Shown here: positions 1-64,000 of the stretch, piece after piece
How the letters are laid out: every line of letters starts with the position of its first letter
Position numbering within the stretch: position 1 is the stretch's first letter
Assembly (NCBI RefSeq): GCF_027352905.1
Contig: NZ_DAIEIF010000029.1
Span: 62,001-126,000, forward strand
Length of the DNA: 64,000 nt
Reading direction: 5' to 3'
Source: Acidocella sp.
Lineage (GTDB): Bacteria; Pseudomonadota; Alphaproteobacteria; Acetobacterales; Acetobacteraceae
Program-made: the position numbers and the translations under genes
The notes under the pieces: model-generated
The model's input: the letters and a program-made list of their open reading frames with translations, nothing else
Told to the model about the DNA's origin: nothing
Databases searched by the model: none

Positions 1-232
1 TGGAAAACAGCACCAGCATCAAATCGGCGCGGGCGGAGCGTTGCAGGCTCATATGGAGGAAGCAGCGCATATGAACGATGATCTGCACCAGCCCGAGGAT
101 GAGAATGGCGGCGAACGCCGTCTCCGGCGCGGCCAAATGGTAATAGACCAGGGCGAAGGCCGCGCCGGTGAGGAGCATGGCCAGCCCATAGCCGGTGGCA
201 TAGGTGAGAAAATCCCCGCGCAGCGCCTTCAT
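1..232 (-). CDS. cyoD: Cytochrome bo3 ubiquinol oxidase subunit IV (CyoD), 3' end cut by window
   Basis: This is the small accessory subunit of the bo3 quinol oxidase in the inner membrane; in the family it helps assemble CuB and heme in subunit I. The start (MKALRGDFLTYATGYG) overlaps the cyoC stop by the ATGA arrangement at 229-232. About 77 residues are visible, with a hydrophobic helix near residues 13-33 and a second beginning near residue 45, ahead of an HMRCFLHM stretch typical of CyoD. The reading frame stays open to base 1, so the C-terminal part lies outside the window. It is the last gene of the cyoABCD operon. Confidence 0.9.
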   Translation of the reverse strand, partial: MKALRGDFLTYATGYGLAMLLTGAAFALVYYHLAAPETAFAAILILGLVQIIVHMRCFLHMSLQRSARADLMLVLFS

Positions 233-855
233 GCCAGCAGCCCCCGCAAATACACCACAGAGAAGATGGCAACCCAGACCACATCCAGGAAATGCCAGAA
301 CAAGCCGAGCCGGATGAGATTGATCTTCACGCGGTCGTCCAGCCCGTACACCGCCATCTGCGCCGCCATCAGCACGATCCAGATGAGGCCGCTGGTGACA
401 TGCAGCCCGTGCGTGCCGACGAGCACGAAGAAGGAGGAAAGCGCCCCGCTGGCCTCCGGCGTGGCGCCATGGGCGAACATGTCGAGAAAATCGCTTACCT
501 CCAGGACGATGAACCCGGCCCCCAGGCAGAAGGTGACGCCGAGCCAGAGCGCCACCCAGCGCCGCCGCAAGCCGAGCTTGAGGCTGAGCGAGACCATGCC
601 GTAGGTGAAGCTGCTGGTGAGCAGCAGCCAGGTCTCCTGAAAGGCGGGGCCGATCTTGAACTGGGAGTCCGCCGAAGGCGCGCCGCCCAGCATCGTGCCA
701 TAGACCGCGAAGAGCAAAGCGAAGAGCAGGGCGTCGCTCATCAGGAACACCCAGAAGCCGAACACGTCGCTCTCCAGCCGCCTCAGCGCGGCGGGAGAAT
801 GATTGCGCAGGTTTAGCCCGGCATGGATCAGTTCCGGTTCGCTTACTCGCGCCAT
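229..855 (-). CDS. cyoC: Cytochrome bo3 ubiquinol oxidase subunit III (CyoC)
   Basis: Subunit III of the heme-copper quinol oxidase, an integral membrane protein without redox centres that supports oxidase stability. The 208-residue product has five hydrophobic segments. It carries the subunit III features FGFWVFLMSDALLFA near residue 31 and the later GTHGLHVTSGLIW and FWHFLDVVWVAIF stretches. The length matches the family (about 200). The start lies inside the end of cyoB (13 bp overlap) and the stop overlaps the cyoD start, so the four genes are translationally coupled. Confidence 0.95.
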   Translation of the reverse strand: MARVSEPELIHAGLNLRNHSPAALRRLESDVFGFWVFLMSDALLFALLFAVYGTMLGGAPSADSQFKIGPAFQETWLLLTSSFTYGMVSLSLKLGLRRRWVALWLGVTFCLGAGFIVLEVSDFLDMFAHGATPEASGALSSFFVLVGTHGLHVTSGLIWIVLMAAQMAVYGLDDRVKINLIRLGLFWHFLDVVWVAIFSVVYLRGLLA

Positions 856-2930
856 AGGGCCAATCCTTCATTCAAGGGGCTCGCTTCGAGGTCGCGCGTC
901 ACCGGGGTGGCGGCGGCCACCCGGGCGAGCCAGGCGCGATCCTGCGCTTCCACCTCCGCCGCCGGGATGATCCGCTCGAGATCCCGCCGGAAGCTGCGGA
1001 TGATGCCGGCGACAAGGGTCACCAGGAAGAACAGGATCGCCATCCACCAGATATGCCAGACCAGGCCGAAGCAGCAGCCGCAGAGCGCGAGGCCGAAGAC
1101 GAGGCCGCAGGCGCTGTTCGCCGGCATCTCGATATCACGGTAGCGCGGCGCGGGCTGATACGCGCCGCCATGCCGTTTTTTCTCGTGAAAGGCGTTGAGA
1201 TGGGTGATTTGCGGGAGGACGGGGAAATTATATTCGGGGGGCGGCGAGGGGGTTGACCATTCCAGCGTGCGGGCGTTCCAGGGGTCGCCGATGGGCGAGG
1301 CGAGCTGCTCGCGCTTGGCGATGCTGGACCAGACCTGCAGGACCAGGGCGCCGAACCCCGCGACGATGCAACAGACGCCGAGCAGCGCGACGGCGAGCCA
1401 GGGCTGAAAAGCGGGGTTGAACAATTCCTGCGAGCGGCGCGGCACGCCGGAGGCCCCCAGCACATAGAGCGGCATGAAGGCGAGATAGAACCCGGTGACC
1501 CAGAGCAGCGCGGCCACCTGCCCCCAGCGCTCCTCCAGCCGGAAGCCGAACGCCTTGGGAAACCAGTATTGATACCCGGCGATCATGCCGAACAGCGTGC
1601 CGGGGATCAGCATGTTATGAAAATGCGCGACCAGGAAGAGCGTGTTGTGCACCTGGTAATCCAGCGGCGGCGTGGCGAGGATTATGCCGCTCAGCCCGCC
1701 GACGACGAAGGTGACCATGAAGGCGATGGAAAACAGCATCGGCGCGGTGTAGCGCACCCGGCCGCGAAACATCGTCCAGATCCAGTTATAGATTTTCACG
1801 CCGGTGGGAATGCCGATCAGCATGGTGGCGATGCCAAAAAACGCGTTCACCGCCGGAGCCTGGCCCATGGTGAAGAAATGATGCAGCCAGACGGTGAAGG
1901 ACAGCACCGCGATGGCCACGGTAGCGATGACGAGAGAGACATAGCTGTAGAGCGCCTTGGCCGAGAAGGTGGAGACCACCTCTGAAAACACGCCGAAGGC
2001 GGGGAGAATGAGGATATACACCTCCGGATGGCCGAACAGCCAGAACAGATTGACGAAATTCATCATGTCGCCGCCGCCGTCATTGGTGAAGAAATGCATG
2101 CCGAGATAACGGTCGGCGGCCAATAGCAGCGTGGCGACGGTGAGCGGCGGCATAGCGAAAATCATCAGGATGGAGGTGCAGAGCGCGGTCCAGGTGAACA
2201 TGGGCAGGCGCATCCAGGTCATTCCCGGCGCGCGGAGCTTATAGATCGTCACGGCGAAGTTGAGGCCGGTGATCGTCGAACTCATCGAACTCAAGGTGAG
2301 CGCCCAGATCCAGTAATCCGGCCCGACCCCGCCATTGAAAGCCAGCTCCGTGTAGGGGGGATAACCGCTCCAGCCGCCGGTGGAGAATTCGCCGATGACG
2401 AGGGAGATCATCACCAGCAACGCCCCCGCGACCGAGAGCCAGAGACCCATGGAATTGAGGAAGGGGAAAGCGACGTCCCGCGCGCCGATTTGCAGCGGCA
2501 TGGCGAAATTGATGAGCCCCGAGAGCAGCGGCATGGCGACGAAAAAGATCATGATCGTGCCATGGGTGGTGAAGAACTGGGCGAAATGGTCGGGCGTGAG
2601 AATGCCCGGCGAATTCACTGCCAGGTCCTGCTGGAGACGCATCAGCGCGGCCTCGATCAAGGCGCGGCTCAGCATCACCACCGCCAGGCAAACATACATG
2701 ATGCCGATGCGCTTATGGTCGAGGCTGGTGAACCAGACGCTCCAAAGATAGCGCCATTTGCCGAGATAGGTGATGAGCCCGAACACCGCGACGGCGCCGA
2801 GGACGGCGATGACGGCGGCCCCCGCGGCGATGAGGCTGCTCACGGTGGGGTGATTCCAGGCGATGACCATGGGCAGATCGCCCCAGACGAACCGCCCCAG
2901 GAGAAGCCGCCATAGCGGGGAATTATCCAT
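843..2930 (-). CDS. cyoB: Cytochrome bo3 ubiquinol oxidase subunit I (CyoB)
   Basis: Catalytic subunit of the proton-pumping ubiquinol oxidase (ubiquinol + O2 to ubiquinone + water). It is 695 residues, longer than classical oxidase subunit I because of the extra terminal helices typical of CyoB. The heme/CuB ligand motifs are all present: THGTIMIFF (H123), GHPEVYILILPAFG, WLHHFF and AHFHNML. Residues corresponding to the quinol site of the E. coli protein can be aligned: Arg89, His115 and Gln118 are conserved, but the E. coli Asp75 position is Glu93. It follows cyoA with an 8 bp overlap. This points to a quinol oxidase rather than a cytochrome c oxidase. Confidence 0.97.
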   Translation of the reverse strand: MDNSPLWRLLLGRFVWGDLPMVIAWNHPTVSSLIAAGAAVIAVLGAVAVFGLITYLGKWRYLWSVWFTSLDHKRIGIMYVCLAVVMLSRALIEAALMRLQQDLAVNSPGILTPDHFAQFFTTHGTIMIFFVAMPLLSGLINFAMPLQIGARDVAFPFLNSMGLWLSVAGALLVMISLVIGEFSTGGWSGYPPYTELAFNGGVGPDYWIWALTLSSMSSTITGLNFAVTIYKLRAPGMTWMRLPMFTWTALCTSILMIFAMPPLTVATLLLAADRYLGMHFFTNDGGGDMMNFVNLFWLFGHPEVYILILPAFGVFSEVVSTFSAKALYSYVSLVIATVAIAVLSFTVWLHHFFTMGQAPAVNAFFGIATMLIGIPTGVKIYNWIWTMFRGRVRYTAPMLFSIAFMVTFVVGGLSGIILATPPLDYQVHNTLFLVAHFHNMLIPGTLFGMIAGYQYWFPKAFGFRLEERWGQVAALLWVTGFYLAFMPLYVLGASGVPRRSQELFNPAFQPWLAVALLGVCCIVAGFGALVLQVWSSIAKREQLASPIGDPWNARTLEWSTPSPPPEYNFPVLPQITHLNAFHEKKRHGGAYQPAPRYRDIEMPANSACGLVFGLALCGCCFGLVWHIWWMAILFFLVTLVAGIIRSFRRDLERIIPAAEVEAQDRAWLARVAAATPVTRDLEASPLNEGLALWRE

Positions 2931-3804
2931 GTCCGGCCTCGTGGTGCTGTTGCGCGTAGCCAGGCGTGAGCTTCTGGCTGAGAATGGCCCCGAACAGATC
3001 CGGCTGAACCCTGCCGAAAATCAACGGCTCGGGCACCACCGATTGGCGGGAGAGGGTTTGATAGGCGGCGGCGTCGAGCGAGGCGGCGCTGGTGCTGGCC
3101 GCGGCCATCCATCGCGCGAAATCCGGCGGCGCCAGGGCGAGAACCGAGAATTTATCCTGGGGAAAGCCGTCGCCATTATATTGGGTGTTTTCTCCCATAT
3201 ACGCGCCCGGCCTGGCGGCCTGCAGATAAAGCTGGGTGCGCATCCCGTTCATCACATAGATTTGCCCGGCCAGGCGGGGGATGAAGAAGGATTGCATCAC
3301 CGTGCCGCTGGTGAGCGAGAGATGCACCGGCTGCCCCGCTTGCATCACCAGCTGATTGACGGTGGCGATGTTCTGGGCGGGATAGATGAACAGCCATTTC
3401 CAATCGAGGGCGACAACTTGCACCTCCAGCGCGGGCGCCGCGGCGGCGATGGGGCGGTAAGGGTCGAGCCGGGTGGTATAGATGATGACGAAATAGCTCA
3501 GAAGCACCACGATGCCGGTGGGCGGCACCCAGATCAGCACTTCCAGCAGCCAAGAGAAGGACCATTCCGGGCGGTAGAGAGCCTTGCGGTTGGTGCGCCG
3601 GTAGTACCAGGCAAAAAGCGGAGTACAGAGCGCCACGGGCGCGAAAACGAAAAGCAGAATGAAGCCGAGAATGAGGAATTCGTGGCGCTCCGCCGCGGCG
3701 ATGCGCCCGGCGGGAGACAGGAGAAATCCGCTGGAGAGGCTGGCGCAGCCCCCAAGGGGAAGAATGCCCGCCAGCGCCCAAATTTTCAGGTGGATCTTCT
3801 TCAC
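2923..3804 (-). CDS. cyoA: Cytochrome bo3 ubiquinol oxidase subunit II (CyoA), lipoprotein
   Basis: Subunit II, first gene of cyoABCD. The start is GTG at 3804-3802, preceded by GGAAGGTGAAAG. The N-terminus MKKIHLKIWALAGILPLGGC gives a lipobox (LGGC, Cys20), so the mature protein is probably lipidated. Two transmembrane helices follow (about residues 45-65 and 85-110), then a periplasmic cupredoxin-fold domain containing LDWKWLFIYPAQNIATVNQ and SFFIPRLAGQIYVMNGM. As expected for quinol oxidases, the CuA-binding Cys/His set of cytochrome c oxidases is absent. Length is 293 residues. Confidence 0.95.
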   Translation of the reverse strand: MKKIHLKIWALAGILPLGGCASLSSGFLLSPAGRIAAAERHEFLILGFILLFVFAPVALCTPLFAWYYRRTNRKALYRPEWSFSWLLEVLIWVPPTGIVVLLSYFVIIYTTRLDPYRPIAAAAPALEVQVVALDWKWLFIYPAQNIATVNQLVMQAGQPVHLSLTSGTVMQSFFIPRLAGQIYVMNGMRTQLYLQAARPGAYMGENTQYNGDGFPQDKFSVLALAPPDFARWMAAASTSAASLDAAAYQTLSRQSVVPEPLIFGRVQPDLFGAILSQKLTPGYAQQHHEAGHG

Positions 3805-3926
3805 CTTTCACCTTCCCCGCGCGGCCCTCAATAAGGGTTAAGTGGGTACCGGTTTCAAAGAGTAAAGATGATTTACCTTTTGTAATCCTAGGCTTGGCGC
3901 GCGCCGGGACTTGGCGGGGATGAAAG

Positions 3927-3954
3927 AAGGCGGGGTTTCCGCCGCCCCCGCCTT
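3927..3954 (-). terminator. Hairpin terminator for the 3973-4554 lipoprotein gene
   Basis: AAGGCGGGG and CCCCGCCTT form a perfect 9 bp stem with a 10-nt loop, 19 bp past the lipoprotein stop. In the minus-strand RNA it is followed by CUUUC, a modest U tail. It would separate that gene from cyoA. The rest of 3805-3972 should hold the cyo promoter, but no clear -35/-10 pair stood out. Confidence 0.55.
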
Positions 3955-3972
3955 GGATTATTGCCCGATAGT

Positions 3973-4554
3973 TTATTGCCCGGTGGAGAGGCTCGCCACC
4001 TGCGCGGTGGGCGGCTGGTCGGTCACGAAGGCGTCAAGCTGCTCCGGAGTCTTGAGAGCCAGAACGGCCTTATACTCGGCCTGATTGTTCAGGCAGAAGG
4101 TGGAGCCCTGGTTGATCCCGGCGACGGATTGGTTGTTGGCGAGGAGGGTGATGAAGCTGTCCTCCATCTTCTGGCCGCTGGTGGGGCCGCTCGCCTTGTG
4201 AAAATAGGCGTCGAGTTCATGCTGCGCCTCCAGAACATGCGGCTGGAAGGTGGTCATGAAGATATCGTATTGGGCGCGTTGGTCACAGGATAGCGCCGCC
4301 ACCATCAGCGCCGATTTCAGGCTGATGATATTGAAGGCCCGCTGGATCTCGGCGCGTTCCGCTGGGCTGAAATGGATCTTTGGGGAGACCGGCGGCGGCA
4401 CACTCACCGCGACGGGATAAACATGACCGACCGGCGCCGCGGTCGTCACCACCTGCGGGGCGGGTTTTGAGCAGCCGGCGAGCATAAGGGCGGCGGCGCC
4501 CAGCCCGAGAGCGAGCCTGCCATAGGCCGTGGCCTTGCGTGATGTATCCAACAT
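3973..4554 (-). CDS. Hypothetical lipoprotein
   Basis: A 193-residue predicted outer-envelope lipoprotein of unknown function. I chose the ATG at 4554 because TTGAGGATTCTC gives a ribosome site just ahead and the resulting N-terminus is a proper signal peptide ending in LMLAGC (Cys27). A longer in-frame reading to 4653 would put 33 polar residues ahead of the signal. The mature part has a Pro/Val-rich linker and then an alpha-helical domain of about 130 residues (HFSPAERAEIQRAFNII to the end) containing two Cys residues that could pair. I do not recognise the family. It stands alone between pyk and the cyo operon with its own terminator. Confidence 0.75.
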   Translation of the reverse strand: MLDTSRKATAYGRLALGLGAAALMLAGCSKPAPQVVTTAAPVGHVYPVAVSVPPPVSPKIHFSPAERAEIQRAFNIISLKSALMVAALSCDQRAQYDIFMTTFQPHVLEAQHELDAYFHKASGPTSGQKMEDSFITLLANNQSVAGINQGSTFCLNNQAEYKAVLALKTPEQLDAFVTDQPPTAQVASLSTGQ

Positions 4555-4703
4555 GAGAATCCTCAACCTGTCCCAGCTTAATCCGCCCTTAAATACAGAA
4601 ATACGCTTATTCGGCCAAGCCGGATAAATCTGCAATGATAGACGGCAAAGCACTCATAATAAAACATTTGATAAAAGACTAGCGAAAAGTAATATCCAAC
4701 GGC

Positions 4704-6125
4704 TCACAGCGCGGCCACGCGGAGCGCGTTGGTGGTGCCCGCCTGGCCGAATGGCATTCCCGCGACGACGACGATTTCCTCCCCCTTCGCGGCGAAGCCC
4801 TCCCGCCGGGCGATTCTGCGCGCGTGTTCCACCGCCTCCGTCATGGAATGGACGCTGCTCGTCACCACCGCGTGCACGCCCCAGACGGCGGCGAGGCGCC
4901 GCGCGATGGGCGGGCTCACCGCCATCCCGATCACCGGACAATCCGGCTTTTCCCGCGCCACGCGCAGGGCCGTCGCCCCTGATTCGGTAAAGGCGACGAT
5001 GGCCCGGGCGTTGATGGTGTGCGCCACCTGCACGGCGGCGGCGGCGATAGCGTCGGCGGAGGTTTTTTCCGGCTGCGGCCGCTTGGCGTCCAGCCCCGCC
5101 CGCCAATCCTCGTCGCGCTCCACCCGGGTGATGATACGGTCCATCATATTCACCGCCTCGCGGGGGTATTGCCCGGCCGCGCTCTCGGCCGAGAGCATCA
5201 CCGCATCCGCCCCGTCGAACACCGCCGTCGCCACGTCGGAGGCCTCGGCGCGGGTGGGGGCGGGGGCGGAGATCATGCTCTCCAACATCTGGGTGGCCAC
5301 CACCACCGGCTTGCCGCGCAGCTGGGCGGCGCGGATGATGCGCTTATGGGCGATGGGCACCTCCTCGGGCGGCAATTCCACGCCGAGATCCCCGCGCGCC
5401 ACCATCACCGCCTCGGCGCGGTCGAGAATCGCGTCGAGATTGTCGAGCGCCTGGGGTTTTTCGAGCTTGGCTAGCACCAGCGCCCGCCCGGCGGCGATCG
5501 CCTTGGCTTCCTCGACATCCTCCGGACGCTGCACGAAGGAGAGGCCGATGTAATCGATGCCGAGCGGCAGGGCAAAGGCCAGATCCGCGCGGTCTTTCTC
5601 CGTAAGCGCGGGGATGGGCAGCACCACATCCGGCACGTTCACCCCCTTGCGGTCGGAGAGGACGCCGCCGGTGACCACCTCGGTTAGCAAATGGTCGTCG
5701 CGCTTGCGCAGCACCCGCAGGCGCAGCTTGCCGTCATCCAGCAGCAGGGTGGCGCCGATTTCGGCGGCGGCGATGATCTCCGGATGGGGCAGGCAGACCC
5801 GCCGCGCATCGCCCGGGGCGGGGTTCATGTCGAGCGTGAACTGGCTGCCGGTTTGCAGTTGCACCCGGCCGGACTGGAAGGTGCCAACACGCAGTTTAGG
5901 CCCCTGCACATCGGCGAGGATGCCGACCGGCCGGCCGGAGCGCTTTTCCACGGCGCGGATCATCTCGATCCGGGCCGCGTGATCCGCATGCGCGCCATGG
6001 GAAAAATTCAACCGGAATACGTCGGCGCCGGTCTGAAAGAGCTGCTGGATCATCTCCGGCGTGGAACTCGCGGGGCCGAGGGTGGCGATGATCTTGGTGC
6101 GGCGGTGGCGGCGGAGACGTTCCAT
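4704..6125 (-). CDS. pyk: Pyruvate kinase
   Basis: Converts phosphoenolpyruvate and ADP to pyruvate and ATP in the cytoplasm. The 473-residue protein begins with RRTKIIATLGPASS, the conserved N-terminal strand. The phosphate-binding FRLNFSHG follows, then the active-site region AKLEKPQALDN, VMVARGDLGVE and the MLESM...PTRAEASDVATAVFDG...MLSAESAAG segment. The C-terminal domain (from about residue 345) carries the allosteric-site fold. Length and domain order are normal. It starts 9 bp after the stop of the glycerate kinase gene, so the two are probably one operon feeding glycerate into lower glycolysis. Confidence 0.96.
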   Translation of the reverse strand: MERLRRHRRTKIIATLGPASSTPEMIQQLFQTGADVFRLNFSHGAHADHAARIEMIRAVEKRSGRPVGILADVQGPKLRVGTFQSGRVQLQTGSQFTLDMNPAPGDARRVCLPHPEIIAAAEIGATLLLDDGKLRLRVLRKRDDHLLTEVVTGGVLSDRKGVNVPDVVLPIPALTEKDRADLAFALPLGIDYIGLSFVQRPEDVEEAKAIAAGRALVLAKLEKPQALDNLDAILDRAEAVMVARGDLGVELPPEEVPIAHKRIIRAAQLRGKPVVVATQMLESMISAPAPTRAEASDVATAVFDGADAVMLSAESAAGQYPREAVNMMDRIITRVERDEDWRAGLDAKRPQPEKTSADAIAAAAVQVAHTINARAIVAFTESGATALRVAREKPDCPVIGMAVSPPIARRLAAVWGVHAVVTSSVHSMTEAVEHARRIARREGFAAKGEEIVVVAGMPFGQAGTTNALRVAAL

Positions 6126-6134
6126 GGCGAGACC

Positions 6135-7262
6135 TCAAAGAATCAGCAGGGCGCGGATGTCGTTGACATTGGTAAGGGTGGGGCCGGTGATGACGAGATC
6201 CTCCAGCGCGGCGAAGAAACCGTAGCTGTCGTGCCGGGCGAGATGCGCCGCCGCGTCCAGGCCGCGCGAGCTGGCGCGCGCCAGCGTGTCCGGGCCAGTG
6301 ACAGCGCCCGCGGCGTCTCCCATGCCGTCGATCCCGTCCGAATCCGCCGCCAGCGCGTAGATGCCGGGCGCGCCTTCCAGCGCCAGGGTGAGGCTCAGCA
6401 GATATTCCGTGTTGCGGCCGCCTTGCCCGGGCGTGGTCTGGCCCAGGCTAACCGTGGTCTCGCCGCCGGAGAGCAGCAGCCTCGGCCCCTTTATGGATCT
6501 GGCGAGGGCGGCGTGGGCGCGGCCGAGCTCCGCCGCCTCGCCCTCCAGCGCGTCCCCGAGATTTTCGGTGGGTAGGCCCGCCTGGCGGGCCATCGCCTCC
6601 AGCGCGAGGCGGGGCGTGGCGATGAGCCGGTAATCAGCGCCCTCCACCCAGGTGGGCCCGGAGCCGATGATCGCGGGGTCGTCGCCCGGCACGTCCGAAA
6701 TGGCGAGGGTGACCAGCCGGGCGGGGGCGCAGGCGGCGGCAAGCTTGCCGCCCTTCACGGCGGAGAGCGCCTTGCGGATGCGGTTCATCGCCGAGATCGG
6801 CGCGCCGGAGGCGAGCAGCGCCTTGTTGACGAAAATCTTGTCCTCCAGGGTAAGCCCGGGGGCGGGCAGGGCGAGCAGGGAGGAGGCACCGCCCGAGATC
6901 AGCGCCACCACCTGGTCGCGCGGGCCGAGCCCGCGCACGGCGGCCAGCATTGCCCGCGCCGCCGCCTCGCTATTGGCGTCCGGCACCGGGTGGGCGGCTT
7001 CCAGCACCCGGATCCGCCGGGTCGGGACTTTATGGCCGTAGCGCGTGACCACTATGCCTTCATAATCCGCGCCGTCCCAGGCGGCCTCGAGTGCCGCGGC
7101 CATGGCCGCCGCCGCCTTGCCCGCGCCGATGACGATGTTGCGCCCCGGCCCGGGCGGGGGCAGGCAGGGGGGCAGGCATTTTGCCGGTAGGGAGGCGGTG
7201 ATGGCGGCGTCCAGCAGGCCGCGCAGATATGGCTTGGGGTCCTTCGGAGGGGCGGTCTCCAT
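6135..7262 (-). CDS. gckA: Glycerate 2-kinase (GckA/TtuD, MOFRL family)
   Basis: Phosphorylates D-glycerate, giving 2-phosphoglycerate in this family (some members were annotated as hydroxypyruvate reductase). I placed the start at the ATG at 7262 (METAPPKDPKPYLRGLLDAA), giving 375 residues; the frame stays open upstream to 7616 but that part has no family similarity and is Arg/Gly-rich. Visible landmarks are GAGKAAAAMAAALE, the VVALISGGASSLL loop, the MNRIRKALSAVKGGKLA segment and the C-terminal MOFRL region LLLSGGETTV...GGRNTEYLLSL and AADSDGIDGMGDAAGA. The 9 bp gap to pyk suggests cotranscription. Glycerate could enter as 2-phosphoglycerate, pass through enolase and reach pyruvate kinase. 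Confidence 0.9.
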   Translation of the reverse strand: METAPPKDPKPYLRGLLDAAITASLPAKCLPPCLPPPGPGRNIVIGAGKAAAAMAAALEAAWDGADYEGIVVTRYGHKVPTRRIRVLEAAHPVPDANSEAAARAMLAAVRGLGPRDQVVALISGGASSLLALPAPGLTLEDKIFVNKALLASGAPISAMNRIRKALSAVKGGKLAAACAPARLVTLAISDVPGDDPAIIGSGPTWVEGADYRLIATPRLALEAMARQAGLPTENLGDALEGEAAELGRAHAALARSIKGPRLLLSGGETTVSLGQTTPGQGGRNTEYLLSLTLALEGAPGIYALAADSDGIDGMGDAAGAVTGPDTLARASSRGLDAAAHLARHDSYGFFAALEDLVITGPTLTNVNDIRALLIL

Positions 7263-7362
7263 GGGCGGGACTATGGTCGGGGCGGCTCGTCCCGGCAACC
7301 CCGCCCCCGGTTGACCGCGCCGCTGGTCGGTTCTATCCCCGCCGCCCCGGGAGGATGTGTGG

Positions 7363-7425
7363 ATGACAGAGACATATTTTATGCGCTTGATCCCAGGGAA
7401 TATGTTTCCGTGTTGGTCTGGTTGA
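7363..7425 (+). CDS. Candidate short ORF of 20 residues
   Basis: ATG at 7363 is preceded by CCCGGGAGGATGTGTGG, a strong ribosome-binding sequence at good distance. It encodes MTETYFMRLIPGNMFPCWSG before a TGA. It lies just ahead of the broken DUF2312 gene and could be a leader peptide or a chance ORF. No homology is recognised, and nothing else was found in 7263-7442. Confidence 0.25.
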   Translation: MTETYFMRLIPGNMFPCWSG

Positions 7426-7442
7426 GATGAGGAGTGCCTAGC

Positions 7443-7632
7443 GTGGCGGACCAGCAAGCGGCGGCGAGCCGTGCCCGTCAGGAAGCCAGCCCGGCCCCCA
7501 AGGTCGGCGGTGTCGCCGCCGACCGGCTCCGCAGCATCATTGAACGTATCGAAAGGCTGGAGAAAGAGAAGAAGGCTTTGGCGGGAGGCATTTCGGGATA
7601 TCTTCGCGGAAGCCAAATCAGCAGGTTTCTTC
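7443..7632 (+). pseudogene. Broken GapR-like (DUF2312) gene, frameshifted and truncated
   Basis: The frame beginning at GTG 7443 (after GAGATGAGGAG) encodes an N-terminal tail and then GGVAADRLRSIIERIERLEK, the first helix of the DUF2312/GapR DNA-binding family. The coding frame then shifts. After ATT TCG one extra G lies before GAT ATC TTC, and the +1 frame continues DIFAEAKSAGF, the family's second segment. Beyond about 7632 neither frame resembles the family, so the C-terminal half is missing. It is a decayed paralogue of the intact gene at 7755. A GTG at 7434 is an alternative start. Confidence 0.8.
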
Positions 7633-7754
7633 CCCCTCTGTCATTTGTATTCTTTTTGAGAAATCAATAGGTTAATGGAAGTTATTGTATCGCCTATCTG
7701 TATTGCTCGCCAGTTTCCACAATATGGATATGCTTGAACGTGATGGAGAACGTC

Positions 7755-8054
7755 ATGGACGATAATTCTGCTGAAGCCAGCGCGGCCCAAACCAGGGACG
7801 TGAGAACCTCGAAGACGGAAACGGGTGGAGTAGCCGCGGAGCGCTTGCGTTCCATTGTGGAGCGGATCGAACGCCTCGAAGAAGAGCGGAAGGCTCTGGG
7901 CGCGGATATTAAAGATATCTTTAATGAGGCTCGCTCGGCGGGGTTTGATGTCGCCGTTTTAAGACAGGTCATTAAATTAAGAAAGAAAGAACCGGCAGAG
8001 GTTGAGGAGCAGGAGACGCTCCTTGATATCTATCGAAGAGCATTAGGAATGTAA
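7755..8054 (+). CDS. GapR-like DUF2312 nucleoid-associated protein
   Basis: A 99-residue protein with an N-terminal polar tail (about 30 residues) and a DUF2312 domain: GGVAAERLRSIVERIERLEE, DIKDIFNEARSAGFDVAVLR, then KLRKKEPAEVEEQETLLDIY. In Caulobacter this family (GapR) is a chromosome-structuring protein that binds overtwisted AT-rich DNA ahead of replication and transcription. The ATG at 7755 is chosen because GGAG lies 7 bases upstream; ATG 7743 and TTG 7734 are in-frame alternatives. Next to a broken copy and away from core genes, it may be an accessory paralogue rather than the housekeeping GapR. Confidence 0.85.
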   Translation: MDDNSAEASAAQTRDVRTSKTETGGVAAERLRSIVERIERLEEERKALGADIKDIFNEARSAGFDVAVLRQVIKLRKKEPAEVEEQETLLDIYRRALGM

Positions 8055-8195
8055 CGATACATTACTACCCTGAATTTGTTCGCTTGGCATGTATTGGCGA
8101 AATAATTCAGTGACGGCGAGGAGTACCTTCATCTCGTTTGGCTTGATGAGACTCGTTCGCGGCCTAATTTTCTGTCTTAAGCTAAGGCCGTCGAT

Positions 8196-8214
8196 TATAT
8201 CGTATTACGATATA
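8196..8214. promoter_or_regulatory. 19-bp perfect palindrome, candidate operator
   Basis: TATATCGTA-T-TACGATATA is a perfect inverted repeat with a one-base centre in an AT-rich intergenic stretch. It lies about 130-180 bp upstream of the ClC channel remnant. A second dyad (GATCAT-ATCG-ATGATC) lies at 8232-8247. The form suggests a dimeric repressor site, but I cannot assign the regulator. Confidence 0.45.
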
Positions 8215-8329
8215 TAAACCCGCGCATTCTCGATCATATCGATGATCAAACTGGGCGGCGGGGATGGCTGTATCTGACGGTGGACATAGGCTTTTAGAAA
8301 GCTCGGGGATTTTACGGTCGAGCCGCGGG

Positions 8330-8550
8330 TATGGGAGTCGTGGCCAGGACCGGAGGCGTCGCTGGGGCTGGGTGCTCGCACTTGATTGCCCTGGTGACAA
8401 ATTTCGCCTATTTTGGCCATTTACGATAATGGCGCGGCATCCAGCCATTTACCGCTCTGGACCGTCCTGGTGCCTGTCATAGGCGCGGTGATCATCGGCC
8501 TGATGGCCCGGTATGGCAGCGAGAAGATACGCGGGCACGGGATGCCCATA
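8330..8550 (+). pseudogene. Remnant of a ClC-family chloride channel gene
   Basis: Two adjoining frames together resemble the N-terminal part of bacterial ClC channel proteins. One frame gives LIALVTNFAYFGHL at 8381-8424. Another gives LWTVLVPVIGAVIIGLM followed by ARYGSEKIRGHGMP at about 8455-8550. The GSEKIRGHG(I/M)PE segment is a selectivity-filter-proximal motif of the family. The first frame meets a stop (TAA at 8428) right where similarity switches frame, and similarity ends abruptly after GHGMP. It is therefore a frameshifted, truncated fragment of a roughly 600-residue protein. No intact copy is in the window. Confidence 0.65.
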
Positions 8551-8598
8551 GGGGAGGGCCATTGCCGTCTGGTGGATTGCGTCTTCCTCATGCCAAAA

Positions 8599-8630
8599 CG
8601 CCATGCCGCCATGAACGCGGCGGCATGGCG
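8599..8630 (-). terminator. Hairpin terminator downstream of hmp
   Basis: CGCCATGCCGCC and GGCGGCATGGCG form a perfect 12 bp stem with an 8-nt loop, beginning 11 bp past the hmp stop. In the minus-strand RNA it is followed by UUUUGG. Confidence 0.7.
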
Positions 8631-8641
8631 CGTTCCGCGGC

Positions 8642-9820
8642 TCAGTCCAACGCTTCCGCCGGGCCGAAGAACTCATAGCGGCGCCTCTCGTCCGGCAGCC
8701 CCAGCGCGCCGAGAAACTTTTTGATGGCCGCCATGAATGGTTTGGGACCAAGGAAATAGACATCGTAATCAAGACCGGCCGGCAACCAGCGCTGAAGATG
8801 TTCGATCACCGGCCGGCCCAGCGCATGAGCCTTGTCTTGCTCGCCCTGCTCATAGACAGTGACATTCCGGAACCGGGGATGACGCGACGCCCAGTCTTCC
8901 AGCACCTTGCCGAAGGCGTGGACATCCTTGTTGCGCGTATAGTGGAGAAAGATCACATCCCGCTGTCCTCTGGCGAGCGCTGCTTCGGCCATGGCGAGGG
9001 TCGGGGTGATACCGACGCCGCCACTAATCAGTACCAGCGGGCTTGCGCCGTCTTGCAGGACGAATTCCCCGGCAGGCGGAAAAACGTCCAGAGTATCGCC
9101 TTCCTTTACGCGGTCATGCAGAAAATTTGAGACGAGGCCACCGGGTTCGCGCTTCACGCTGATGCGATAGGAACGGCCGTTGGGTGCGGCGGAGAGAGAG
9201 TAGTTGCGGCGCACCTCCTGCCCGTCGATAAAAACGCGCAAGCCGAGATATTGGCCCGGAGTGAAGCTGACGACGGGTTTCCCGTCCGTAGACTCAAGAT
9301 AGAATGAGGTGATCTCGGCACTCTCCGGCACCTTGCGGCGGACGCGGAAGGCCCGTGCCCCGCGCCAGCCGCCGGGCGCCGCCGCAAGCTGGTCGTACAC
9401 GCCCGCCTCGGCGCGAATGAGTATATCCGCGAGTTGCTGATAGGCCGCTGCCCAGGCGTCGATCACCGCGTCAGTGGCAATATCCGGCCCGAGCACTTCG
9501 CGGATCGCGCGCAGCAGGCACGCGCCGACGATGGGGTAATGCTCGGGCAGCACCTGCAACGCCACATGCTTGTTAACGATCTGCGCGGCAAGCGGCCCTA
9601 GCGCCTGCAACTGATCGATATTCTTGGCGTAGAGCAGCACCCCGTTGGCGAGGGCGCGCGGCTGGGCGCCGCTGGCCTGGTGAGCCTGGTTGAATAGCGG
9701 CCGCACCTGCGGATATTCGCCCAGCATGATCTTGTAAAAATGCGTGGTCAGCGCTTCGCCGCCGGTTTCCAGAATAGGAACGGTGGCTTTGATGATCGCG
9801 GTTTGGTCGTCTGTCAGCAT
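8642..9820 (-). CDS. hmp: Flavohemoglobin, nitric oxide dioxygenase (Hmp)
   Basis: Oxidises NO to nitrate with O2 and NAD(P)H. The 392-residue protein has the standard three parts. The globin domain (1-140) has Tyr29, Gln53 and proximal His85 at the same numbers as E. coli Hmp. The FAD-binding barrel (150-260) has RRNYSLSAAP and GGLVSNFLHD. The NAD-binding domain (265-392) has VLISGGVGITPTLAM and YFLGPKPFM. It lies 112 bp downstream of the truncated hemoglobin gene on the same strand, so the two may share a transcript starting near nsrR. The ATG at 9820 follows AGGAGCCTCTTC. Confidence 0.96.
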   Translation of the reverse strand: MLTDDQTAIIKATVPILETGGEALTTHFYKIMLGEYPQVRPLFNQAHQASGAQPRALANGVLLYAKNIDQLQALGPLAAQIVNKHVALQVLPEHYPIVGACLLRAIREVLGPDIATDAVIDAWAAAYQQLADILIRAEAGVYDQLAAAPGGWRGARAFRVRRKVPESAEITSFYLESTDGKPVVSFTPGQYLGLRVFIDGQEVRRNYSLSAAPNGRSYRISVKREPGGLVSNFLHDRVKEGDTLDVFPPAGEFVLQDGASPLVLISGGVGITPTLAMAEAALARGQRDVIFLHYTRNKDVHAFGKVLEDWASRHPRFRNVTVYEQGEQDKAHALGRPVIEHLQRWLPAGLDYDVYFLGPKPFMAAIKKFLGALGLPDERRRYEFFGPAEALD

Positions 9821-9932
9821 GAAGAGGCTCCTGTTAAAATTCCGATGAGACAGACACTTTCGGCGTGGGCGCCGCGGCTCGCGGGTCCATGTCCGTCTTG
9901 TCGAAAGCGAGATGAAGAGATGCGATCAGGAC

Positions 9933-10349
9933 TTAAGTGGTCGCCGGCGGGCTTTGCGCGCGGGGCACCAGAGGTTTCAGGGTGCCGGGAAAGAGTGCCA
10001 TCCGCAGGCTGGCGGCAATGTGGTGCGCCTTAGCGATGACCGCTGTGGCCGCATCCGGCGGTAGACAGGACGCGGCACTAGCTTCCCATAAAGCCAGCCA
10101 GCGTTCGAACATTTCCGGCGTGATCTCGTCCTGGTGGCGGAGATGAGCGGGCAGCGGCTGGCCTTTGTATCGTCCCGACGTGAGCATGACTGAAGACCAG
10201 AAGGCGGTCAGCCGTTCGAGATGTTCGGGCCAATCATGAATCGCGCGGTTGAAGACCGGACCCAGCAGTTCATCATCCCGGACCTGGGCATAGAACTGGT
10301 CAACGAGCCGGGCCAGGGCTGCTTCGTCGAGATCTTCAAGAATTTGCAT
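9933..10349 (-). CDS. Group III truncated hemoglobin
   Basis: A 138-residue heme protein of the truncated hemoglobin group III (Ctb-like) family, members of which are linked to NO and oxygen handling. The visible pattern is LVDQFYAQVRDDELLGPVF, then LERLTAFWSSVMLTSGRYKG, PLPAHLRH, and ITPEMFERWLALWEA. The His in PAHLRH is the likely proximal ligand and the FW pair is characteristic of the group. It is transcribed away from the NsrR-type gene, and a NsrR-like site lies 16-38 bp ahead of its start, consistent with NO induction. Confidence 0.85.
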   Translation of the reverse strand: MQILEDLDEAALARLVDQFYAQVRDDELLGPVFNRAIHDWPEHLERLTAFWSSVMLTSGRYKGQPLPAHLRHQDEITPEMFERWLALWEASAASCLPPDAATAVIAKAHHIAASLRMALFPGTLKPLVPRAQSPPATT

Positions 10350-10364
10350 GGCGATGGACTCTAA

Positions 10365-10387
10365 AACATGTATGATGGATACCTATT
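10365..10387. promoter_or_regulatory. Second NsrR-like site, in front of the truncated hemoglobin gene
   Basis: AACATGTATGATGGATACCTATT is related to the stronger site at 10404-10426, sharing roughly 14 of 23 positions, with a weaker dyad. It lies 16 bp upstream of the truncated hemoglobin start on the minus strand. It could bind the same NO-sensing repressor. Confidence 0.4.
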
Positions 10388-10403
10388 TAGGCCACGGAAG
10401 AAA

Positions 10404-10426
10404 AACATGCAAATTAAATACATCTA
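10404..10426. promoter_or_regulatory. NsrR-like operator between truncated hemoglobin and nsrR
   Basis: ACATGCAAATTAAATACATCT has the layout of NsrR sites (ATGYATTT-N-AAATRCAT type dyad). It ends at the A of the proposed nsrR start codon, suggesting autoregulation. It is 55 bp from the divergent hemoglobin start. Confidence 0.55.
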
Positions 10427-10884
10427 TGGAATTGCCGGTGCGGCTGACACGCTTCACTGATTTCGCCGTGCGGGTCCTGCTCTATCTCGGGGCGCATGAT
10501 GGCCGGCTCTGCACGATCGCGGAAATCGCCGGGTCATACGGCATTTCGGAAAATCATTTGATGAAGGTCGTGAATGATCTGGCGGGGGCTGGCTACGTGC
10601 ATAGTGTGCGCGGCCGTGGTGGCGGCATTCGCCTGGCCAGGCCCGCGAGTCAGCTCAATATCGGCCAGATCGTGCGTCACACCGAGGGCAAGGTCGATGT
10701 CGTGGGTTGCGGAGAATGCGCGCTGGCGCCGGCATGTGGAATGACATGCACCTTCAAGGAGGCCGTCGAAAGCTTCTTCAGGACGCTGGACAAGTACAGC
10801 CTGGCCGACATCATGACCAAGGGTCAACCGGAGCGATTGCGCAAAATGCTTGTAACAGGAACCCTCTCGTCCCGAGAGTCTTAA
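10426..10884 (+). CDS. nsrR: Rrf2-family transcriptional regulator, NsrR type
   Basis: A 152-residue Rrf2-family repressor with a winged-helix N-terminus: LTRFTDFAVRVLLYL, IAEIAGSYGISENHLMKVV, then RGRGGGIRLAR. The Fe-S cluster region has Cys95, Cys98, Cys104 and Cys108 (VVGCGECALAPACGMTC), after which FKEAVESFFRTLDKYSLADI matches NsrR closely. In the family, NO attacks the cluster and releases the repressor from NO-defence promoters. I chose the ATG at 10426 because family similarity starts immediately; the frame extends upstream to 10348 without similarity. The spacing of the first two Cys (CxxC) is tighter than in E. coli NsrR. Flanking hmp, truncated hemoglobin and norB support the role. 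Confidence 0.85.
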   Translation: MELPVRLTRFTDFAVRVLLYLGAHDGRLCTIAEIAGSYGISENHLMKVVNDLAGAGYVHSVRGRGGGIRLARPASQLNIGQIVRHTEGKVDVVGCGECALAPACGMTCTFKEAVESFFRTLDKYSLADIMTKGQPERLRKMLVTGTLSSRES

Positions 10885-11025
10885 AAAGTGTGGTTTCGGT
10901 CGTGTAGCTGGGTATGTGAATGGTGCCCGCCTGCTCGGGCTGACCGGACCGTTGCCGCATCGACGGACAAGACTGAACCTGGTATTGTCATGACGGACCG
11001 CCTTAACCCCTAAAAGCCGCAGCCA

Positions 11026-11073
11026 AAAACCGCTGTTTACTTTAATTTGGCTGCTGCGATACACGGCGGTTTT
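11026..11073 (+). terminator. Possible hairpin between nsrR and norB
   Basis: AAAACCGC at 11026-11033 pairs with GCGGTTTT at 11066-11073, and the next bases (TGT/ACA) can extend the stem with a bulge. The loop is long, about 30 nt. It could end the nsrR transcript or be an imperfect inverted repeat of mobile origin. Nothing coding was found in 10885-11338. Confidence 0.3.
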
Positions 11074-11106
11074 CCTGTAAAGCAACAGCTACGAAATCGC
11101 TCGATA

Positions 11107-11120
11107 TTGATCTAAATCAT
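11107..11120. promoter_or_regulatory. FNR/DNR-type site upstream of norB
   Basis: TTGAT-CTAA-ATCAT matches the FNR/DNR/NnrR consensus (TTGAT-N4-ATCAA) at 9 of 10 defined positions. CATACT at 11145-11150 would be a -10 hexamer, placing the site centre about 41 bp ahead of a start near 11156, the class II activation geometry. This predicts oxygen- or NO-responsive norB transcription with a leader of about 180 nt. Two further dyads lie in that leader: ATCGTT-G-AACGAT (11159-11171) and ATCC-TTTT-GGAT (11170-11181). Confidence 0.55.
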
Positions 11121-11338
11121 ATCGCTCGTCCCGAATTGGGACTGCATACTCTCATTATATCGTTGAACGATCCTTTTGGATGTGAGACCATGCGCCAGGC
11201 TTTCAGCCCCTGATCTATCTGATACAGACCTGTACGGTGGCATACGCCGAGGGAGGGCCTGATGGTTTGTCACGGGCAAATTATGGCAAGTACCGCGCCG
11301 TTGGTGATGACCAATCGTAGAACCGTGTGAGGCCAGAG

Positions 11339-13684
11339 ATGAATGTGAGCAGCTTACAGACGGCCCCCTCCACCAAGGACGAAGATAAAGTCGCATTTTA
11401 TCTAAAGTGGATTCTGCTCGCTGTCGCAATTATCACCTTTGCATTGCTCGCCTGGGCGACGGTCGTCACATATCATTTGGCCCCGCCCCAGCCGGACCGT
11501 TTCGTAGGAACCGACGGTACTGTCCTGATGACCGATGCCGACATTATTGCCGGCAAAGGTGGCTTCCAAAAAGCCGATTTGATGGATTACGGTAGCCTCT
11601 ACGGCATGGGGTCTTATTATGGTGAAGACTATACTGCATCGACGCTCGTGCAGCTTGGCACGACCGTGCGCGACAACATAGCACAGTCCGGCGGCCGGGC
11701 ATTCGCGGACCTTGCGCCCGACCAACAAGCTTCTGCCACCGCCGCGATGCAGCATGATCTACAGGCGATAGATCTCACTTCATCCACAGTGATTTTGCCG
11801 CCGGCGGTCGCGGCAGCGATCACTAATGTACGCGACCAGATCGCCAAGACGCTGGTCACAGCTGATCCGGCGAAGGGCTGGACAACGGCCTACAGCCTTG
11901 ATCCTCAGCTTGCCCGCCAGACAGCGGATTTCCTGGTCTATTCTGCTCTCACAACAGTCGCGCGGCGCCCCGGAACAACATGGTCCTGGACGGAAAACTG
12001 GCCCTATGAGCCATTGGTGGGGAACACGCCGACCACGAATACCTTCATCTGGACCTGGCTCAGCTTCTGCTTCACGTTTTTTGCTTTTGGTGTCGTGCTT
12101 TTCGTCTACGAGTATTTTTTGAATGACCCCGATGACGCGCCTATGGACCCGGTGCTTGCGGTGTTCCGGCCACTGACGCCGAGCCAAAAGCGTGTCTGGA
12201 AATATTTCCTTGTCGTGGCGGCGCTGCTTCTCGTGCAAATCCTCGCCGGCTCGATCATGGCCCATTCCTACTACGACCGGACAAGCTTTTATGGCATCGC
12301 CATCAATGATTGGTTCCCCTTCAACTTCCTGCGCGACGTGCATATTCAGGCACCGATCGTCTGGATCGGCTTGTCATGGATCGGCGCCGCGCTATTCCTC
12401 GCGCCGGCGATCGCCGGGGGACAAGAGGCAAAGGGCCAGCATTGGCTCGTCGATTTCTTGTTCTGGGTAACTTTGTTCGTCGTTGCTGGTGCGCTCATCG
12501 GCGACTATTTGGGCATCAGGGGCATTATCAATCAGGATTGGTTCTGGTTCGGCAATCAAGGGCTTTCCTATATTCAGCTTGGCCGCTTTTGGCAGATCGG
12601 CTTCTTCATCGGACTTGCCCTCTGGAGCCTGTTGGTGATGCGGGCACTTTGGCCAAGCGCCACGCAGTGGCGGCGGGCCGCCGGGCAATTCTGGTCGGGC
12701 CATATCCGCCTTGAACACCTGATTTGGGCCTCGACGGTCAACATAGCGGTACTTTACGTGTTCGGTATGATCCCTCTGACGGGAATCGAGAAATCGTTCA
12801 CCCTCACGGATTTTTGGCGCTGGTGGGTTGTCCATCTTTGGGTCGAGCAATCATTCGAATTTTTCGCCGCTTGCATGAGCGCCTATCTGCTGATGGCGGT
12901 CGGTCTCGTCTCCCGCAAACTTGCCGAGCGAGCCACCTATTTCGAGATCATCCTGATTTTCCTGGGCGGCGTGCTTGGCACTGGCCATCATCTATATTGG
13001 GCAGGTGCGCCGGGGATGTGGATACCGATGGGCAGTATGTTCTCGTTCATCGAGATTCTGCCGTTGGTTCTGCTGATTATGGAGGCAATCAACAACTACC
13101 GTCTCATCAAGGCACATCAGGAGTTCAACTATCGCCTGGCCTATACCTACGTGATTGGCGCCGCATTCTGGAATTTTGTTGGCGCCGGCGTATTTGGTGG
13201 CGGTACGCTGAACGCGCCGCTGGTCAACTACTATGAGCATGGGACATTCCTGACGCTCAACCACGCCCATACGGCGCTCTTCGGAGCATTTGGTGAGCTG
13301 GCAATCGGGCTGATCTATTTCTGCCTCAGATATGCGGCGTCAGATCGTCAACCCTTTAACGAAAGACTTGGGCTTTGGGCCTTCTGGCTGTATAACGGCG
13401 GGATGGTGCTGTGGATCGTGCTCAATTTCTTTCCGATCGGCTGGCCACAGCTCGCTGCGGTCTATGAGCATGGGCTTGCCTACGCCAGGAGCACGGATTT
13501 CTACGATAAGGTGCTGCTGTGGCAGTGGATGCGTCTTCCCGGTGATGTCGTGTTCGCCGCAGGGGCTCTGGTGATGGCGTGGGATTTTATCGTCAAGCTG
13601 CGTCCCCTTTATCCGCGAAACATTGACAGGCTTATCTTCCGCAAGCCTCTGCCGATGCCAGGCGAACGATCCGCAGCGGAATAA
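11339..13684 (+). CDS. norB: Quinol-dependent nitric oxide reductase (single-subunit NorB/NorZ type)
   Basis: Reduces 2 NO to N2O at the inner membrane using quinol electrons. The 781-residue protein has the long N-terminal extension that marks qNor: a helix at about 20-40, then a periplasmic domain of roughly 190 residues. This replaces the NorC subunit; no norC gene is adjacent. The catalytic core shows the metal-ligand motifs HLWVEQSFEFF (His499), GTGHHLYW (His550, His551) and LNHAHTALFG (His642, His644). I used ATG 11339; GTG 11327 in frame is an alternative. The gene is followed 2 bp later by a DUF488 gene. Codon use looks less GC-biased than in the core genes. Confidence 0.93.
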   Translation: MNVSSLQTAPSTKDEDKVAFYLKWILLAVAIITFALLAWATVVTYHLAPPQPDRFVGTDGTVLMTDADIIAGKGGFQKADLMDYGSLYGMGSYYGEDYTASTLVQLGTTVRDNIAQSGGRAFADLAPDQQASATAAMQHDLQAIDLTSSTVILPPAVAAAITNVRDQIAKTLVTADPAKGWTTAYSLDPQLARQTADFLVYSALTTVARRPGTTWSWTENWPYEPLVGNTPTTNTFIWTWLSFCFTFFAFGVVLFVYEYFLNDPDDAPMDPVLAVFRPLTPSQKRVWKYFLVVAALLLVQILAGSIMAHSYYDRTSFYGIAINDWFPFNFLRDVHIQAPIVWIGLSWIGAALFLAPAIAGGQEAKGQHWLVDFLFWVTLFVVAGALIGDYLGIRGIINQDWFWFGNQGLSYIQLGRFWQIGFFIGLALWSLLVMRALWPSATQWRRAAGQFWSGHIRLEHLIWASTVNIAVLYVFGMIPLTGIEKSFTLTDFWRWWVVHLWVEQSFEFFAACMSAYLLMAVGLVSRKLAERATYFEIILIFLGGVLGTGHHLYWAGAPGMWIPMGSMFSFIEILPLVLLIMEAINNYRLIKAHQEFNYRLAYTYVIGAAFWNFVGAGVFGGGTLNAPLVNYYEHGTFLTLNHAHTALFGAFGELAIGLIYFCLRYAASDRQPFNERLGLWAFWLYNGGMVLWIVLNFFPIGWPQLAAVYEHGLAYARSTDFYDKVLLWQWMRLPGDVVFAAGALVMAWDFIVKLRPLYPRNIDRLIFRKPLPMPGERSAAE

Positions 13685-13686
13685 AT

Positions 13687-14070
13687 ATGGCCAAGAGCAT
13701 TCTTCAAATTCGGACTAAGCGCATTTACGATCCCCCGGATCCGAGTGATGGGACGCGCGTACTGGTGGACCGGCTCTGGCCCCGTGGCCTGAGCAAAGAG
13801 AGTGCTGCATTGACTCTATGGCTGAAGGAGATCGCGCCGAGCCCGGAGCTCCGGCGATGGTTCAATCACGATCCTGCGCGGTGGCAGGAGTTTATCCATC
13901 GCTATCGCGCCGAACTTGCCAGTAACGAGACGGCCGTGAACGAGATACGAGACCTTTTGAAACATGGGCCGTTGACTTTACTCTATGGAGCACACGACAC
14001 GGAGCACAATCATGCAATCGTGCTCGCCGATTACCTCCGCCATCACGGAAAGGAAACGCAACATGGCTGA
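13687..14070 (+). CDS. DUF488 family protein (YeaO-like)
   Basis: A 127-residue cytoplasmic protein of the DUF488 family, function unknown. Typical segments are IRTKRIYDPPDPSDGTRVLVDRLWPRGLSK, WLKEIAPSPELRRWFNHDPARW, YRAELA and LTLLYGAHDTEHNHAIVLADYL. It starts 2 bp after the norB stop and must be cotranscribed. DUF488 genes beside NO or nitrite-handling genes are seen elsewhere, so a link to nitrosative stress is plausible but inferred from context only. Confidence 0.85.
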   Translation: MAKSILQIRTKRIYDPPDPSDGTRVLVDRLWPRGLSKESAALTLWLKEIAPSPELRRWFNHDPARWQEFIHRYRAELASNETAVNEIRDLLKHGPLTLLYGAHDTEHNHAIVLADYLRHHGKETQHG

Positions 14071-14290
14071 CGAAGACGAAATAAGGGAATATGCGTCGCC
14101 CGCCTGTTTTGCTCACGAAATAGTTGGCCCCTATATGGGCTTCATCGGCCAGGAAGAACCCGCAACGGCTCCAAATAACTTATTGGAGCCGAGCGCGCTG
14201 GTGCCCAAGCGCACACTGCGTGAGGTTCGACAGATAGGAAATATAGCTACCCGCGGGTCATCGACGGTCATGGAACCATTGCCGGAATAG
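14063..14290 (+). CDS. Small protein, probably the frameshifted N-terminus of a larger gene
   Basis: The ATG at 14063 overlaps the DUF488 stop (8 bp) and follows AAAGGAAACGCAAC. The product starts MADEDEIREYASPACFAHEI and runs 75 residues. The conserved-looking start and tight coupling suggest a real gene of the norB operon. Near 14185 the frame seems to break: another frame continues as GAERAGAQAHTA before a stop, reminiscent of helical LLxAERAGA sequences. I read this as a gene that lost its 3' part. Family assignment is uncertain. Confidence 0.45.
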   Translation: MADEDEIREYASPACFAHEIVGPYMGFIGQEEPATAPNNLLEPSALVPKRTLREVRQIGNIATRGSSTVMEPLPE

Positions 14291-14770
14291 AACTGGCCTA
14301 CTTGCCTCTGGCCATGTCCGCGACCTTTCCTTATCCTCTTGTCCACCAAACCGGCAGCAGCTCAGTCCCCGGCTTTGGTCAGTAGCTCAGCCAGTGGTAA
14401 TCTATCTCCGGTCATCGGGTTCTCCAGGTTCAGGTTGAAGTCTCACAACTCCACCATAGCCGACTGATCCGATGGCCACCTCAAACTACACCATTACAGG
14501 GCCCAAAAGTCACCACGACCCCGGACACTACCTCTAGCGGCAACGAACGACATGAAATCCTGGACGGAGGCGACCTGCTCGAAAGAAGCGCTGCATGACC
14601 GTCCGCCAGTGCCCTGACTCCCCCCGCCTTCCGTTATCGTCATAATTGGAGTCGTTTGCCTCTCCGGATATCATCCAGAAACACATGACTCACAGATCAG
14701 GGGCGTTTTGGAAGACACGATTCCAACCGGCGTGACTTGGCTCTAGCTTTCCTGACCAGTCAGGCAAGTA
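14291..14770. other. Non-coding decayed region between the NO island and gyrB
   Basis: About 480 bp without a convincing gene. Base composition is more even than in the flanking core genes. Apart from a possible transposase start on the minus strand (14362-14415), no structure was recognised. It separates the NO-defence genes from gyrB and looks like a graveyard of mobile DNA. Confidence 0.5.
14362..14415 (-). mobile_element. Possible remnant of an IS256-type transposase N-terminus
   Basis: On the minus strand ATG 14415 encodes MTGDRLPLAELLTKAGD and then a TGA. The pattern M-T-x-D-x-x-x-L-x-E-L-L-x-K-x-x-D resembles the first residues of IS256-family transposases. No downstream transposase sequence is readable, so at most the left end of an element remains. 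This is recognition by pattern only. Confidence 0.3.
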
Positions 14771-17245
<2,475 letters not shown>

Positions 17246-17290
17246 TTATATAGGATTTTCCCTGAAAAACCTAATCGCCCCGGCGGCATG

Positions 17291-19747
17291 TCACCCCCGC
17301 AGCACGGCGCCGGTCTTCTTCGCCACCTCCGCGACAATCCGCGCGCATACCGCCTCGATCTCGGCATCCGTCAGGCTCTTTTCCACCGGTTGCAGCGTCA
17401 CCGCCACGGCTAGTGAAACCTTGCCCTCCGGCACGCCCCCGCCCCGGTAGCGGTCGAACAGCACGGCATCGGCGATCAGCCGGCGCTCCGCGCCCTTGAC
17501 GGCGCGCAGAACCGTCTCCGCCCCCACGGCCTCATCCACCAGGAAGGCGAAATCCCGCCGCAAGGGCTGCAAGGCCGGCAAGAGGGGCGGCGCCTTGCGG
17601 CGGCGCTTGGGTTCGGGGATCGCGTCGAGAAACACCTCGAAACCCACCACCCCGGCGGGCAGATCGAATTGCCGCGCCACCGCGGGATGCAGCGCGCCGA
17701 AGCGGGCCAGAACGGTTTTCGGTCCCTGCATCAGCGCGCCGCTCTGCCCGGGATGATAATAATCCGGCCCGCCCGGCTGGGTGGTCACCGCCTCCATCGG
17801 CACGCCGAGCGCGGCGAGCGCCTCCATGGCGTCGCCTTTGGCGTCCAGCGCGTCGAACTCACGCGCCGGTTCCAGGGCGGAGAGCGGCGTGCCGCCCGCC
17901 CGCAGGCCAGCCGCGACCAGAAGCTGAGAAAGATCAGGCAGATAGGCCGGGCCGATCTCGAACAGGCCGAAACCGGTGCCGCCCCGCGCCAGGTTGCGCG
18001 CCGCCGCCCGCGCCAGCGTCACCAGCGGGGTGGGGCGCATCTGGTCGAGATCCGCGGCGATGGGATTGGCCAGACGCAAGCTCTCCGGCGCGCCGCCGAA
18101 GCGGGCGCAATCCGCCGCCGCGGCAAAGCTGAAGGTGACGGCTTCCAGCAGCCCGCGCGCGGCGAGCACCCGCCGGGCCAGGGCCGCGCGGGCCTGTTTG
18201 GGGCTGAGCGCCGGGGCGGGGATGCCAGCGGGGGCGGAGAGAGAGACGGGTGGGATCGCGTCCAGACCGTGCAGGCGCAGCACCTCCTCGATGAGATCCG
18301 CCTCCGGCTCCATTTCCGCCGCGCCCTCGGCGGCGGCCTGGGCGCCAGGCAGATCGGGGGCCTGATCCAGCGCCTGCGGCTGAGCGACGTCGTTACGCCA
18401 GCTCGGCACGGCGACGGTGACGCTCTCCTCAGTTTCGGCGATGACGCCGAAACCCAGCCGCTCGAGCGAGGCCACCGCTTCCGCCGCCGGGATGTCCACG
18501 CCGCCGAAGCCGCGCAGCCGCGCGAAGCGCAGCCGCGCCTGCCGCCCCCATTCCGGCCGTGCCCCCGCCTCGGTCACCTCGCTCGCCACCCCGCCGCAAA
18601 TCTCCATGATCATGGCGGTGGCGGCGGCGAGCGCCTCGGGCAGGATCTGTCCGTCAATGCCGCGTTCGAACCGCGCCCGCGCATCGGAGACGATGCCGGT
18701 GCGCTGGCCGGTGCGGGCAATCCGCACGCGGTCGAACAGCGCGCATTCGATGAATACATCGGTGGTGGCGAAATCGCAGCCCGTGGCTTCCCCGCCGGTG
18801 ATGCCGGCGAGGGATTGCGCCCCCGCCCCATCGGCGATGACGCAATCCTCCGGCCCGGCTTGCACCTCCCGCCCCGCGAGGCCGGAAAATTTATCGCCTT
18901 CCCGCCCCCGGCGCAGGGTCAGCGTCTCTCCCGTCACCTTGCGCACGTCGAACACGTGGAGAGGCCGGCCGAGATCGTAGGTGAAGAAATTGGTGATATC
19001 CACGAGCGCGTTGATCGGCCGCAAGCCGATGCTCTCCAGCCGCCGCGCCAGCCAGGCAGGGCTGGGCCCGTTGCGAACCCCGCGCACGGTGCGGCCCAGC
19101 ACCCAGGGCGCCGCCTCGGCAAACTCGTTCACCCAGCGCAGGGCGGAAGCTCCCTCACCCTGGATCAGCGCGGGCTGGAAGGGCTTGAGCCGCCCCAGAC
19201 GCGCCGCCGCGAGATCGCGGGCGATGCCGCGCACCGCCAGGGCGTCGCCCCGGTTGGGGGTGACGGCGATCTCGACGAGGGGATCGTCCAGCCCGGCCCA
19301 GGCGGCATAATATTCGCCCACCGGCGCGTCGGCGGGCAGTTCGATGATTCCTTCATGGTCCTCTCCCAGCGCCAATTCGCGATAGCTGGTGAGCATGCCT
19401 TCCGAGCGCGCGCCGCGAATCTCCCCCACCTTCAATTCCATGCCGGTGGCGGGGATGATGGCTCCCGGCGGCGCGAAGACCGACTTCAGGCCGGTACGGG
19501 CGTTGGGCGCGCCGCAGACGACGGAATATTCGCCGCCTCCCGCGCGCACGCGGCATAAGCGCAGCCGGTCCGCATTGGGGTGGGGCGCCGCCTCGATGAT
19601 CTCGGCGATGAGAAACGGGCGCAGCGCCTCGGCCTTATTCTCGACGCTTTCCACCTCAAGGCCGATCCGGTTGAGTGTAGCGAGAATCTCTTCGAGCGCC
19701 GCCCCGGTTTCGAGCCAGGTCTTCAGCCAGGACAGTGTGAATTTCAT
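17291..19747 (-). CDS. pheT: Phenylalanine-tRNA ligase beta subunit
   Basis: Beta subunit of the (alpha-beta)2 enzyme that charges tRNA-Phe. The start at 19747 gives MKFTLSWLKTWLE and 818 residues, the usual length; upstream in-frame sequence overlaps pheS and is not coding in this frame. Domains in order: N-terminal B1, the tRNA-binding EMAP/OB domain (PHPNADRLRLCRVRAGGGEYSVVCGAPNAR, about 45-150), B3/B4 editing, B5, the catalytic-like core, and a C-terminal ferredoxin-like anticodon-binding domain. The ATG lies 4 bp after the pheS stop. Confidence 0.97.
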   Translation of the reverse strand: MKFTLSWLKTWLETGAALEEILATLNRIGLEVESVENKAEALRPFLIAEIIEAAPHPNADRLRLCRVRAGGGEYSVVCGAPNARTGLKSVFAPPGAIIPATGMELKVGEIRGARSEGMLTSYRELALGEDHEGIIELPADAPVGEYYAAWAGLDDPLVEIAVTPNRGDALAVRGIARDLAAARLGRLKPFQPALIQGEGASALRWVNEFAEAAPWVLGRTVRGVRNGPSPAWLARRLESIGLRPINALVDITNFFTYDLGRPLHVFDVRKVTGETLTLRRGREGDKFSGLAGREVQAGPEDCVIADGAGAQSLAGITGGEATGCDFATTDVFIECALFDRVRIARTGQRTGIVSDARARFERGIDGQILPEALAAATAMIMEICGGVASEVTEAGARPEWGRQARLRFARLRGFGGVDIPAAEAVASLERLGFGVIAETEESVTVAVPSWRNDVAQPQALDQAPDLPGAQAAAEGAAEMEPEADLIEEVLRLHGLDAIPPVSLSAPAGIPAPALSPKQARAALARRVLAARGLLEAVTFSFAAAADCARFGGAPESLRLANPIAADLDQMRPTPLVTLARAAARNLARGGTGFGLFEIGPAYLPDLSQLLVAAGLRAGGTPLSALEPAREFDALDAKGDAMEALAALGVPMEAVTTQPGGPDYYHPGQSGALMQGPKTVLARFGALHPAVARQFDLPAGVVGFEVFLDAIPEPKRRRKAPPLLPALQPLRRDFAFLVDEAVGAETVLRAVKGAERRLIADAVLFDRYRGGGVPEGKVSLAVAVTLQPVEKSLTDAEIEAVCARIVAEVAKKTGAVLRG

Positions 19748-19751
19748 CGGC

Positions 19752-20846
19752 TCACAATCCTTCGTGCAGGCTGGCCGGGGCAAGGGGCGAGACGCCATAA
19801 TGGCGCAGCCAGCGCACATCGCTTTCATAGAACAGGCGCAGATCGTTGATGCCGTGCTTGAGCATGGTGAGCCGCTCCAGCCCCACCCCGAAGGCGAAAC
19901 CCTGGAAGCGGCGCGGATCGATGCCGCAATTGGCCAGCACATTGGAGTGCACCATGCCGGAGCCGGCGATCTCCAGCCAGTCCGTGCCCTCGCCGATCTG
20001 CCCGGTTTGGCGGTTCCAGCCGATATCCACCTCCATCGAGGGTTCGGTGAAGGGAAAATAAGAGGCCCGCAGGCGCACCGGAAGTTGCGGAACATCGAAA
20101 TAGGCGCGCAGGAAATCGATGAGGCAGCCCTTGAGATGGGCCAGGGTGATGTCATGACCGATCACCAGCCCCTCGCATTGATGGAACATCGGGCTGTGGG
20201 TGGCGTCATGATCCGCCCGGAAGGTGCGGCCGGGAACGATGATGCGGATCGGCCCGGGCTGGTCCTTGAGCCCCTCATCCAAGGCCCAATCGAGCATCGT
20301 GCGGATCTGCACGGGGGAGGTATGGGTGCGCAGCACCGGCGGCCGGGCGGTCTCCGGGGCGCGTAGATAAAACGTATCCATCATCGCCCGGGCGGGGTGG
20401 TGGGCGGGAATGTTGAGCGCGGAGAAATTATACCAATCGGTCTCGATATCCGGCCCCTCGGCGATGATAAAGCCCATGGCCGAGAAAATCGCGGCCAGTT
20501 CCTCCTGCGTGCGCGAGAGCGGGTGGATGGCTCCGCGCGGCGCCGGGCGCGGCGGCGCCGTCACGTCAATGCGCTCCGCCGCCAGCCGCGCTGCCAGGCT
20601 TTCCGCCTCCAGCCCGGCCCGCCGCTCGGCCAGCGCCTCGGCGATACGGGTCTTGGCAGCGTTGATTTCCGCGCCGGCCGCCTTTCTTGCCTCCGGCTCC
20701 ATGCCGCCGAGAGATTTCAGCAAGGCGGTGACCTTACCGTTTTTACCAAGCAGCGAGATGCGCAATTCCTCAAGCGTGGGGAAATCCGCCACCGCGATGG
20801 CGGCAAGCGCGTGTTCCACCAGAGTCTTCAAAGTCTCGCCCTGCAT
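19752..20846 (-). CDS. pheS: Phenylalanine-tRNA ligase alpha subunit
   Basis: Catalytic alpha subunit, 364 residues: an N-terminal coiled coil (about 1-90), then the class II core. Recognisable motifs are HPLSRTQEELAAIFSAMGF, FNALNIP-like FSALNIPAHHPARAM, RTHTSPVQIRTM, RTFRADHDATHSPMFHQCEGLVIG and the motif 3 region FGVGLERLTMLKHGIND. It is first in pheS-pheT. The rpmI-rplT genes that precede it in many bacteria are absent here; pal lies divergently instead. Confidence 0.97.
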   Translation of the reverse strand: MQGETLKTLVEHALAAIAVADFPTLEELRISLLGKNGKVTALLKSLGGMEPEARKAAGAEINAAKTRIAEALAERRAGLEAESLAARLAAERIDVTAPPRPAPRGAIHPLSRTQEELAAIFSAMGFIIAEGPDIETDWYNFSALNIPAHHPARAMMDTFYLRAPETARPPVLRTHTSPVQIRTMLDWALDEGLKDQPGPIRIIVPGRTFRADHDATHSPMFHQCEGLVIGHDITLAHLKGCLIDFLRAYFDVPQLPVRLRASYFPFTEPSMEVDIGWNRQTGQIGEGTDWLEIAGSGMVHSNVLANCGIDPRRFQGFAFGVGLERLTMLKHGINDLRLFYESDVRWLRHYGVSPLAPASLHEGL

Positions 20847-21157
20847 TTTGAATCCGCCTCTATCTTGTGCCTGTGGGCAGACCGCGCATGGGTGAAAATG
20901 TCAAGGCGGCCTCATTCTTCAACAGGCGGGGCGGCCCAGCCGGGCTAAAGGAGAAAGTGTTACAAATAATCAACAGACGCAAATAAAACGACCATAAGGG
21001 TGGAATTGCCAGCGAGATGAACAAATTACATTAACGCGGCGCTTGACCCTTGCTATAGTGAAAGAGTACAGCCCGCAAGGCGCGGTAACCATTTTTGGTT
21101 GCGCAACTATCGGCTAAGTTTTTGCTCACTTACTTCGGACAGGGATCGGTTCCTAAC
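20847..21157. promoter_or_regulatory. Divergent promoter region between pheS and pal
   Basis: This 311 bp gap must carry promoters for pheST (minus) and pal (plus). A candidate -35 for pal is TTGACC at 21043-21048. TATAGT lies too close to it to serve as its -10, and a weak GTACAG at 21066-21071 has proper spacing. No attenuator-like Phe codon run was seen in front of pheS. Confidence 0.35.
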
Positions 21158-21658
21158 ATGAAAATCAAAGTTTTGGGCGCTCTCGCCGGCCTGGCCCTGC
21201 TGGCAGCCTGCTCTTCCACCCCCACGAATACCGCCACCAATACCGGGACCGGCGCGGAGACCTCCACCGGTCCGGCTCCGGGGTCTGAGCAGGATTTGGT
21301 CGCCAATGTTGGCGATCGCGTATTTTATGCTTTCGACAAATCGGACCTCAACACGGACGCGCAGGCGACCCTGGGCAAGCAGGCCGCCTGGCTCGCCAAA
21401 TATCCCTCGGTTGACGTGCTGATCGCGGGCAATTCCGACGAGCGTGGCACCGAGACCTACAACCTCGCCCTTGGCCAGCGCCGTGCCAACGCCGCGCGGG
21501 ATTATCTGGTGGCTCAGGGTGTGACGTCCTCCCGTATTCAAACGATCTCCTACGGCAAGGACTGCCCGGTTGCCCCCGGCCACGATGAATCCGCTTGGGC
21601 GCAGAACCGCAACGCGATTACTTCGGTTCAGGGCTTCAACCCGCAGAACTGCAAGTAA
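21158..21658 (+). CDS. pal: Peptidoglycan-associated lipoprotein Pal
   Basis: Outer-membrane lipoprotein of the Tol-Pal system that binds peptidoglycan and aids outer-membrane constriction at division. The start at 21158 gives MKIKVLGALAGLALLAACSS with lipobox LAAC (Cys19) and 166 residues. After a Thr/Gly-rich linker comes an OmpA-C domain: VFYAFDKSDLNTDAQATL, VLIAGNSDERGTETYNLALGQRRANAARDYL and SYGKDCPVAPGHDESAWAQNRNA. The peptidoglycan-contacting Asp and Arg of such domains are present. The usual upstream tolB gene is not here. Confidence 0.96.
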   Translation: MKIKVLGALAGLALLAACSSTPTNTATNTGTGAETSTGPAPGSEQDLVANVGDRVFYAFDKSDLNTDAQATLGKQAAWLAKYPSVDVLIAGNSDERGTETYNLALGQRRANAARDYLVAQGVTSSRIQTISYGKDCPVAPGHDESAWAQNRNAITSVQGFNPQNCK

Positions 21659-21697
21659 TCCAGCAGCCATTTCCCGGCCTTTGCCGGAGCGTGAACG

Positions 21698-21729
21698 AAC
21701 CGGCGGTCCTCAGGCCGCCGGTTTTATTT
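21698..21729 (+). terminator. Hairpin with T run after pal
   Basis: AACCGGCGG and CCGCCGGTT form a perfect 9 bp stem around TCCTCAGG, followed by TTTTATTTC. It lies between pal and cpoB and probably reduces read-through, so that cpoB expression is lower or separately driven. Confidence 0.7.
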
Positions 21730-21782
21730 CGTGCCATAAAAAGGCTATACCGGCTTACCAAAAGATCCTGACCGGAGTTTCA

Positions 21783-22646
21783 ATGCGCACCCGAATTCCG
21801 CTCCTCGCCGCTGCCCTGCTCCTGCCGCTGGGGGCTGCCGCTCAGCCGTTGATTCAAAGCCAGGAAGGCATCGCCCTGCAGAACGAGATTCTGCAACTGC
21901 AGCAGCAGATCCAGCAATTGCAGGCTCAGGGAGGAGGGGGCGGCTCGGCTCTCGGCAATAATAATTTACCGCCGCCGCCCTCCGGCTCGGGCGACACCTC
22001 GCTCACCGCCAGCCTGCTCACCCAGGTGCAGCAATTACAGTCCCAGGTGCAGAGCCTCAGCGGGCAGGTTTCCAACCTCCAGCATCAGGTGGATACCCAG
22101 AACGCCCAGCTGCAAAAAGAAATCGGCGATCTGCAATTCCAGATGAATAATGGCGGCGCGGCGGCGGGGACGGCCGGGACCAGCGCCGCCGGCGCCGCTG
22201 CCGGAGCGGCCGCGTCCAGCCCGCAAGCATCGGCGGCGCCCGCCGCCAGCACGACGTCGAACGACCCGAAATCCGCCCTCGCCGCCGCCCTCGCCGCGTA
22301 TCAAAAACATGATTACGCCACCGCCCAAAGTTTGGCCCAGAGCATCGTCACCAATCATAAATCGGCGCCCCAAGCGTATCGCGCCCAATATCTGGTGGCC
22401 CAATGCCTTGCCGCGCAGGGCCAACCCCAACAGGCCGCCATCGCCTTCGATAATACCTATAATATGAACCATACCGGCACCTATGCGCCCCGCGCCTTGC
22501 TCGGGCTGGCCTCCTCCCTCGCCGCGATCCAGCAAAACCAGGCCGCGTGCGACACGCTCGCCTCGCTCAATAGCCAGTTCCCTGATGTCGCGGCGAAAAT
22601 GCAGGCGGATGTTTCGGCGGTCTCCAAGCGCGCCCATTGCGGGTAG
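21783..22646 (+). CDS. cpoB: Cell division coordinator CpoB (YbgF)
   Basis: Periplasmic TPR protein that in E. coli couples peptidoglycan synthesis by PBP1B to Tol-driven outer-membrane constriction. The ATG at 21783 gives 287 residues with a Sec signal peptide (cleavage after LGAAAQ or close by). A Gln-rich coiled coil follows (about 30-115, interrupted by a Gly/Pro linker), then an Ala-rich linker of about 50 residues and a C-terminal TPR domain (AALAAYQKHDYATAQSLAQSIV to the end). The position after pal is canonical. Confidence 0.88.
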   Translation: MRTRIPLLAAALLLPLGAAAQPLIQSQEGIALQNEILQLQQQIQQLQAQGGGGGSALGNNNLPPPPSGSGDTSLTASLLTQVQQLQSQVQSLSGQVSNLQHQVDTQNAQLQKEIGDLQFQMNNGGAAAGTAGTSAAGAAAGAAASSPQASAAPAASTTSNDPKSALAAALAAYQKHDYATAQSLAQSIVTNHKSAPQAYRAQYLVAQCLAAQGQPQQAAIAFDNTYNMNHTGTYAPRALLGLASSLAAIQQNQAACDTLASLNSQFPDVAAKMQADVSAVSKRAHCG

Positions 22647-23791
22647 AGCAGGCTTTCTCAGCGGCGCTGGAGGCGCTGCTGCCCCTCGGTCTCCCGCCCC
22701 GCCTGGCTTTGGGCGTTTCCGGCGGGGCGGACAGCACGGCACTCGCCCTCCTCGCGCATGAATATTGCCGGTCGCGGGGTGGAGCCGTGCTGGCCCTCAT
22801 CGTTGATCATGGGTTGCGTCCCGAAGCGGGCAGGGAAGCCCGGCTCACCGCAGGCCGGCTCGCGGAGCGGGGCATTCCAAGCCGGATCTTGCCGCTTGCC
22901 CTCTCGCCTGGCTCGGGCTTGCAACACCGCGCCCGCCAAGCCCGCCAGACGGCGCTGGGCCAGGCGGCGGCGGCGGCGGGGTTTCTTTATCTGGCGCTTG
23001 GCCATCACTCAGCCGACCAGGAAGAGACGGTGGCGATGCGCGCCCGGCGCGGCCCCGGTGGCGGCGAAGGTATGCCCGGCTGGGCGGCGCGCGGCGAGGT
23101 CGTGCTGCTGCGGCCGTTGCTGGGCGTCGCACCGGCGGCGCTGCGCGGCTATCTGCTGAATCGGGGAATGAGGTGGGTAGAGGATCCCTCCAATCAGTCC
23201 CGTGCGTTTGAGCGGGTGCGCATTCGCCAGGATGGCAAGGGTTTGCCCCCAGCCGGGCCGGCGGCGCGCCAGGAACAGGAGGAGGAAGCCGCCTCCTTCC
23301 TGGCCGCGCGGGCGCAGCTTTTTCCGGAAGGCTATGCGGTACTGGACGCGGAATCCGCCCCGCCCCCAGCGCTGGCGGCGGTGATCCGCACGATCGGAGG
23401 GGGCCTCTATCCGCCCCGGCGCGCGGCGGTGAGACACCTGGCGGGAGGGTTGCGCCCCGCCACACTGGGCGGTGTGCGCATTCTCCCAGCGGGGCGGCTG
23501 GGGCCGGGCTGGCTGCTGGCGCGTGAGCCAGCCGCTTGTGCCCCGCCCGTTGAGGCCGCCTGCCATGCGCGATGGGATGATCGCTTCACGCTGGTAGAGG
23601 AGGTCCCCGAAGGGCTGAGTTTGGGCGCTCTCGGCGATGATTCCGCCCGTGTTCCGCCATTTAACGGCTTGCCCCGGCTCATCTTGCGGGCCCTGCCCGC
23701 CTTGCGGGGCGAAGGAGGGGGGCTCCGTTTCCCCGCCCCGGCGCGTTTCGAGCCCCGCTTGCCCGCCGCCCCTCGCCCCTTTCAACCCTGA
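22637..23791 (+). CDS. tilS: tRNA(Ile)-lysidine synthase TilS
   Basis: Modifies C34 of tRNA-Ile2 to lysidine, so that it reads AUA. The PP-loop motif SGGADSTALALL lies near residue 28. IVDHGLRPEAGREA, LQHRARQARQ and LALGHHSADQEETVAMR follow in the family order, and the later GMRWVEDPSNQSRAFERVRIR matches the core. Length is 384 residues, within the shorter alphaproteobacterial range. The only fitting start is TTG at 22637, which overlaps the cpoB stop by 10 bp and lacks a good ribosome site, consistent with coupling to cpoB. Confidence 0.9.
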   Translation: MRVEQAFSAALEALLPLGLPPRLALGVSGGADSTALALLAHEYCRSRGGAVLALIVDHGLRPEAGREARLTAGRLAERGIPSRILPLALSPGSGLQHRARQARQTALGQAAAAAGFLYLALGHHSADQEETVAMRARRGPGGGEGMPGWAARGEVVLLRPLLGVAPAALRGYLLNRGMRWVEDPSNQSRAFERVRIRQDGKGLPPAGPAARQEQEEEAASFLAARAQLFPEGYAVLDAESAPPPALAAVIRTIGGGLYPPRRAAVRHLAGGLRPATLGGVRILPAGRLGPGWLLAREPAACAPPVEAACHARWDDRFTLVEEVPEGLSLGALGDDSARVPPFNGLPRLILRALPALRGEGGGLRFPAPARFEPRLPAAPRPFQP

Positions 23792-23915
23792 ACCTCGCGC
23801 GGCTTTTGTTGTAATGGGCTGGGATTTTATTGCATGATACCCAAGTGAGCTCAGGAAGAGGGGTTCCATGCCGCGAGCGGGTGGAGCGTCTCGGTGTAAG
23901 ATTGGAAAAGTCTAG

Positions 23916-25826
23916 ATGAATAATCTGGGTCGGAATATTGCGCTGTGGGTCGTGGTGGCGCTGTTTCTCGTCGTTCTGTTCAACGTGTTCCAGCCCTCGA
24001 ACACGCAAGGCGATACCTCGCAGATCGCTTATTCGACCTTCCTCGACGAGGTTAAGAACAACCAGGTGCAAAGCGTCACCATCGCCGGGCATGACATCAC
24101 CGGCTCGACCCGGGACGGCAAGAGTTTCGAGACCTACGCGCCCGAGGATCAGACCCTCGTCGCCAAGCTGACGGATGCGGGCGTGAATGTCACCGCCAAG
24201 CCGGAGGGGGATCAGATGAATCCCCTGCTGCGGGCGCTGCTCAATTGGGCGCCGATGCTGCTCATTCTCGGCGTGTGGATTTTTTTCATGCGCCAGATGC
24301 AGTCCGGCGGCGGCCGCGCCATGGGCTTCGGCAAGTCCCGCGCCCGGCTGCTGACCGAGAAGCAGGGTCGCGTCACCTTTGAGGATGTCGCCGGGATCGA
24401 CGAAGCTAAGGGCGAATTACAGGAAATCGTCGAATTTTTGCGCGATCCGCAGAAATTCCAGCGGCTGGGCGGCAAGATCCCCAAGGGCTGTCTGCTGGTC
24501 GGCCCGCCCGGCACCGGCAAGACGCTGCTGGCCCGCGCGATCGCGGGGGAGGCCAATGTTCCCTTTTTCACCATTTCCGGCTCTGATTTCGTCGAGATGT
24601 TCGTGGGCGTCGGCGCCTCGCGCGTGCGCGATATGTTCGAGCAAGGCAAGAAAAACGCCCCCTGCATCATTTTTATCGATGAGATCGACGCGGTGGGCCG
24701 CCATCGCGGCGCGGGGCTGGGCGGGGGTAATGACGAACGTGAGCAGACCCTCAACCAGATGTTGGTGGAAATGGACGGGTTCGAGTCGAATGAGGGCGTC
24801 ATCCTCATCGCCGCCACCAACCGGCCGGATGTCCTCGACCCTGCCTTGCTGCGCCCCGGCCGGTTCGACCGGCAGGTGGTGGTGCCAAACCCGGATGTGA
24901 CCGGGCGGGAGAAAATCCTGCGGGTGCATATGCGCAAGGTGCCGCTGGCCTCGGATGTGGACCCCAAGGTGATCGCCCGCGGCACGCCGGGATTTTCCGG
25001 CGCTGACCTCGCTAATCTAGTGAACGAGGCGGCGTTGCTCGCGGCGCGTATCGGCAAGCGGGTCGTCGCAATGGCCGAGTTCGAGCACGCCAAGGACAAG
25101 GTGCTGATGGGCGCGGAACGGCGCTCCATGGTGATGTCAGAGGAGGAGAAGCGGATGACCGCCTATCATGAGGGCGGGCATGCCATCTGCTCCATCACCC
25201 TGCCGGAATGCGACCCGGTGCATAAAGCCACCATCATTCCCCGTGGCCGCGCCCTGGGCATGGTCATGTCCCTGCCGGAAGGCGACCGCTATTCGATGAG
25301 CAAGATCAAACTCTTGCAACAGTTGATCATGGCCATGGGCGGCCGCGCGGCGGAGGAGATCGTCTTCGGCCCGGATAAGGTCTCCAACGGCGCGGCCGGT
25401 GACATCAAAATGGCCACGGACACCACCCGCCGCATGGTTACGGAATGGGGTATGTCTGAGACACTCGGCATGGTCTCCTATGTCGATAGCGGCCAGGAGG
25501 TTTTCCTCGGCCACTCGATGGGCGGAGCCAAGAATGTCTCCGAGGCGACGGCGCGCGAGATCGATGACGAGGTCCGCCGGATCATCGATCATGCCTATGC
25601 CGAGGCCAAGCGTATCCTCACTGAACGGAAAGACGATCTGGAGCGGCTGGCGCGAGGCTTATTGGAATATGAAACCCTCTCCGGCGAAGAGATCCAGATG
25701 GTGCTGCGTGGCGAGAAGATCATACGCAAAGTGGTGGACGAGCCGATGCCCGATAACCGCCGCGGCTCCGTACCCACCGCCACGCCGAAGCCTGAACTGC
25801 CTGGCCTGGGACCTGTGCCGGCGTAA
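23916..25826 (+). CDS. ftsH: ATP-dependent zinc metalloprotease FtsH
   Basis: Membrane-bound AAA+ protease that degrades misfolded membrane proteins and regulators. The 636-residue protein has two transmembrane helices (about 7-26 and 105-124) flanking a periplasmic domain. The AAA module has Walker A GPPGTGKT (about 196-203), Walker [14 protein letters not shown] and the second region of homology [18 protein letters not shown]. The zinc site HEGGH lies near residue 418. It follows tilS as in other alphaproteobacteria. Confidence 0.98.
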
Positions 25827-26051
25827 CATACGGGCGGGCGGCTCAGCTTCTGGCTGGCTGGTTGGGGCAACCGGAGCCAATACCATATGGCTACTTATCT
25901 TCGCCAACGGGTGTTTCAACCGTGCGCGAAGGGGTAGGTTATGCCCTCGGCGTGTCCCGTCAGACGTCTTAAAGAGGCTTTCTTACATAAATTCCGGAGG
26001 GGTCCTATGCCATGCGGCCCGTTCCAGACGGATAAGACATTCAGCCGAATG
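25827..26051. other. Intergenic region after ftsH with no gene recognised
   Basis: This 225 bp lies between the convergent ftsH and COG4705-type genes. A small dyad GGTTG-GGG-CAACC occurs near 25858-25875, too weak to call a terminator. Composition shifts to less GC-rich from here to about 26950. Confidence 0.4.
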
Positions 26052-26855
26052 TTATCGCACCTGCGATGCCACGCGCGATTCAGGATGCCGTCCTGGCCGT
26101 TGCGGCAAAACCAGAATAAGCACAACGATTATAGCGAGGATCACCCCAGACGCCAGGGGCCGGCTCAGCGCCAGGCCGCCGTGGTTCGTCGGTTTGTCGA
26201 GAAAATCTCCCACGGTCGCGCCGAGCGGTCTCGTTAATATGAAAGCGGCCCAGAACAGAAACACGTGTGAGATTTTGGTCCAAAAGTACAGGGCGGCCAG
26301 TAGGGCCAGCCCCGCACAAAACACGAGCGCGCCGCCATCATATCCCAATCCGGTGCTGTCGGCCATCCAATCCCCGAGTGCCGTCCCCAAGGTCTGAGAA
26401 AATGTGATCGTCACCCAATAGAAGATCTCCACTCTCGGCGCCGTTACCGTCTCAACATTTATCGAGCCGAGAGAGAGGTACCAAACTGCGAGCGAGCACA
26501 GGACGCACGCTAATAAGATCGACGAGCCTCCTGTGTAGCCGATGCCTAACGAGCGATCAAAAAAATCAGCCATGGCCGTGCCCACAGTCGTGGAGGCTAT
26601 AATGGCCAGCCAATAAAACCACGCGTTGAACCTGCGTATCGAGATTTGAGCAATCACCGCCACTACGAACACCGCCAGGAATATGGCGGTGCCGATTAAA
26701 TAACCCCCATTGTGAGCATTTTGATCGGCGTGCAGCCAGGTCATCGTTACTGAGTCGCCGCCTGTTTCACCCAGAGTGGTGGCAAGAATCTTGATCACCC
26801 AGAAGCCGAGGGTTACCGCAGGGACCTTACTCAGGATCTCATCTGAGGTTCGCAT
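26052..26855 (-). CDS. COG4705-type multipass membrane protein with four internal repeats
   Basis: An inner-membrane protein of 267 residues with about eight hydrophobic helices. Four copies of a two-helix unit are visible, each carrying a [TR]xGxxx(G/A)D motif: TTLGETGGDSVTM (near residue 27), TTVGTAMADFFDRSLGIGY (near 90), QTLGTALGDWMADSTGLGY (near 155) and RPLGATVGDFLDKP (near 210). The repeated Gly and Asp inside membranes suggests a binding or transport site, but the function is unknown. The ATG follows GCGAGAGGCATA. It sits alone between ftsH and the Nramp-like gene in a patch that looks less GC-rich, so recent acquisition is possible. Confidence 0.8.
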   Translation of the reverse strand: MRTSDEILSKVPAVTLGFWVIKILATTLGETGGDSVTMTWLHADQNAHNGGYLIGTAIFLAVFVVAVIAQISIRRFNAWFYWLAIIASTTVGTAMADFFDRSLGIGYTGGSSILLACVLCSLAVWYLSLGSINVETVTAPRVEIFYWVTITFSQTLGTALGDWMADSTGLGYDGGALVFCAGLALLAALYFWTKISHVFLFWAAFILTRPLGATVGDFLDKPTNHGGLALSRPLASGVILAIIVVLILVLPQRPGRHPESRVASQVR

Positions 26856-26951
26856 TATGCCTCTCGCAAAGGTTAACCGACATTCCCTTTATGCGCCCCA
26901 TCCGCCTCGGCCCGCGAGGCAGGGCGATTCCTAAAGTTTGTGATAAGCCAA

Positions 26952-28271
26952 TTAGGCAAATGAGGGAACGAGCATGGCCACCACGACCAGGGCCATCAGC
27001 CCCGTCGCCAGCCAGCCGAAGACTTTAAGCGTGCCCCGCACCGCGAAGGGACCCATGATGTCGCACCGGGCGGCGAGCAGCATCATCACCGCCATCACCG
27101 GCACCGCCACCACGCCGTTGATCACGGCGCTCCAGACCAGCGCCTTGATCGGGTTGACCGGCGCGAAATTGATGATCATGCCGATGATCGTGGCGATGAT
27201 CAGCGTGGCGTAAAAGGCCTGCGCCTCCTTTGGCCGGCGGCCGAGCCCGGTTGGCCAGCGGCGCGCCTCGCCAATGGCATAGGCGGCGGAGCCCGCCAGC
27301 ACCGGCACGGCTAATAGGCCCGTGCCGATAATGCCCAGCGCGAAGATGGCGGAGGCGAACTTCCCCGCCAGCGGGGCCAGCGCGGCCGCGGCCTGGGCGG
27401 AACTCTGAATATTGGTGACGCCGTGCGGGTGCAGCGTCGCCGCGGTGGAGACGATGATGGCGAGCGCCACCAGATTGGAAAACCCCATGCCGATGAACGT
27501 GTCCAGCTCGATCCGCCGCAGCGCCGCCGGGCCCTGGCCCGGCGCGTGGACCAGATCGGTCCGCCGGGGATAAACGCGCAGATCCTCCACCTCCTCGGAG
27601 GCCTGCCAAAAAAACAGGTACGGGCTGATCGTCGTGCCAAAAATCGCGACCAGCGTGGTGAAATACGCCCCGTTCCACTGAATATGCGGCCATAGCGTGT
27701 GGGTCAGTAATTTCAGCCAGTCCACATGCACGATCACCAGCACCCCGAAATAGGCCAGCAGCGCGGCGGTTAGCCATTTCAGGACGGAAACATAGCGCGT
27801 ATATTCCAGAAAAAGCTGCATGGAGACGCATATGGCGGCGAAGAGCAGCACGTAGAGCGCATGCGGCGCTGGGAGGAGCAAGGTCATGGCGTCCGCCATC
27901 GCCCCGAGATCGGCGCCGAGATTGATGATATTGGCGGTCAGCAGCAAAACCACGATGATGGTGAGCAGCCATTGGGGGTAATGCAGGCGCAGCACCCCGG
28001 CAATGCCATGGCCGGTGGTGCGGCCGATGCGGGCGCTGATCATCTGCACCGCCACCATCAGCGGATAGGAGATCAGCATCGCCCAGCTCAGCCCATAGGC
28101 GAATTGCGCCCCAGCCTGGGAGTAGGTGGCGATGCCGCTGGGGTCATCGTCGGAGGCGCCGGTGATCAGCCCCGGTCCAAGGAGATGAAAAAGCCGCGGG
28201 CGGCTTGGCCCCACGGTAGGGCTTGGCCCTTCTTCTGGATCGTTCCTGTCTTTGGGCTTGCTTCTTGTCAT
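26952..28271 (-). CDS. Nramp-family metal transporter with altered binding site
   Basis: A 439-residue LeuT-fold transporter with about eleven helices. TM1 reads GLITGASDDDPSGIATYSQAG and aligns with the Nramp DPGN element, but is DPSG: the ligand Asn is Gly. TM6 reads TTISPYLFFWQASEE, where canonical Nramp has a Met-Pro-His motif, so the ligand Met becomes Ser and His becomes Tyr. These changes resemble the loss of Asn and Met in Nramp-related Mg2+ transporters, so Mg2+ or another hard cation is possible. Classical MntH-type Mn2+ uptake is less likely. It has no obvious operon partner. Confidence 0.85.
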   Translation of the reverse strand: MTRSKPKDRNDPEEGPSPTVGPSRPRLFHLLGPGLITGASDDDPSGIATYSQAGAQFAYGLSWAMLISYPLMVAVQMISARIGRTTGHGIAGVLRLHYPQWLLTIIVVLLLTANIINLGADLGAMADAMTLLLPAPHALYVLLFAAICVSMQLFLEYTRYVSVLKWLTAALLAYFGVLVIVHVDWLKLLTHTLWPHIQWNGAYFTTLVAIFGTTISPYLFFWQASEEVEDLRVYPRRTDLVHAPGQGPAALRRIELDTFIGMGFSNLVALAIIVSTAATLHPHGVTNIQSSAQAAAALAPLAGKFASAIFALGIIGTGLLAVPVLAGSAAYAIGEARRWPTGLGRRPKEAQAFYATLIIATIIGMIINFAPVNPIKALVWSAVINGVVAVPVMAVMMLLAARCDIMGPFAVRGTLKVFGWLATGLMALVVVAMLVPSFA

Positions 28272-28356
28272 GCCGAACGCTTCTGCCCGCTGGGGGCTTG
28301 GCGGTCAAAGGGAAATATGCCATGCAATTGCATCATTCTTGCCCCATGAGAGACGC

Positions 28357-28869
28357 ATGGATCTGACCGCACCCACGCCTTGCGGCATGCCGGCTTCCGC
28401 CCGGCGCCGCTTCGCGCCTGTTCTGGCCACGCTCCTTCTCGCCGGGCTGGCGGCCTGCGCCTCATCGCGCCCGCCCGCCTTGGCGCCGCAGGCCATGGCG
28501 GTTGCCGCCCCGGTACCCGCCTCACCCCCGCCGCCCCGCGCCCCCGCCTTGGTGGCCACCGGTCCGGAGCTTTCCGGTACGGCCTCCTGGTACCGCCCCG
28601 GCCGTGGCCTGCATCGCACCTGCACCGGCGAATCCTTCAATGGCGAGGGAATGACCGCCGCCTCCCACACCATTCCCGTCGGCACGCGCGTGCGGGTGGC
28701 GCTGGCGGATGACACCGCTCATTCCATCGTCGTGCGGGTGAATGACTGCATGCCGCGCGGAAGCCGCTTGCTGGATCTCTCCCGCGGGGCCGCCGAGGAG
28801 CTGGGGCTGGTGGATCTCGGCGTCGCGGAGGTGAGCGTCACCCCGGTCATGCTGGTGGATAACCGCTAA
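28357..28869 (+). CDS. RlpA-like lipoprotein (septal ring lytic transglycosylase family)
   Basis: A 170-residue envelope lipoprotein. The ATG at 28357 (after GAGAGACGC) gives a basic N-terminus, a hydrophobic stretch and lipobox LAAC. A Pro/Ala-rich linker follows. The double-psi beta-barrel runs from about residue 77 (SGTASWYRPGRGLH) through GEGMTAASHTIPVGTRVRVAL and VVRVNDCMPRGSRLLDLSRGAAEELGL. The His after MTAAS and the Asp in VND fit the positions of catalytic residues in RlpA enzymes that cut naked glycan strands. There is no SPOR domain, so septal targeting through denuded glycans is not expected. Confidence 0.85.
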   Translation: MDLTAPTPCGMPASARRRFAPVLATLLLAGLAACASSRPPALAPQAMAVAAPVPASPPPPRAPALVATGPELSGTASWYRPGRGLHRTCTGESFNGEGMTAASHTIPVGTRVRVALADDTAHSIVVRVNDCMPRGSRLLDLSRGAAEELGLVDLGVAEVSVTPVMLVDNR

Positions 28870-28941
28870 GTCCGCGCCTCCCGTTTGACCTCCGCGCCAT
28901 AGCGCCTAAATCTGGGGTCAGCGACTCAGAGCGGAGCAGGC

Positions 28942-30753
28942 ATGGACGAGTATCACATCGCGCGCCACCCGGATGGAGCGGCGGCGGCCGGGGCCGCCTT
29001 GCCCAGCTGGGATCTCGGCGATCTTTACGCCTCGCCCCAGGACCCGCGCATTGAGGCCGATCTCGCCGCCGTCCGCGAAGGCGCGGAGCGCTTCGCCGCG
29101 GCCTATCAGGGCAAGCTGGCGGAGCTTTCCGGCGCGGAATTGGCGGCGGCCATTCAGGACTATGAGCGGTTGCAGGAGATCGCCGGGAAGATCATGTCCT
29201 ACGCCGTGCTGCTCTTCTCGGCGGAATCCTCCAACCCCGCCCATGGGCAATTCTACCAGACCATGTCGGAGCGCGTCACCGCGCTTGGCACCCTGACCCT
29301 GTTCTTCACGCTCGAACTCAACCGGGTGCCCGAGGCGGCGCTAGCGGAGAAGCTGAAAGACCCCGCCCTCGCCCATTACGCGCCGTGGCTGCGCGATTTG
29401 CGGGTGTTCTTGCCCCATCAGCGCGAGGATGTCATCGAGCGGCTGTTCATGGAAAGGGAGGTTACCGGCCATTCCGCCTGGACACGGCTGTTCGACGAAA
29501 CCATCGCGGGCCTGCGGCTGGAGGTGCGGGGCGAAGACCTCACCCTCTCCGCGGCGCTCAACAAGCTCTCCGACGCCGACCGCGCGGTGCGCGAGGCGGC
29601 GGCCAAGGCCATAGCCCAGGCGATGGAGGCGAATGAGAAGCTGTTCGCCCTCATCCTCAATACCATCGCCAAGGATAAGGCGATCGACGATGACTGGCAC
29701 GCCTATCGGCATCCCTGGTCCTTCCGCAATCTCGCCAACATGGTCGAGGATGAGGTGGTGGACGCGCTGGTGACGGCGGTCAAATCCTCCTATGCCCGCC
29801 TCGCCCACCGCTATTACGCGCTCAAGGCCAAATGGCTCGGCCTGCCCAGGCTGGAGCATTGGGACCGCAACGCCCCCCTCTCCGCCGGAGACGACGAGCC
29901 GGTGACCTGGGAGGAGGCGCGGGAGATCGTGCTTTCGGCCTACCGGAATTTCAGTCCGGAGCTGGCCGAGACCCTCCGTCCCTTCTTCGAGCGTCACTGG
30001 ATCGACGCCGCGCCGCGCCCCGGCAAGGCCGGCGGCGCCTTCTCCCATTCCACAGTGCCCTCGGCGCATCCCTATGTGCTGATGAATTTCCACGGCAAGA
30101 CGCGCGACGTGATGACCCTGGCGCACGAGCTGGGCCATGGCGCGCATCAAAGCCTCGCCTCCCGCCAGGGCTATTTATTGGCGGGCACGCCGCTCACCCT
30201 GGCGGAAACCGCGAGCGTTTTCGGGGAGATGCTGACCTTCCGCTCCCTGCTGGACGCGGAAAGGGATCCCGCCCGCCGCCGCGTCATGCTGGCGCAAAAG
30301 GTGGAGGACATGCTGAACACGGTGGTGCGGCAGATCGCCTTCCACGAATTCGAGGTCATGTTCCATACCGAGCGCCGCGAGGGAGAGCTGCTCCCCGCCC
30401 GCATCGCGGAACTCTGGCTGGACGTGCAGAGCCGCAGCCTCGGTCCCGCCTTTCACTTCACCCCGGATTACCGGGTGTTCTGGGCCTATGTCTCCCATTT
30501 CTACCACAGCCCGTTCTACGTCTATGCCTACGCCTTTGGCGATTGCCTGGTGAATGCGCTCTACGCCGTCTATCAGGAAAGCCCGGACAAGGCGGCATTC
30601 GCCGTCAAATACCGTGAGATGCTGGCGGCGGGGGGCATCCGGCGGCATAAGGAATTGCTGGCCCCGTTCGGGCTGGACGCGTCCGATCCGGAATTCTGGC
30701 AAAAGGGGCTAAATGTGATTTCGGCATTTATCGACGAGCTGGAAATGTCATGA
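28942..30753 (+). CDS. pepF: Oligoendopeptidase F (M3 family)
   Basis: Cytoplasmic zinc metallopeptidase that cleaves oligopeptides. The 603-residue protein has the zinc motif in MTLAHELGHGAHQSLA (HELGH near residue 395), followed by the downstream Glu ligand in TLAETASVFGEM, as in M3B enzymes. The N-terminal helical part and the C-terminal YVYAYAFGDCLVNALY region are typical. Its stop overlaps the start of the ABC1 gene (ATGA), so the two are cotranscribed. No signal peptide. Confidence 0.95.
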   Translation: MDEYHIARHPDGAAAAGAALPSWDLGDLYASPQDPRIEADLAAVREGAERFAAAYQGKLAELSGAELAAAIQDYERLQEIAGKIMSYAVLLFSAESSNPAHGQFYQTMSERVTALGTLTLFFTLELNRVPEAALAEKLKDPALAHYAPWLRDLRVFLPHQREDVIERLFMEREVTGHSAWTRLFDETIAGLRLEVRGEDLTLSAALNKLSDADRAVREAAAKAIAQAMEANEKLFALILNTIAKDKAIDDDWHAYRHPWSFRNLANMVEDEVVDALVTAVKSSYARLAHRYYALKAKWLGLPRLEHWDRNAPLSAGDDEPVTWEEAREIVLSAYRNFSPELAETLRPFFERHWIDAAPRPGKAGGAFSHSTVPSAHPYVLMNFHGKTRDVMTLAHELGHGAHQSLASRQGYLLAGTPLTLAETASVFGEMLTFRSLLDAERDPARRRVMLAQKVEDMLNTVVRQIAFHEFEVMFHTERREGELLPARIAELWLDVQSRSLGPAFHFTPDYRVFWAYVSHFYHSPFYVYAYAFGDCLVNALYAVYQESPDKAAFAVKYREMLAAGGIRRHKELLAPFGLDASDPEFWQKGLNVISAFIDELEMS

Positions 30754-32099
30754 GCGAGCGCGGCGGCAATCTATTGGGCGAGGTGCGGCGCATGGCTCGC
30801 ACTTCCGGCGCGGTGGGCGGCATCGCCGCCCGCATCGCCGGCGAGCGCGTCTTCGGCATCAAGACCGACCAGGCCCGCCATGCGGAGGATCTCAAGGCGC
30901 TGCTGGGCGGGCTGAAAGGCCCGATGATGAAGGTGGCGCAGTTTCTCTCCACCGTGCCGGATGCGCTGCCGCCGGAATACGCCAAGCAACTGGCGGAGCT
31001 GCAATCCAATGCGCCGCCCATGGGCTGGTCCTTCGTGCGCCGGCGCATGGCCGGCGAGCTGGGGCCGGATTGGGAGAGCCGTTTCCAATCCTTCAGCCGC
31101 GAGGCGGTGGCCGCCGCCAGTCTCGGCCAGGTGCATCGCGCCACCCTGCCGGATGGGCGCGAGGTGGCGGTGAAGCTGCAATACCCGGATATGCCGAGCG
31201 TGATCGAGGCCGATCTGCGCCAGGTCAAGCTGGCGATGGCCGTCTATAAGCGCATGGATAACGCCATCATCCAGGATGATATCTATGTCGAGCTGGCCGA
31301 GCGGTTCCGGGAGGAGCTGGATTACCAGCGCGAGGCGGCGCATATGCGGCTCTACCGGCTGATGCTGGCGGATGTGCCGGATGTGGGCGTGCCGGAGCCG
31401 GTGGAGGCTTACACCACCACCCGGCTGCTGACGATGAGCTGGCTGAACGGCCGCGGCTTCCACGCCTGGATGGAAGGCAATCCCTCCCAGGAGCAGCGCG
31501 ACGCTCTCGCCGCCGCCCTGTTCCGCGCCTGGTACGTGCCCTTCTACCGCTACGGCGTCATCCATGGCGACCCGCATCTCGGCAATTATCAGGTTGGCGA
31601 GGCGGGGGGGCTCAATCTGCTCGATTACGGCTCCATCCGCGTGTTCCCTCCCCGTTTCGTCTCCGGCGTTCTGGAGCTCTACGCCGCGGTGCGCGACGAT
31701 GACGAGGCCCGCGCCCGCCACGCCTATGATATCTGGGGGTTCAAGGACATCACCGCCGAGCAGATCGCGGTACTCAACGACTGGGCCAGATTCCTCTACC
31801 AGCCTTTGATCGAGGACCGCGTGCGGCCGATCCAGGAGGGTGAGGGCACCGAATTCGGGCGCGAGGTGGCGCAAAGGGTGCATGCCGGGCTGCAACGCAC
31901 CGGCGGCGTGCGGCCGCCGCGCGAATTCGTGCTGATGGACCGCTCCGCCATTGGGCTGGGGGCGGTGTTCATGCGCCTCGGCGCCCGGCTCAACTGGAGC
32001 CGGCTGTTTCAGGAAACCGTGGCGGATTACGACGAAGCGCGCCTCGCCGCCCGACAGGCCGAGGCGCTGGCCGCCGCCCGCGTGCCGGAAGCCAGATAG
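30750..32099 (+). CDS. ABC1/UbiB-family atypical kinase
   Basis: A 449-residue member of the ABC1 (AarF/UbiB/ADCK) family, ATPase-like proteins mostly linked to ubiquinone biosynthesis. Visible features are KGPMMKVAQFLSTVPDALPPEY (the KxGQ motif appears as KVAQ), LQSNAPPM, AAASLGQVHRATLPDGREVAVKLQYP, EELDYQREAAHM, and the catalytic-loop and metal regions VIHGDPHLGNY and LNLLDYGSIR. It lacks the C-terminal transmembrane helices of classical UbiB, so I leave the symbol empty. Coupled to pepF by a 4 bp overlap. Confidence 0.88.
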   Translation: MSERGGNLLGEVRRMARTSGAVGGIAARIAGERVFGIKTDQARHAEDLKALLGGLKGPMMKVAQFLSTVPDALPPEYAKQLAELQSNAPPMGWSFVRRRMAGELGPDWESRFQSFSREAVAAASLGQVHRATLPDGREVAVKLQYPDMPSVIEADLRQVKLAMAVYKRMDNAIIQDDIYVELAERFREELDYQREAAHMRLYRLMLADVPDVGVPEPVEAYTTTRLLTMSWLNGRGFHAWMEGNPSQEQRDALAAALFRAWYVPFYRYGVIHGDPHLGNYQVGEAGGLNLLDYGSIRVFPPRFVSGVLELYAAVRDDDEARARHAYDIWGFKDITAEQIAVLNDWARFLYQPLIEDRVRPIQEGEGTEFGREVAQRVHAGLQRTGGVRPPREFVLMDRSAIGLGAVFMRLGARLNWSRLFQETVADYDEARLAARQAEALAAARVPEAR

Positions 32100-32113
32100 G
32101 CGGGGAGATATTC

Positions 32114-32851
32114 ATGGCGATTCTGTCGCGCGGCTTCTTCCGCTCGGGTTTTTACGCCCGCGCCTACCGCAAGCTGCTCCATTCCATTTACGCCAATGAC
32201 CTTTGGATCGATCTGCGGCTGCACGCGAAGCGCGAGGCGGTGGAATATGTCATCGCCCATATGGGCGAGGCGATGGTGTTGACCGACCGCGACGAATTGC
32301 TGCGCTTCGCCTTCGCCCGCGCCCCGCAGGAGGGGCTGGTGGCGGAATTCGGGGTGGCCGGCGGCGCCTCCCTGCGCAACCTCGCCCGGCTGACCAGCCG
32401 CCAAGTGCACGGGTTCGACAGTTTTGGCGGCCTGCCGGGAGATTGGAGCGGCACGCGCGAGGCGGCCGGCGCTTTTACCCAGAAGGGCCGCCTGCCGAAA
32501 GTACCGGCCAATGCGGTTCTCCATCCCGGCTGGTTCGAGGAAACCTTGCCCGCCTTTCTCGCCGCCCATCCCGGCCCGGCCGCCTTCATCCATGTGGATT
32601 GCGACATCTACACCAGCACCAAGACGGTCTTCATGGCGCTGCGGGGGCGAATCGGACCCGGCACCGTGCTGCTCTTCGATGAATATTTCAACTACCCCGG
32701 CTGGCGGGCGCATGAATACAAGGCTTTCCAGGAATTCATCGCCGGCACCGGGCTTTCCTACGAATATATCGGCTTCTCGGCGGAAAAGGGGCATGTCGCG
32801 GTGAGGATCGGCGCGCCGGGCGAACTGCCGGAGCCGCGCGCCACGAAATGA
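32114..32851 (+). CDS. TylF/macrocin O-methyltransferase-like class I SAM methyltransferase
   Basis: A 245-residue protein with a Rossmann methyltransferase core: GLVAEFGVAGGASLRNLA (SAM motif I, near residue 78), VHGFDSFGGLPGDW, then AFIHVDCDIYTSTKTVF and LLFDEYFNYPGWRAHEYKAF. The D-x-D around IHVDCDIY and the following DEYFN fit the metal-binding residues of TylF-type O-methyltransferases. The substrate is unknown. It starts 14 bp after the ABC1 gene and may share its transcript. Its proximity to the ABC1 gene raises, but does not prove, a role in quinone or lipid modification. Confidence 0.75.
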   Translation: MAILSRGFFRSGFYARAYRKLLHSIYANDLWIDLRLHAKREAVEYVIAHMGEAMVLTDRDELLRFAFARAPQEGLVAEFGVAGGASLRNLARLTSRQVHGFDSFGGLPGDWSGTREAAGAFTQKGRLPKVPANAVLHPGWFEETLPAFLAAHPGPAAFIHVDCDIYTSTKTVFMALRGRIGPGTVLLFDEYFNYPGWRAHEYKAFQEFIAGTGLSYEYIGFSAEKGHVAVRIGAPGELPEPRATK

Positions 32852-32943
32852 ACCGTCCACGGCCCCTGTAAAACCCGCTTGAATTGTGCCAAGCGCTTCC
32901 CCATGGTGCGGAACAATTCACTAAAGGGTTAAGGGACAGGTTG

Positions 32944-34077
32944 ATGCGTCTAGCGGTTTTGAAGGAGCGCCGTGCGGGAGAGGCCCGGGTGGCGGCCACG
33001 CCGGATACGGTAAAAAAGCTGATCGGGCTGGGGTTGACCGTGGCGGTCGAGACGGGGGCGGGCATCGCCGCCGCGATCCCGGATGAGGATTTCGCGGCCG
33101 CCGGGGCGGAGATCGCGCCGGATGCCGCCAGCGCGCTCGCGGGGGCGGGCATCGTCTTCGCCGTCAACGCGCCGGATGAAGCCGTGCGCGCCCTCATCGC
33201 CCCCGGCGCGCTGCTCATCGCCACTCTGGGCGCCGCCGCCGACCCGGCGCTGGCGCCGGCGCTCGCCGCCGCGCGCATCGACGCGGTGGGGCTGGAATTA
33301 CTGCCGCGCATCACCCGCGCCCAAAGCATGGATGTGCTCTCCTCCCAGGCCAATCTCGCCGGCTACCGCGCCGTCATCGAGGCGGCCTACGCCTTTCCCC
33401 GCGGCTTTCCGCTGATGATGACGGCGGCGGGCACCGTGCCTCCGGCGCGCGTGTTCGTCATCGGCGCCGGGGTGGCGGGGTTGCAGGCCATCGCCACCGC
33501 GCGGCGGCTGGGCGGCATCGTCTCCGCCACGGATGTCCGCCCGGCCGCCAAGGAGGAAATCCGCTCCCTGGGCGCGGCCTATGTCGGGGTGGATGATGAG
33601 GAGAGCGCCCGCCAGACCGGCCCTTATGCCGGGCAGATGTCGGATGAGTTCCGCCGCAAGCAGGCCGAGCTGATGGCCAGCACCATCGCCAAGAACGATA
33701 TCGTCATTTGCACCGCCCTGGTTCAGGGGCGCAAGGCGCCGGTCATCGTCACCGCCGAGATGGTCGCAGGAATGAAGCCGGGCTCCATCATCGCGGATCT
33801 CGCCGCCGAGGCGGGCGGCAACTGCGCCGCCACCGTGCCGGGCGAGACGGTGACAACCGCCAACGGGGTGACGGTCATCGGGCATCGCAACTGGCCCGCG
33901 CGTATCGCCGTGGCGGCGAGCCAGCTCTACGCCCGCAACCTGCTAACCTTCCTTACCACCTTCTGGGACAAGGAGGCCAAGGCCCCCCGCCTCAAGCCCG
34001 ATGACGATCTGATCAAAGGCGCGCTGGTGACCCAGGGCGGCGAGATCGTCCACCCGTATTTCAAGCCAGCCGCTTAA
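32944..34077 (+). CDS. pntAA: NAD(P) transhydrogenase subunit alpha part 1 (PntAA)
   Basis: NAD(H)-binding domain I of the proton-translocating transhydrogenase, which makes NADPH from NADH using proton motive force. The ATG at 32944 follows AGGGACAGGTTG and gives 377 residues. Motifs: [21 protein letters not shown], the NAD-binding [22 protein letters not shown], and [21 protein letters not shown] plus [15 protein letters not shown]. The split alpha subunit (two genes) is usual for alphaproteobacteria. Confidence 0.96.
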
Positions 34078-34100
34078 ACCGCCAGGGAGGCTTTACCATC

Positions 34101-34490
34101 ATGACACCCGCAGATTTGGCCGCCCAGGCGGCGGACCTCGCCCATCAGGCCTCGGTTCTGGCGCAGAATGCCGCCGGGCTGGCCGCGGTGGCGGCCGAGC
34201 ACGCGCCGCCCGCCGCGCCTTTCGTCTATTTGTTCAGCATCTTCGTGCTGGCGGTCTTCGTCGGCTATTATGTCGTCTGGTCCGTCACGCCCGCGCTGCA
34301 CTCGCCGCTTATGGCGGTCACCAACGCCATCTCCTCCGTCATCATCGTCGGCGCCATGCTGGCCACGGGGCTGCATGGAAGCCTGGTCGCGCATATCTTC
34401 GGCTTCCTCGCCGTCGTGCTGGTCAGCGTTAATATTTTCGGCGGCTTCGCGGTTACCCATCGCATGCTCTCAATGTTCAGGAAGAAGTAG
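34101..34490 (+). CDS. pntAB: NAD(P) transhydrogenase subunit alpha part 2 (PntAB)
   Basis: Membrane part of the alpha subunit, 129 residues. A polar Ala/Gln-rich N-terminus is followed by about three to four helices. Landmarks: [39 protein letters not shown] and [11 protein letters not shown], then [18 protein letters not shown], the canonical C-terminal transhydrogenase motif. It lies 23 bp after pntAA and 6 bp before pntB, so all three are one operon. Confidence 0.95.
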
Positions 34491-34496
34491 GCGCAG

Positions 34497-35906
34497 ATGA
34501 ACCAGTCCCTCACCTCCTTCGCGTATCTCATCGCGGCGGTTCTGTTCATCCTGGCGCTGCGCGGCCTCTCCCACCCCGCCACCTCCCGCCAGGGCAACCG
34601 GTTCGGCATCATCGGCATGTTCATCGCCGTGGCCGCCACCTTCCTGCATGGCGGCATGGATTGGAGCTGGGCGCTTCTCATCCTGGTTGGCATCGCCATC
34701 GGCGGCGGCATCGGTCTCGTAGTGGCGCAGAAAATCAAGATGACGGCGCTGCCGCAGCTGGTCGCCGCCTTCCATTCGCTGGTGGGCCTGGCCGCCGTCT
34801 TCGTCGCCGCCGCCGCGCTCAACGCGCCGCAGAGCTTCGGCATTGGCACGCCGCATCACATCCATGTCGAGAGCCTCATCGAGATGTCGCTGGGCCTCGC
34901 CATCGGCGCCATCACCTTCACCGGCTCGCTCATCGCCTTCGCCAAGCTGCAAGCCCTTATGAAGGGCACGCCGATCATTTTTCCCGGCCAGCACAAGCTG
35001 AACGGCGGTATCGGCATCCTCATCGTGCTGCTCATCATCGCCTTCGTCGCCTCGGGCGGCAGCCCGGCGCTGTTCGCGCTCATTGCCCTGCTCTCCCTGG
35101 CGCTGGGCTTCCTGCTCATCATCCCCATCGGCGGCGCGGACATGCCGGTCGTCGTTTCAATGCTCAACTCTTATTCCGGCTGGGCTGCCTCGGGCATCGG
35201 CTTCACCATCGGCAATATGGCGCTGATCATCACCGGGGCGCTGGTCGGCTCCTCCGGCGCCATCCTTTCTTATATCATGTGCAAGGGCATGAACCGCTCG
35301 ATCATCAACGTCATCGCGGGCGGGTTCGGCACCTCCAGCGAGGCGGCGCAGGCGGGCGGCCCGGCCGCGGGCGACAAGGCGGTGAAGGCCGGCTCCGCCG
35401 AGGACGCCGCCTTCATCATGAAGAACGCCTCCAAGGTGATCATCGTCCCCGGCTATGGCATGGCGGTGGCCCAGGCCCAGCACGCATTGCGCGAGATGGC
35501 GGATATTCTCAAGAGCAATGGCGTGGAGGTGAAATACGCCATCCACCCGGTGGCCGGGCGCATGCCGGGGCACATGAACGTGCTGCTGGCCGAGGCGAAC
35601 GTGCCCTATGATGACGTGTTCGAGCTGGAGCAGATCAATAACGAGTTCTCGACCGCGGATGTCGCCTATGTCATCGGCGCCAATGACGTCACCAATCCCG
35701 CCGCCAAGACCAACCCCGCCAGCCCGATCTTCGGCATGCCCATTCTGGAGGTGGACAAGGCCAAGACCGTTCTTTTCGTCAAACGCTCCATGGCGTCCGG
35801 CTATTCCGGTGTTGAGAACGAGCTATTCTACCGGGACAATACAATGATGCTTTTCGGCGACGCCAAGAAAATGACCGAGGAGATCGTCCAGGCGCTAGGC
35901 CATTGA
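34497..35906 (+). CDS. pntB: NAD(P) transhydrogenase subunit beta (PntB)
   Basis: Carries the membrane proton channel helices and the NADP(H)-binding domain III. It has 469 residues: about eight to nine helices up to residue 265, with GFTIGNMALIITGALVGSSGAILSYIMCKGMNRS at the end. A linker and the Rossmann domain follow, with VPGYGMAVAQAQHALREMAD, KYAIHPVAGRMPGHMNVLLAEANVPYD, VIGANDVTNPAAK and the C-terminal KRSMASGYSGVENELFY. Complete and canonical. No terminator was clear downstream. Confidence 0.97.
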   Translation: MNQSLTSFAYLIAAVLFILALRGLSHPATSRQGNRFGIIGMFIAVAATFLHGGMDWSWALLILVGIAIGGGIGLVVAQKIKMTALPQLVAAFHSLVGLAAVFVAAAALNAPQSFGIGTPHHIHVESLIEMSLGLAIGAITFTGSLIAFAKLQALMKGTPIIFPGQHKLNGGIGILIVLLIIAFVASGGSPALFALIALLSLALGFLLIIPIGGADMPVVVSMLNSYSGWAASGIGFTIGNMALIITGALVGSSGAILSYIMCKGMNRSIINVIAGGFGTSSEAAQAGGPAAGDKAVKAGSAEDAAFIMKNASKVIIVPGYGMAVAQAQHALREMADILKSNGVEVKYAIHPVAGRMPGHMNVLLAEANVPYDDVFELEQINNEFSTADVAYVIGANDVTNPAAKTNPASPIFGMPILEVDKAKTVLFVKRSMASGYSGVENELFYRDNTMMLFGDAKKMTEEIVQALGH

Positions 35907-35936
35907 GGTTCCGCCAAACGACAAAAGAGAGGAAAC

Positions 35937-36341
35937 ATGGAAATCAAGCGCGCCGGCTCGCAGCCCTCCGGCAAAGGACCTGACGACTATTTCACCGGCG
36001 CGGTCCGGATGGACCCGCTCCACAGCCCGGACGAGCCGGCGCGGGCGGTGGCGGTGCTGGTGACGTTTGAGCCCGGCGCCCGCACGGCTTGGCATACCCA
36101 TCCGCTCGGCCAGATTCTCATCGTCACCTCTGGCTGCGGCTGGGTCCAGCGTGCGGGCGGCCCGGTGGAGACGATCCGCCCCGGCGACGTGGTCTGGTTT
36201 CCCCCGGGCGAGAAGCACTGGCACGGCGCCACTGCCCGCACGGCGATGAGCCATATCGCGATACAGGAAAAGCTGAACGGCGCGACCGCGGCTTGGGCGG
36301 AGAAGGTGAGCGACGAGGAATACGCGCGGGGCGGGGAATAA
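35937..36341 (+). CDS. Cupin protein resembling Mn-dependent (R)-hydroxynitrile lyases
   Basis: A 134-residue single-domain cupin. The sequence matches the Granulicella/Acidobacterium cupin hydroxynitrile lyase pattern. Metal ligands His53, His55, Gln59 and His94 and the catalytic His106 all fall at the same residue numbers I recall for that enzyme, within [22 protein letters not shown] and AMSHIAIQE. The start [15 protein letters not shown] also fits. Lyase activity on cyanohydrins is possible, but the physiological role of such cupins is unknown and many homologues are of undefined function. ATG follows AAGAGAGGAAAC, 30 bp after pntB. Confidence 0.8.
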
Positions 36342-36582
36342 GCCGACATTTTTAGGTAAGCGTCCCGTCCGGCCTTGGAATGTATACAGCGGTTAGGTTC
36401 CGCCGCCCAAAGCGGGAGGCGGGGTGGCGCGGCGGTAGCCTTCCTGTCGTTCGCCAGTGCCGATGATCTCGGCCATCATCATCATGGTGATGGCTTTCAT
36501 GGCCGACGAGGGCGGGGCCGCACCCAGAACTGCCATCAGGCAGAAACGCGACATTAGCCTTATTCTGTCAGACAGTATGAAA

Positions 36583-36659
36583 TGGTGTCCCCGGCGGGAT
36601 TCGAACCCACGGCCCCAGGATTAGGAATCCTGTGCTCTATCCTGCTGAGCTACGGAGAC
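36583..36659 (-). tRNA. tRNA-Arg (anticodon CCT)
   Basis: The minus strand folds into a complete cloverleaf. The acceptor stem is GTCTCCG/CGGGGAC with CCA encoded at 36585-36583. The D arm is GCTC...GAGC. The anticodon stem is CAGGA/TCCTG with loop TTCCTAA, giving anticodon CCT (reads AGG, Arg). The T arm is CCGTGGGTTCGAATCCCGCCGG-like. The single T-G pair in the acceptor is tolerable. Confidence 0.93.
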
Positions 36660-36696
36660 GGCGCGTCCTTCCTAGCCCACCCCGCCACCCCCGCCT

Positions 36697-36723
36697 AGAG
36701 TGTTTCATCAAAGGGAACGCTCT
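36697..36723. repeat. Hairpin next to tRNA-Arg
   Basis: AGAGTGTT and AACGCTCT pair over 8 positions (one G-T) around an 11-nt loop TCATCAAAGGG. It sits just upstream of tRNA-Arg and is followed by about 140 bp with no gene. It could be a dispersed intergenic palindrome; no second copy was found in the window. Confidence 0.35.
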
Positions 36724-36870
36724 TCACGGTCTCGGCAAGTCGCCAATGAAGTGGCGGCTGATCGCTCTCGCTTACCACTGCCGGGGGCTCGCGCCCCTCC
36801 ACGCAGCCTGACACGCTCAAATCAGCACCATCCGTTATCAATCAAATCGGATAGGCCGCTAGCGGGGCGT

Positions 36871-37407
36871 TTATTCCTTCGTGTTTTTTGCGGCGGCCTG
36901 GAGGTCGGCGGCGCGGGCCAGAATGCGATCCTCAAGACCGGCGGCGAGCGAGGGGTCGGCCGGAACGTCGACCCATTGTCCGTTCTGCTGCGTTTGCTCG
37001 AACACGCTGACCTGGATGGCGTTCGCCGTCAGGGTTTTGCTGAGGATATAGGCATTGGCCTTAAAGCGGGTGCCGGGCTCGGAGGGCGGGCTGTACCAAT
37101 CGGTAATAATGACGCCGCCAAAGGGGTCAGCCGAGACGAGGGGCATGAAGGAGAGGACATCGAGTGTCGCCCGCCAAAGATAGGCGTTGACCTGAATGTT
37201 GCTGTTCCCCGCGCCCCCGCCCGCGCCCTTGCCTAAAGTGAACAGGGACCCAGAGCCGGAGGCGGGCGCGCCGACGCTGCCTTGCTCATAATTATTAATA
37301 TCGGGGTTGGAGGTTTTTACCCCGCCGCAAGCGCTCAAGGAGACCAGGCAGAGCGTCAGGCCGGCGGGGACGGCGATATGCTGAATGATCCTCAATTCTC
37401 TCTCCAA
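36871..37407 (-). CDS. DUF3576 family lipoprotein
   Basis: A 178-residue predicted lipoprotein with signal peptide and lipobox LSAC (Cys27). A Gly/Ser-rich linker follows, then a DUF3576 domain: VNAYLWRATLDVLSFMPLVSADPFGGVIITDWYSPP, then ANAYILSKTLTANAIQVSVFEQ. The family is widespread in alphaproteobacteria and has no assigned function; an outer-membrane location is likely. It ends about 210 bp from the tRNA and begins about 120 bp downstream of the porin stop, separated by the porin terminator. Confidence 0.85.
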   Translation of the reverse strand: MERELRIIQHIAVPAGLTLCLVSLSACGGVKTSNPDINNYEQGSVGAPASGSGSLFTLGKGAGGGAGNSNIQVNAYLWRATLDVLSFMPLVSADPFGGVIITDWYSPPSEPGTRFKANAYILSKTLTANAIQVSVFEQTQQNGQWVDVPADPSLAAGLEDRILARAADLQAAAKNTKE

Positions 37408-37468
37408 GCCCTAAGCTGCCGTGCTGTTTAGCCTTCAACCTTCATTCCGCCAAGGGACCCGCAACGAA

Positions 37469-37493
37469 AAGGGCGGCGGAAACCGCCGCCCTT
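37469..37493 (-). terminator. Hairpin terminator downstream of the porin gene
   Basis: AAGGGCGGCGG and CCGCCGCCCTT form a perfect 11 bp stem with a 3-nt loop, followed in the minus-strand RNA by UUUUCG. It lies 33 bp past the porin stop and before the DUF3576 gene. Confidence 0.8.
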
Positions 37494-37526
37494 CCGTAAG
37501 GGCTCTATACGCGCCGGATCACCATC

Positions 37527-38846
37527 CTACCATTTGATGGTGGCGCCGATGGCGATGAGCTGGACTTGGGCGTTGCCGTTGGCGCCGAAGTAATTGGAGA
37601 CGGAGCTAACCGTCTGCGCGCCGGGCTGGTGCTTATGGCCGTACATATATTGAATGAACAAGTTCAACGGCTTGGCGACAATGTAATTCGCGCCGGCGGC
37701 GACGCCGTACTCGCTCAACGTGCGGGCCACTTTGGTGCTGCCGGGCGTGTAGACGCCGGAGGTCTGGCCGTTGAAGTAGCTGACGCCGAGGATATATGGC
37801 CCCATCATGTAAGAGGCGCCAACGATATAGGTGAGGCCGTTGCGGGTGCCCTTGGGTTTGAGGTTGTAGCCATCCTCGACCTGGCCGGTCTTGATGTTCG
37901 CGCCCACGGTCAGGCCCGCATAGGTGGTCTGGGCGCCGGCCTGGAACACGCTCAGCTCATCGTACCCATAGGGCGCGGCGGGGTGAGAGGAGACCGGGCC
38001 AAGAATGCCGAGCGGCGACCCGTGCAGATAGCCGATGGAGATCTTGTTTTCAAAGCCATTGGCTTTGAGGCCATAGGTGACGGCGAGATCCAGCGTGTTG
38101 CGGCGGCGGCTGTTGCTGCCACCGTAAATGGAGCTGTCATTCGCGCCGGTATTGCTGCCAGGGCTGGCATAGCCTTCCTTGAGACCATTGGAATTGGGCT
38201 CGAAGCTGATGCCCGCCGAGAAGAAGCCGCCCAGCATGCCATCCGAGACGGTGGGGGTGAGGTAGACGATCTTGTCGGTGGCATAGAGCGCCCCGGTATC
38301 CGCGTAGATGAAATTACCGGGCGCGGTGCCGGGGAACATCAACACCGGCGTGCCGTCGCCATTCCACTGCGCTCCATCACCGAAATTTTCAATCACGCCC
38401 GTCTGCATGAGGGAGAAAACGCCATCCGTCTGGCCAAAGCGGGCGTAGCCATAATTGGGCGTGCCGAGATAGCCGTAAGCGCGGCGGACATAAATGCCGC
38501 TGAAGCCGCTGGTGGAAGAATTGCTGACGCCTTTGCCGGCAGGGGTGGTGGCGGTACGCAACTCAGCCTGGAAGCCATACCAGATGCCATTGACGGTCTG
38601 CGCATCAAAGCCGGGGAAAAGGCGGAAATCACCCGCTGTGGCGACGTTGTTGAGTTTATAGGCCGTGCCCGCCGCAACGCTGCCACCCTTCATGTTGGTG
38701 GAGCCGAAATCACCGACCGAATACTGGAAATAGCCGTTCAGATGAACGACGATGGTGCCAGGCGCGGCCACCTGCTTGGCCGGCTGCGCCCAGGCCGTGC
38801 CTGCCGCGAGCAGCGAGACCGCGGAGGCCATAAGTAATTTGCGCAT
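37527..38846 (-). CDS. Outer-membrane porin
   Basis: A 439-residue beta-barrel protein. The signal peptide MRKLLMASAVSLLAAGTAWAQ ends in a clean AxA site. The mature part consists of alternating amphipathic strands (FFxGxFQYSVGDFG-like, GIWYGFQAELRT, RRAYGYLGTPNYGYARFGQTDG) and ends in VQLIAIGATIKW, with the aromatic C-terminal residue used by the BAM complex. RRAYGYLGTPNYGYARFGQ is typical of Gram-negative porins. Substrate unknown. A ribosome site AAGGAGATGAACTG precedes the ATG. A Pho-box-like repeat lies about 240 bp upstream. Confidence 0.9.
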   Translation of the reverse strand: MRKLLMASAVSLLAAGTAWAQPAKQVAAPGTIVVHLNGYFQYSVGDFGSTNMKGGSVAAGTAYKLNNVATAGDFRLFPGFDAQTVNGIWYGFQAELRTATTPAGKGVSNSSTSGFSGIYVRRAYGYLGTPNYGYARFGQTDGVFSLMQTGVIENFGDGAQWNGDGTPVLMFPGTAPGNFIYADTGALYATDKIVYLTPTVSDGMLGGFFSAGISFEPNSNGLKEGYASPGSNTGANDSSIYGGSNSRRRNTLDLAVTYGLKANGFENKISIGYLHGSPLGILGPVSSHPAAPYGYDELSVFQAGAQTTYAGLTVGANIKTGQVEDGYNLKPKGTRNGLTYIVGASYMMGPYILGVSYFNGQTSGVYTPGSTKVARTLSEYGVAAGANYIVAKPLNLFIQYMYGHKHQPGAQTVSSVSNYFGANGNAQVQLIAIGATIKW

Positions 38847-39087
38847 CAGTTCATCTCCTTATCCGCCAGTTGATGGTCTCAATTTTCGGGCCCGGAAGGC
38901 CCCCCTGAACTCCAAAGGCATCGGCTGGAAGCCGGGTGCTGAACGCGTTTAATCGTCATCTTTACGCATCCGCAATCGGCGAAAAGGGGCGAGGCCGCAT
39001 ATTCGCGGGCCTGTGGCGGGAAGGCCACATCTATATGACAACTATGTGAAATTAACCTCCGGTAATATGATGACTGAATAAGGGAAA

Positions 39088-39105
39088 ATGACAAATCCGT
39101 GACAA
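39088..39105 (-). promoter_or_regulatory. Pho-box-like direct repeat upstream of the porin gene
   Basis: On the minus strand TTGTCAC-GGAT-TTGTCAT consists of two 7-base units on an 11 bp period, the layout of PhoB sites (CTGTCAT-N4-CTGTCAT). A further single TTGTCATATA occurs near 39033-39042. The start of the porin is 242 bp away, so the leader would be long. The remaining part of 38847-39192 is AT-richer and holds no gene. Confidence 0.4.
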
Positions 39106-39192
39106 AATCTGCTCATATTCCCCATTATTTTTATATAGTTTTTGGCGGTGATTTTCGGACCCCTCGCGCCCGGTTTAATCGGGCCAGCGCGC

Positions 39193-39783
39193 TCAAGAAA
39201 ACGCGTCAATCGCGCCCGCCCCGGCGCAAGCCGGGCCGAGCGTGGCGGCGCGGGCGCCGTTAATTCCTCCCAGGGCGAAGGGTCTTAGCGGTCTGGCCAG
39301 GCGGGCGAGGCGCCGCCAGCCCGCCGCACCCAGGCTGGGTGCCCCGGGATGGCTGGCCGTGGGAAAAACAGGTGAGATGAAGACGAAATCGGCCCCGGCG
39401 CGGCGGGCTTGGCGAAGCTCGGCGTGGTTATGGGCCGAGGCGCCGCGCAACCCCCGCCGCCGCCTGGGCGGCCCCTTGCCGCCGCGCACATACAGCCCCG
39501 CGCCGAGGCTGGCGGCGAGCCGCGCATCGCCGGCGATGAGAAGGGTAAGGCCGCGGGCGCGGCATAGCCGCGCCGCCGCCTTCGCCAGGGCCAGACGGTC
39601 GGGGCGGTCGTCGTCCCGTAAAATCACGCCGCACAGACCCGGGGGCAAGCGCGCCAATACCGCTAGCGGGTCCGGCGCGCGCGCCGCGCCAGTGAAAAAC
39701 CAGAGCGGCGGCAACGGCTTGGCATCGGCCCGGGCGGCCCGGCGCTTTACCCTGCGCCCCCAGGCGATTAAGCGTGAATCCAT
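39193..39783 (-). CDS. ThiE-like (thiamine phosphate synthase/TenI superfamily) protein
   Basis: A 196-residue TIM-barrel-type protein. The part ASAHNHAELRQARRAGADFVFISPVFPTASHPGAPSLG matches the thiamine phosphate synthase pattern (shifted ST-H, then GAD, PVFPT, LG), and FALGGI follows near the C-terminus. The early pyrophosphate/metal-binding HLGQ-type motif is missing: the equivalent region reads GAGLYVRGGKGPPRRRR. Activity as a genuine ThiE is thus doubtful. The start MDSRLIAWGRRVKRR at 39783 overlaps by two bases the start codon of yggS on the other strand. No other thi genes are nearby. Confidence 0.7.
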   Translation of the reverse strand: MDSRLIAWGRRVKRRAARADAKPLPPLWFFTGAARAPDPLAVLARLPPGLCGVILRDDDRPDRLALAKAAARLCRARGLTLLIAGDARLAASLGAGLYVRGGKGPPRRRRGLRGASAHNHAELRQARRAGADFVFISPVFPTASHPGAPSLGAAGWRRLARLARPLRPFALGGINGARAATLGPACAGAGAIDAFS

Positions 39784-40438
39784 GCCCGAACCTAACCTGA
39801 TCGCCCGGAATCTCGAAGCCGTGCGCGCCCGCATCGCTGAGGCAGCCCGCGCCGCCGGGCGAGAGGCGGCGGAAATCACCCTGATCGCGGTCAGCAAAAC
39901 CCAGCCGAAAGCCGCGGTGGAGGCGGCAATGGCGGCGGGTCAGAGCGTATTCGGGGAAAACCGGGTCCAGGAGGCGGCGGAGAAATTTCCCGTCGCTGGG
40001 GCGAGGCTGCACATTATTGGCGGCCTCCAGACCAATAAGGCCGAGCAGGCGGTGCGGCTGGCCGATTCCATTGACAGCCTGGACCGGCCGCGGCTGGCGG
40101 AGGCCATTGCCCGCGCCGCTGACCGGGCCGGGCGGCTGCCCGATTTGCTGGTGCAGGTGAATATCGGCGACGAACCGCAGAAATCCGGCATTCCCGCCGC
40201 CATGGCGGATGGGTTCATCTGCGAAATGCGCGCTCGCTTCCCGGCGGCGCTCAAGGGGCTGATGTGCATTCCGCCCCTCGGCCTTGACCCTGCGCCGTTT
40301 TTCCGCCGTCTCGCCGCCATGGCGGACGCGCATGGGCTGCCGGTGCGCTCGATGGGAATGTCCGGGGATTTTCCCGCCGCCATCGCCGCCGGGGCCACCC
40401 ATATCCGCGTCGGCACCGCCATTTTCGGCGCGCGGTGA
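39782..40438 (+). CDS. yggS: PLP homeostasis protein YggS (PLPBP/COG0325)
   Basis: Pyridoxal-phosphate-binding protein without known catalytic activity that buffers PLP and affects amino acid metabolism. The 218-residue protein shows ITLIAVSKTQPKAAVEAAMAAG (PLP lysine in VSKTQ), FGENRVQEAAEKF, LHIIGGLQTNKAEQAV, LVQVNIGDEPQKSGI, LKGLMCIPP and SMGMSGDFPAAIAAGATHIRVGTAIFG. The start MPEPNLIARNLEAVR is chosen by family; the frame extends far upstream through the opposite gene. Confidence 0.93.
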   Translation: MPEPNLIARNLEAVRARIAEAARAAGREAAEITLIAVSKTQPKAAVEAAMAAGQSVFGENRVQEAAEKFPVAGARLHIIGGLQTNKAEQAVRLADSIDSLDRPRLAEAIARAADRAGRLPDLLVQVNIGDEPQKSGIPAAMADGFICEMRARFPAALKGLMCIPPLGLDPAPFFRRLAAMADAHGLPVRSMGMSGDFPAAIAAGATHIRVGTAIFGAR

Positions 40439-40500
40439 GGCCTGCTGATGCGCCCGCCCCGCACGCTCTCAAGCATCAACGACTGTCACCGGGGTCTGAC

Positions 40501-41370
40501 ATGACGGCGAAGCTGCTCGATGACGCGGGCGCGATTTTAGGAGAGGGGCCGGTTTGGCACCAGGAGGAGGACGCCCTGTATTGGGTGGATATCAAAGGGC
40601 ATAGGCTGAACCGCTACGCGCCAGGCGGGGCCGAAGCGCGGCGCTGGGAATTTCATGATAACCTCGCCTGGGTGGTGCCAAGGCGGGCGGGAGGCTGGCT
40701 GGCCGGAGCGCGGCACGAGATTGGGGAGTTGCGGCTTGACCCGGAGCTACGCTTCACGCCGCGCTTGACGATAGAGGCGGACAAGCCGGGAAACCGGCTG
40801 AACGATGCCAAGGCCGATTTCGATGGCAGTGTCTGGTTCGGCACGATGGATGATGCCGAGGCGCAGGTGGCGGGCGCGTTCTATCATCTCCTGCCGGATT
40901 TTTCGCTCGAACGGGTGGATGAGGGCTGGGCCATCCCCAATGGGCCGGCGATCTCGCCGGATGGACGTTATATTTATCATACGGATAGCGCCAGGCGTAG
41001 CGTGTACCGTTACGCCAAGCGGCCCGGCGGCGGATTGGCCGCGCGCGAATTGTTCATCCGTTTCAAGGAGGATGACGGATATCCCGACGGCATGACGGTG
41101 GATGCCAAGGGCGGGCTTTGGATCGCCCATTGGGGCGGAGGGCGGGTCAGCCGTTTCACCGCCGAGGGGGTATTCGACCGCGCATTGGCGTTGCCGGTTT
41201 CGCAAGTGACGAGTTGCTGCTTTGGCGGCCCGCGGCTGGACCGGCTGTTTGTGACCACCGCCGCCATCGGGCTCGATGAAGCGCAGCGGCAACGCGAACC
41301 CATGGCGGGCGGGTTGTTCGAGCTTGATCCCGGCATCGAGGGGTTGCCATGCCCAGGTTTCGCGGGATGA
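40501..41370 (+). CDS. SMP-30/gluconolactonase family protein
   Basis: A 289-residue six-bladed beta-propeller of the SMP-30/regucalcin family, usually sugar lactonases. The metal-binding residues are in place: LGEGPVWHQEEDALYWVDI (Glu near residue 15), NRLNDAKADFDGSVWFGTMD (Asn-Asp near 100), ISPDGRYIYHTDSARR (Asn/Asp region) and DGYPDGMTVDAKGGLWIAHWGGGRVSRF (Asp near 200). The C-terminus QREPMAGGLFEL matches. Likely substrate is an aldonolactone. The ATG at 40501 lies 63 bp after yggS. Confidence 0.9.
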   Translation: MTAKLLDDAGAILGEGPVWHQEEDALYWVDIKGHRLNRYAPGGAEARRWEFHDNLAWVVPRRAGGWLAGARHEIGELRLDPELRFTPRLTIEADKPGNRLNDAKADFDGSVWFGTMDDAEAQVAGAFYHLLPDFSLERVDEGWAIPNGPAISPDGRYIYHTDSARRSVYRYAKRPGGGLAARELFIRFKEDDGYPDGMTVDAKGGLWIAHWGGGRVSRFTAEGVFDRALALPVSQVTSCCFGGPRLDRLFVTTAAIGLDEAQRQREPMAGGLFELDPGIEGLPCPGFAG

Positions 41371-41390
41371 GGGCAGCAACGGGCATGTAT

Positions 41391-41420
41391 TTAACCATTC
41401 GAAAATGAAATCGCTATAAT
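41391..41420 (+). promoter_or_regulatory. Candidate sigma-70-type promoter for mreC
   Basis: TTAACC at 41391-41396, 18 bp, then a perfect TATAAT at 41415-41420. It is in the 135 bp gap ahead of mreC and would drive mreCD-mrdAB without mreB. Confidence 0.5.
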
Positions 41421-41505
41421 CCTCCCATGCGCCCCTGGGCGGCGAAGCAAATTGGCTGTATGGGCTGGTCATTGGTGTGTCCCCCTCTTCAAAGATAGGT
41501 TTCCG

Positions 41506-42396
41506 GTGATCAGATTATCGGTCCCGTTCCGCCAGGCCTTATCGCGTCTCACCCTGCCCGTGATGCTGATCTTCTCGCTCGGCTGCGTGCTAATCGGGCG
41601 CGCGGACCAGAATATCGCGAACCGTCTGCGCGCCGCGCTCGACGATATTCTCGCCCCCGCCTATATGCTGGTTTCTGGGCCGATCCGCGCCGCTGAACAT
41701 GGTACTGGCGAGATCGGCCATCTCTTCGAATTGAGCGCGGAGAATGCCCAGCTCCGGGCGCAGAACGCCGAATTGCTGCAATGGCAGGAGGTGGCGATGG
41801 CGCTCCAGGCGCAGAATGACGCGCTGAAGGCGGAGCTGCATTACGTGCCCGCCCCCACGCCGGAGTTCTTCACTGGCCAGGTGGTCGCGGATTCGGGCGG
41901 CATTTACGCCCGCTCCGTATTGGCGCTCGTGCCGCCCGCCAATGGCGATCCGCATAGTCTGATCGGCGCGGTGGCGATGGATGGGCGGGGACTCGCCGGC
42001 CGGGTGGTGGATGCGGGAAGCCGCTCCGCCCGCGTATTGCTGATCACCGACATCAACAGCCGCGTCCCCGTGGCGATTGGCGCGGCGGGCGCGCCCGCGC
42101 TGATGGCGGGCGTTAATGGCCCTGACCCGTCCCTGCTCTACTGGGTGCCCGGGCAGCCTCCGGCCGAAGGGGCGATGGTTCTGACCAGCGCCGAGGGCGG
42201 AGCCTTCCCGCCCGGCCTGCCGGTGGGGGTGGTGCATTACAACGCCCAGAACCAGCCGATGGTGCTGCCCCTGGCCGATCTCGGCGCGTTGCGGGTCCTC
42301 CGCCTGTTCAGCTACCCGGATAATCTGCCCGCTCTCACGCCGATCCCCCACATGAGGCCGGACACGGCGGCGGTGAGGCATCGCCGGAAGCGTTGA
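41506..42396 (+). CDS. mreC: Rod shape-determining protein MreC
   Basis: Periplasmic scaffold of the elongasome, anchored by one N-terminal helix. GTG at 41506 (after GATAGGTTTCCG) gives 296 residues: VIRLSVPFRQALSRLTLPVMLIFSLGC (helix), a coiled coil (ELSAENAQLRAQNAELLQWQEVAMALQAQND), then the beta-barrel domain with VVADSGGIYARSVLAL, VAMDGRGLAGRVVDAGSRSARVLLITDINSRVPV and LVLTSAEGG-like TSAEGGAFPPGLPVGVV. A TTG at 41452 is in frame but adds a non-conserved stretch. It heads mreC-mreD-mrdA-mrdB. Confidence 0.93.
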   Translation: MIRLSVPFRQALSRLTLPVMLIFSLGCVLIGRADQNIANRLRAALDDILAPAYMLVSGPIRAAEHGTGEIGHLFELSAENAQLRAQNAELLQWQEVAMALQAQNDALKAELHYVPAPTPEFFTGQVVADSGGIYARSVLALVPPANGDPHSLIGAVAMDGRGLAGRVVDAGSRSARVLLITDINSRVPVAIGAAGAPALMAGVNGPDPSLLYWVPGQPPAEGAMVLTSAEGGAFPPGLPVGVVHYNAQNQPMVLPLADLGALRVLRLFSYPDNLPALTPIPHMRPDTAAVRHRRKR

Positions 42397-42399
42397 ACC

Positions 42400-42945
42400 A
42401 TGGCCAGCGGACCCGTTCTACGCCGCCCCCTCAACGCGTGGCGGCAACTCGACGCGGCCTCGCGCTGGTTTTTTCCCTGTGCGACGCTGATCTTCGGCCT
42501 CTTCGTGCTCGGCATGCCCTTCGGCATAGCGGGACAGGCGGCGCTGCGCCCGGTCTATGCCATGGGATGCATTTATTTTTGGTCGCTTTACCGGCCGGCC
42601 TCGCTGCCCGCGCCGCTGGTCGTGCTCTGTGGCCTGCTGCTGGACGTGATGGGTCTCTCCTCCTTTGGCGTGTGGGCGGTTCTTCTCCTGGGGTTGCAAT
42701 GGACGACCCTGGCGCTGCGCCGCCAGCTGGTCCCGGCGGGTTTTCTTCTGGTCTGGGCCGCGTTCATCGCCTTGGCATCGCTCAGCGCCTGCCTCTCCTG
42801 GGCGGCGGAATCCGCGCTTAACCTGATGCTTTTGCCATTGGGGCCGGTCTTGATGCAGGCGCTGCTCGCCGCCGGCCTCTACCCCGGCCTGGCGGCGCTG
42901 CTTATCCGGGCGCATCGCGGCCCGGCGGCGGTAGAACTGGCATGA
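42400..42945 (+). CDS. mreD: Rod shape-determining protein MreD
   Basis: Integral membrane partner of MreC in lateral wall synthesis. The 181-residue protein has about five to six hydrophobic helices and the MreD-like stretch VYAMGCIYFWSLYRPASLPAPLVVLCGLLLDVMGLSSFGVWA. It starts 3 bp after mreC and ends with an ATGA overlap with mrdA. Confidence 0.9.
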   Translation: MASGPVLRRPLNAWRQLDAASRWFFPCATLIFGLFVLGMPFGIAGQAALRPVYAMGCIYFWSLYRPASLPAPLVVLCGLLLDVMGLSSFGVWAVLLLGLQWTTLALRRQLVPAGFLLVWAAFIALASLSACLSWAAESALNLMLLPLGPVLMQALLAAGLYPGLAALLIRAHRGPAAVELA

Positions 42946-44828
42946 GACGCCACGCCCGCGCCCGCGCGTCCTTCACTCGCCGGGCTTTGCTGATCGGCGT
43001 GGGGCAGGCGGCGGTTTTCGCCGGTATCACCGCCCGGCTCTACCATTTGCAGGTGGGCGACCACGACAAATACGCGACGATGGCGAAGCAGAATTCCATC
43101 TCCGAGCGGCTCGTAGCACCCGAGCGGGGGGTGATGACCGACCGGTTCGGCGCCATCATCGCGGGAAATCAGCAGCATTGGCGCGCCTTGTTCATGAAGG
43201 CGATGGCGCCCGAACCGGATGCGGTGCTGGAAAACTTCTACCGCCTGGTGCCGCTCTCGGATGAGGAAAAGACACGCATCGCCCAGGATCTGGCTGACCG
43301 GCCGGGCTATATTCCGGTGCTGCTCAAGGATTGGCTGGATTGGCCGGATATGGCGCTGATCGAGGTGAATACGCCGAACCTGCCCGGCGTGGTGGTCGAG
43401 GAAGGGTCGAGCCGGGTCTATCCGCTGGGGGCGGTGGCGGCGCATGCGGTGGGTTACGTCGCCCGCCCGGACCAGCAGGAGGCGAAGCAGGACCCGGTTC
43501 TCGCCCTGCCGGGCATGCGGGTGGGGCGGTCGGGGGCCGAGGATGCGAATGATCTGGCGTTGCGCGGCAGCCCCGGCTTTGTCCAGACCGAGACGAATGT
43601 GCATGGCGAGGTGGTGCGCGTGGTGGCCCAGGACGCGGGAACGCCGGGCAGGACCGTGGCCCTGGCTCTGGATGCCGGGTTGCAACAATTTGCCATGCAG
43701 GGCCTGGGAAACCAAACCGGCGCCGTGGTGATGCTGGACGCCACCAATGGCGAGGTTCTGGCGCTGGCGAGCACGCCCGCCTTCGACCCGGCCCTCTTCG
43801 ACAAGGGCGTGCCGAAGGATGTGTGGAATGCCTGGATGCAGGATCCCCACCACCCGCTGCTCAACAAGGCCGCCGCCGGCTTGTTCGCCCCCGGCTCGAC
43901 CTTCAAGCCCACCGTGGCGCTGGCGGCGTTGAAGTGCGGCGCGCTCACACCGGACACCATTCTGACCTGTCCCGGCTCCCTGCAGCTGGGTGATCACGTG
44001 TTCTGGTGCGATAATCACGTTGCCCATGGCAGCATCAACCTCGTCACCGCCCTGCAGGTGAGCTGCGACGTGTTTTTCTACAAAACCGCCTTGATGACCG
44101 GCATCAACCGGATCGCCGAGATGGCGGGGCTGATGGGCCTGGGCGTGGATCTGGGTTCGGACATACCCCATGCCCAAACCGGGTTGGTGCCAACGCTGGA
44201 CTGGGCGCGCGGCCACCATATCCACTGGGTGCAGGGCAGCACGGTGGTGCAGGGCATCGGCCAGGGTTACACCCAGCTCACCCCGCTGGCTCAGGCGACC
44301 ATGATCGCCCGCATCGCCAGCGGCAATGCCGTCACGCCTCATTTGACCCGGCGTGTGGGCGGCGCGCTGCACCCGGATTCCGTGCCCGGCGCCGCGCCGC
44401 CTTTGGGGGTTGACCCGCGCCACCTCGCCATTATCCGCCAGGCCTTGTTCGATGTGGTGAACACCCCGGCCGGCACGGCCTATGCCTCGCGTTTGACCCT
44501 GCCTGGGGTGCAAATGGCGGGGAAGACCGGCACCGCCCAGGTGCACAACAACAGCGCCGCCGAGAAGATGAAAAACTTCGATGATATGACGATGGCCTGG
44601 GAAAGGCGGCCCCATGCCTGGTTCGTGGCCTATGCGCCTTACGACAACCCGCGCTACGCGGTTTCGGTGCTGATCGAACATGGAAATTTCGGGGCGCAGA
44701 CCGCCGCCCCCCTCGCCCATGACCTGATGACCTATGCGCTTTTGCATGACCCCGCAGGGCGCGACGTGCCCCTTGCCAACCCGCCGCCGGAGCCGCCCTC
44801 CACCATGCCGCAGGGGGAGAGCGCATGA
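42942..44828 (+). CDS. mrdA: Penicillin-binding protein 2 (elongasome transpeptidase)
   Basis: Class B PBP that crosslinks peptidoglycan during rod elongation. The 628-residue protein has an N-terminal signal anchor (LLIGVGQAAVFAGITARLYHLQV), the pedestal domain (PERGVMTDRFGAIIAGN, LPGVVVEEGSSRVYPLGAVAAHAVGYV), then the transpeptidase domain. Its active-site motifs are GSTFKP (SxxK, near residue 318), the SxN position reading SCD in VSCDVFFY, and KTGTAQV (near 527). Having SCD instead of SxN-Asn matches other PBP2 proteins. Overlaps both neighbours by 4 bp. Confidence 0.95.
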   Translation: MRRHARARASFTRRALLIGVGQAAVFAGITARLYHLQVGDHDKYATMAKQNSISERLVAPERGVMTDRFGAIIAGNQQHWRALFMKAMAPEPDAVLENFYRLVPLSDEEKTRIAQDLADRPGYIPVLLKDWLDWPDMALIEVNTPNLPGVVVEEGSSRVYPLGAVAAHAVGYVARPDQQEAKQDPVLALPGMRVGRSGAEDANDLALRGSPGFVQTETNVHGEVVRVVAQDAGTPGRTVALALDAGLQQFAMQGLGNQTGAVVMLDATNGEVLALASTPAFDPALFDKGVPKDVWNAWMQDPHHPLLNKAAAGLFAPGSTFKPTVALAALKCGALTPDTILTCPGSLQLGDHVFWCDNHVAHGSINLVTALQVSCDVFFYKTALMTGINRIAEMAGLMGLGVDLGSDIPHAQTGLVPTLDWARGHHIHWVQGSTVVQGIGQGYTQLTPLAQATMIARIASGNAVTPHLTRRVGGALHPDSVPGAAPPLGVDPRHLAIIRQALFDVVNTPAGTAYASRLTLPGVQMAGKTGTAQVHNNSAAEKMKNFDDMTMAWERRPHAWFVAYAPYDNPRYAVSVLIEHGNFGAQTAAPLAHDLMTYALLHDPAGRDVPLANPPPEPPSTMPQGESA

Positions 44829-45985
44829 TCGGGCAGAGCGAGATCGGTCTGCGCCGCCCGTTCAGGGAACGTTCCTTTGGCCTCGCCCGCAAGCTGGGGC
44901 GGGTGAACTGGCTGTTCGTGCTTTGCCTCTGCCTGCTGGCGGGGGTAGGTTACGCCGCGCTCTATTCCGCCGCGGGCGGTTCTTCCTCCCCTTACGCTCT
45001 CAGCCAGCTCACCCGGTTCTGCACCGGGCTGGCGCTGATGCTGTGCATCGCCATGGTGGATATCCGGATCTTGGAGAAATTTTCCTGGCCTGCCTGGGTG
45101 CTGGGCGTCGTATTATTGGTCGCGGTGCTGAAGTTTGGTCATGTCGGGCTGGGAGCGCGGCGATGGATGACCGTGGGAGGCGTTGAGATCCAGCCCTCGG
45201 AATTAATGAAGCTGTTTCTCGTCATGGCGCTGGGCAGCTATTTCAAGCGCGCGACGCCGGAACAGACGGGCAGCCTGTTGTTCGTGGCGCCCGCCATCGC
45301 CGCCACATTGCTTCCCATGGTGCTGATTCTCAAGGAGCCCAATCTCGGCACCGCGGTGATCACCGGGGCGGTGGGCGCCACGGTGATGCTGGGCGCGGGG
45401 GTGCGCTGGTGGTGGTTCGCGCTCGTGGCCGTGGTCATCGGCGTCTGCGCCCCTGTGATCTATGATCATCTCCACGCTTACCAAAAGGCGCGCATCGATA
45501 TTTTTCTCAACCCTGGCTCCGACCCGCTCGGGGCGGGATATAACATCATTCAGAGCAAGATCGCGCTCGGCTCCGGGGGGTTTTTCGGCCAGGGGTTTCT
45601 GCACGGCACGCAGAACCAGTTGAATTTCCTGCCCGAGAAGCAAACCGATTTCGTTTTCACCATCATCGCCGAGGAGTTCGGCTTCTTTGGCTCGGTCGCC
45701 GTGCTGGGGCTGTTGATGGCCATCGTCGCGCTCGCCTACTACACCGCGCTGTCTTGTGACCATGTGTACGGGCGGCTGGTGGCGCTCGGCATCGCCACCA
45801 ATTTCTTCCTGTATTGCTTCGTCAACCTTTCGATGGTGATGGGTTTGATCCCGGTCGGGGGCGTGCCCTTGCCGTTGATCTCCTATGGAGGTTCGGCCCT
45901 GACGGCGGTGATGCTGGGGTTCGGCGTGCTGATGTCCATTCATGTCCATCGCGACGTGGAATTCGCCGAGCGCGAGGATTTCTAA
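44825..45985 (+). CDS. mrdB: Peptidoglycan glycosyltransferase RodA (SEDS family)
   Basis: Polymerises lipid II with PBP2. The 386-residue protein has about ten helices. SEDS landmarks are GARRWMTVGGVEIQPSELMKLFLV, LKEPNLGTAVI, NPGSDPLGAGYNIIQSKIALGSGGFFGQGFL, FLPEKQTDFVFTIIAEEFGFFGS and VGGVPLPLISYGGSALTAVML. The catalytic Asp equivalent is in the PGSDPLGAGYN loop. It ends 5 bp ahead of murI. Confidence 0.96.
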   Translation: MIGQSEIGLRRPFRERSFGLARKLGRVNWLFVLCLCLLAGVGYAALYSAAGGSSSPYALSQLTRFCTGLALMLCIAMVDIRILEKFSWPAWVLGVVLLVAVLKFGHVGLGARRWMTVGGVEIQPSELMKLFLVMALGSYFKRATPEQTGSLLFVAPAIAATLLPMVLILKEPNLGTAVITGAVGATVMLGAGVRWWWFALVAVVIGVCAPVIYDHLHAYQKARIDIFLNPGSDPLGAGYNIIQSKIALGSGGFFGQGFLHGTQNQLNFLPEKQTDFVFTIIAEEFGFFGSVAVLGLLMAIVALAYYTALSCDHVYGRLVALGIATNFFLYCFVNLSMVMGLIPVGGVPLPLISYGGSALTAVMLGFGVLMSIHVHRDVEFAEREDF

Positions 45986-45990
45986 ATCCC

Positions 45991-46740
45991 ATGGCCATTC
46001 TCGTCTTCGATTCCGGCATTGGCGGGCTGGGCGTCGTCGCCGCGCTGAACGATCTCGCCCCCGGCCTGCCGCTTCTTTACCTGGCCGATAACGCCTTCTT
46101 TCCCTATGGCGAAAAATCCGATGAGGTGCTCCTGCCGCATCTTCTCGGCGTCATCGGCGAGGCGATCCGCCGGGACGCGCCGGAGGCGGTGGTGCTTGCC
46201 TGCAACACCGCCAGCACCATTGCCCTGCCGGCGCTGCGCGCGGCCTTTTCTTTGCCCTTCATCGGGTGCGTGCCGCCCATCAAGCCCGCCGCCGCCGCCA
46301 GCCATACCCGCACCATCGGCATATTGGCCACCGCCGCCACGGTGCGCCGGCCCTATCTGAATGGGCTGATCGAGCATTATGCGCCTGATTGCGCGGTGCT
46401 CAGTCTGGGCACGCCCAATCTCGCGGCGCTGGCGGAAGATAAATTCCGGGGCGGGGAGGTGGAGGTGGAACCGGTCATCGCCCCGCTTTTCATCCAGCCG
46501 GGCGGGGAGCGCATTGACGCCATAGCCCTGGGCTGCACGCATTATACGTTTCTTTTGCCCGAATTTCTGCGCCTGCGCCCGGATATTTCCTGGCACGACC
46601 CTGCCCCGGCCGTGGCGCGGCAAACCCTGAAAATTGCCATGCCGCTGGGGCTGGCTCCCGGGCGGCGCGCGGCGCGCTTCACGGGGGAGGCCCTCCCCCC
46701 CGCATTACTGGCGCCTTACGGGCTGACCCCTGGCGACTGA
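45991..46740 (+). CDS. murI: Glutamate racemase
   Basis: Makes D-glutamate for peptidoglycan. The 249-residue protein begins MAILVFDSGIGGLGVVAAL and has both catalytic Cys motifs: LACNTASTIALPALR and AIALGCTHYTFLLPEF. It also has YLADNAFFPYGEKS and IGCVPPIKPAAAAS. The adjacency to mrdAB gives it a clear wall role. It converges with cvpA, 17 bp apart. Confidence 0.95.
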   Translation: MAILVFDSGIGGLGVVAALNDLAPGLPLLYLADNAFFPYGEKSDEVLLPHLLGVIGEAIRRDAPEAVVLACNTASTIALPALRAAFSLPFIGCVPPIKPAAAASHTRTIGILATAATVRRPYLNGLIEHYAPDCAVLSLGTPNLAALAEDKFRGGEVEVEPVIAPLFIQPGGERIDAIALGCTHYTFLLPEFLRLRPDISWHDPAPAVARQTLKIAMPLGLAPGRRAARFTGEALPPALLAPYGLTPGD

Positions 46741-46757
46741 AAGGTTGCTGGTCAGGC

Positions 46758-47324
46758 CTACAGGGTTTTGCCATCAGGGACTGGCGCTGGGCCGCTCTCC
46801 GCCCCGGCGGGCTGGGTGCCGGGCAAGGGCTGGACCTTGGGCTGGTATGGCGGGGGCAGGAAGCTGGTGAGCCATTTCGCCCCGTCATAGGCGAGAGGCA
46901 GGAGGCGGGCCTGCGCCACCGGGGCGGGCCAGGCATTGGCGGGTTCGGCCATGCCGAGCGCGATATAGGCGAGCACGATGATCACCGCGCCGCGGGCGAG
47001 GCCAAACAGGATGCCAAGCGAGTGGTCCAGCCCCGAGAGCGGCGAGGCCCGCACCAGCCCGGCGATGAGGCTGACGATGAGACTGAGCACGATGAGCGCC
47101 ACCAGAAACACCACCCCCATAGCCCCATACACCGCGAAATGCTTGAGGCCGGCCGGCAAAAGCGAGGCGATATAGGGCTGGAGCGGCGCGTTGAATTGCA
47201 AGCAGGCGAGCAGCGCGCCGATCCAGGCGCCGAGGCCCAGCATTTCGCGCACGAAGCCGCGCACCATGGAAAACAGGGCGGATAGTGCCACCACGCCCAG
47301 AATTACGGCATCCACCCAGGTCAT
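46758..47324 (-). CDS. cvpA: CvpA family membrane protein
   Basis: A 188-residue inner-membrane protein with four helices in the first 130 residues (MTWVDAVILGVVALSALFSMVRGFVREML, then IGALLACL, VVFLVALIVLSLIVSLIAGLV, GILFGLARGAVIIVLAYIALG) and a Pro-rich C-terminal tail. CvpA proteins relate to colicin V production and envelope stress tolerance. The start overlaps the radA stop (ATGA). The purF gene often found next to cvpA is not here. Confidence 0.88.
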   Translation of the reverse strand: MTWVDAVILGVVALSALFSMVRGFVREMLGLGAWIGALLACLQFNAPLQPYIASLLPAGLKHFAVYGAMGVVFLVALIVLSLIVSLIAGLVRASPLSGLDHSLGILFGLARGAVIIVLAYIALGMAEPANAWPAPVAQARLLPLAYDGAKWLTSFLPPPYQPKVQPLPGTQPAGAESGPAPVPDGKTL

Positions 47325-48760
47325 CCGGCCTCCTTTTGTTTCGCCGTCCCGCGCGGGCGGGCGGCGATCACCCCTACAAGGTCGGTCAGGTGGCCGATTT
47401 CAATCAGCGTCAGCGATTTTGGCACGTTCATCCGCGCCGCGCCCCCCGCCACCCGTTTCGGCCCGGCGGCGCGGGTGAAGCCCAGCTTCGCCGCCTCCTT
47501 CAGCCGCAGCTCGGTCTGCGCCACTTGGCGGGCCTCGCCGGAGAGACCGATCTCGCCAAAGAACACCATCTCCGGGTCGGTCGGCACGTCCGCCGCGGCG
47601 GAGATCAGCGCCGCGGCCACCGCCAGATCCGCGGCGGGCTCGGTAACCCGCAACCCCCCCGCGACATTCAGATACACGTCGTTCATGGCGAGCTTGAGCC
47701 CGCAGCGCGTCTCTAGCACCGCCAGCAGCATGGAAAGCCGGCCGGCATCCCAGCCAATGACCGAGCGCCGGGGCGCGCCGCCAGGGTTGGGGGCGAGCAG
47801 GCATTGGATCTCGACCAGCACGGGGCGCGAGCCTTCCAGCCCCGCCAGCACCGCGCTGCCCGCGACATTGCCGCGCCGCTCCGCCAGGAACAGGGCGGAG
47901 GGGTTGGCGACCTCGGCCAGGCCCCGCCCGGTCATCTCGAACACGCCGATTTCATCCGTGGCGCCAAAGCGGTTTTTCATGCCGCGCAGAATGCGGAACT
48001 GGTGGCCGCGATCACCTTCGAAATGCAGCACCACATCCACCATGTGCTCCAGCACGCGCGGCCCGGCCAGGGCGCCCTCCTTGGTGACATGCCCCACCAG
48101 CAGCAGGGCGAAGCCCTGGGTCTTGGCGGCGCGGATCAGCTCGAAGGCGCTGGCGCGCACCTGGGTGACCGAGCCGGGGGCGGAATCGACGCTCTCCGTC
48201 CACATCGTCTGGATGGAATCGATGACGACGAGCGCCGCCTCCGGAAATTGCGGCAGGCTGGCGAGAATATCGCCGAGCTGGGTGGCCGCGGCCAGGCGCA
48301 GCGGCGCCGCGGTGAGGCCGAGCCGCGCGGCGCGCATGCGGATCTGGCCGATGGATTCCTCGCCCGAGATATAGACGACCTCCCTCCCGGCGCGGCCCAG
48401 CGCGGCGCTGGCCTGGAGCAACAGGGTGGATTTGCCGATGCCGGGATCGCCCCCCACCAGCACTACCGAGGCCGGGACCAGCCCGCCTCCCAGCACCCGG
48501 TCGAACTCGGCGATTGTGGTGGGCACGCGCGGCGGCGGCGGGGTGGTGCCCTCGAGCCCGACGAATTCAATGCGCGTTCCCGCCCGGCGGGATTCCTTGA
48601 GCCCGCCCGGCAAGGGGCGGGGCGCGGCCTGCTCCTCCAGCGTGTTCCAGGCGCCGCAGGATTCGCAGCGCCCGGACCATTTGGCGGTGACGGCGCCGCA
48701 GGCGGTGCAAGCATAGAGGGTGACGGGTTTCGCCAAGCGTTCAGCCCGGCTGCCAGCCAT
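47321..48760 (-). CDS. radA: DNA repair protein RadA (Sms)
   Basis: RecA-like branch-migration helicase that processes recombination intermediates. ATG at 48760 gives 479 residues: a C4 zinc finger (YACTACGAVTAKWSGRCESCGAW), Walker A GGDPGIGKST near residue 100, ISGEES, Walker B ALVVIDSIQT, the KNRFGATDEIGVFEM motif, and a C-terminal Lon-like domain (GLRVTEPAADLAVAAALISAA, FFGEIGLSGEARQV). The upstream 160 residues of the open frame to 49240 overlap the next gene and are not part of it. The start lies 20 bp inside the end of the Bug-like gene. Confidence 0.96.
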   Translation of the reverse strand: MAGSRAERLAKPVTLYACTACGAVTAKWSGRCESCGAWNTLEEQAAPRPLPGGLKESRRAGTRIEFVGLEGTTPPPPRVPTTIAEFDRVLGGGLVPASVVLVGGDPGIGKSTLLLQASAALGRAGREVVYISGEESIGQIRMRAARLGLTAAPLRLAAATQLGDILASLPQFPEAALVVIDSIQTMWTESVDSAPGSVTQVRASAFELIRAAKTQGFALLLVGHVTKEGALAGPRVLEHMVDVVLHFEGDRGHQFRILRGMKNRFGATDEIGVFEMTGRGLAEVANPSALFLAERRGNVAGSAVLAGLEGSRPVLVEIQCLLAPNPGGAPRRSVIGWDAGRLSMLLAVLETRCGLKLAMNDVYLNVAGGLRVTEPAADLAVAAALISAAADVPTDPEMVFFGEIGLSGEARQVAQTELRLKEAAKLGFTRAAGPKRVAGGAARMNVPKSLTLIEIGHLTDLVGVIAARPRGTAKQKEAG

Positions 48761-49784
48761 AGGCCTTCGCCAGGAAGGCCATGAGCTGGCTCTGCTCGGC
48801 GGGGATGATGGAGAGGGTGGTGAGCGAATTGGCCAGCACCGTGGCCGGCTGCAGGGAGACGGAGCTGGCCTCGGCCGCCGCTTGCACCGCCGGGCTGGCG
48901 GCGGCCGCCTGGGCGGCAACGCGCCAGCGCGCCACGGCGGCGGGGTCGGTGAGACGCGGCAGCACAAGCAAAAAATCCAGCCGCGCGGCGGCGGCCGCCG
49001 CCTCGTAGGCGGAATCCAGGAGCGGACTGACGGCGGGGCCGAGTGCCGGGACCAGAGGCAGGCCGGGAAATTGCGGGTCGGGCAGGGCGGCGCCATCCGG
49101 GCCGGGCGCGCCGATGCAGAAAACCGGCCTTGCCCCGGAGGCCTGGAGAGGGGTGAGATCCTCGGGCGTGCCCTCATCGCAGATGAACACCGCATCCACC
49201 GCCCCGGCGATGAAAGCCTGGGTTTTCTCGGCGCTGCCATGCAGGCCGAAAACCGGCTCTGTGCGCACGCCGAGCCGGGCCAGCCCCAGCAGTGCCGCGA
49301 GATCCGTGCTTTGCGGCTGCGCCGCGCCGAGACGCAGCGGCGCCATGGCTTGCAGCGTGGCGAGGCTAGGGGGGCTACCGCTGGGCGCGCGTAGCATCAG
49401 CACACCGGAATTGCACCCCGCCAGCAGAGAGGTCCAGCGCGTCGGGTCGAAATGAACGCGCGAATCGCCGGTGAGATAGGCGATGAGGGCGGCGCCGGGC
49501 AGCAGGGCGGCGGTGCGCCCGTCCGGCATCACCTGGGTGTCGAGCCGGTTGGCGCAGGAGACGCCGTCCAGCCCGCCCACCGGCTCGGCCACGATGTTGG
49601 GGGAACCGGGATAGGCATTGGCCATGGCGAGGGCGAAGGCATTGCCCCAGCGGCTGGCCTGGCCGGCCTCCGGCCCGCCGACCAGCAGGTTGAGCGGCCC
49701 CGACGCGGCCAGTGCCTGGGCACGAGCCCAACGCGGCAGCATCGCCGCTCCGGCCAAAGCGCTGAGAAAATAGCGGCGGTCCAT
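48741..49784 (-). CDS. Bug/TctC-like periplasmic solute-binding protein
   Basis: A 347-residue predicted periplasmic binding protein. MDRRYFLSALAGAAMLPRWARAQ is a signal peptide with an RR-x-F-L motif resembling a Tat signal. The mature part has LNLLVGGPEAGQASRWGNAFALAM and the downstream Asp/Gly pattern of the tripartite tricarboxylate receptor family, with two lobes. I took the ATG at 49784; in-frame alternatives exist at 49829 and 49838. No TctA or TctB membrane gene is near. It sits between radA and apt, so its partner transporter or a non-transport role is unknown. Confidence 0.7.
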   Translation of the reverse strand: MDRRYFLSALAGAAMLPRWARAQALAASGPLNLLVGGPEAGQASRWGNAFALAMANAYPGSPNIVAEPVGGLDGVSCANRLDTQVMPDGRTAALLPGAALIAYLTGDSRVHFDPTRWTSLLAGCNSGVLMLRAPSGSPPSLATLQAMAPLRLGAAQPQSTDLAALLGLARLGVRTEPVFGLHGSAEKTQAFIAGAVDAVFICDEGTPEDLTPLQASGARPVFCIGAPGPDGAALPDPQFPGLPLVPALGPAVSPLLDSAYEAAAAAARLDFLLVLPRLTDPAAVARWRVAAQAAAASPAVQAAAEASSVSLQPATVLANSLTTLSIIPAEQSQLMAFLAKAYGWQPG

Positions 49785-49842
49785 TCTGCGCGGTTTCCGC
49801 GTCTCCTCAAAGACCCGGAGATGACGCATGTTGCTCACCGCG

Positions 49843-50358
49843 TCAATCTTCGTATTGCATCAGCGCTTCCACAGGCACGTCCAGCCGCTCCCGCCCGCGC
49901 AGGGCGGTGAGTTCTATCATCACCGCGGCAGCCACCACCTCCGCCCCCACATTGCGCAACAACTTGATCCCGGCCGCCATGGTGCCGCCGGTGGCGAGCA
50001 GGTCGTCCACCACCACCACGCGGTCACCGGGCGAGACCGCGTCCGCCTGGATCTCGATCCGGTCCGTGCCATATTCCAGCGCGTAATCCAGCCCCACCGT
50101 GCGGCCAGGCAGCTTGCCGGGCTTGCGCAGCATGACGAACCCGCAGCCGAGCTTGAGCGCCAGCGGCGCGGCCAGCAGAAAGCCCCGGCTCTCCACCCCG
50201 GCCAGGATGGCGGGGTTATAAACCCGCACCCGGTTGGCGAGGCGCCCCATGGCCACCTGCCAGGCATCCGCGTCCCGCAGCAGGGTCGAGATGTCGTAGA
50301 ACAGGATGCCCGGCTTGGGAAAATCGGGGATGCCGCGAATATGATCTTTGAGGTTCAT
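49843..50358 (-). CDS. apt: Adenine phosphoribosyltransferase
   Basis: Salvages adenine with PRPP to AMP. The 171-residue protein shows [56 protein letters not shown] and the PRPP loop [17 protein letters not shown]. It ends ALMQYED as in the family. ATAGGAGCGCCACC gives a strong ribosome site. Confidence 0.97.
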
Positions 50359-50380
50359 GGTGGCGCTCCTATAACCGAGC

Positions 50381-50851
50381 TTAGCCGGGTGGCAAATTCA
50401 CCGTCTCGCCCCAGGCGGCGGCGGCGGCCTCATCCGCGGCGCGGGCTTCCACCCAGCGCAGCGTGCCATTCCTGTATTCCTCTGCTTTCCAGAACGGCGC
50501 GCGGGTCTTCAACTGGTCGATGAGATAGGCGGTGGCGGTGAGGGCCTCCGCGCGATGGGCGCTGGCAGTGCCTGCAAAAACAATTTTTTCCCCGGGCAGG
50601 AGCCGCCCGGTGCGGTGGATGATCACCACGCCCCGCAAGCGCCAGCGCGATTGCGCCTCCGTGGCGAGGCGCGCCAGGGCCGGCCCGGCCAGGCGGGGGT
50701 GATGTTCCAGCCGCAGCGCGGCGAGGGCGTCATCGTCAGCGGGGCGGACGATGCCGATGAAGCTGGCGATGCCGCCCACCCCTATGCTGCTCAGCTGAGC
50801 GAGCAGCGCCGCCGTGTCGAAATCCTCCGCCTGAACCGCTGTCAGCCGCAT
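50381..50851 (-). CDS. moaE: Molybdopterin synthase catalytic subunit
   Basis: Large subunit of molybdopterin synthase, converting precursor Z to molybdopterin with sulfur from MoaD. The 156-residue protein has [81 protein letters not shown] (Lys positions of the active site). It starts 2 bp after moaD. Confidence 0.95.
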
Positions 50852-50853
50852 GG

Positions 50854-51105
50854 TCAGCCACCGGTGAAGGGGGGGAGAAACGTGAGGTCCCTGGCGGCGC
50901 CGAAGGGGGTGTCGAGGTCGTGGAAATCGTCGCCGATGACGCAGCGGATCAACGTTTCGTCGGCGAAGGCGTCGGCATGGGCTGCGCTCTGCCCGCGCAG
51001 CCAGGCGATGAGCTGGCGCGGCGTTGCCACCCCGGCGGGCGGTTCCACCTCCTCCGCGTTCAGCCCCACGCGCTCGCGCAGCCAGGCGAAGTAGCGCACG
51101 CGCAT
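50854..51105 (-). CDS. moaD: Molybdopterin synthase sulfur carrier subunit
   Basis: Small ubiquitin-like carrier whose C-terminal glycine is thiocarboxylated. The 83-residue product starts MRVRYFAWLRERVGLNAEEV and ends LTFLPPFTGG, with the required Gly-Gly. Next to moaE, as usual. Confidence 0.95.
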   Translation of the reverse strand: MRVRYFAWLRERVGLNAEEVEPPAGVATPRQLIAWLRGQSAAHADAFADETLIRCVIGDDFHDLDTPFGAARDLTFLPPFTGG

Positions 51106-51108
51106 CGG

Positions 51109-51519
51109 CTAGCGGGCGTCGCCCGGCACGGCGAGCACGGGCTGGGGCGCGCCGTTCACGCTGGGGTAGAGATCCCCGCCCGCCGTAATGCCCTCCGCGC
51201 CATTAACCTGCGGCCCCTGGCCCGGCGGGTAGGGCGAGGGCAGGGAGGGGGTGTAGCCCTGGCCCAGCGGCAGGTCAGAATTCTTCTCCACCTCGCTCAG
51301 CGTCGGCATGGGCTGCACCGGCCCGGGCCAGACATTGCCGGGCTGCGGCTCCAATGGCGGTACTTGCGGATTCTTGCCCAAAGCGCGCTGCGCCGTCTCG
51401 CTGGTTCCTTGCGGCGTGTTGGGATTGCCGAAAGGCCACAGCGCATGATCGGCGAACTGGCCGCCTCCCGCGCAGCCGGTCAGGCAGAATGCCGTCATCA
51501 CGGCCAGGGGGATGCGCAA
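51109..51519 (-). CDS. Proline-rich lipoprotein of unknown function
   Basis: A 136-residue predicted lipoprotein. AAGGAG lies 7 bases ahead of a TTG at 51519, which gives LRIPLAVMTAFCLTGC, a proper signal with lipobox LTGC. A GTG at 51552 is in frame but would lengthen the polar N-terminus. The mature part is low in secondary structure, Pro/Gly-rich, with a PPLEPQPGNVWPGPVQPMPTL segment. Such short lipoproteins occur between pgsA and moaD in relatives; the role is unknown. 3 bp from moaD. Confidence 0.75.
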   Translation of the reverse strand: MRIPLAVMTAFCLTGCAGGGQFADHALWPFGNPNTPQGTSETAQRALGKNPQVPPLEPQPGNVWPGPVQPMPTLSEVEKNSDLPLGQGYTPSLPSPYPPGQGPQVNGAEGITAGGDLYPSVNGAPQPVLAVPGDAR

Positions 51520-51597
51520 GCTGTGGCTCCTTGATACGATAACCCGCCCCACGTTAGCGCAAGCGCCGCGTCCGGGAAACTGATTCGCTGCGGCGGG

Positions 51598-52173
51598 TCA
51601 CTGGCCGGACCCGGCATGGCGCAGCCCGGCGGTGAGATAATCCCAGCCGGTGATCAAGGTGAGTCCGGCCGCCAGCCAGAGCAGGACGAAGCCGGCGCCG
51701 CTCGCGGGCACAAAGCCGAGGCCCAGCCAGCGCGCGCCGGAATTGCCCAGCAGCAGCAAAATGAGCGACACCATCTGCACGCCGGTCTTCCATTTCGCGA
51801 GCCGGGTCACCGGCAGGCCGACACGGATGCCGGCCAGATATTCCCGCAGGCCGGAGACCAGAATCTCCCGCAGCATGATGACGATGGCGGGGTAGATGCC
51901 ATAGGCCGGCATATGGCCGAAGCCGACCAGGCACATCAGCGTGGCGCCGATCAGCAGCTTGTCGGCGATGGGGTCGAGCATGCGGCCGAAATCGGAAAGC
52001 TGGGACCATTCCCGCGCCAGCTTGCCGTCGAGATAATCGGTGATCGCCGCGAGGGTGAAGAGCAGCGCCGCGCCGAAACCCGCCCCTGGCGTGCCCACCG
52101 CCTCCAGCACCACCAGCAGCGGAATGGCGGCGATGCGCGAAAGCGTGAGGAGGTTGGGCAGGTCGGTGAGCAT
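51598..52173 (-). CDS. pgsA: CDP-diacylglycerol-glycerol-3-phosphate 3-phosphatidyltransferase
   Basis: Makes phosphatidylglycerophosphate, the first step to phosphatidylglycerol. The 191-residue membrane protein has the CDP-alcohol phosphotransferase motif TDYLDGKLAREWSQLSDFGRMLDPIADK (near residue 45) and LTLSRIAAIP before it. Four further helices follow. Complete. Confidence 0.95.
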   Translation of the reverse strand: MLTDLPNLLTLSRIAAIPLLVVLEAVGTPGAGFGAALLFTLAAITDYLDGKLAREWSQLSDFGRMLDPIADKLLIGATLMCLVGFGHMPAYGIYPAIVIMLREILVSGLREYLAGIRVGLPVTRLAKWKTGVQMVSLILLLLGNSGARWLGLGFVPASGAGFVLLWLAAGLTLITGWDYLTAGLRHAGSGQ

Positions 52174-52212
52174 CGCGCCGGTTCTAGCCGGAATCGGGGC
52201 CGGGCGGAACCT

Positions 52213-52848
52213 TCAGGCGGCGCGGGTGAGGCGTTTGACCCAGGCGGAGAGATGGTGGCGGCGCAGCTCGGCCCGGGCCTTGGCGCTGGTGGTCATGTAG
52301 TTCATCTGCACCACATAGCGCTGGCCGATGAAGCGTTTATGGCCGTGCCAGCTGGTCGGGCCGTTGGGGAAGACCAGCAGCGTGCCCTCCACCGGCGGCA
52401 CCTCCACCGCGTAGTTCTCAAGGTCATGGCCATCCCGCAGCAAACGCAGGCAGCCCTCCTGCCGGGCCCAGGCGGCGCCCTCCGCGGGGTTGAGATAAAG
52501 CAGGATGGTGACGCGCTTGGCGCTGCTATCGGTATGGATCTGCCCGTCCTGCGCGCCGGAATTGCCGCGCAGCGTCGTCATCAGTGGCGCGTCTTGAAGG
52601 TCGAGCCCGAGTTTTTCGGCGATGATGGCGCGGAATCGCGGACTTTCCAGCGCGGCGATCGCCTCCTTGGCCGCCGGGCCGAGCCGCAGCGCCCCGATGG
52701 GAAAGCTGCCCCGTCCCTTCATCGGGGGTAGATCAGCCACCACGCGGGGCAGGCTCTCAGGTTTGATGAAGCGTTCCAGCAGGAGATGGGGAAACGGCTC
52801 GGAGGAGACCGGGGCCGCCCCCAGCGCGGCGAAATCCGCGAGATCCAT
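52213..52848 (-). CDS. 2-oxoglutarate-Fe(II) oxygenase
   Basis: A 211-residue cytosolic protein of the 2OG-Fe(II) oxygenase superfamily. It has the iron facial triad HTD in DGQIHTDSSAKRVTILLYLNP and the distal His in SWHGHKRFIGQRYVVQMNY, with Arg or Lys nearby to bind 2-oxoglutarate. The ATG at 52848 (MDLADFAALG) was chosen over an in-frame ATG at 52920 because conserved sequence begins there. Substrate unknown. It lies 39 bp upstream of pgsA, possibly in the same operon. Confidence 0.8.
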   Translation of the reverse strand: MDLADFAALGAAPVSSEPFPHLLLERFIKPESLPRVVADLPPMKGRGSFPIGALRLGPAAKEAIAALESPRFRAIIAEKLGLDLQDAPLMTTLRGNSGAQDGQIHTDSSAKRVTILLYLNPAEGAAWARQEGCLRLLRDGHDLENYAVEVPPVEGTLLVFPNGPTSWHGHKRFIGQRYVVQMNYMTTSAKARAELRRHHLSAWVKRLTRAA

Positions 52849-52969
52849 GACAAACCATTCCGCGTTGGGTTGAATATGGCGGCTAGGTAGGCGCTCCGCG
52901 TGGGCCATGCAAGCCGTCATGCGGGGCGGGCTTGTTGCGCCGCTCCGGCGCGGGGGCTATCCGCGCCGC

Positions 52970-54112
52970 ATGGCAAGTCCTCAGGAACCGGGCGTGATGC
53001 CCGCCTATCGCGCCCGCCTCGCCTCGGGCCAGTTGAGATACGACGCCGCCCAGGCGGCGGCGGTGGAGCATCTGCAGGACCTTTGGGCCAAGCTGCGCGG
53101 GTATGACCCCAACCCCCAGCAGCCCCCCAATGGCTGGTTCGGCCGGCTGCTGCGGCGCAAGCCGGTGGATGAGGTCCAGGACCACCCCAGCGGGCTTTAT
53201 ATCGTCGGCGAGGTCGGGCGGGGCAAATCCATGCTGATGGATCTGTTCTTCGCCGCGGCCGAGGTGCCGCGCAAGAAGCGCATCCATTTCCACGATTTCA
53301 TGCAGCAGGCCCACCGGCGCTTCCACCAGATCAAGCGCGAGCATCCGGAGGTGGACGACCCGATCCCGCCGCTCGCGGATATGATCGCCGGCGAGGCGGC
53401 GCTGCTCTGCTTCGATGAATTCCAGGTTCATGACATCGTCGACGCTATGATCCTGGGCCGGCTGTTCGAGGCGCTGTTCGCCCGCCAGGTCGTGGTCGTC
53501 GCCACCTCCAACACGCTGCCGGACGATCTTTATAAAGGCAAGCCGGGGCGGGACGCCTTTCTGCCCTTCATCGAGCTGCTCAAAAAAAATCTGGACGTGC
53601 TGGTGCTGGACGCCGAGCGGGATTACCGGCGCGGGCGCGAGCATGGGCTGAAAGCCTGGGTCGTGCCCGCCGATGGCCGGGCCGACGCCGCGCTCGACCG
53701 GGTGTTCGCCCATCTGACCCAAGGCCAGGCCGCGCGACCCGAAACGCTGCTGATCCAGGGGCGCAAGCTGACCGTGCCGTTGGCGGCGAACGGGGTGGCG
53801 CGGTTCGATTTCCATGCTCTGTGCGGGGTGCCGCTGGGGCCGGGCGATTATCTCGCCATCGCCACCCATTACCATACCCTGCTGATCGACGGGATTCCCC
53901 GCCTCTCGCCGGAGAATTTCGACGAGGCGCGCCGCTTCGTCACCCTCATCGACGCGCTGTACGAGCATCGCTGCAAGCTCTACGCCTCCGCCGCCGCCTA
54001 TCCCGATGATCTCTACCGCTCCGGCGAGGGCTCGCGGATATTCGAGCGCACCGCCTCGCGGCTGGAGGAAATGCAGAGCGAGACCTATCTCGCCCTGCCG
54101 CATCTCACCTGA
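52970..54112 (+). CDS. zapE: Cell division protein ZapE (AFG1-like ATPase)
   Basis: P-loop ATPase that binds FtsZ and helps the divisome under stress; homologue of mitochondrial AFG1. The 380-residue protein has GLYIVGEVGRGKSMLMDLFF (Walker A), HFHDFMQQAHRRFHQI, LLCFDEFQVHDIVDAMILGRLF (Walker B) and VVVATSNTLPDDLY. The N-terminal QLRYDAAQAAAVEHLQDL and the C-terminal arginine-finger region match. Start 52970 is preferred; ATG 52907 and ATG 52997 are alternatives. Confidence 0.93.
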   Translation: MASPQEPGVMPAYRARLASGQLRYDAAQAAAVEHLQDLWAKLRGYDPNPQQPPNGWFGRLLRRKPVDEVQDHPSGLYIVGEVGRGKSMLMDLFFAAAEVPRKKRIHFHDFMQQAHRRFHQIKREHPEVDDPIPPLADMIAGEAALLCFDEFQVHDIVDAMILGRLFEALFARQVVVVATSNTLPDDLYKGKPGRDAFLPFIELLKKNLDVLVLDAERDYRRGREHGLKAWVVPADGRADAALDRVFAHLTQGQAARPETLLIQGRKLTVPLAANGVARFDFHALCGVPLGPGDYLAIATHYHTLLIDGIPRLSPENFDEARRFVTLIDALYEHRCKLYASAAAYPDDLYRSGEGSRIFERTASRLEEMQSETYLALPHLT

Positions 54113-54118
54113 GGGGTG

Positions 54119-54208
54119 ATGAGCGAGATGCAGGATATTGCCTTGCCGGAGAAGCGGAATGGGAGTAGCACCGCCGCCGGCGCCCCTCATAACTTTAGAG
54201 ACAGGTAG
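54119..54208 (+). other. Short ORF between zapE and sucC
   Basis: ATG 54119 to TAG 54208 encodes 29 residues (MSEMQDIALPEKRNG then AGAPHNFRDR). It starts 6 bp after the zapE stop and ends 11 bp ahead of sucC. Nothing recognisable, no good ribosome site. It occupies the place where mdh is often found. Confidence 0.2.
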
Positions 54209-54219
54209 GCTGAACCCGC

Positions 54220-55416
54220 ATGAATATACATGAATATCAGGGCAAGGAATTGCTGAAAGCCTATGGCGTGGCGGTTCTGGACGGTTATGTGGCCTGGACG
54301 CCCGAGGAGGCGGTGGACGCCGCGAAGAAACTCCCCGGTCCGGTCTATGTGGTGAAATCCCAGATCCATGCGGGCGGGCGCGGCGCCGGCCGGTTCAAGG
54401 AGGACCCCAGCGGCAAGGGCGGCGTGCGCCTGGCCCGCTCCCTGGATGAGGTGCGCGAGGCCGCCGCGGCGATGATCGGCCACACGCTGGTGACCAAGCA
54501 GACCGGCCCGGCCGGGCGGCTGGTCCGGCGGGTCTATGTGGAGGCGGGCTGCGACATCAAGCGCGAGCTTTATCTCTCCCTGCTCATCGACCGCTCGGTT
54601 TCCGAGATCGTCATCGTCGCCTCGACCGAGGGCGGCATGGAGATCGAGGAGGTGGCGGAACAGCACCCTGAGAAAATTCTCCGCGCCCCGGTGGATCCGG
54701 CCTCCGGCGTCTCGCCCTTTCATGCCCGCAAGCTCGCCTTCGGGCTGGGGCTGGAGGGAAAGCAGGTCGCCACCTTCGTCAAATTCGTCACCGCCATCTA
54801 TAACGCCTTCGCGGCGCTGGACGCGGCGATCATCGAGATCAACCCGCTGGTGGTCACCGGCCAGGGTGAGATCTACGCGCTCGACGCCAAGGTGAGCTTC
54901 GATGACAACGCCCTCTACCGCCATCCCGAGATCGAGAAGCTGCGCGACGAGGGCGAGGAGGACCCCAAGGAGCTGGAAGCGAATAAATACTCGCTTTCCT
55001 ACGTGGCGCTGGACGGCAATATCGGCTGCATGGTCAACGGCGCTGGCCTCGCCATGGCGACGATGGACATCATCAAGCTGTACGGGGCCGAGCCCGCCAA
55101 CTTCCTCGATGTCGGGGGGGGCGCCACCAAGGAGCGCGTCACCGCCGCCTTCAAGATCATCCTCTCCGACCCCAATGTCGAGGGCATTCTGGTCAATATC
55201 TTCGGCGGCATCATGCGCTGCGACGTGATCGCCGAGGGCGTGATCGCGGCGGCGCGGGAGGTTTCGCTCTCCGTGCCGCTGGTCGTCCGCCTGGAGGGGA
55301 CGAATGTCCAGCTTGGCAAGGATATCCTGGCCAAGTCGGGCCTGCCGATCATCCCCGCCGACAATCTGGCCGACGCGGCCGAAAAAATCGTCAAAGCCGT
55401 GAAGGAAGCCGCCTGA
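54220..55416 (+). CDS. sucC: Succinate-CoA ligase (ADP-forming) subunit beta
   Basis: Interconverts succinyl-CoA and succinate with ATP formation in the TCA cycle. The 398-residue subunit starts [17 protein letters not shown] and has the ATP-grasp fold: [101 protein letters not shown] and [18 protein letters not shown]. Its stop overlaps the sucD start by one base (TGATG). Confidence 0.97.
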
Positions 55417-56291
55417 TGGCCATTCTCGTCAACAAGGAAACCAAGGTCATCACCCAGGGCTTCACCGGCGCCCAGGGCACCTTCCATTCCGAACAGGCGC
55501 TGGCCTACGGCACCAAGGTGGTGGGGGGCGTCACGCCGGGTAAAGGCGGCACCACCCATCTCGATCTGCCGGTGTTCAACACGGTGGGCGAGGCCGTGGC
55601 CAAGACCGGGGCCGATGCGTCCGCCATCTACGTGCCGCCGCCCTTCGCCGCGGATTCCATCCTGGAGGCGATCGACGCCGGGGTGGAGCTCATCGTCTGC
55701 ATCACCGAGGGGATTCCGGTGCTGGACATGGTGAAGGTGAAACGCGCCCTGTCCGGCTCCAAGTCGCGGCTGATCGGGCCGAATTGCCCTGGCGTCATCA
55801 CGCCCGATGAATGCAAGATCGGCATCATGCCCGGCCATATCCATAAGCGCGGCTCCATCGGCATCGTCTCCCGCTCCGGCACCCTCACCTATGAGGCGGT
55901 GGCCCAGACCACGGCCGCCGGGCTTGGCCAGTCGAGCTGCGTGGGCATTGGCGGCGACCCGGTGAAGGGCACGGATTTCATCGAGGTGCTGGACATGTTC
56001 CTGCATGACGACGAAACCCAGGCGATCATTATGATCGGCGAGATCGGCGGCCCTTCCGAGATCGACGCTGCGGATTTCCTCGCCCGTCACAAGATCAAGA
56101 AGCCGGTGGTGGGTTTCATCGCCGGGGTCACAGCCCCGCCCGGCCGCCGGATGGGCCATGCCGGGGCGGTGATTTCCGGCGGTAAGGACACCGCCGCCGC
56201 CAAGATCGCGGCGATGAAGGAGGCGGGAATTCTCGTGGCGGACAGCCCGGCCTCGCTCGGCAGTACGATGCTGAAGGCCCTGAACGGCTGA
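55416..56291 (+). CDS. sucD: Succinate-CoA ligase (ADP-forming) subunit alpha
   Basis: CoA-binding subunit, 291 residues. It has the phosphohistidine region [10 protein letters not shown] (catalytic His near residue 247), [29 protein letters not shown]-like [25 protein letters not shown] and [14 protein letters not shown]. Complete. A strong terminator follows. Confidence 0.97.
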
Positions 56292-56320
56292 ACGCGGCGG
56301 GCAATGTTCGTAAAAGGTTC

Positions 56321-56353
56321 AAAAAACCCGCAGGCGCGCCTGCGGGTTTTTTT
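56321..56353 (+). terminator. Strong rho-independent terminator after sucD
   Basis: CCCGCAGGCG and CGCCTGCGGG form a perfect 10 bp stem flanked by AAAAAA and TTTTTTT. It separates sucCD from sucAB or lowers read-through. The remaining gap to 56519 should carry the sucAB promoter; none was clear. Confidence 0.93.
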
Positions 56354-56519
56354 CAAAAGGGGCGACCATGCACGCTTGGCAACCCAGCCCTGGCTTGGCA
56401 GGTAACGGTACGATAAGCAGTTGGGCCTATATGCGCCTGAGGCATAAAGGGTGGGGCGCGCGGCCTTGGGGCCTCATGCCGGGCTCGTGAGGGCCGGCTT
56501 TAAATAGAGGGGATTGAGT

Positions 56520-59387
<2,868 letters not shown>

Positions 59388-59425
59388 CCAATCCGTCTCC
59401 CGTGGCAACAAAAACAGGAGTTACC

Positions 59426-60649
59426 ATGCCGGCCGAAATCAAGGTTCCCCCGCTGGGCGAGAGCGTCAGCTCCGCCACCGTCGCCCGCTGGATCAAGAAG
59501 GTAGGGGAGGCGGTGGCCGCTGACGAGCCCATCGTCGAGCTTGAGACCGATAAGGTCACGGTCGAGGTCAACGCGCCGGAAGCGGGGGTGATCGCCGATA
59601 TCGCCGCCGATGAGGGCGCCGAGGTGGCCCCAGGCGACGTGCTGGGCCATGTGGACGCCAAGGGCGCGGCTGCGCCGAAAAAAGAGCCGGCCGAGGCCGC
59701 CGCGCCCCCTACCGGGGTGCGCGCCCAGCAGGAGCCGCCCGGCCCGGTGGCCCGGCCAGGCGTGGGCGCCTTGCCCGCCGCCGCCAAGATGATGGAGGAG
59801 AAGGGCGTCAACCCCGCCGAGGTGGAAGGCACAGCCAAGGGCGGCCGCATCTCGAAGGGTGATGTTCAGGCATTTCTGCAAAAATCCGAGAGTCCGGCCA
59901 GCCCGGCTCAGCCTGCGGCCGCCGCCAAGGCGCCGCGCCCCACCGGGCCGCGCGAGGAGCGGGTGAAGATGACCCGGCTGCGCAAGACCATCGCGGCGCG
60001 GCTGAAGGAGGCGCAGAACACCGCCGCCATGCTCACCACCTTCAACGAGGTGGATATGAGCGCGATCATCGCGCTGCGCGGCGCCTACCGGGACGCGTTC
60101 GAGAAGAAACACAATGGCGTGCGCCTTGGCTTCAATGGTTTCTTCGTCAAGGCGGTCTGCGCGGCGCTGGCAGAATTCCCGGCGGTCAATGCCGAGATCA
60201 GCGGCGATGACATCATCTATAAGCACTATGTGAATATGGGCATCGCCGTGGGCGGGGCGAACGGGCTGGTCGTGCCCGTTATCCGCGATGCCGACCAGAA
60301 GAGCATCGCCGAGATCGAGGCGGAGATCGCCGGCTTCGCCAAGCGCGCCAAGGAAGGCACGCTGAAGCTGGAAGAACTTACCGGGGGCTCGTTCTCGATC
60401 ACCAATGGCGGCGTCTATGGTTCGCTGATGAGCACCCCCATCCTCAACCCGCCGCAATCCGGCATTCTCGGCATGCATAAAATTCAGGACCGCCCGGTGG
60501 CGGTGGAGGGCAGGGTGGAAATCCGCCCGATGATGTATCTGGCCGTCTCCTACGATCATCGCATCATCGATGGCCGTGAGGCGGTGTCCTTCCTGGTGCG
60601 GGTCAAGGAAAGCATCGAGGATCCGCGCCGTCTGCTGCTGGAAATCTGA
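59426..60649 (+). CDS. sucB: 2-oxoglutarate dehydrogenase E2, dihydrolipoamide succinyltransferase
   Basis: Core enzyme transferring succinyl groups from lipoate to CoA. ATG 59426, after AGGAGTTACC, gives 407 residues: one lipoyl domain ([17 protein letters not shown], Lys near residue 43), an Ala/Pro linker, the E1/E3-binding domain ([33 protein letters not shown]) and the catalytic domain with the HxxxDG motif in [17 protein letters not shown]. The lpd (E3) gene is not adjacent. Confidence 0.97.
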
Positions 60650-60657
60650 TCCCGCAT

Positions 60658-60692
60658 AAAAAAGCCTTCAACCGCCCGGTTGAAGGCTTTTT
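60658..60692. terminator. Bidirectional terminator between sucB and ilvE
   Basis: AAAGCCTTCAACC and GGTTGAAGGCTTT form a perfect 13 bp stem with a 4-nt loop. A runs on one side and T runs on the other suit both converging genes. Confidence 0.93.
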
Positions 60693-60710
60693 GGTGGTGG
60701 TGGGGAGATG

Positions 60711-61610
60711 TCAGGCGGCGCGCTTCTCGACCTCTTCCGGGGCCATCTGCACCAGCGCCTCGTAATCGTCCTTGAGCGTCTCGGTCAGGCGGGAGGGCTC
60801 GAAATTCAGCTCGCCGATCTGACGGATGGGGGTAATCTCGGCGGCGGTGCCGGAGACAAAGGCCTCACTGAAATTCGCCATTTCCTCGGGCTTGATATGG
60901 CGTTCGATCACCTCGATCCCGCGCGACTTGGCCAACGCCATCACCGTGCGGCGGGTGATGCCATCCAGGAAGCAATCCGGAATTGGGGTATGCAGCTTGC
61001 CGTCCTGGACAAAGAACACGTTGGCGCCCGTCAACTCACCCACGAAGCCGTCCCAGGTGTACATCAGCGCGTCGTCGAACCCTAGATCCTCGGCCTTGTG
61101 CTTGGAGAGCGTGCCGATCATGTACAGCCCGGCGGCCTTGGCGGCGGTGGGTGCGGTTTGCGGATGCGGCCGCCGCCACTCGGCGATGTCCAGCCGCACT
61201 CCCTTCATCCGGTCGGCGCCGAACAAATTGGGCCATTCCCAGCAGGCGATGGCGAGATGGATCTTGGTGTGCTGGGCGGAAACCGCCAGCTGTTCCGAGC
61301 CGCGCCAGGCGATTGGCCGCACATAGGCGTCGGTGAGGTTGTTGGCCTTGATCACCTCCTGGCTGGCCTTATTGATCTGCTCACGGGTGAAGGGAATTTC
61401 ATACCCCAGGACCCGGGCGGAGTTGAGCAGGCGCTCGCTATGCGCGTCGAGCTTGAAAATGTTGCCGCCATAGGAACGCTCGCCCTCGAACACGGCGGAA
61501 CCGTAATGCAACCCATGGCTCAATACGTGCAGCTTCGCCTCACGCCAGGGGATCAGCTTGCCGTCCCACCAGATGAAGCCGTCGCGGTCATCGAAAGGCA
61601 CGAGTGCCAT
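60711..61610 (-). CDS. ilvE: Branched-chain amino acid aminotransferase
   Basis: Transaminates Ile, Leu and Val with 2-oxoglutarate. ATG 61610 gives 299 residues of PLP fold type IV: FIWWDGKLIPWREAKLHVLSHGLHYGSAVFEGERSY, YVRPIAWRGSEQL, AKAAGLYMIGTLSKHKAEDLGFDDALMY (PLP lysine in the SKHKA stretch) and GELTGANVFFVQDGKLHTP, then SGTAAEITPIRQIG. Ends next to the sucB terminator. A CGGAG lies ahead of the start. Confidence 0.95.
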   Translation of the reverse strand: MALVPFDDRDGFIWWDGKLIPWREAKLHVLSHGLHYGSAVFEGERSYGGNIFKLDAHSERLLNSARVLGYEIPFTREQINKASQEVIKANNLTDAYVRPIAWRGSEQLAVSAQHTKIHLAIACWEWPNLFGADRMKGVRLDIAEWRRPHPQTAPTAAKAAGLYMIGTLSKHKAEDLGFDDALMYTWDGFVGELTGANVFFVQDGKLHTPIPDCFLDGITRRTVMALAKSRGIEVIERHIKPEEMANFSEAFVSGTAAEITPIRQIGELNFEPSRLTETLKDDYEALVQMAPEEVEKRAA

Positions 61611-61717
61611 GGTCAAAATACTCCGTTTGGGTTAACGTTCCGGTACAATGCCATCTTGCGAAATAGTCAGTGTCCTCACCATATCATTGCGGCCCATGAC
61701 CGGTTCTTGAAATTGCC

Positions 61718-62287
61718 ATGCCTGACGCGCCGACTCAACCCTATGTGACCAGCAAACGGGAAACCCTGCCCAGCGCCGGGTACGCGGCCGCGGGGGCCGG
61801 TCTGCTCTTTTTGCGCGAGGACGAGATCAGGACCGCCCAGGATCTGCTGTTCTTCGCCTTCCGTGACCTGAATGGCCGGTCGGATGCGATCCTGGAGGAG
61901 CTGGGATTCGGCCGGGCGCATCATCGTTGCCTGCATTGGATTGGCCGACGGCCCGGATTGAAAGTGGGCGAATTGCTGGCCATTCTCGGCATCACCAAGC
62001 AAAGCCTTACCCGGGTGCTGGGACCTTTGATCCGCGCGGGCTACGTGGCCCAGGTTCCCGGCACGCGGGACCGCAGGCAGCGCCTGCTCACCCTCACCGA
62101 GAGCGGAGCCGCGCTGGAACGGCGGCTGTTCGAGGCCCAGCGGGAACGGATGCTGGCAGCTTATCGCGAGGCGGGCGGACCGGCGGTGGAAGGATTCAAG
62201 CGTGTGATGCGCGGGCTTATCGGCGAGGCGGGCCGCCAGTGCCTCGAAGGCAAGGAGCTGGTCGGGCCCAAGCCCCGCCAGGGGTGA
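61718..62287 (+). CDS. MarR-family transcriptional regulator (PetP-like)
   Basis: A 189-residue winged-helix protein. LHWIGRRPGLKVGELLAILGITKQSLTRVLGPLIRAGYVAQVPGTRDRRQRLLTLTESGAALERRLFE is a complete MarR DNA-binding domain (about 70-135), preceded by an alpha-helical dimerisation part. The position directly in front of a PetR-like response regulator is that of PetP in Rhodobacter capsulatus, where petP and petR are needed for cytochrome expression. Start ATG 61718; weak ribosome site. Divergent from ilvE. Confidence 0.88.
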   Translation: MPDAPTQPYVTSKRETLPSAGYAAAGAGLLFLREDEIRTAQDLLFFAFRDLNGRSDAILEELGFGRAHHRCLHWIGRRPGLKVGELLAILGITKQSLTRVLGPLIRAGYVAQVPGTRDRRQRLLTLTESGAALERRLFEAQRERMLAAYREAGGPAVEGFKRVMRGLIGEAGRQCLEGKELVGPKPRQG

Positions 62288-62294
62288 GGCGCGC

Positions 62295-63008
62295 ATGGGG
62301 GCTGAGGCATTGCCGGCGGAGGATGCGCCGCACGTGCTGCTGGTGGATGACGACACGCGCCTCGCCGCTCTGGCGGGGCGCTATCTCGCCGAGCAGGGAT
62401 TTCGCGTCACCCGCGCCGCCTCCGCCGCCGAAGCGCGGGCCCGGCTGCGCGCCATGGAATTCGATCTGTTGGTGCTGGATGTGATGATGCCGGGCGAGAA
62501 CGGGCTGGAACTCACCCATAGCCTGCGGGGCGAGCGCGCCCCCACCACGCCCATATTGCTGCTCACGGCGCGCGACACGCCGGAGGATATTCTCGCCGGG
62601 TTCGAGGCCGGGGCGGATGACTATCTCGGCAAGCCCTTCGACCCGCGCGTGCTGGTGGCGCGGCTGCGCGCCATGCTGCGCCGTGCCCACCCGACCGCCG
62701 CCAGCGCCGCCCCCGTGCAGCTCGGCGAGGCGGTGTTCGACGCCGGGCGTGGCGAGCTGGCCGGCCCAGCCAGCCGGGTGCGCCTCACCGGGGCGGAGCT
62801 GGCCCTGCTTTCCGCCCTCGCCGCCCGCCCGCATGAAATTTTCTCCCGCGAGATGCTGGCGGCCGCGCTGGGGCTGGATGACGTGAATGAGCGCGCCATA
62901 GACGTGCAGGTGACACGTCTACGCCGCAAGATCGAGCCGGACCCGCGCGAGCCCCGCTTTCTCCAGACGGTGCGCGGCAAGGGCTATGTGCTAAAGCCCG
63001 GTCCGTGA
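62295..63008 (+). CDS. petR: OmpR-family response regulator (PetR-like)
   Basis: A 237-residue two-component regulator. Receiver domain: HVLLVDDDTRLAALAGRYLAEQGF (acidic pocket), LLVLDVMMPGENGLELT (phospho-acceptor Asp near 60), LLLTARDTPEDILAGFEAGADDYLGKPFDPRVLVARL (Thr and Lys). Winged-helix effector: VRLTGAELALLSALAARPHEIFSREMLAAALGLDDVNERAIDVQVTRLRRKIEPDPREPRFLQTVRGKGYVL. GTGAGGCGCGC precedes the ATG. The gene is 7 bp after the MarR gene and 19 bp ahead of the kinase gene. Confidence 0.92.
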   Translation: MGAEALPAEDAPHVLLVDDDTRLAALAGRYLAEQGFRVTRAASAAEARARLRAMEFDLLVLDVMMPGENGLELTHSLRGERAPTTPILLLTARDTPEDILAGFEAGADDYLGKPFDPRVLVARLRAMLRRAHPTAASAAPVQLGEAVFDAGRGELAGPASRVRLTGAELALLSALAARPHEIFSREMLAAALGLDDVNERAIDVQVTRLRRKIEPDPREPRFLQTVRGKGYVLKPGP

Positions 63009-63027
63009 GGCCGCGTTGAGGCTGCGC

Positions 63028-64000
63028 ATGGGACCGCTGCAGCCGGAACGGCTGTTGCGCAAATTCCTGCCGCGCGGACTGTTCGGCCGCTCGCTGCTTA
63101 TCGTGCTGGTACCGATGGTGGTGCTGCAGGGGGTGGCGCTGCAAATCTTCTACGGCTCGCATCTGGAGACGCTGTCGCGGCGGCTGGCCGGAGCAGTGGC
63201 GGGAGAGATCGCGTTCATGATCGACCAGATCGAGCGCGATCCCACCCGCCGGGGCCTGGTGATGCAGGAGGCCAACATTCACTTCACCTTCGGCACCGTC
63301 TTTCTCAGGAACGAGACGCTGCGCCATCTGCCGCCGCCGGACGCGCCCGGCCCGGTGGACACCGACCTCGCCGCCGCCCTCGCGCAGGATCTGCACCGCC
63401 CGTTCAACGTCGCCTGGCATACCCATCCCGGTCTGTTGCGCGTCAATATCCAGATGAGCGACGGCGTGCTCAGCATCGACGTGCCGCGCAAGCGCCTGTT
63501 CGTCGGCACGTTCTATATTTTCCTGGTCTGGCTCATTGGCTCGGCCCTGCTGCTATTCGTTCTCGCCGCCTTGTTTCTGCGCACCCAGGTGCGGGGAATC
63601 AAGCGGCTGGCGGAGGCGGCGGAGGCGTTCGGCATGGGGCGGGATAACGGGCCGATCCGTCCGGAAGGCGCCATCGAGGTGCGGCGCGCCGCCAGCGCCT
63701 TCAACCGCATGCAGGAGCGGCTGCTGCGTTTTCTCACCCAGCGCACCACCATGCTGGCCGGGGTGAGCCATGATTTACGCACGCCGCTGACCCGGCTGCG
63801 CCTCGCCCTGGCCATGCAGCCTGGCATTCCGCAGGAGGATATGCGGGACATGGAGGGCGATATCGCGGAGATGGAGCGGCTGATCGGCATCTATCTAAGT
63901 TTCGCCCGGGGGGAAGGAGAGGAGCAGGCCGTACCCACGGACCTCACGGAATTGCTGGAGGAGGTTTGCGCGGCGGCGCGGCGGGCGGGGGCGCGGGTCA
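63028..64000 (+). CDS. EnvZ-like sensor histidine kinase, 3' end cut by window
   Basis: ATG 63028 (after GAGGCTGCGC) opens a frame that runs to the window end, 324 residues. N-terminal helix near 24-45 (LLIVLVPMVVLQGVALQIF), periplasmic sensor of about 120 residues, second helix near 163-188, HAMP linker (LRTQVRGIKRLAEAAEAFGMG), then the H box GVSHDLRTPLTRLRLALAM (His near residue 248). The ATP-binding domain is largely beyond the window. Its gene neighbours make it the partner of the PetR-like regulator. Confidence 0.9.
   Translation, partial: MGPLQPERLLRKFLPRGLFGRSLLIVLVPMVVLQGVALQIFYGSHLETLSRRLAGAVAGEIAFMIDQIERDPTRRGLVMQEANIHFTFGTVFLRNETLRHLPPPDAPGPVDTDLAAALAQDLHRPFNVAWHTHPGLLRVNIQMSDGVLSIDVPRKRLFVGTFYIFLVWLIGSALLLFVLAALFLRTQVRGIKRLAEAAEAFGMGRDNGPIRPEGAIEVRRAASAFNRMQERLLRFLTQRTTMLAGVSHDLRTPLTRLRLALAMQPGIPQEDMRDMEGDIAEMERLIGIYLSFARGEGEEQAVPTDLTELLEEVCAAARRAGARV

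Follow-up and report, generated by a model that had tools for sequence, protein, structure and literature searches.

A fourfold-repeat DUF347 membrane protein in Acidocella sp.: an MmfC2-like relative with a possible role in metal-cation passage

What is the role of a bacterial membrane protein composed of four similar two-helix units, each carrying a glycine-rich motif that ends in an aspartate, and could these four acidic residues serve a pathway for cations? The question is raised by a gene of Acidocella sp. (assembly GCF_027352905.1, contig NZ_DAIEIF010000029.1, positions 62,001–126,000; this whole 64,000-nt stretch is called the window). The gene is located on the minus strand at 26052–26855 and, according to the ORF call, profile search and structure model, encodes an MmfC2-like DUF347 (PF03988) protein of 267 aa with four two-helix units. 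Its ORF starts with ATG, and an AGAGG Shine-Dalgarno-like stretch lies just 5′ of it. The Pfam model PF03988, "Repeat of Unknown Function (DUF347)", matches the protein four times (E = 4.9e-56, 187.2 bits; curated cut-off 28.2 bits), and the genome has only this one DUF347 gene, in which all four repeat matches fall. Judged by its sequence, the product is therefore a member of an already catalogued Pfam family whose fourfold repeat is already in print. The sequence-only reading called the protein "COG4705-type"; a literature search under "COG4705" found nothing, and a search covering UzcY/UzcZ and the general literature found nothing bearing on the DUF347 family.

The fourfold internal repeat proposed in the sequence-only reading is borne out. 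The four motifs it quoted (TLGETGGD, TVGTAMAD, TLGTALGD and PLGATVGD) are all present, a G-x4-D motif occurs in each unit, and the repeat appears real rather than a product of chance, because all six unit-unit profile comparisons align with Asp on Asp (single-target E-values of 2.3e-8, 4.4e-6, 1.4e-5, 7.9e-13, 8.1e-6 and 5.9e-7). With limits taken from model and profile, those of unit 1 being approximate, the units follow one another on the minus strand as unit 1 (26625–26819, residues 13–77; TM1 16–40 with K22, E30 and D34, TM2 51–72), unit 2 (26439–26624, residues 78–139; TM3 78–102 with D97, TM4 106–129), unit 3 (26268–26438, residues 140–196; TM5 140–167 with D162, TM6 171–192) and unit 4 (26094–26267, residues 197–254; TM7 197–220 with R209 and D217, TM8 232–249). 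The Pfam family is defined by two helices and one conserved tryptophan per unit; the window protein has eight long helices, and W19, W82, W147 and W202 are invariant in 85 aligned rows drawn from the best 80 loci of 133 relatives.

This alignment, A1, comes from one scan of genome contigs with 133 relatives, the best 80 loci of which gave 106 proteins, with one short piece dropped; 84 proteins (no pair above 93% identity), among which 18 are tandem paralogues, make up its 85 rows together with the window protein, and the effective sequence number is about 50. Within these best 80 loci, D34, D97, D162, E30 and K22 are invariant (85/85 rows), and D217 is present in 83/85; the two rows without it come from L048, where the match goes no further than residue 206, and from the second L074 copy. 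A further 61 full-length rows from other loci, one being the window protein again and nine partial rows having been dropped, keep D34 in 60/61, D97 in 61/61, D162 in 60/61 and D217 in 60/61. D97 is thus found in 146/146 rows, the window protein being counted twice, down to 23% identity. One divergent member, L120 (23% identical), carries K22N, E30G and D162E simultaneously; this joint loss hints at a coupling of K22 and E30.

An AlphaFold2 model computed on A1 shows eight long helices with a mean pLDDT of 92.5 and a pTM of 0.89. The aspartates had been described as lying inside the membrane: they do lie within helices, but nearer the outer face than mid-membrane, 6, 5, 5 and 3 positions before the last residue of helices 16–40, 78–102, 140–167 and 197–220, respectively. 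Comparison of PDB chains with the family profile gave no match up to E 10, and Foldseek with the model gave none at E ≤ 0.001 (best 0.19). The best VIA-align hit, covering 131 residues, has a Z of 6.7 and an rmsd of 3.7; many MFS-type chains score equally, which may reflect only a common helix arrangement. The profile search thus found no related solved structure, and no convincing fold match emerged among the families compared.

The helices fall into two alternating sets. In A1 (best 80 loci of 133 relatives) mean conservation is 3.1–3.5 bits in the odd helices versus 2.4–2.7 in the even ones, and conservation confined to one side is significant in the even helices only (permutation p 0.0002–0.008, versus 0.06–0.61 in the odd ones). 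The odd helices are also less hydrophobic, with GES values of −0.06 to 0.66 versus 1.32–1.49. We infer that the odd helices form a conserved central bundle and the even helices a surrounding, lipid-facing ring. In the same rows from the best 80 of 133 loci, the N-terminus, the even-odd loops and the C-terminus together carry 9.3 K+R per row versus 3.0 in the odd-even loops, although the 7-8 loop runs contrary with 1.8 K/R per row and weakens the bias. As every unit consists of two helices, the four are oriented alike; by this charge bias both termini would be cytoplasmic and the Asp-bearing ends periplasmic. A cytoplasmic location of the aspartates, which the sequence-only reading named as fatal to its proposal, is thus not what the charges point to: all four would lie on the same, non-cytoplasmic side.

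The position of the aspartates is what gives weight to a structural interpretation, in which the four residues fix the loops or the ends of the helices in equivalent units while the substrate path lies elsewhere, for example at K22/E30/R209. In the model they stand 3–6 residues from helix ends; K22 and E30 are themselves invariant in A1 (best 80 of 133 loci) and are lost together in the sole further row that loses either; and an intact natural paralogue, described below, lacks two of the four and has Asn instead. The persistence of D97 in every row, the window protein again being counted twice, is stronger than is usual for a capping residue, and we hold this interpretation to be distinctly unlikely.

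Among named proteins, the closest relative is MmfC2 of Tn6048, with 62.6% identity over 257 residues; identity to MmfC1 of pHB44 is 33.7%. In the tree, the window protein falls in the C2 clade, with the C1 rows across a branch supported at 100/100. MmfC2, carried by Tn6048 and found in Cupriavidus metallidurans CH34 and on plasmids pHB44, pAKD16 and pMOL98, is of the same subtype, with four PF03988 units and the same aspartates. Its tandem paralogue MmfC1 likewise has four PF03988 units and all four aspartates, but forms a separate, fully supported clade with fixed differences such as R101 versus D101. The order of the cassette in pBVIE02, pHB44 and pAKD16 is PepSY, PAP2 phosphatase, DUF347 (C1), secreted protein (MmfD), DUF347 (C2), response regulator, histidine kinase and EamA or membrane protein; the mmf gene names are those of Table 1 in the available part of PMC4914505. 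Whereas MmfC2 of Tn6048 stands in such a cassette, the window gene stands alone: neither the ordered mmfA-B-C1-D-C2-R-S cassette nor its Tni-type transposition genes were found in the 64-kb window, which has no PepSY, PAP2, MmfD, C1 or strong MmfRS partner and only a weak, 104-bit response-regulator match at 62207–63005.

That no function is known, as had been stated, is correct in so far as there is no assigned activity; yet the names MmfC1 and MmfC2, a reported induction by metals and a published proposal of metal transport exist. The excerpted text of PMC12029693 reports that the mmf genes of Tn6048 are strongly induced by zinc and lead, and in the same excerpts of this 2025 paper the function of mmf is called unknown and C. 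gilardii with the mmf cluster grows as well as a strain without it in the presence of Cd, Co and Zn. In Frankia, according to the part of PMC4531530 at hand, DUF347-UppP operons are up-regulated by lead and DUF347 is proposed as a metal transporter; this DUF347 belongs to the same Pfam family by name but is described there as six-TM, against eight helices in the window model. The proposal is repeated for algae in a passage of PMC9756366. According to PMC11952213, Tn6048 on plasmids pAKD16 and pMOL98 was considered to stem from a laboratory recipient strain; in the portions available, Tn6048 is mentioned without gene function in PMC13192273, PMC8299993 and PMC6210171, and DUF347 without new functional data in PMC11534348 and PMC6249206.

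The bacitracin phenotype of cassette-bearing plasmids bears on a different interpretation, namely that DUF347 serves undecaprenyl phosphate metabolism or envelope repair together with a PAP2/UppP phosphatase and DedA, the metal induction then reflecting envelope damage. As told in the excerpts of PMC4914505, the bacitracin MIC of the host rises from 40 to 300 µg/ml with pHB44, and the plasmid gives better growth without added iron or vanadium and poorer growth at higher levels; the authors tentatively ascribe these phenotypes to the insert. The same excerpts state that pMBUI8 also raises the bacitracin MIC; since this plasmid has only mmfA and mmfB, DUF347 is dispensable for the trait. MmfB has its best match in an undecaprenyl-diphosphate phosphatase model, under the cut-off (131.7 vs 229 bits). 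Around DUF347 genes, 6 PAP2, 2 UppP and 3 DedA genes lie within 1.5 kb and none at 1.5–3 or 3–6 kb (66 loci, self-hits included), but 41 of the 66 loci have no recognisable other Mmf partner at the thresholds used. This lipid-carrier role we consider unlikely.

These counts refer to 66 non-redundant loci; because the query proteins were themselves picked from neighbours, with self-hits included, the distances indicate tight placement and not unbiased enrichment. Any of MmfA, B, D, R or S was recognised within 4 kb in 25/66 loci. PepSY genes number 16, 0 and 1 at 0–1.5, 1.5–3 and 3–6 kb, MmfD 7, 0 and 0, two-component genes 32, 20 and 12, and Nramp 1, 0 and 0. A Pfam scan of the 141 genes within 700 bp (half of the 282 called within 2 kb, from 62/66 loci, genes >700 aa excluded) returned Response_reg 12, HisKA 10, PepSY 9, PAP2 5, VTT 3, BacA 2 and Nramp 1. 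A third interpretation makes DUF347 a sensor or accessory in the membrane, which together with PepSY tunes the neighbouring two-component system, the aspartates binding metal as a signal and not as cargo. MmfR/S-like proteins of at least 150 bits occur within 4 kb in 19/66 loci, the PepSY genes are concentrated within 1.5 kb, and a C1 copy is present in 16/66 of the fetched loci. Many copies, however, that of the window included, have no adjoining two-component system, and tandem copies with different Asp sets would suit transport equally; a sensor function is accordingly rated as rather unlikely.

An assignment of the two-component partners to the heavy-metal subfamily was rejected, TIGR01387 giving 164.7 bits, below its cut-off of 279.2, for the one member detailed, the others being tallied. 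The MmfD-like small secreted proteins, found in 7/66 loci and only within 1.5 kb of DUF347 (L024:5354-5767, L039:5499-5915, L073:1575-2072 and others), include MmfD of pHB44, which matches no Pfam or NCBIfam model. At L131:5502-8741, on a plasmid of Enterobacter, mcr-10.1 is followed 0.9 kb downstream by a C1-like DUF347 gene, an observation of neighbourhood only.

Some copies have metal genes nearby: Nramp (in the window and at L055), an iron-lead permease/GDT1-like gene, and, 5.9 kb upstream of one copy, a VIT gene. Acidic intramembrane residues are a feature of the Nramp and GDT1/VIT-type metal transporters, and an ExGD-like motif suggested a comparison with GDT1 (UPF0016). These transporters, although sometimes near DUF347 genes, showed no sequence relation to them: comparison with a single GDT1-like sequence gave about 0.2% probability over 15 columns and that with a single VIT protein about 0.2%, so kinship with either received no support. 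A gene annotated TMEM165/GDT1 near DUF347 on a Bradyrhizobium plasmid (L127:11244-12005, minus strand) scores 28.9 bits with the Pfam iron-lead permease model OFeT_1, above the cut-off, versus 20.0 with GDT1, below it.

In the window, profile search and genome comparison place an Nramp-family gene (PF01566) 96 bp upstream of the DUF347 gene, on the minus strand at 26952–28271. Its candidacy as an operon partner was dropped, as the adjacency is not conserved across the genomes compared. In one comparison genome, G008 (80% complete), the RlpA-Nramp pair is present with an Nramp 81% identical, at a 4.3-kb locus without FtsH and DUF347, and the genome has no DUF347 match; in G012, G016 and G021, DUF347 and Nramp are on different contigs. 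The Nramp gene is the older resident of the locus. Its nearest solved relative is PDB 7qia (154.5 bits vs 68.2 for the next chain), the magnesium-transporting NRMT. The first helix of the window Nramp reads DPSG; the usual Nramp motif there is DPGN.

The DUF347 gene itself is a newcomer. Its copy nests in an 18-row, mainly rhizobial clade (support 100/98), beside Bradyrhizobium-type rows, while of the eight other same-genus copies in the tree seven group in a clade of their own and one, L015, sits elsewhere on a long branch; the count of "one change" of label on the tree ignores ungrouped rows and does not contradict transfer. Nucleotide similarity to Bradyrhizobium loci extends over 26057–26877 on the minus strand (81.6% to L023), so that the transferred segment is essentially the gene and its ribosome-binding region. 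The gene's GC content is 56% and its GC3 66%, versus a GC3 of 80–86% in four neighbours. These comparisons identify the window copy as a recent horizontal acquisition from Bradyrhizobium-like bacteria, which brought in this single gene and none of the rest of mmf. A search of 25800–28400 found no sigma-70-like promoter, and terminator-like sites there were near the shuffled-sequence number; no RNA element was found upstream of the gene, the whole window having one tRNA only; PADLOC gave no defence-system match; and among the DNA repeats around the gene nothing resembling transposon ends stood out. The family is patchy, occurring in 11/37 same-genus genomes, 18/289 in the class and 46/398 in the phylum, and in 256 of 72,556 plasmid records (66 typed conjugative, 31 mobilizable); several bacterial phyla have it, as do many plasmids and some algae.

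A variant found in nature is supplied by plasmids of B. betae and M. aquaticum. Beside an ordinary C2 copy they carry an intact DUF347 paralogue with Asn at positions 34 and 217 together, and the copies of the two species are 67% identical to each other. On two related plasmids the gene with this Asn pair is disrupted by a frameshift. The loci of the variant are L127:9897-10673, L186:4573-5316, L184 and L185. No further Asn-Asn copies occurred in the scanned loci or in 385 class genomes; a DNA-pattern search for GEVGGN in those 385 genomes gave 7 hits in 6 genomes, with no DUF347 match at these loci. That the variant persists suggests a genuine paralogue, which may be a regulatory partner or one of altered selectivity, and a natural subclade with Asn in two of the units shows that some members do without the full set of carboxylates. 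A bolder interpretation would make DUF347 a one-chain pseudo-fourfold ion pathway with a fold new to the PDB, in which four core helices surround one axis and the periplasmic acidic ring consists of two pairs, units 1+4, switched off in the Asn-Asn paralogue of the Methylobacterium and Bradyrhizobium plasmids with D97 and D162 kept, and units 2+3. We regard it as improbable; if it were true, tandem C1, Asn-Asn and C2 copies would form hetero-oligomers with graded metal selectivity.

We return to metal-cation transport, which we rank above the lipid-carrier, sensor and structural interpretations because of the metal induction and the conserved acidic side. The best explanation, with a probability of roughly 0.42, is that the window gene encodes an MmfC2-type eight-helix cytoplasmic-membrane protein that passes a metal cation when the cell responds to metal stress. 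Its established parts are the family assignment, the four units, the conserved aspartates, the confident eight-helix model and the single-gene acquisition, and the reading of the four-unit array as a cation pathway is plausible. Four parallel two-helix units would place the odd helices in the core and the even ones toward lipid; the four aspartates, assisted by K22 and E30 in unit 1, would line an acidic, periplasm-facing mouth; and a metal cation, most likely divalent, would be moved or admitted across the membrane during metal stress. In the full mmf cassette, MmfC would be coupled to the MmfRS sensor, the periplasmic PepSY protein and the undecaprenyl-pyrophosphate phosphatase, and the window protein, should it function, would do so in the absence of the other cassette components. 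Several points speak against metal transport: in the model the aspartates lie near helix ends and could merely cap or brace the fold; Asn replaces Asp at units 1 and 4 in the plasmid subclade, and L120 combines D162E with K22N and E30G; the adjacency to Nramp is not conserved; the 7-8 loop weakens the charge bias; the two-component partner scored in full stays below the cut-off of the heavy-metal model; and the equal growth of C. gilardii with and without mmf in Cd, Co and Zn, as given in the excerpts of PMC12029693, does not favour it.

The window copy matters little, being one more mobile copy. DUF347 is a family whose genes are reported to be among those induced by toxic metals and which has no assigned activity, and for it the conserved aspartates, the confident model and the Asn-Asn variant provide concrete residues to mutate and a natural contrast.
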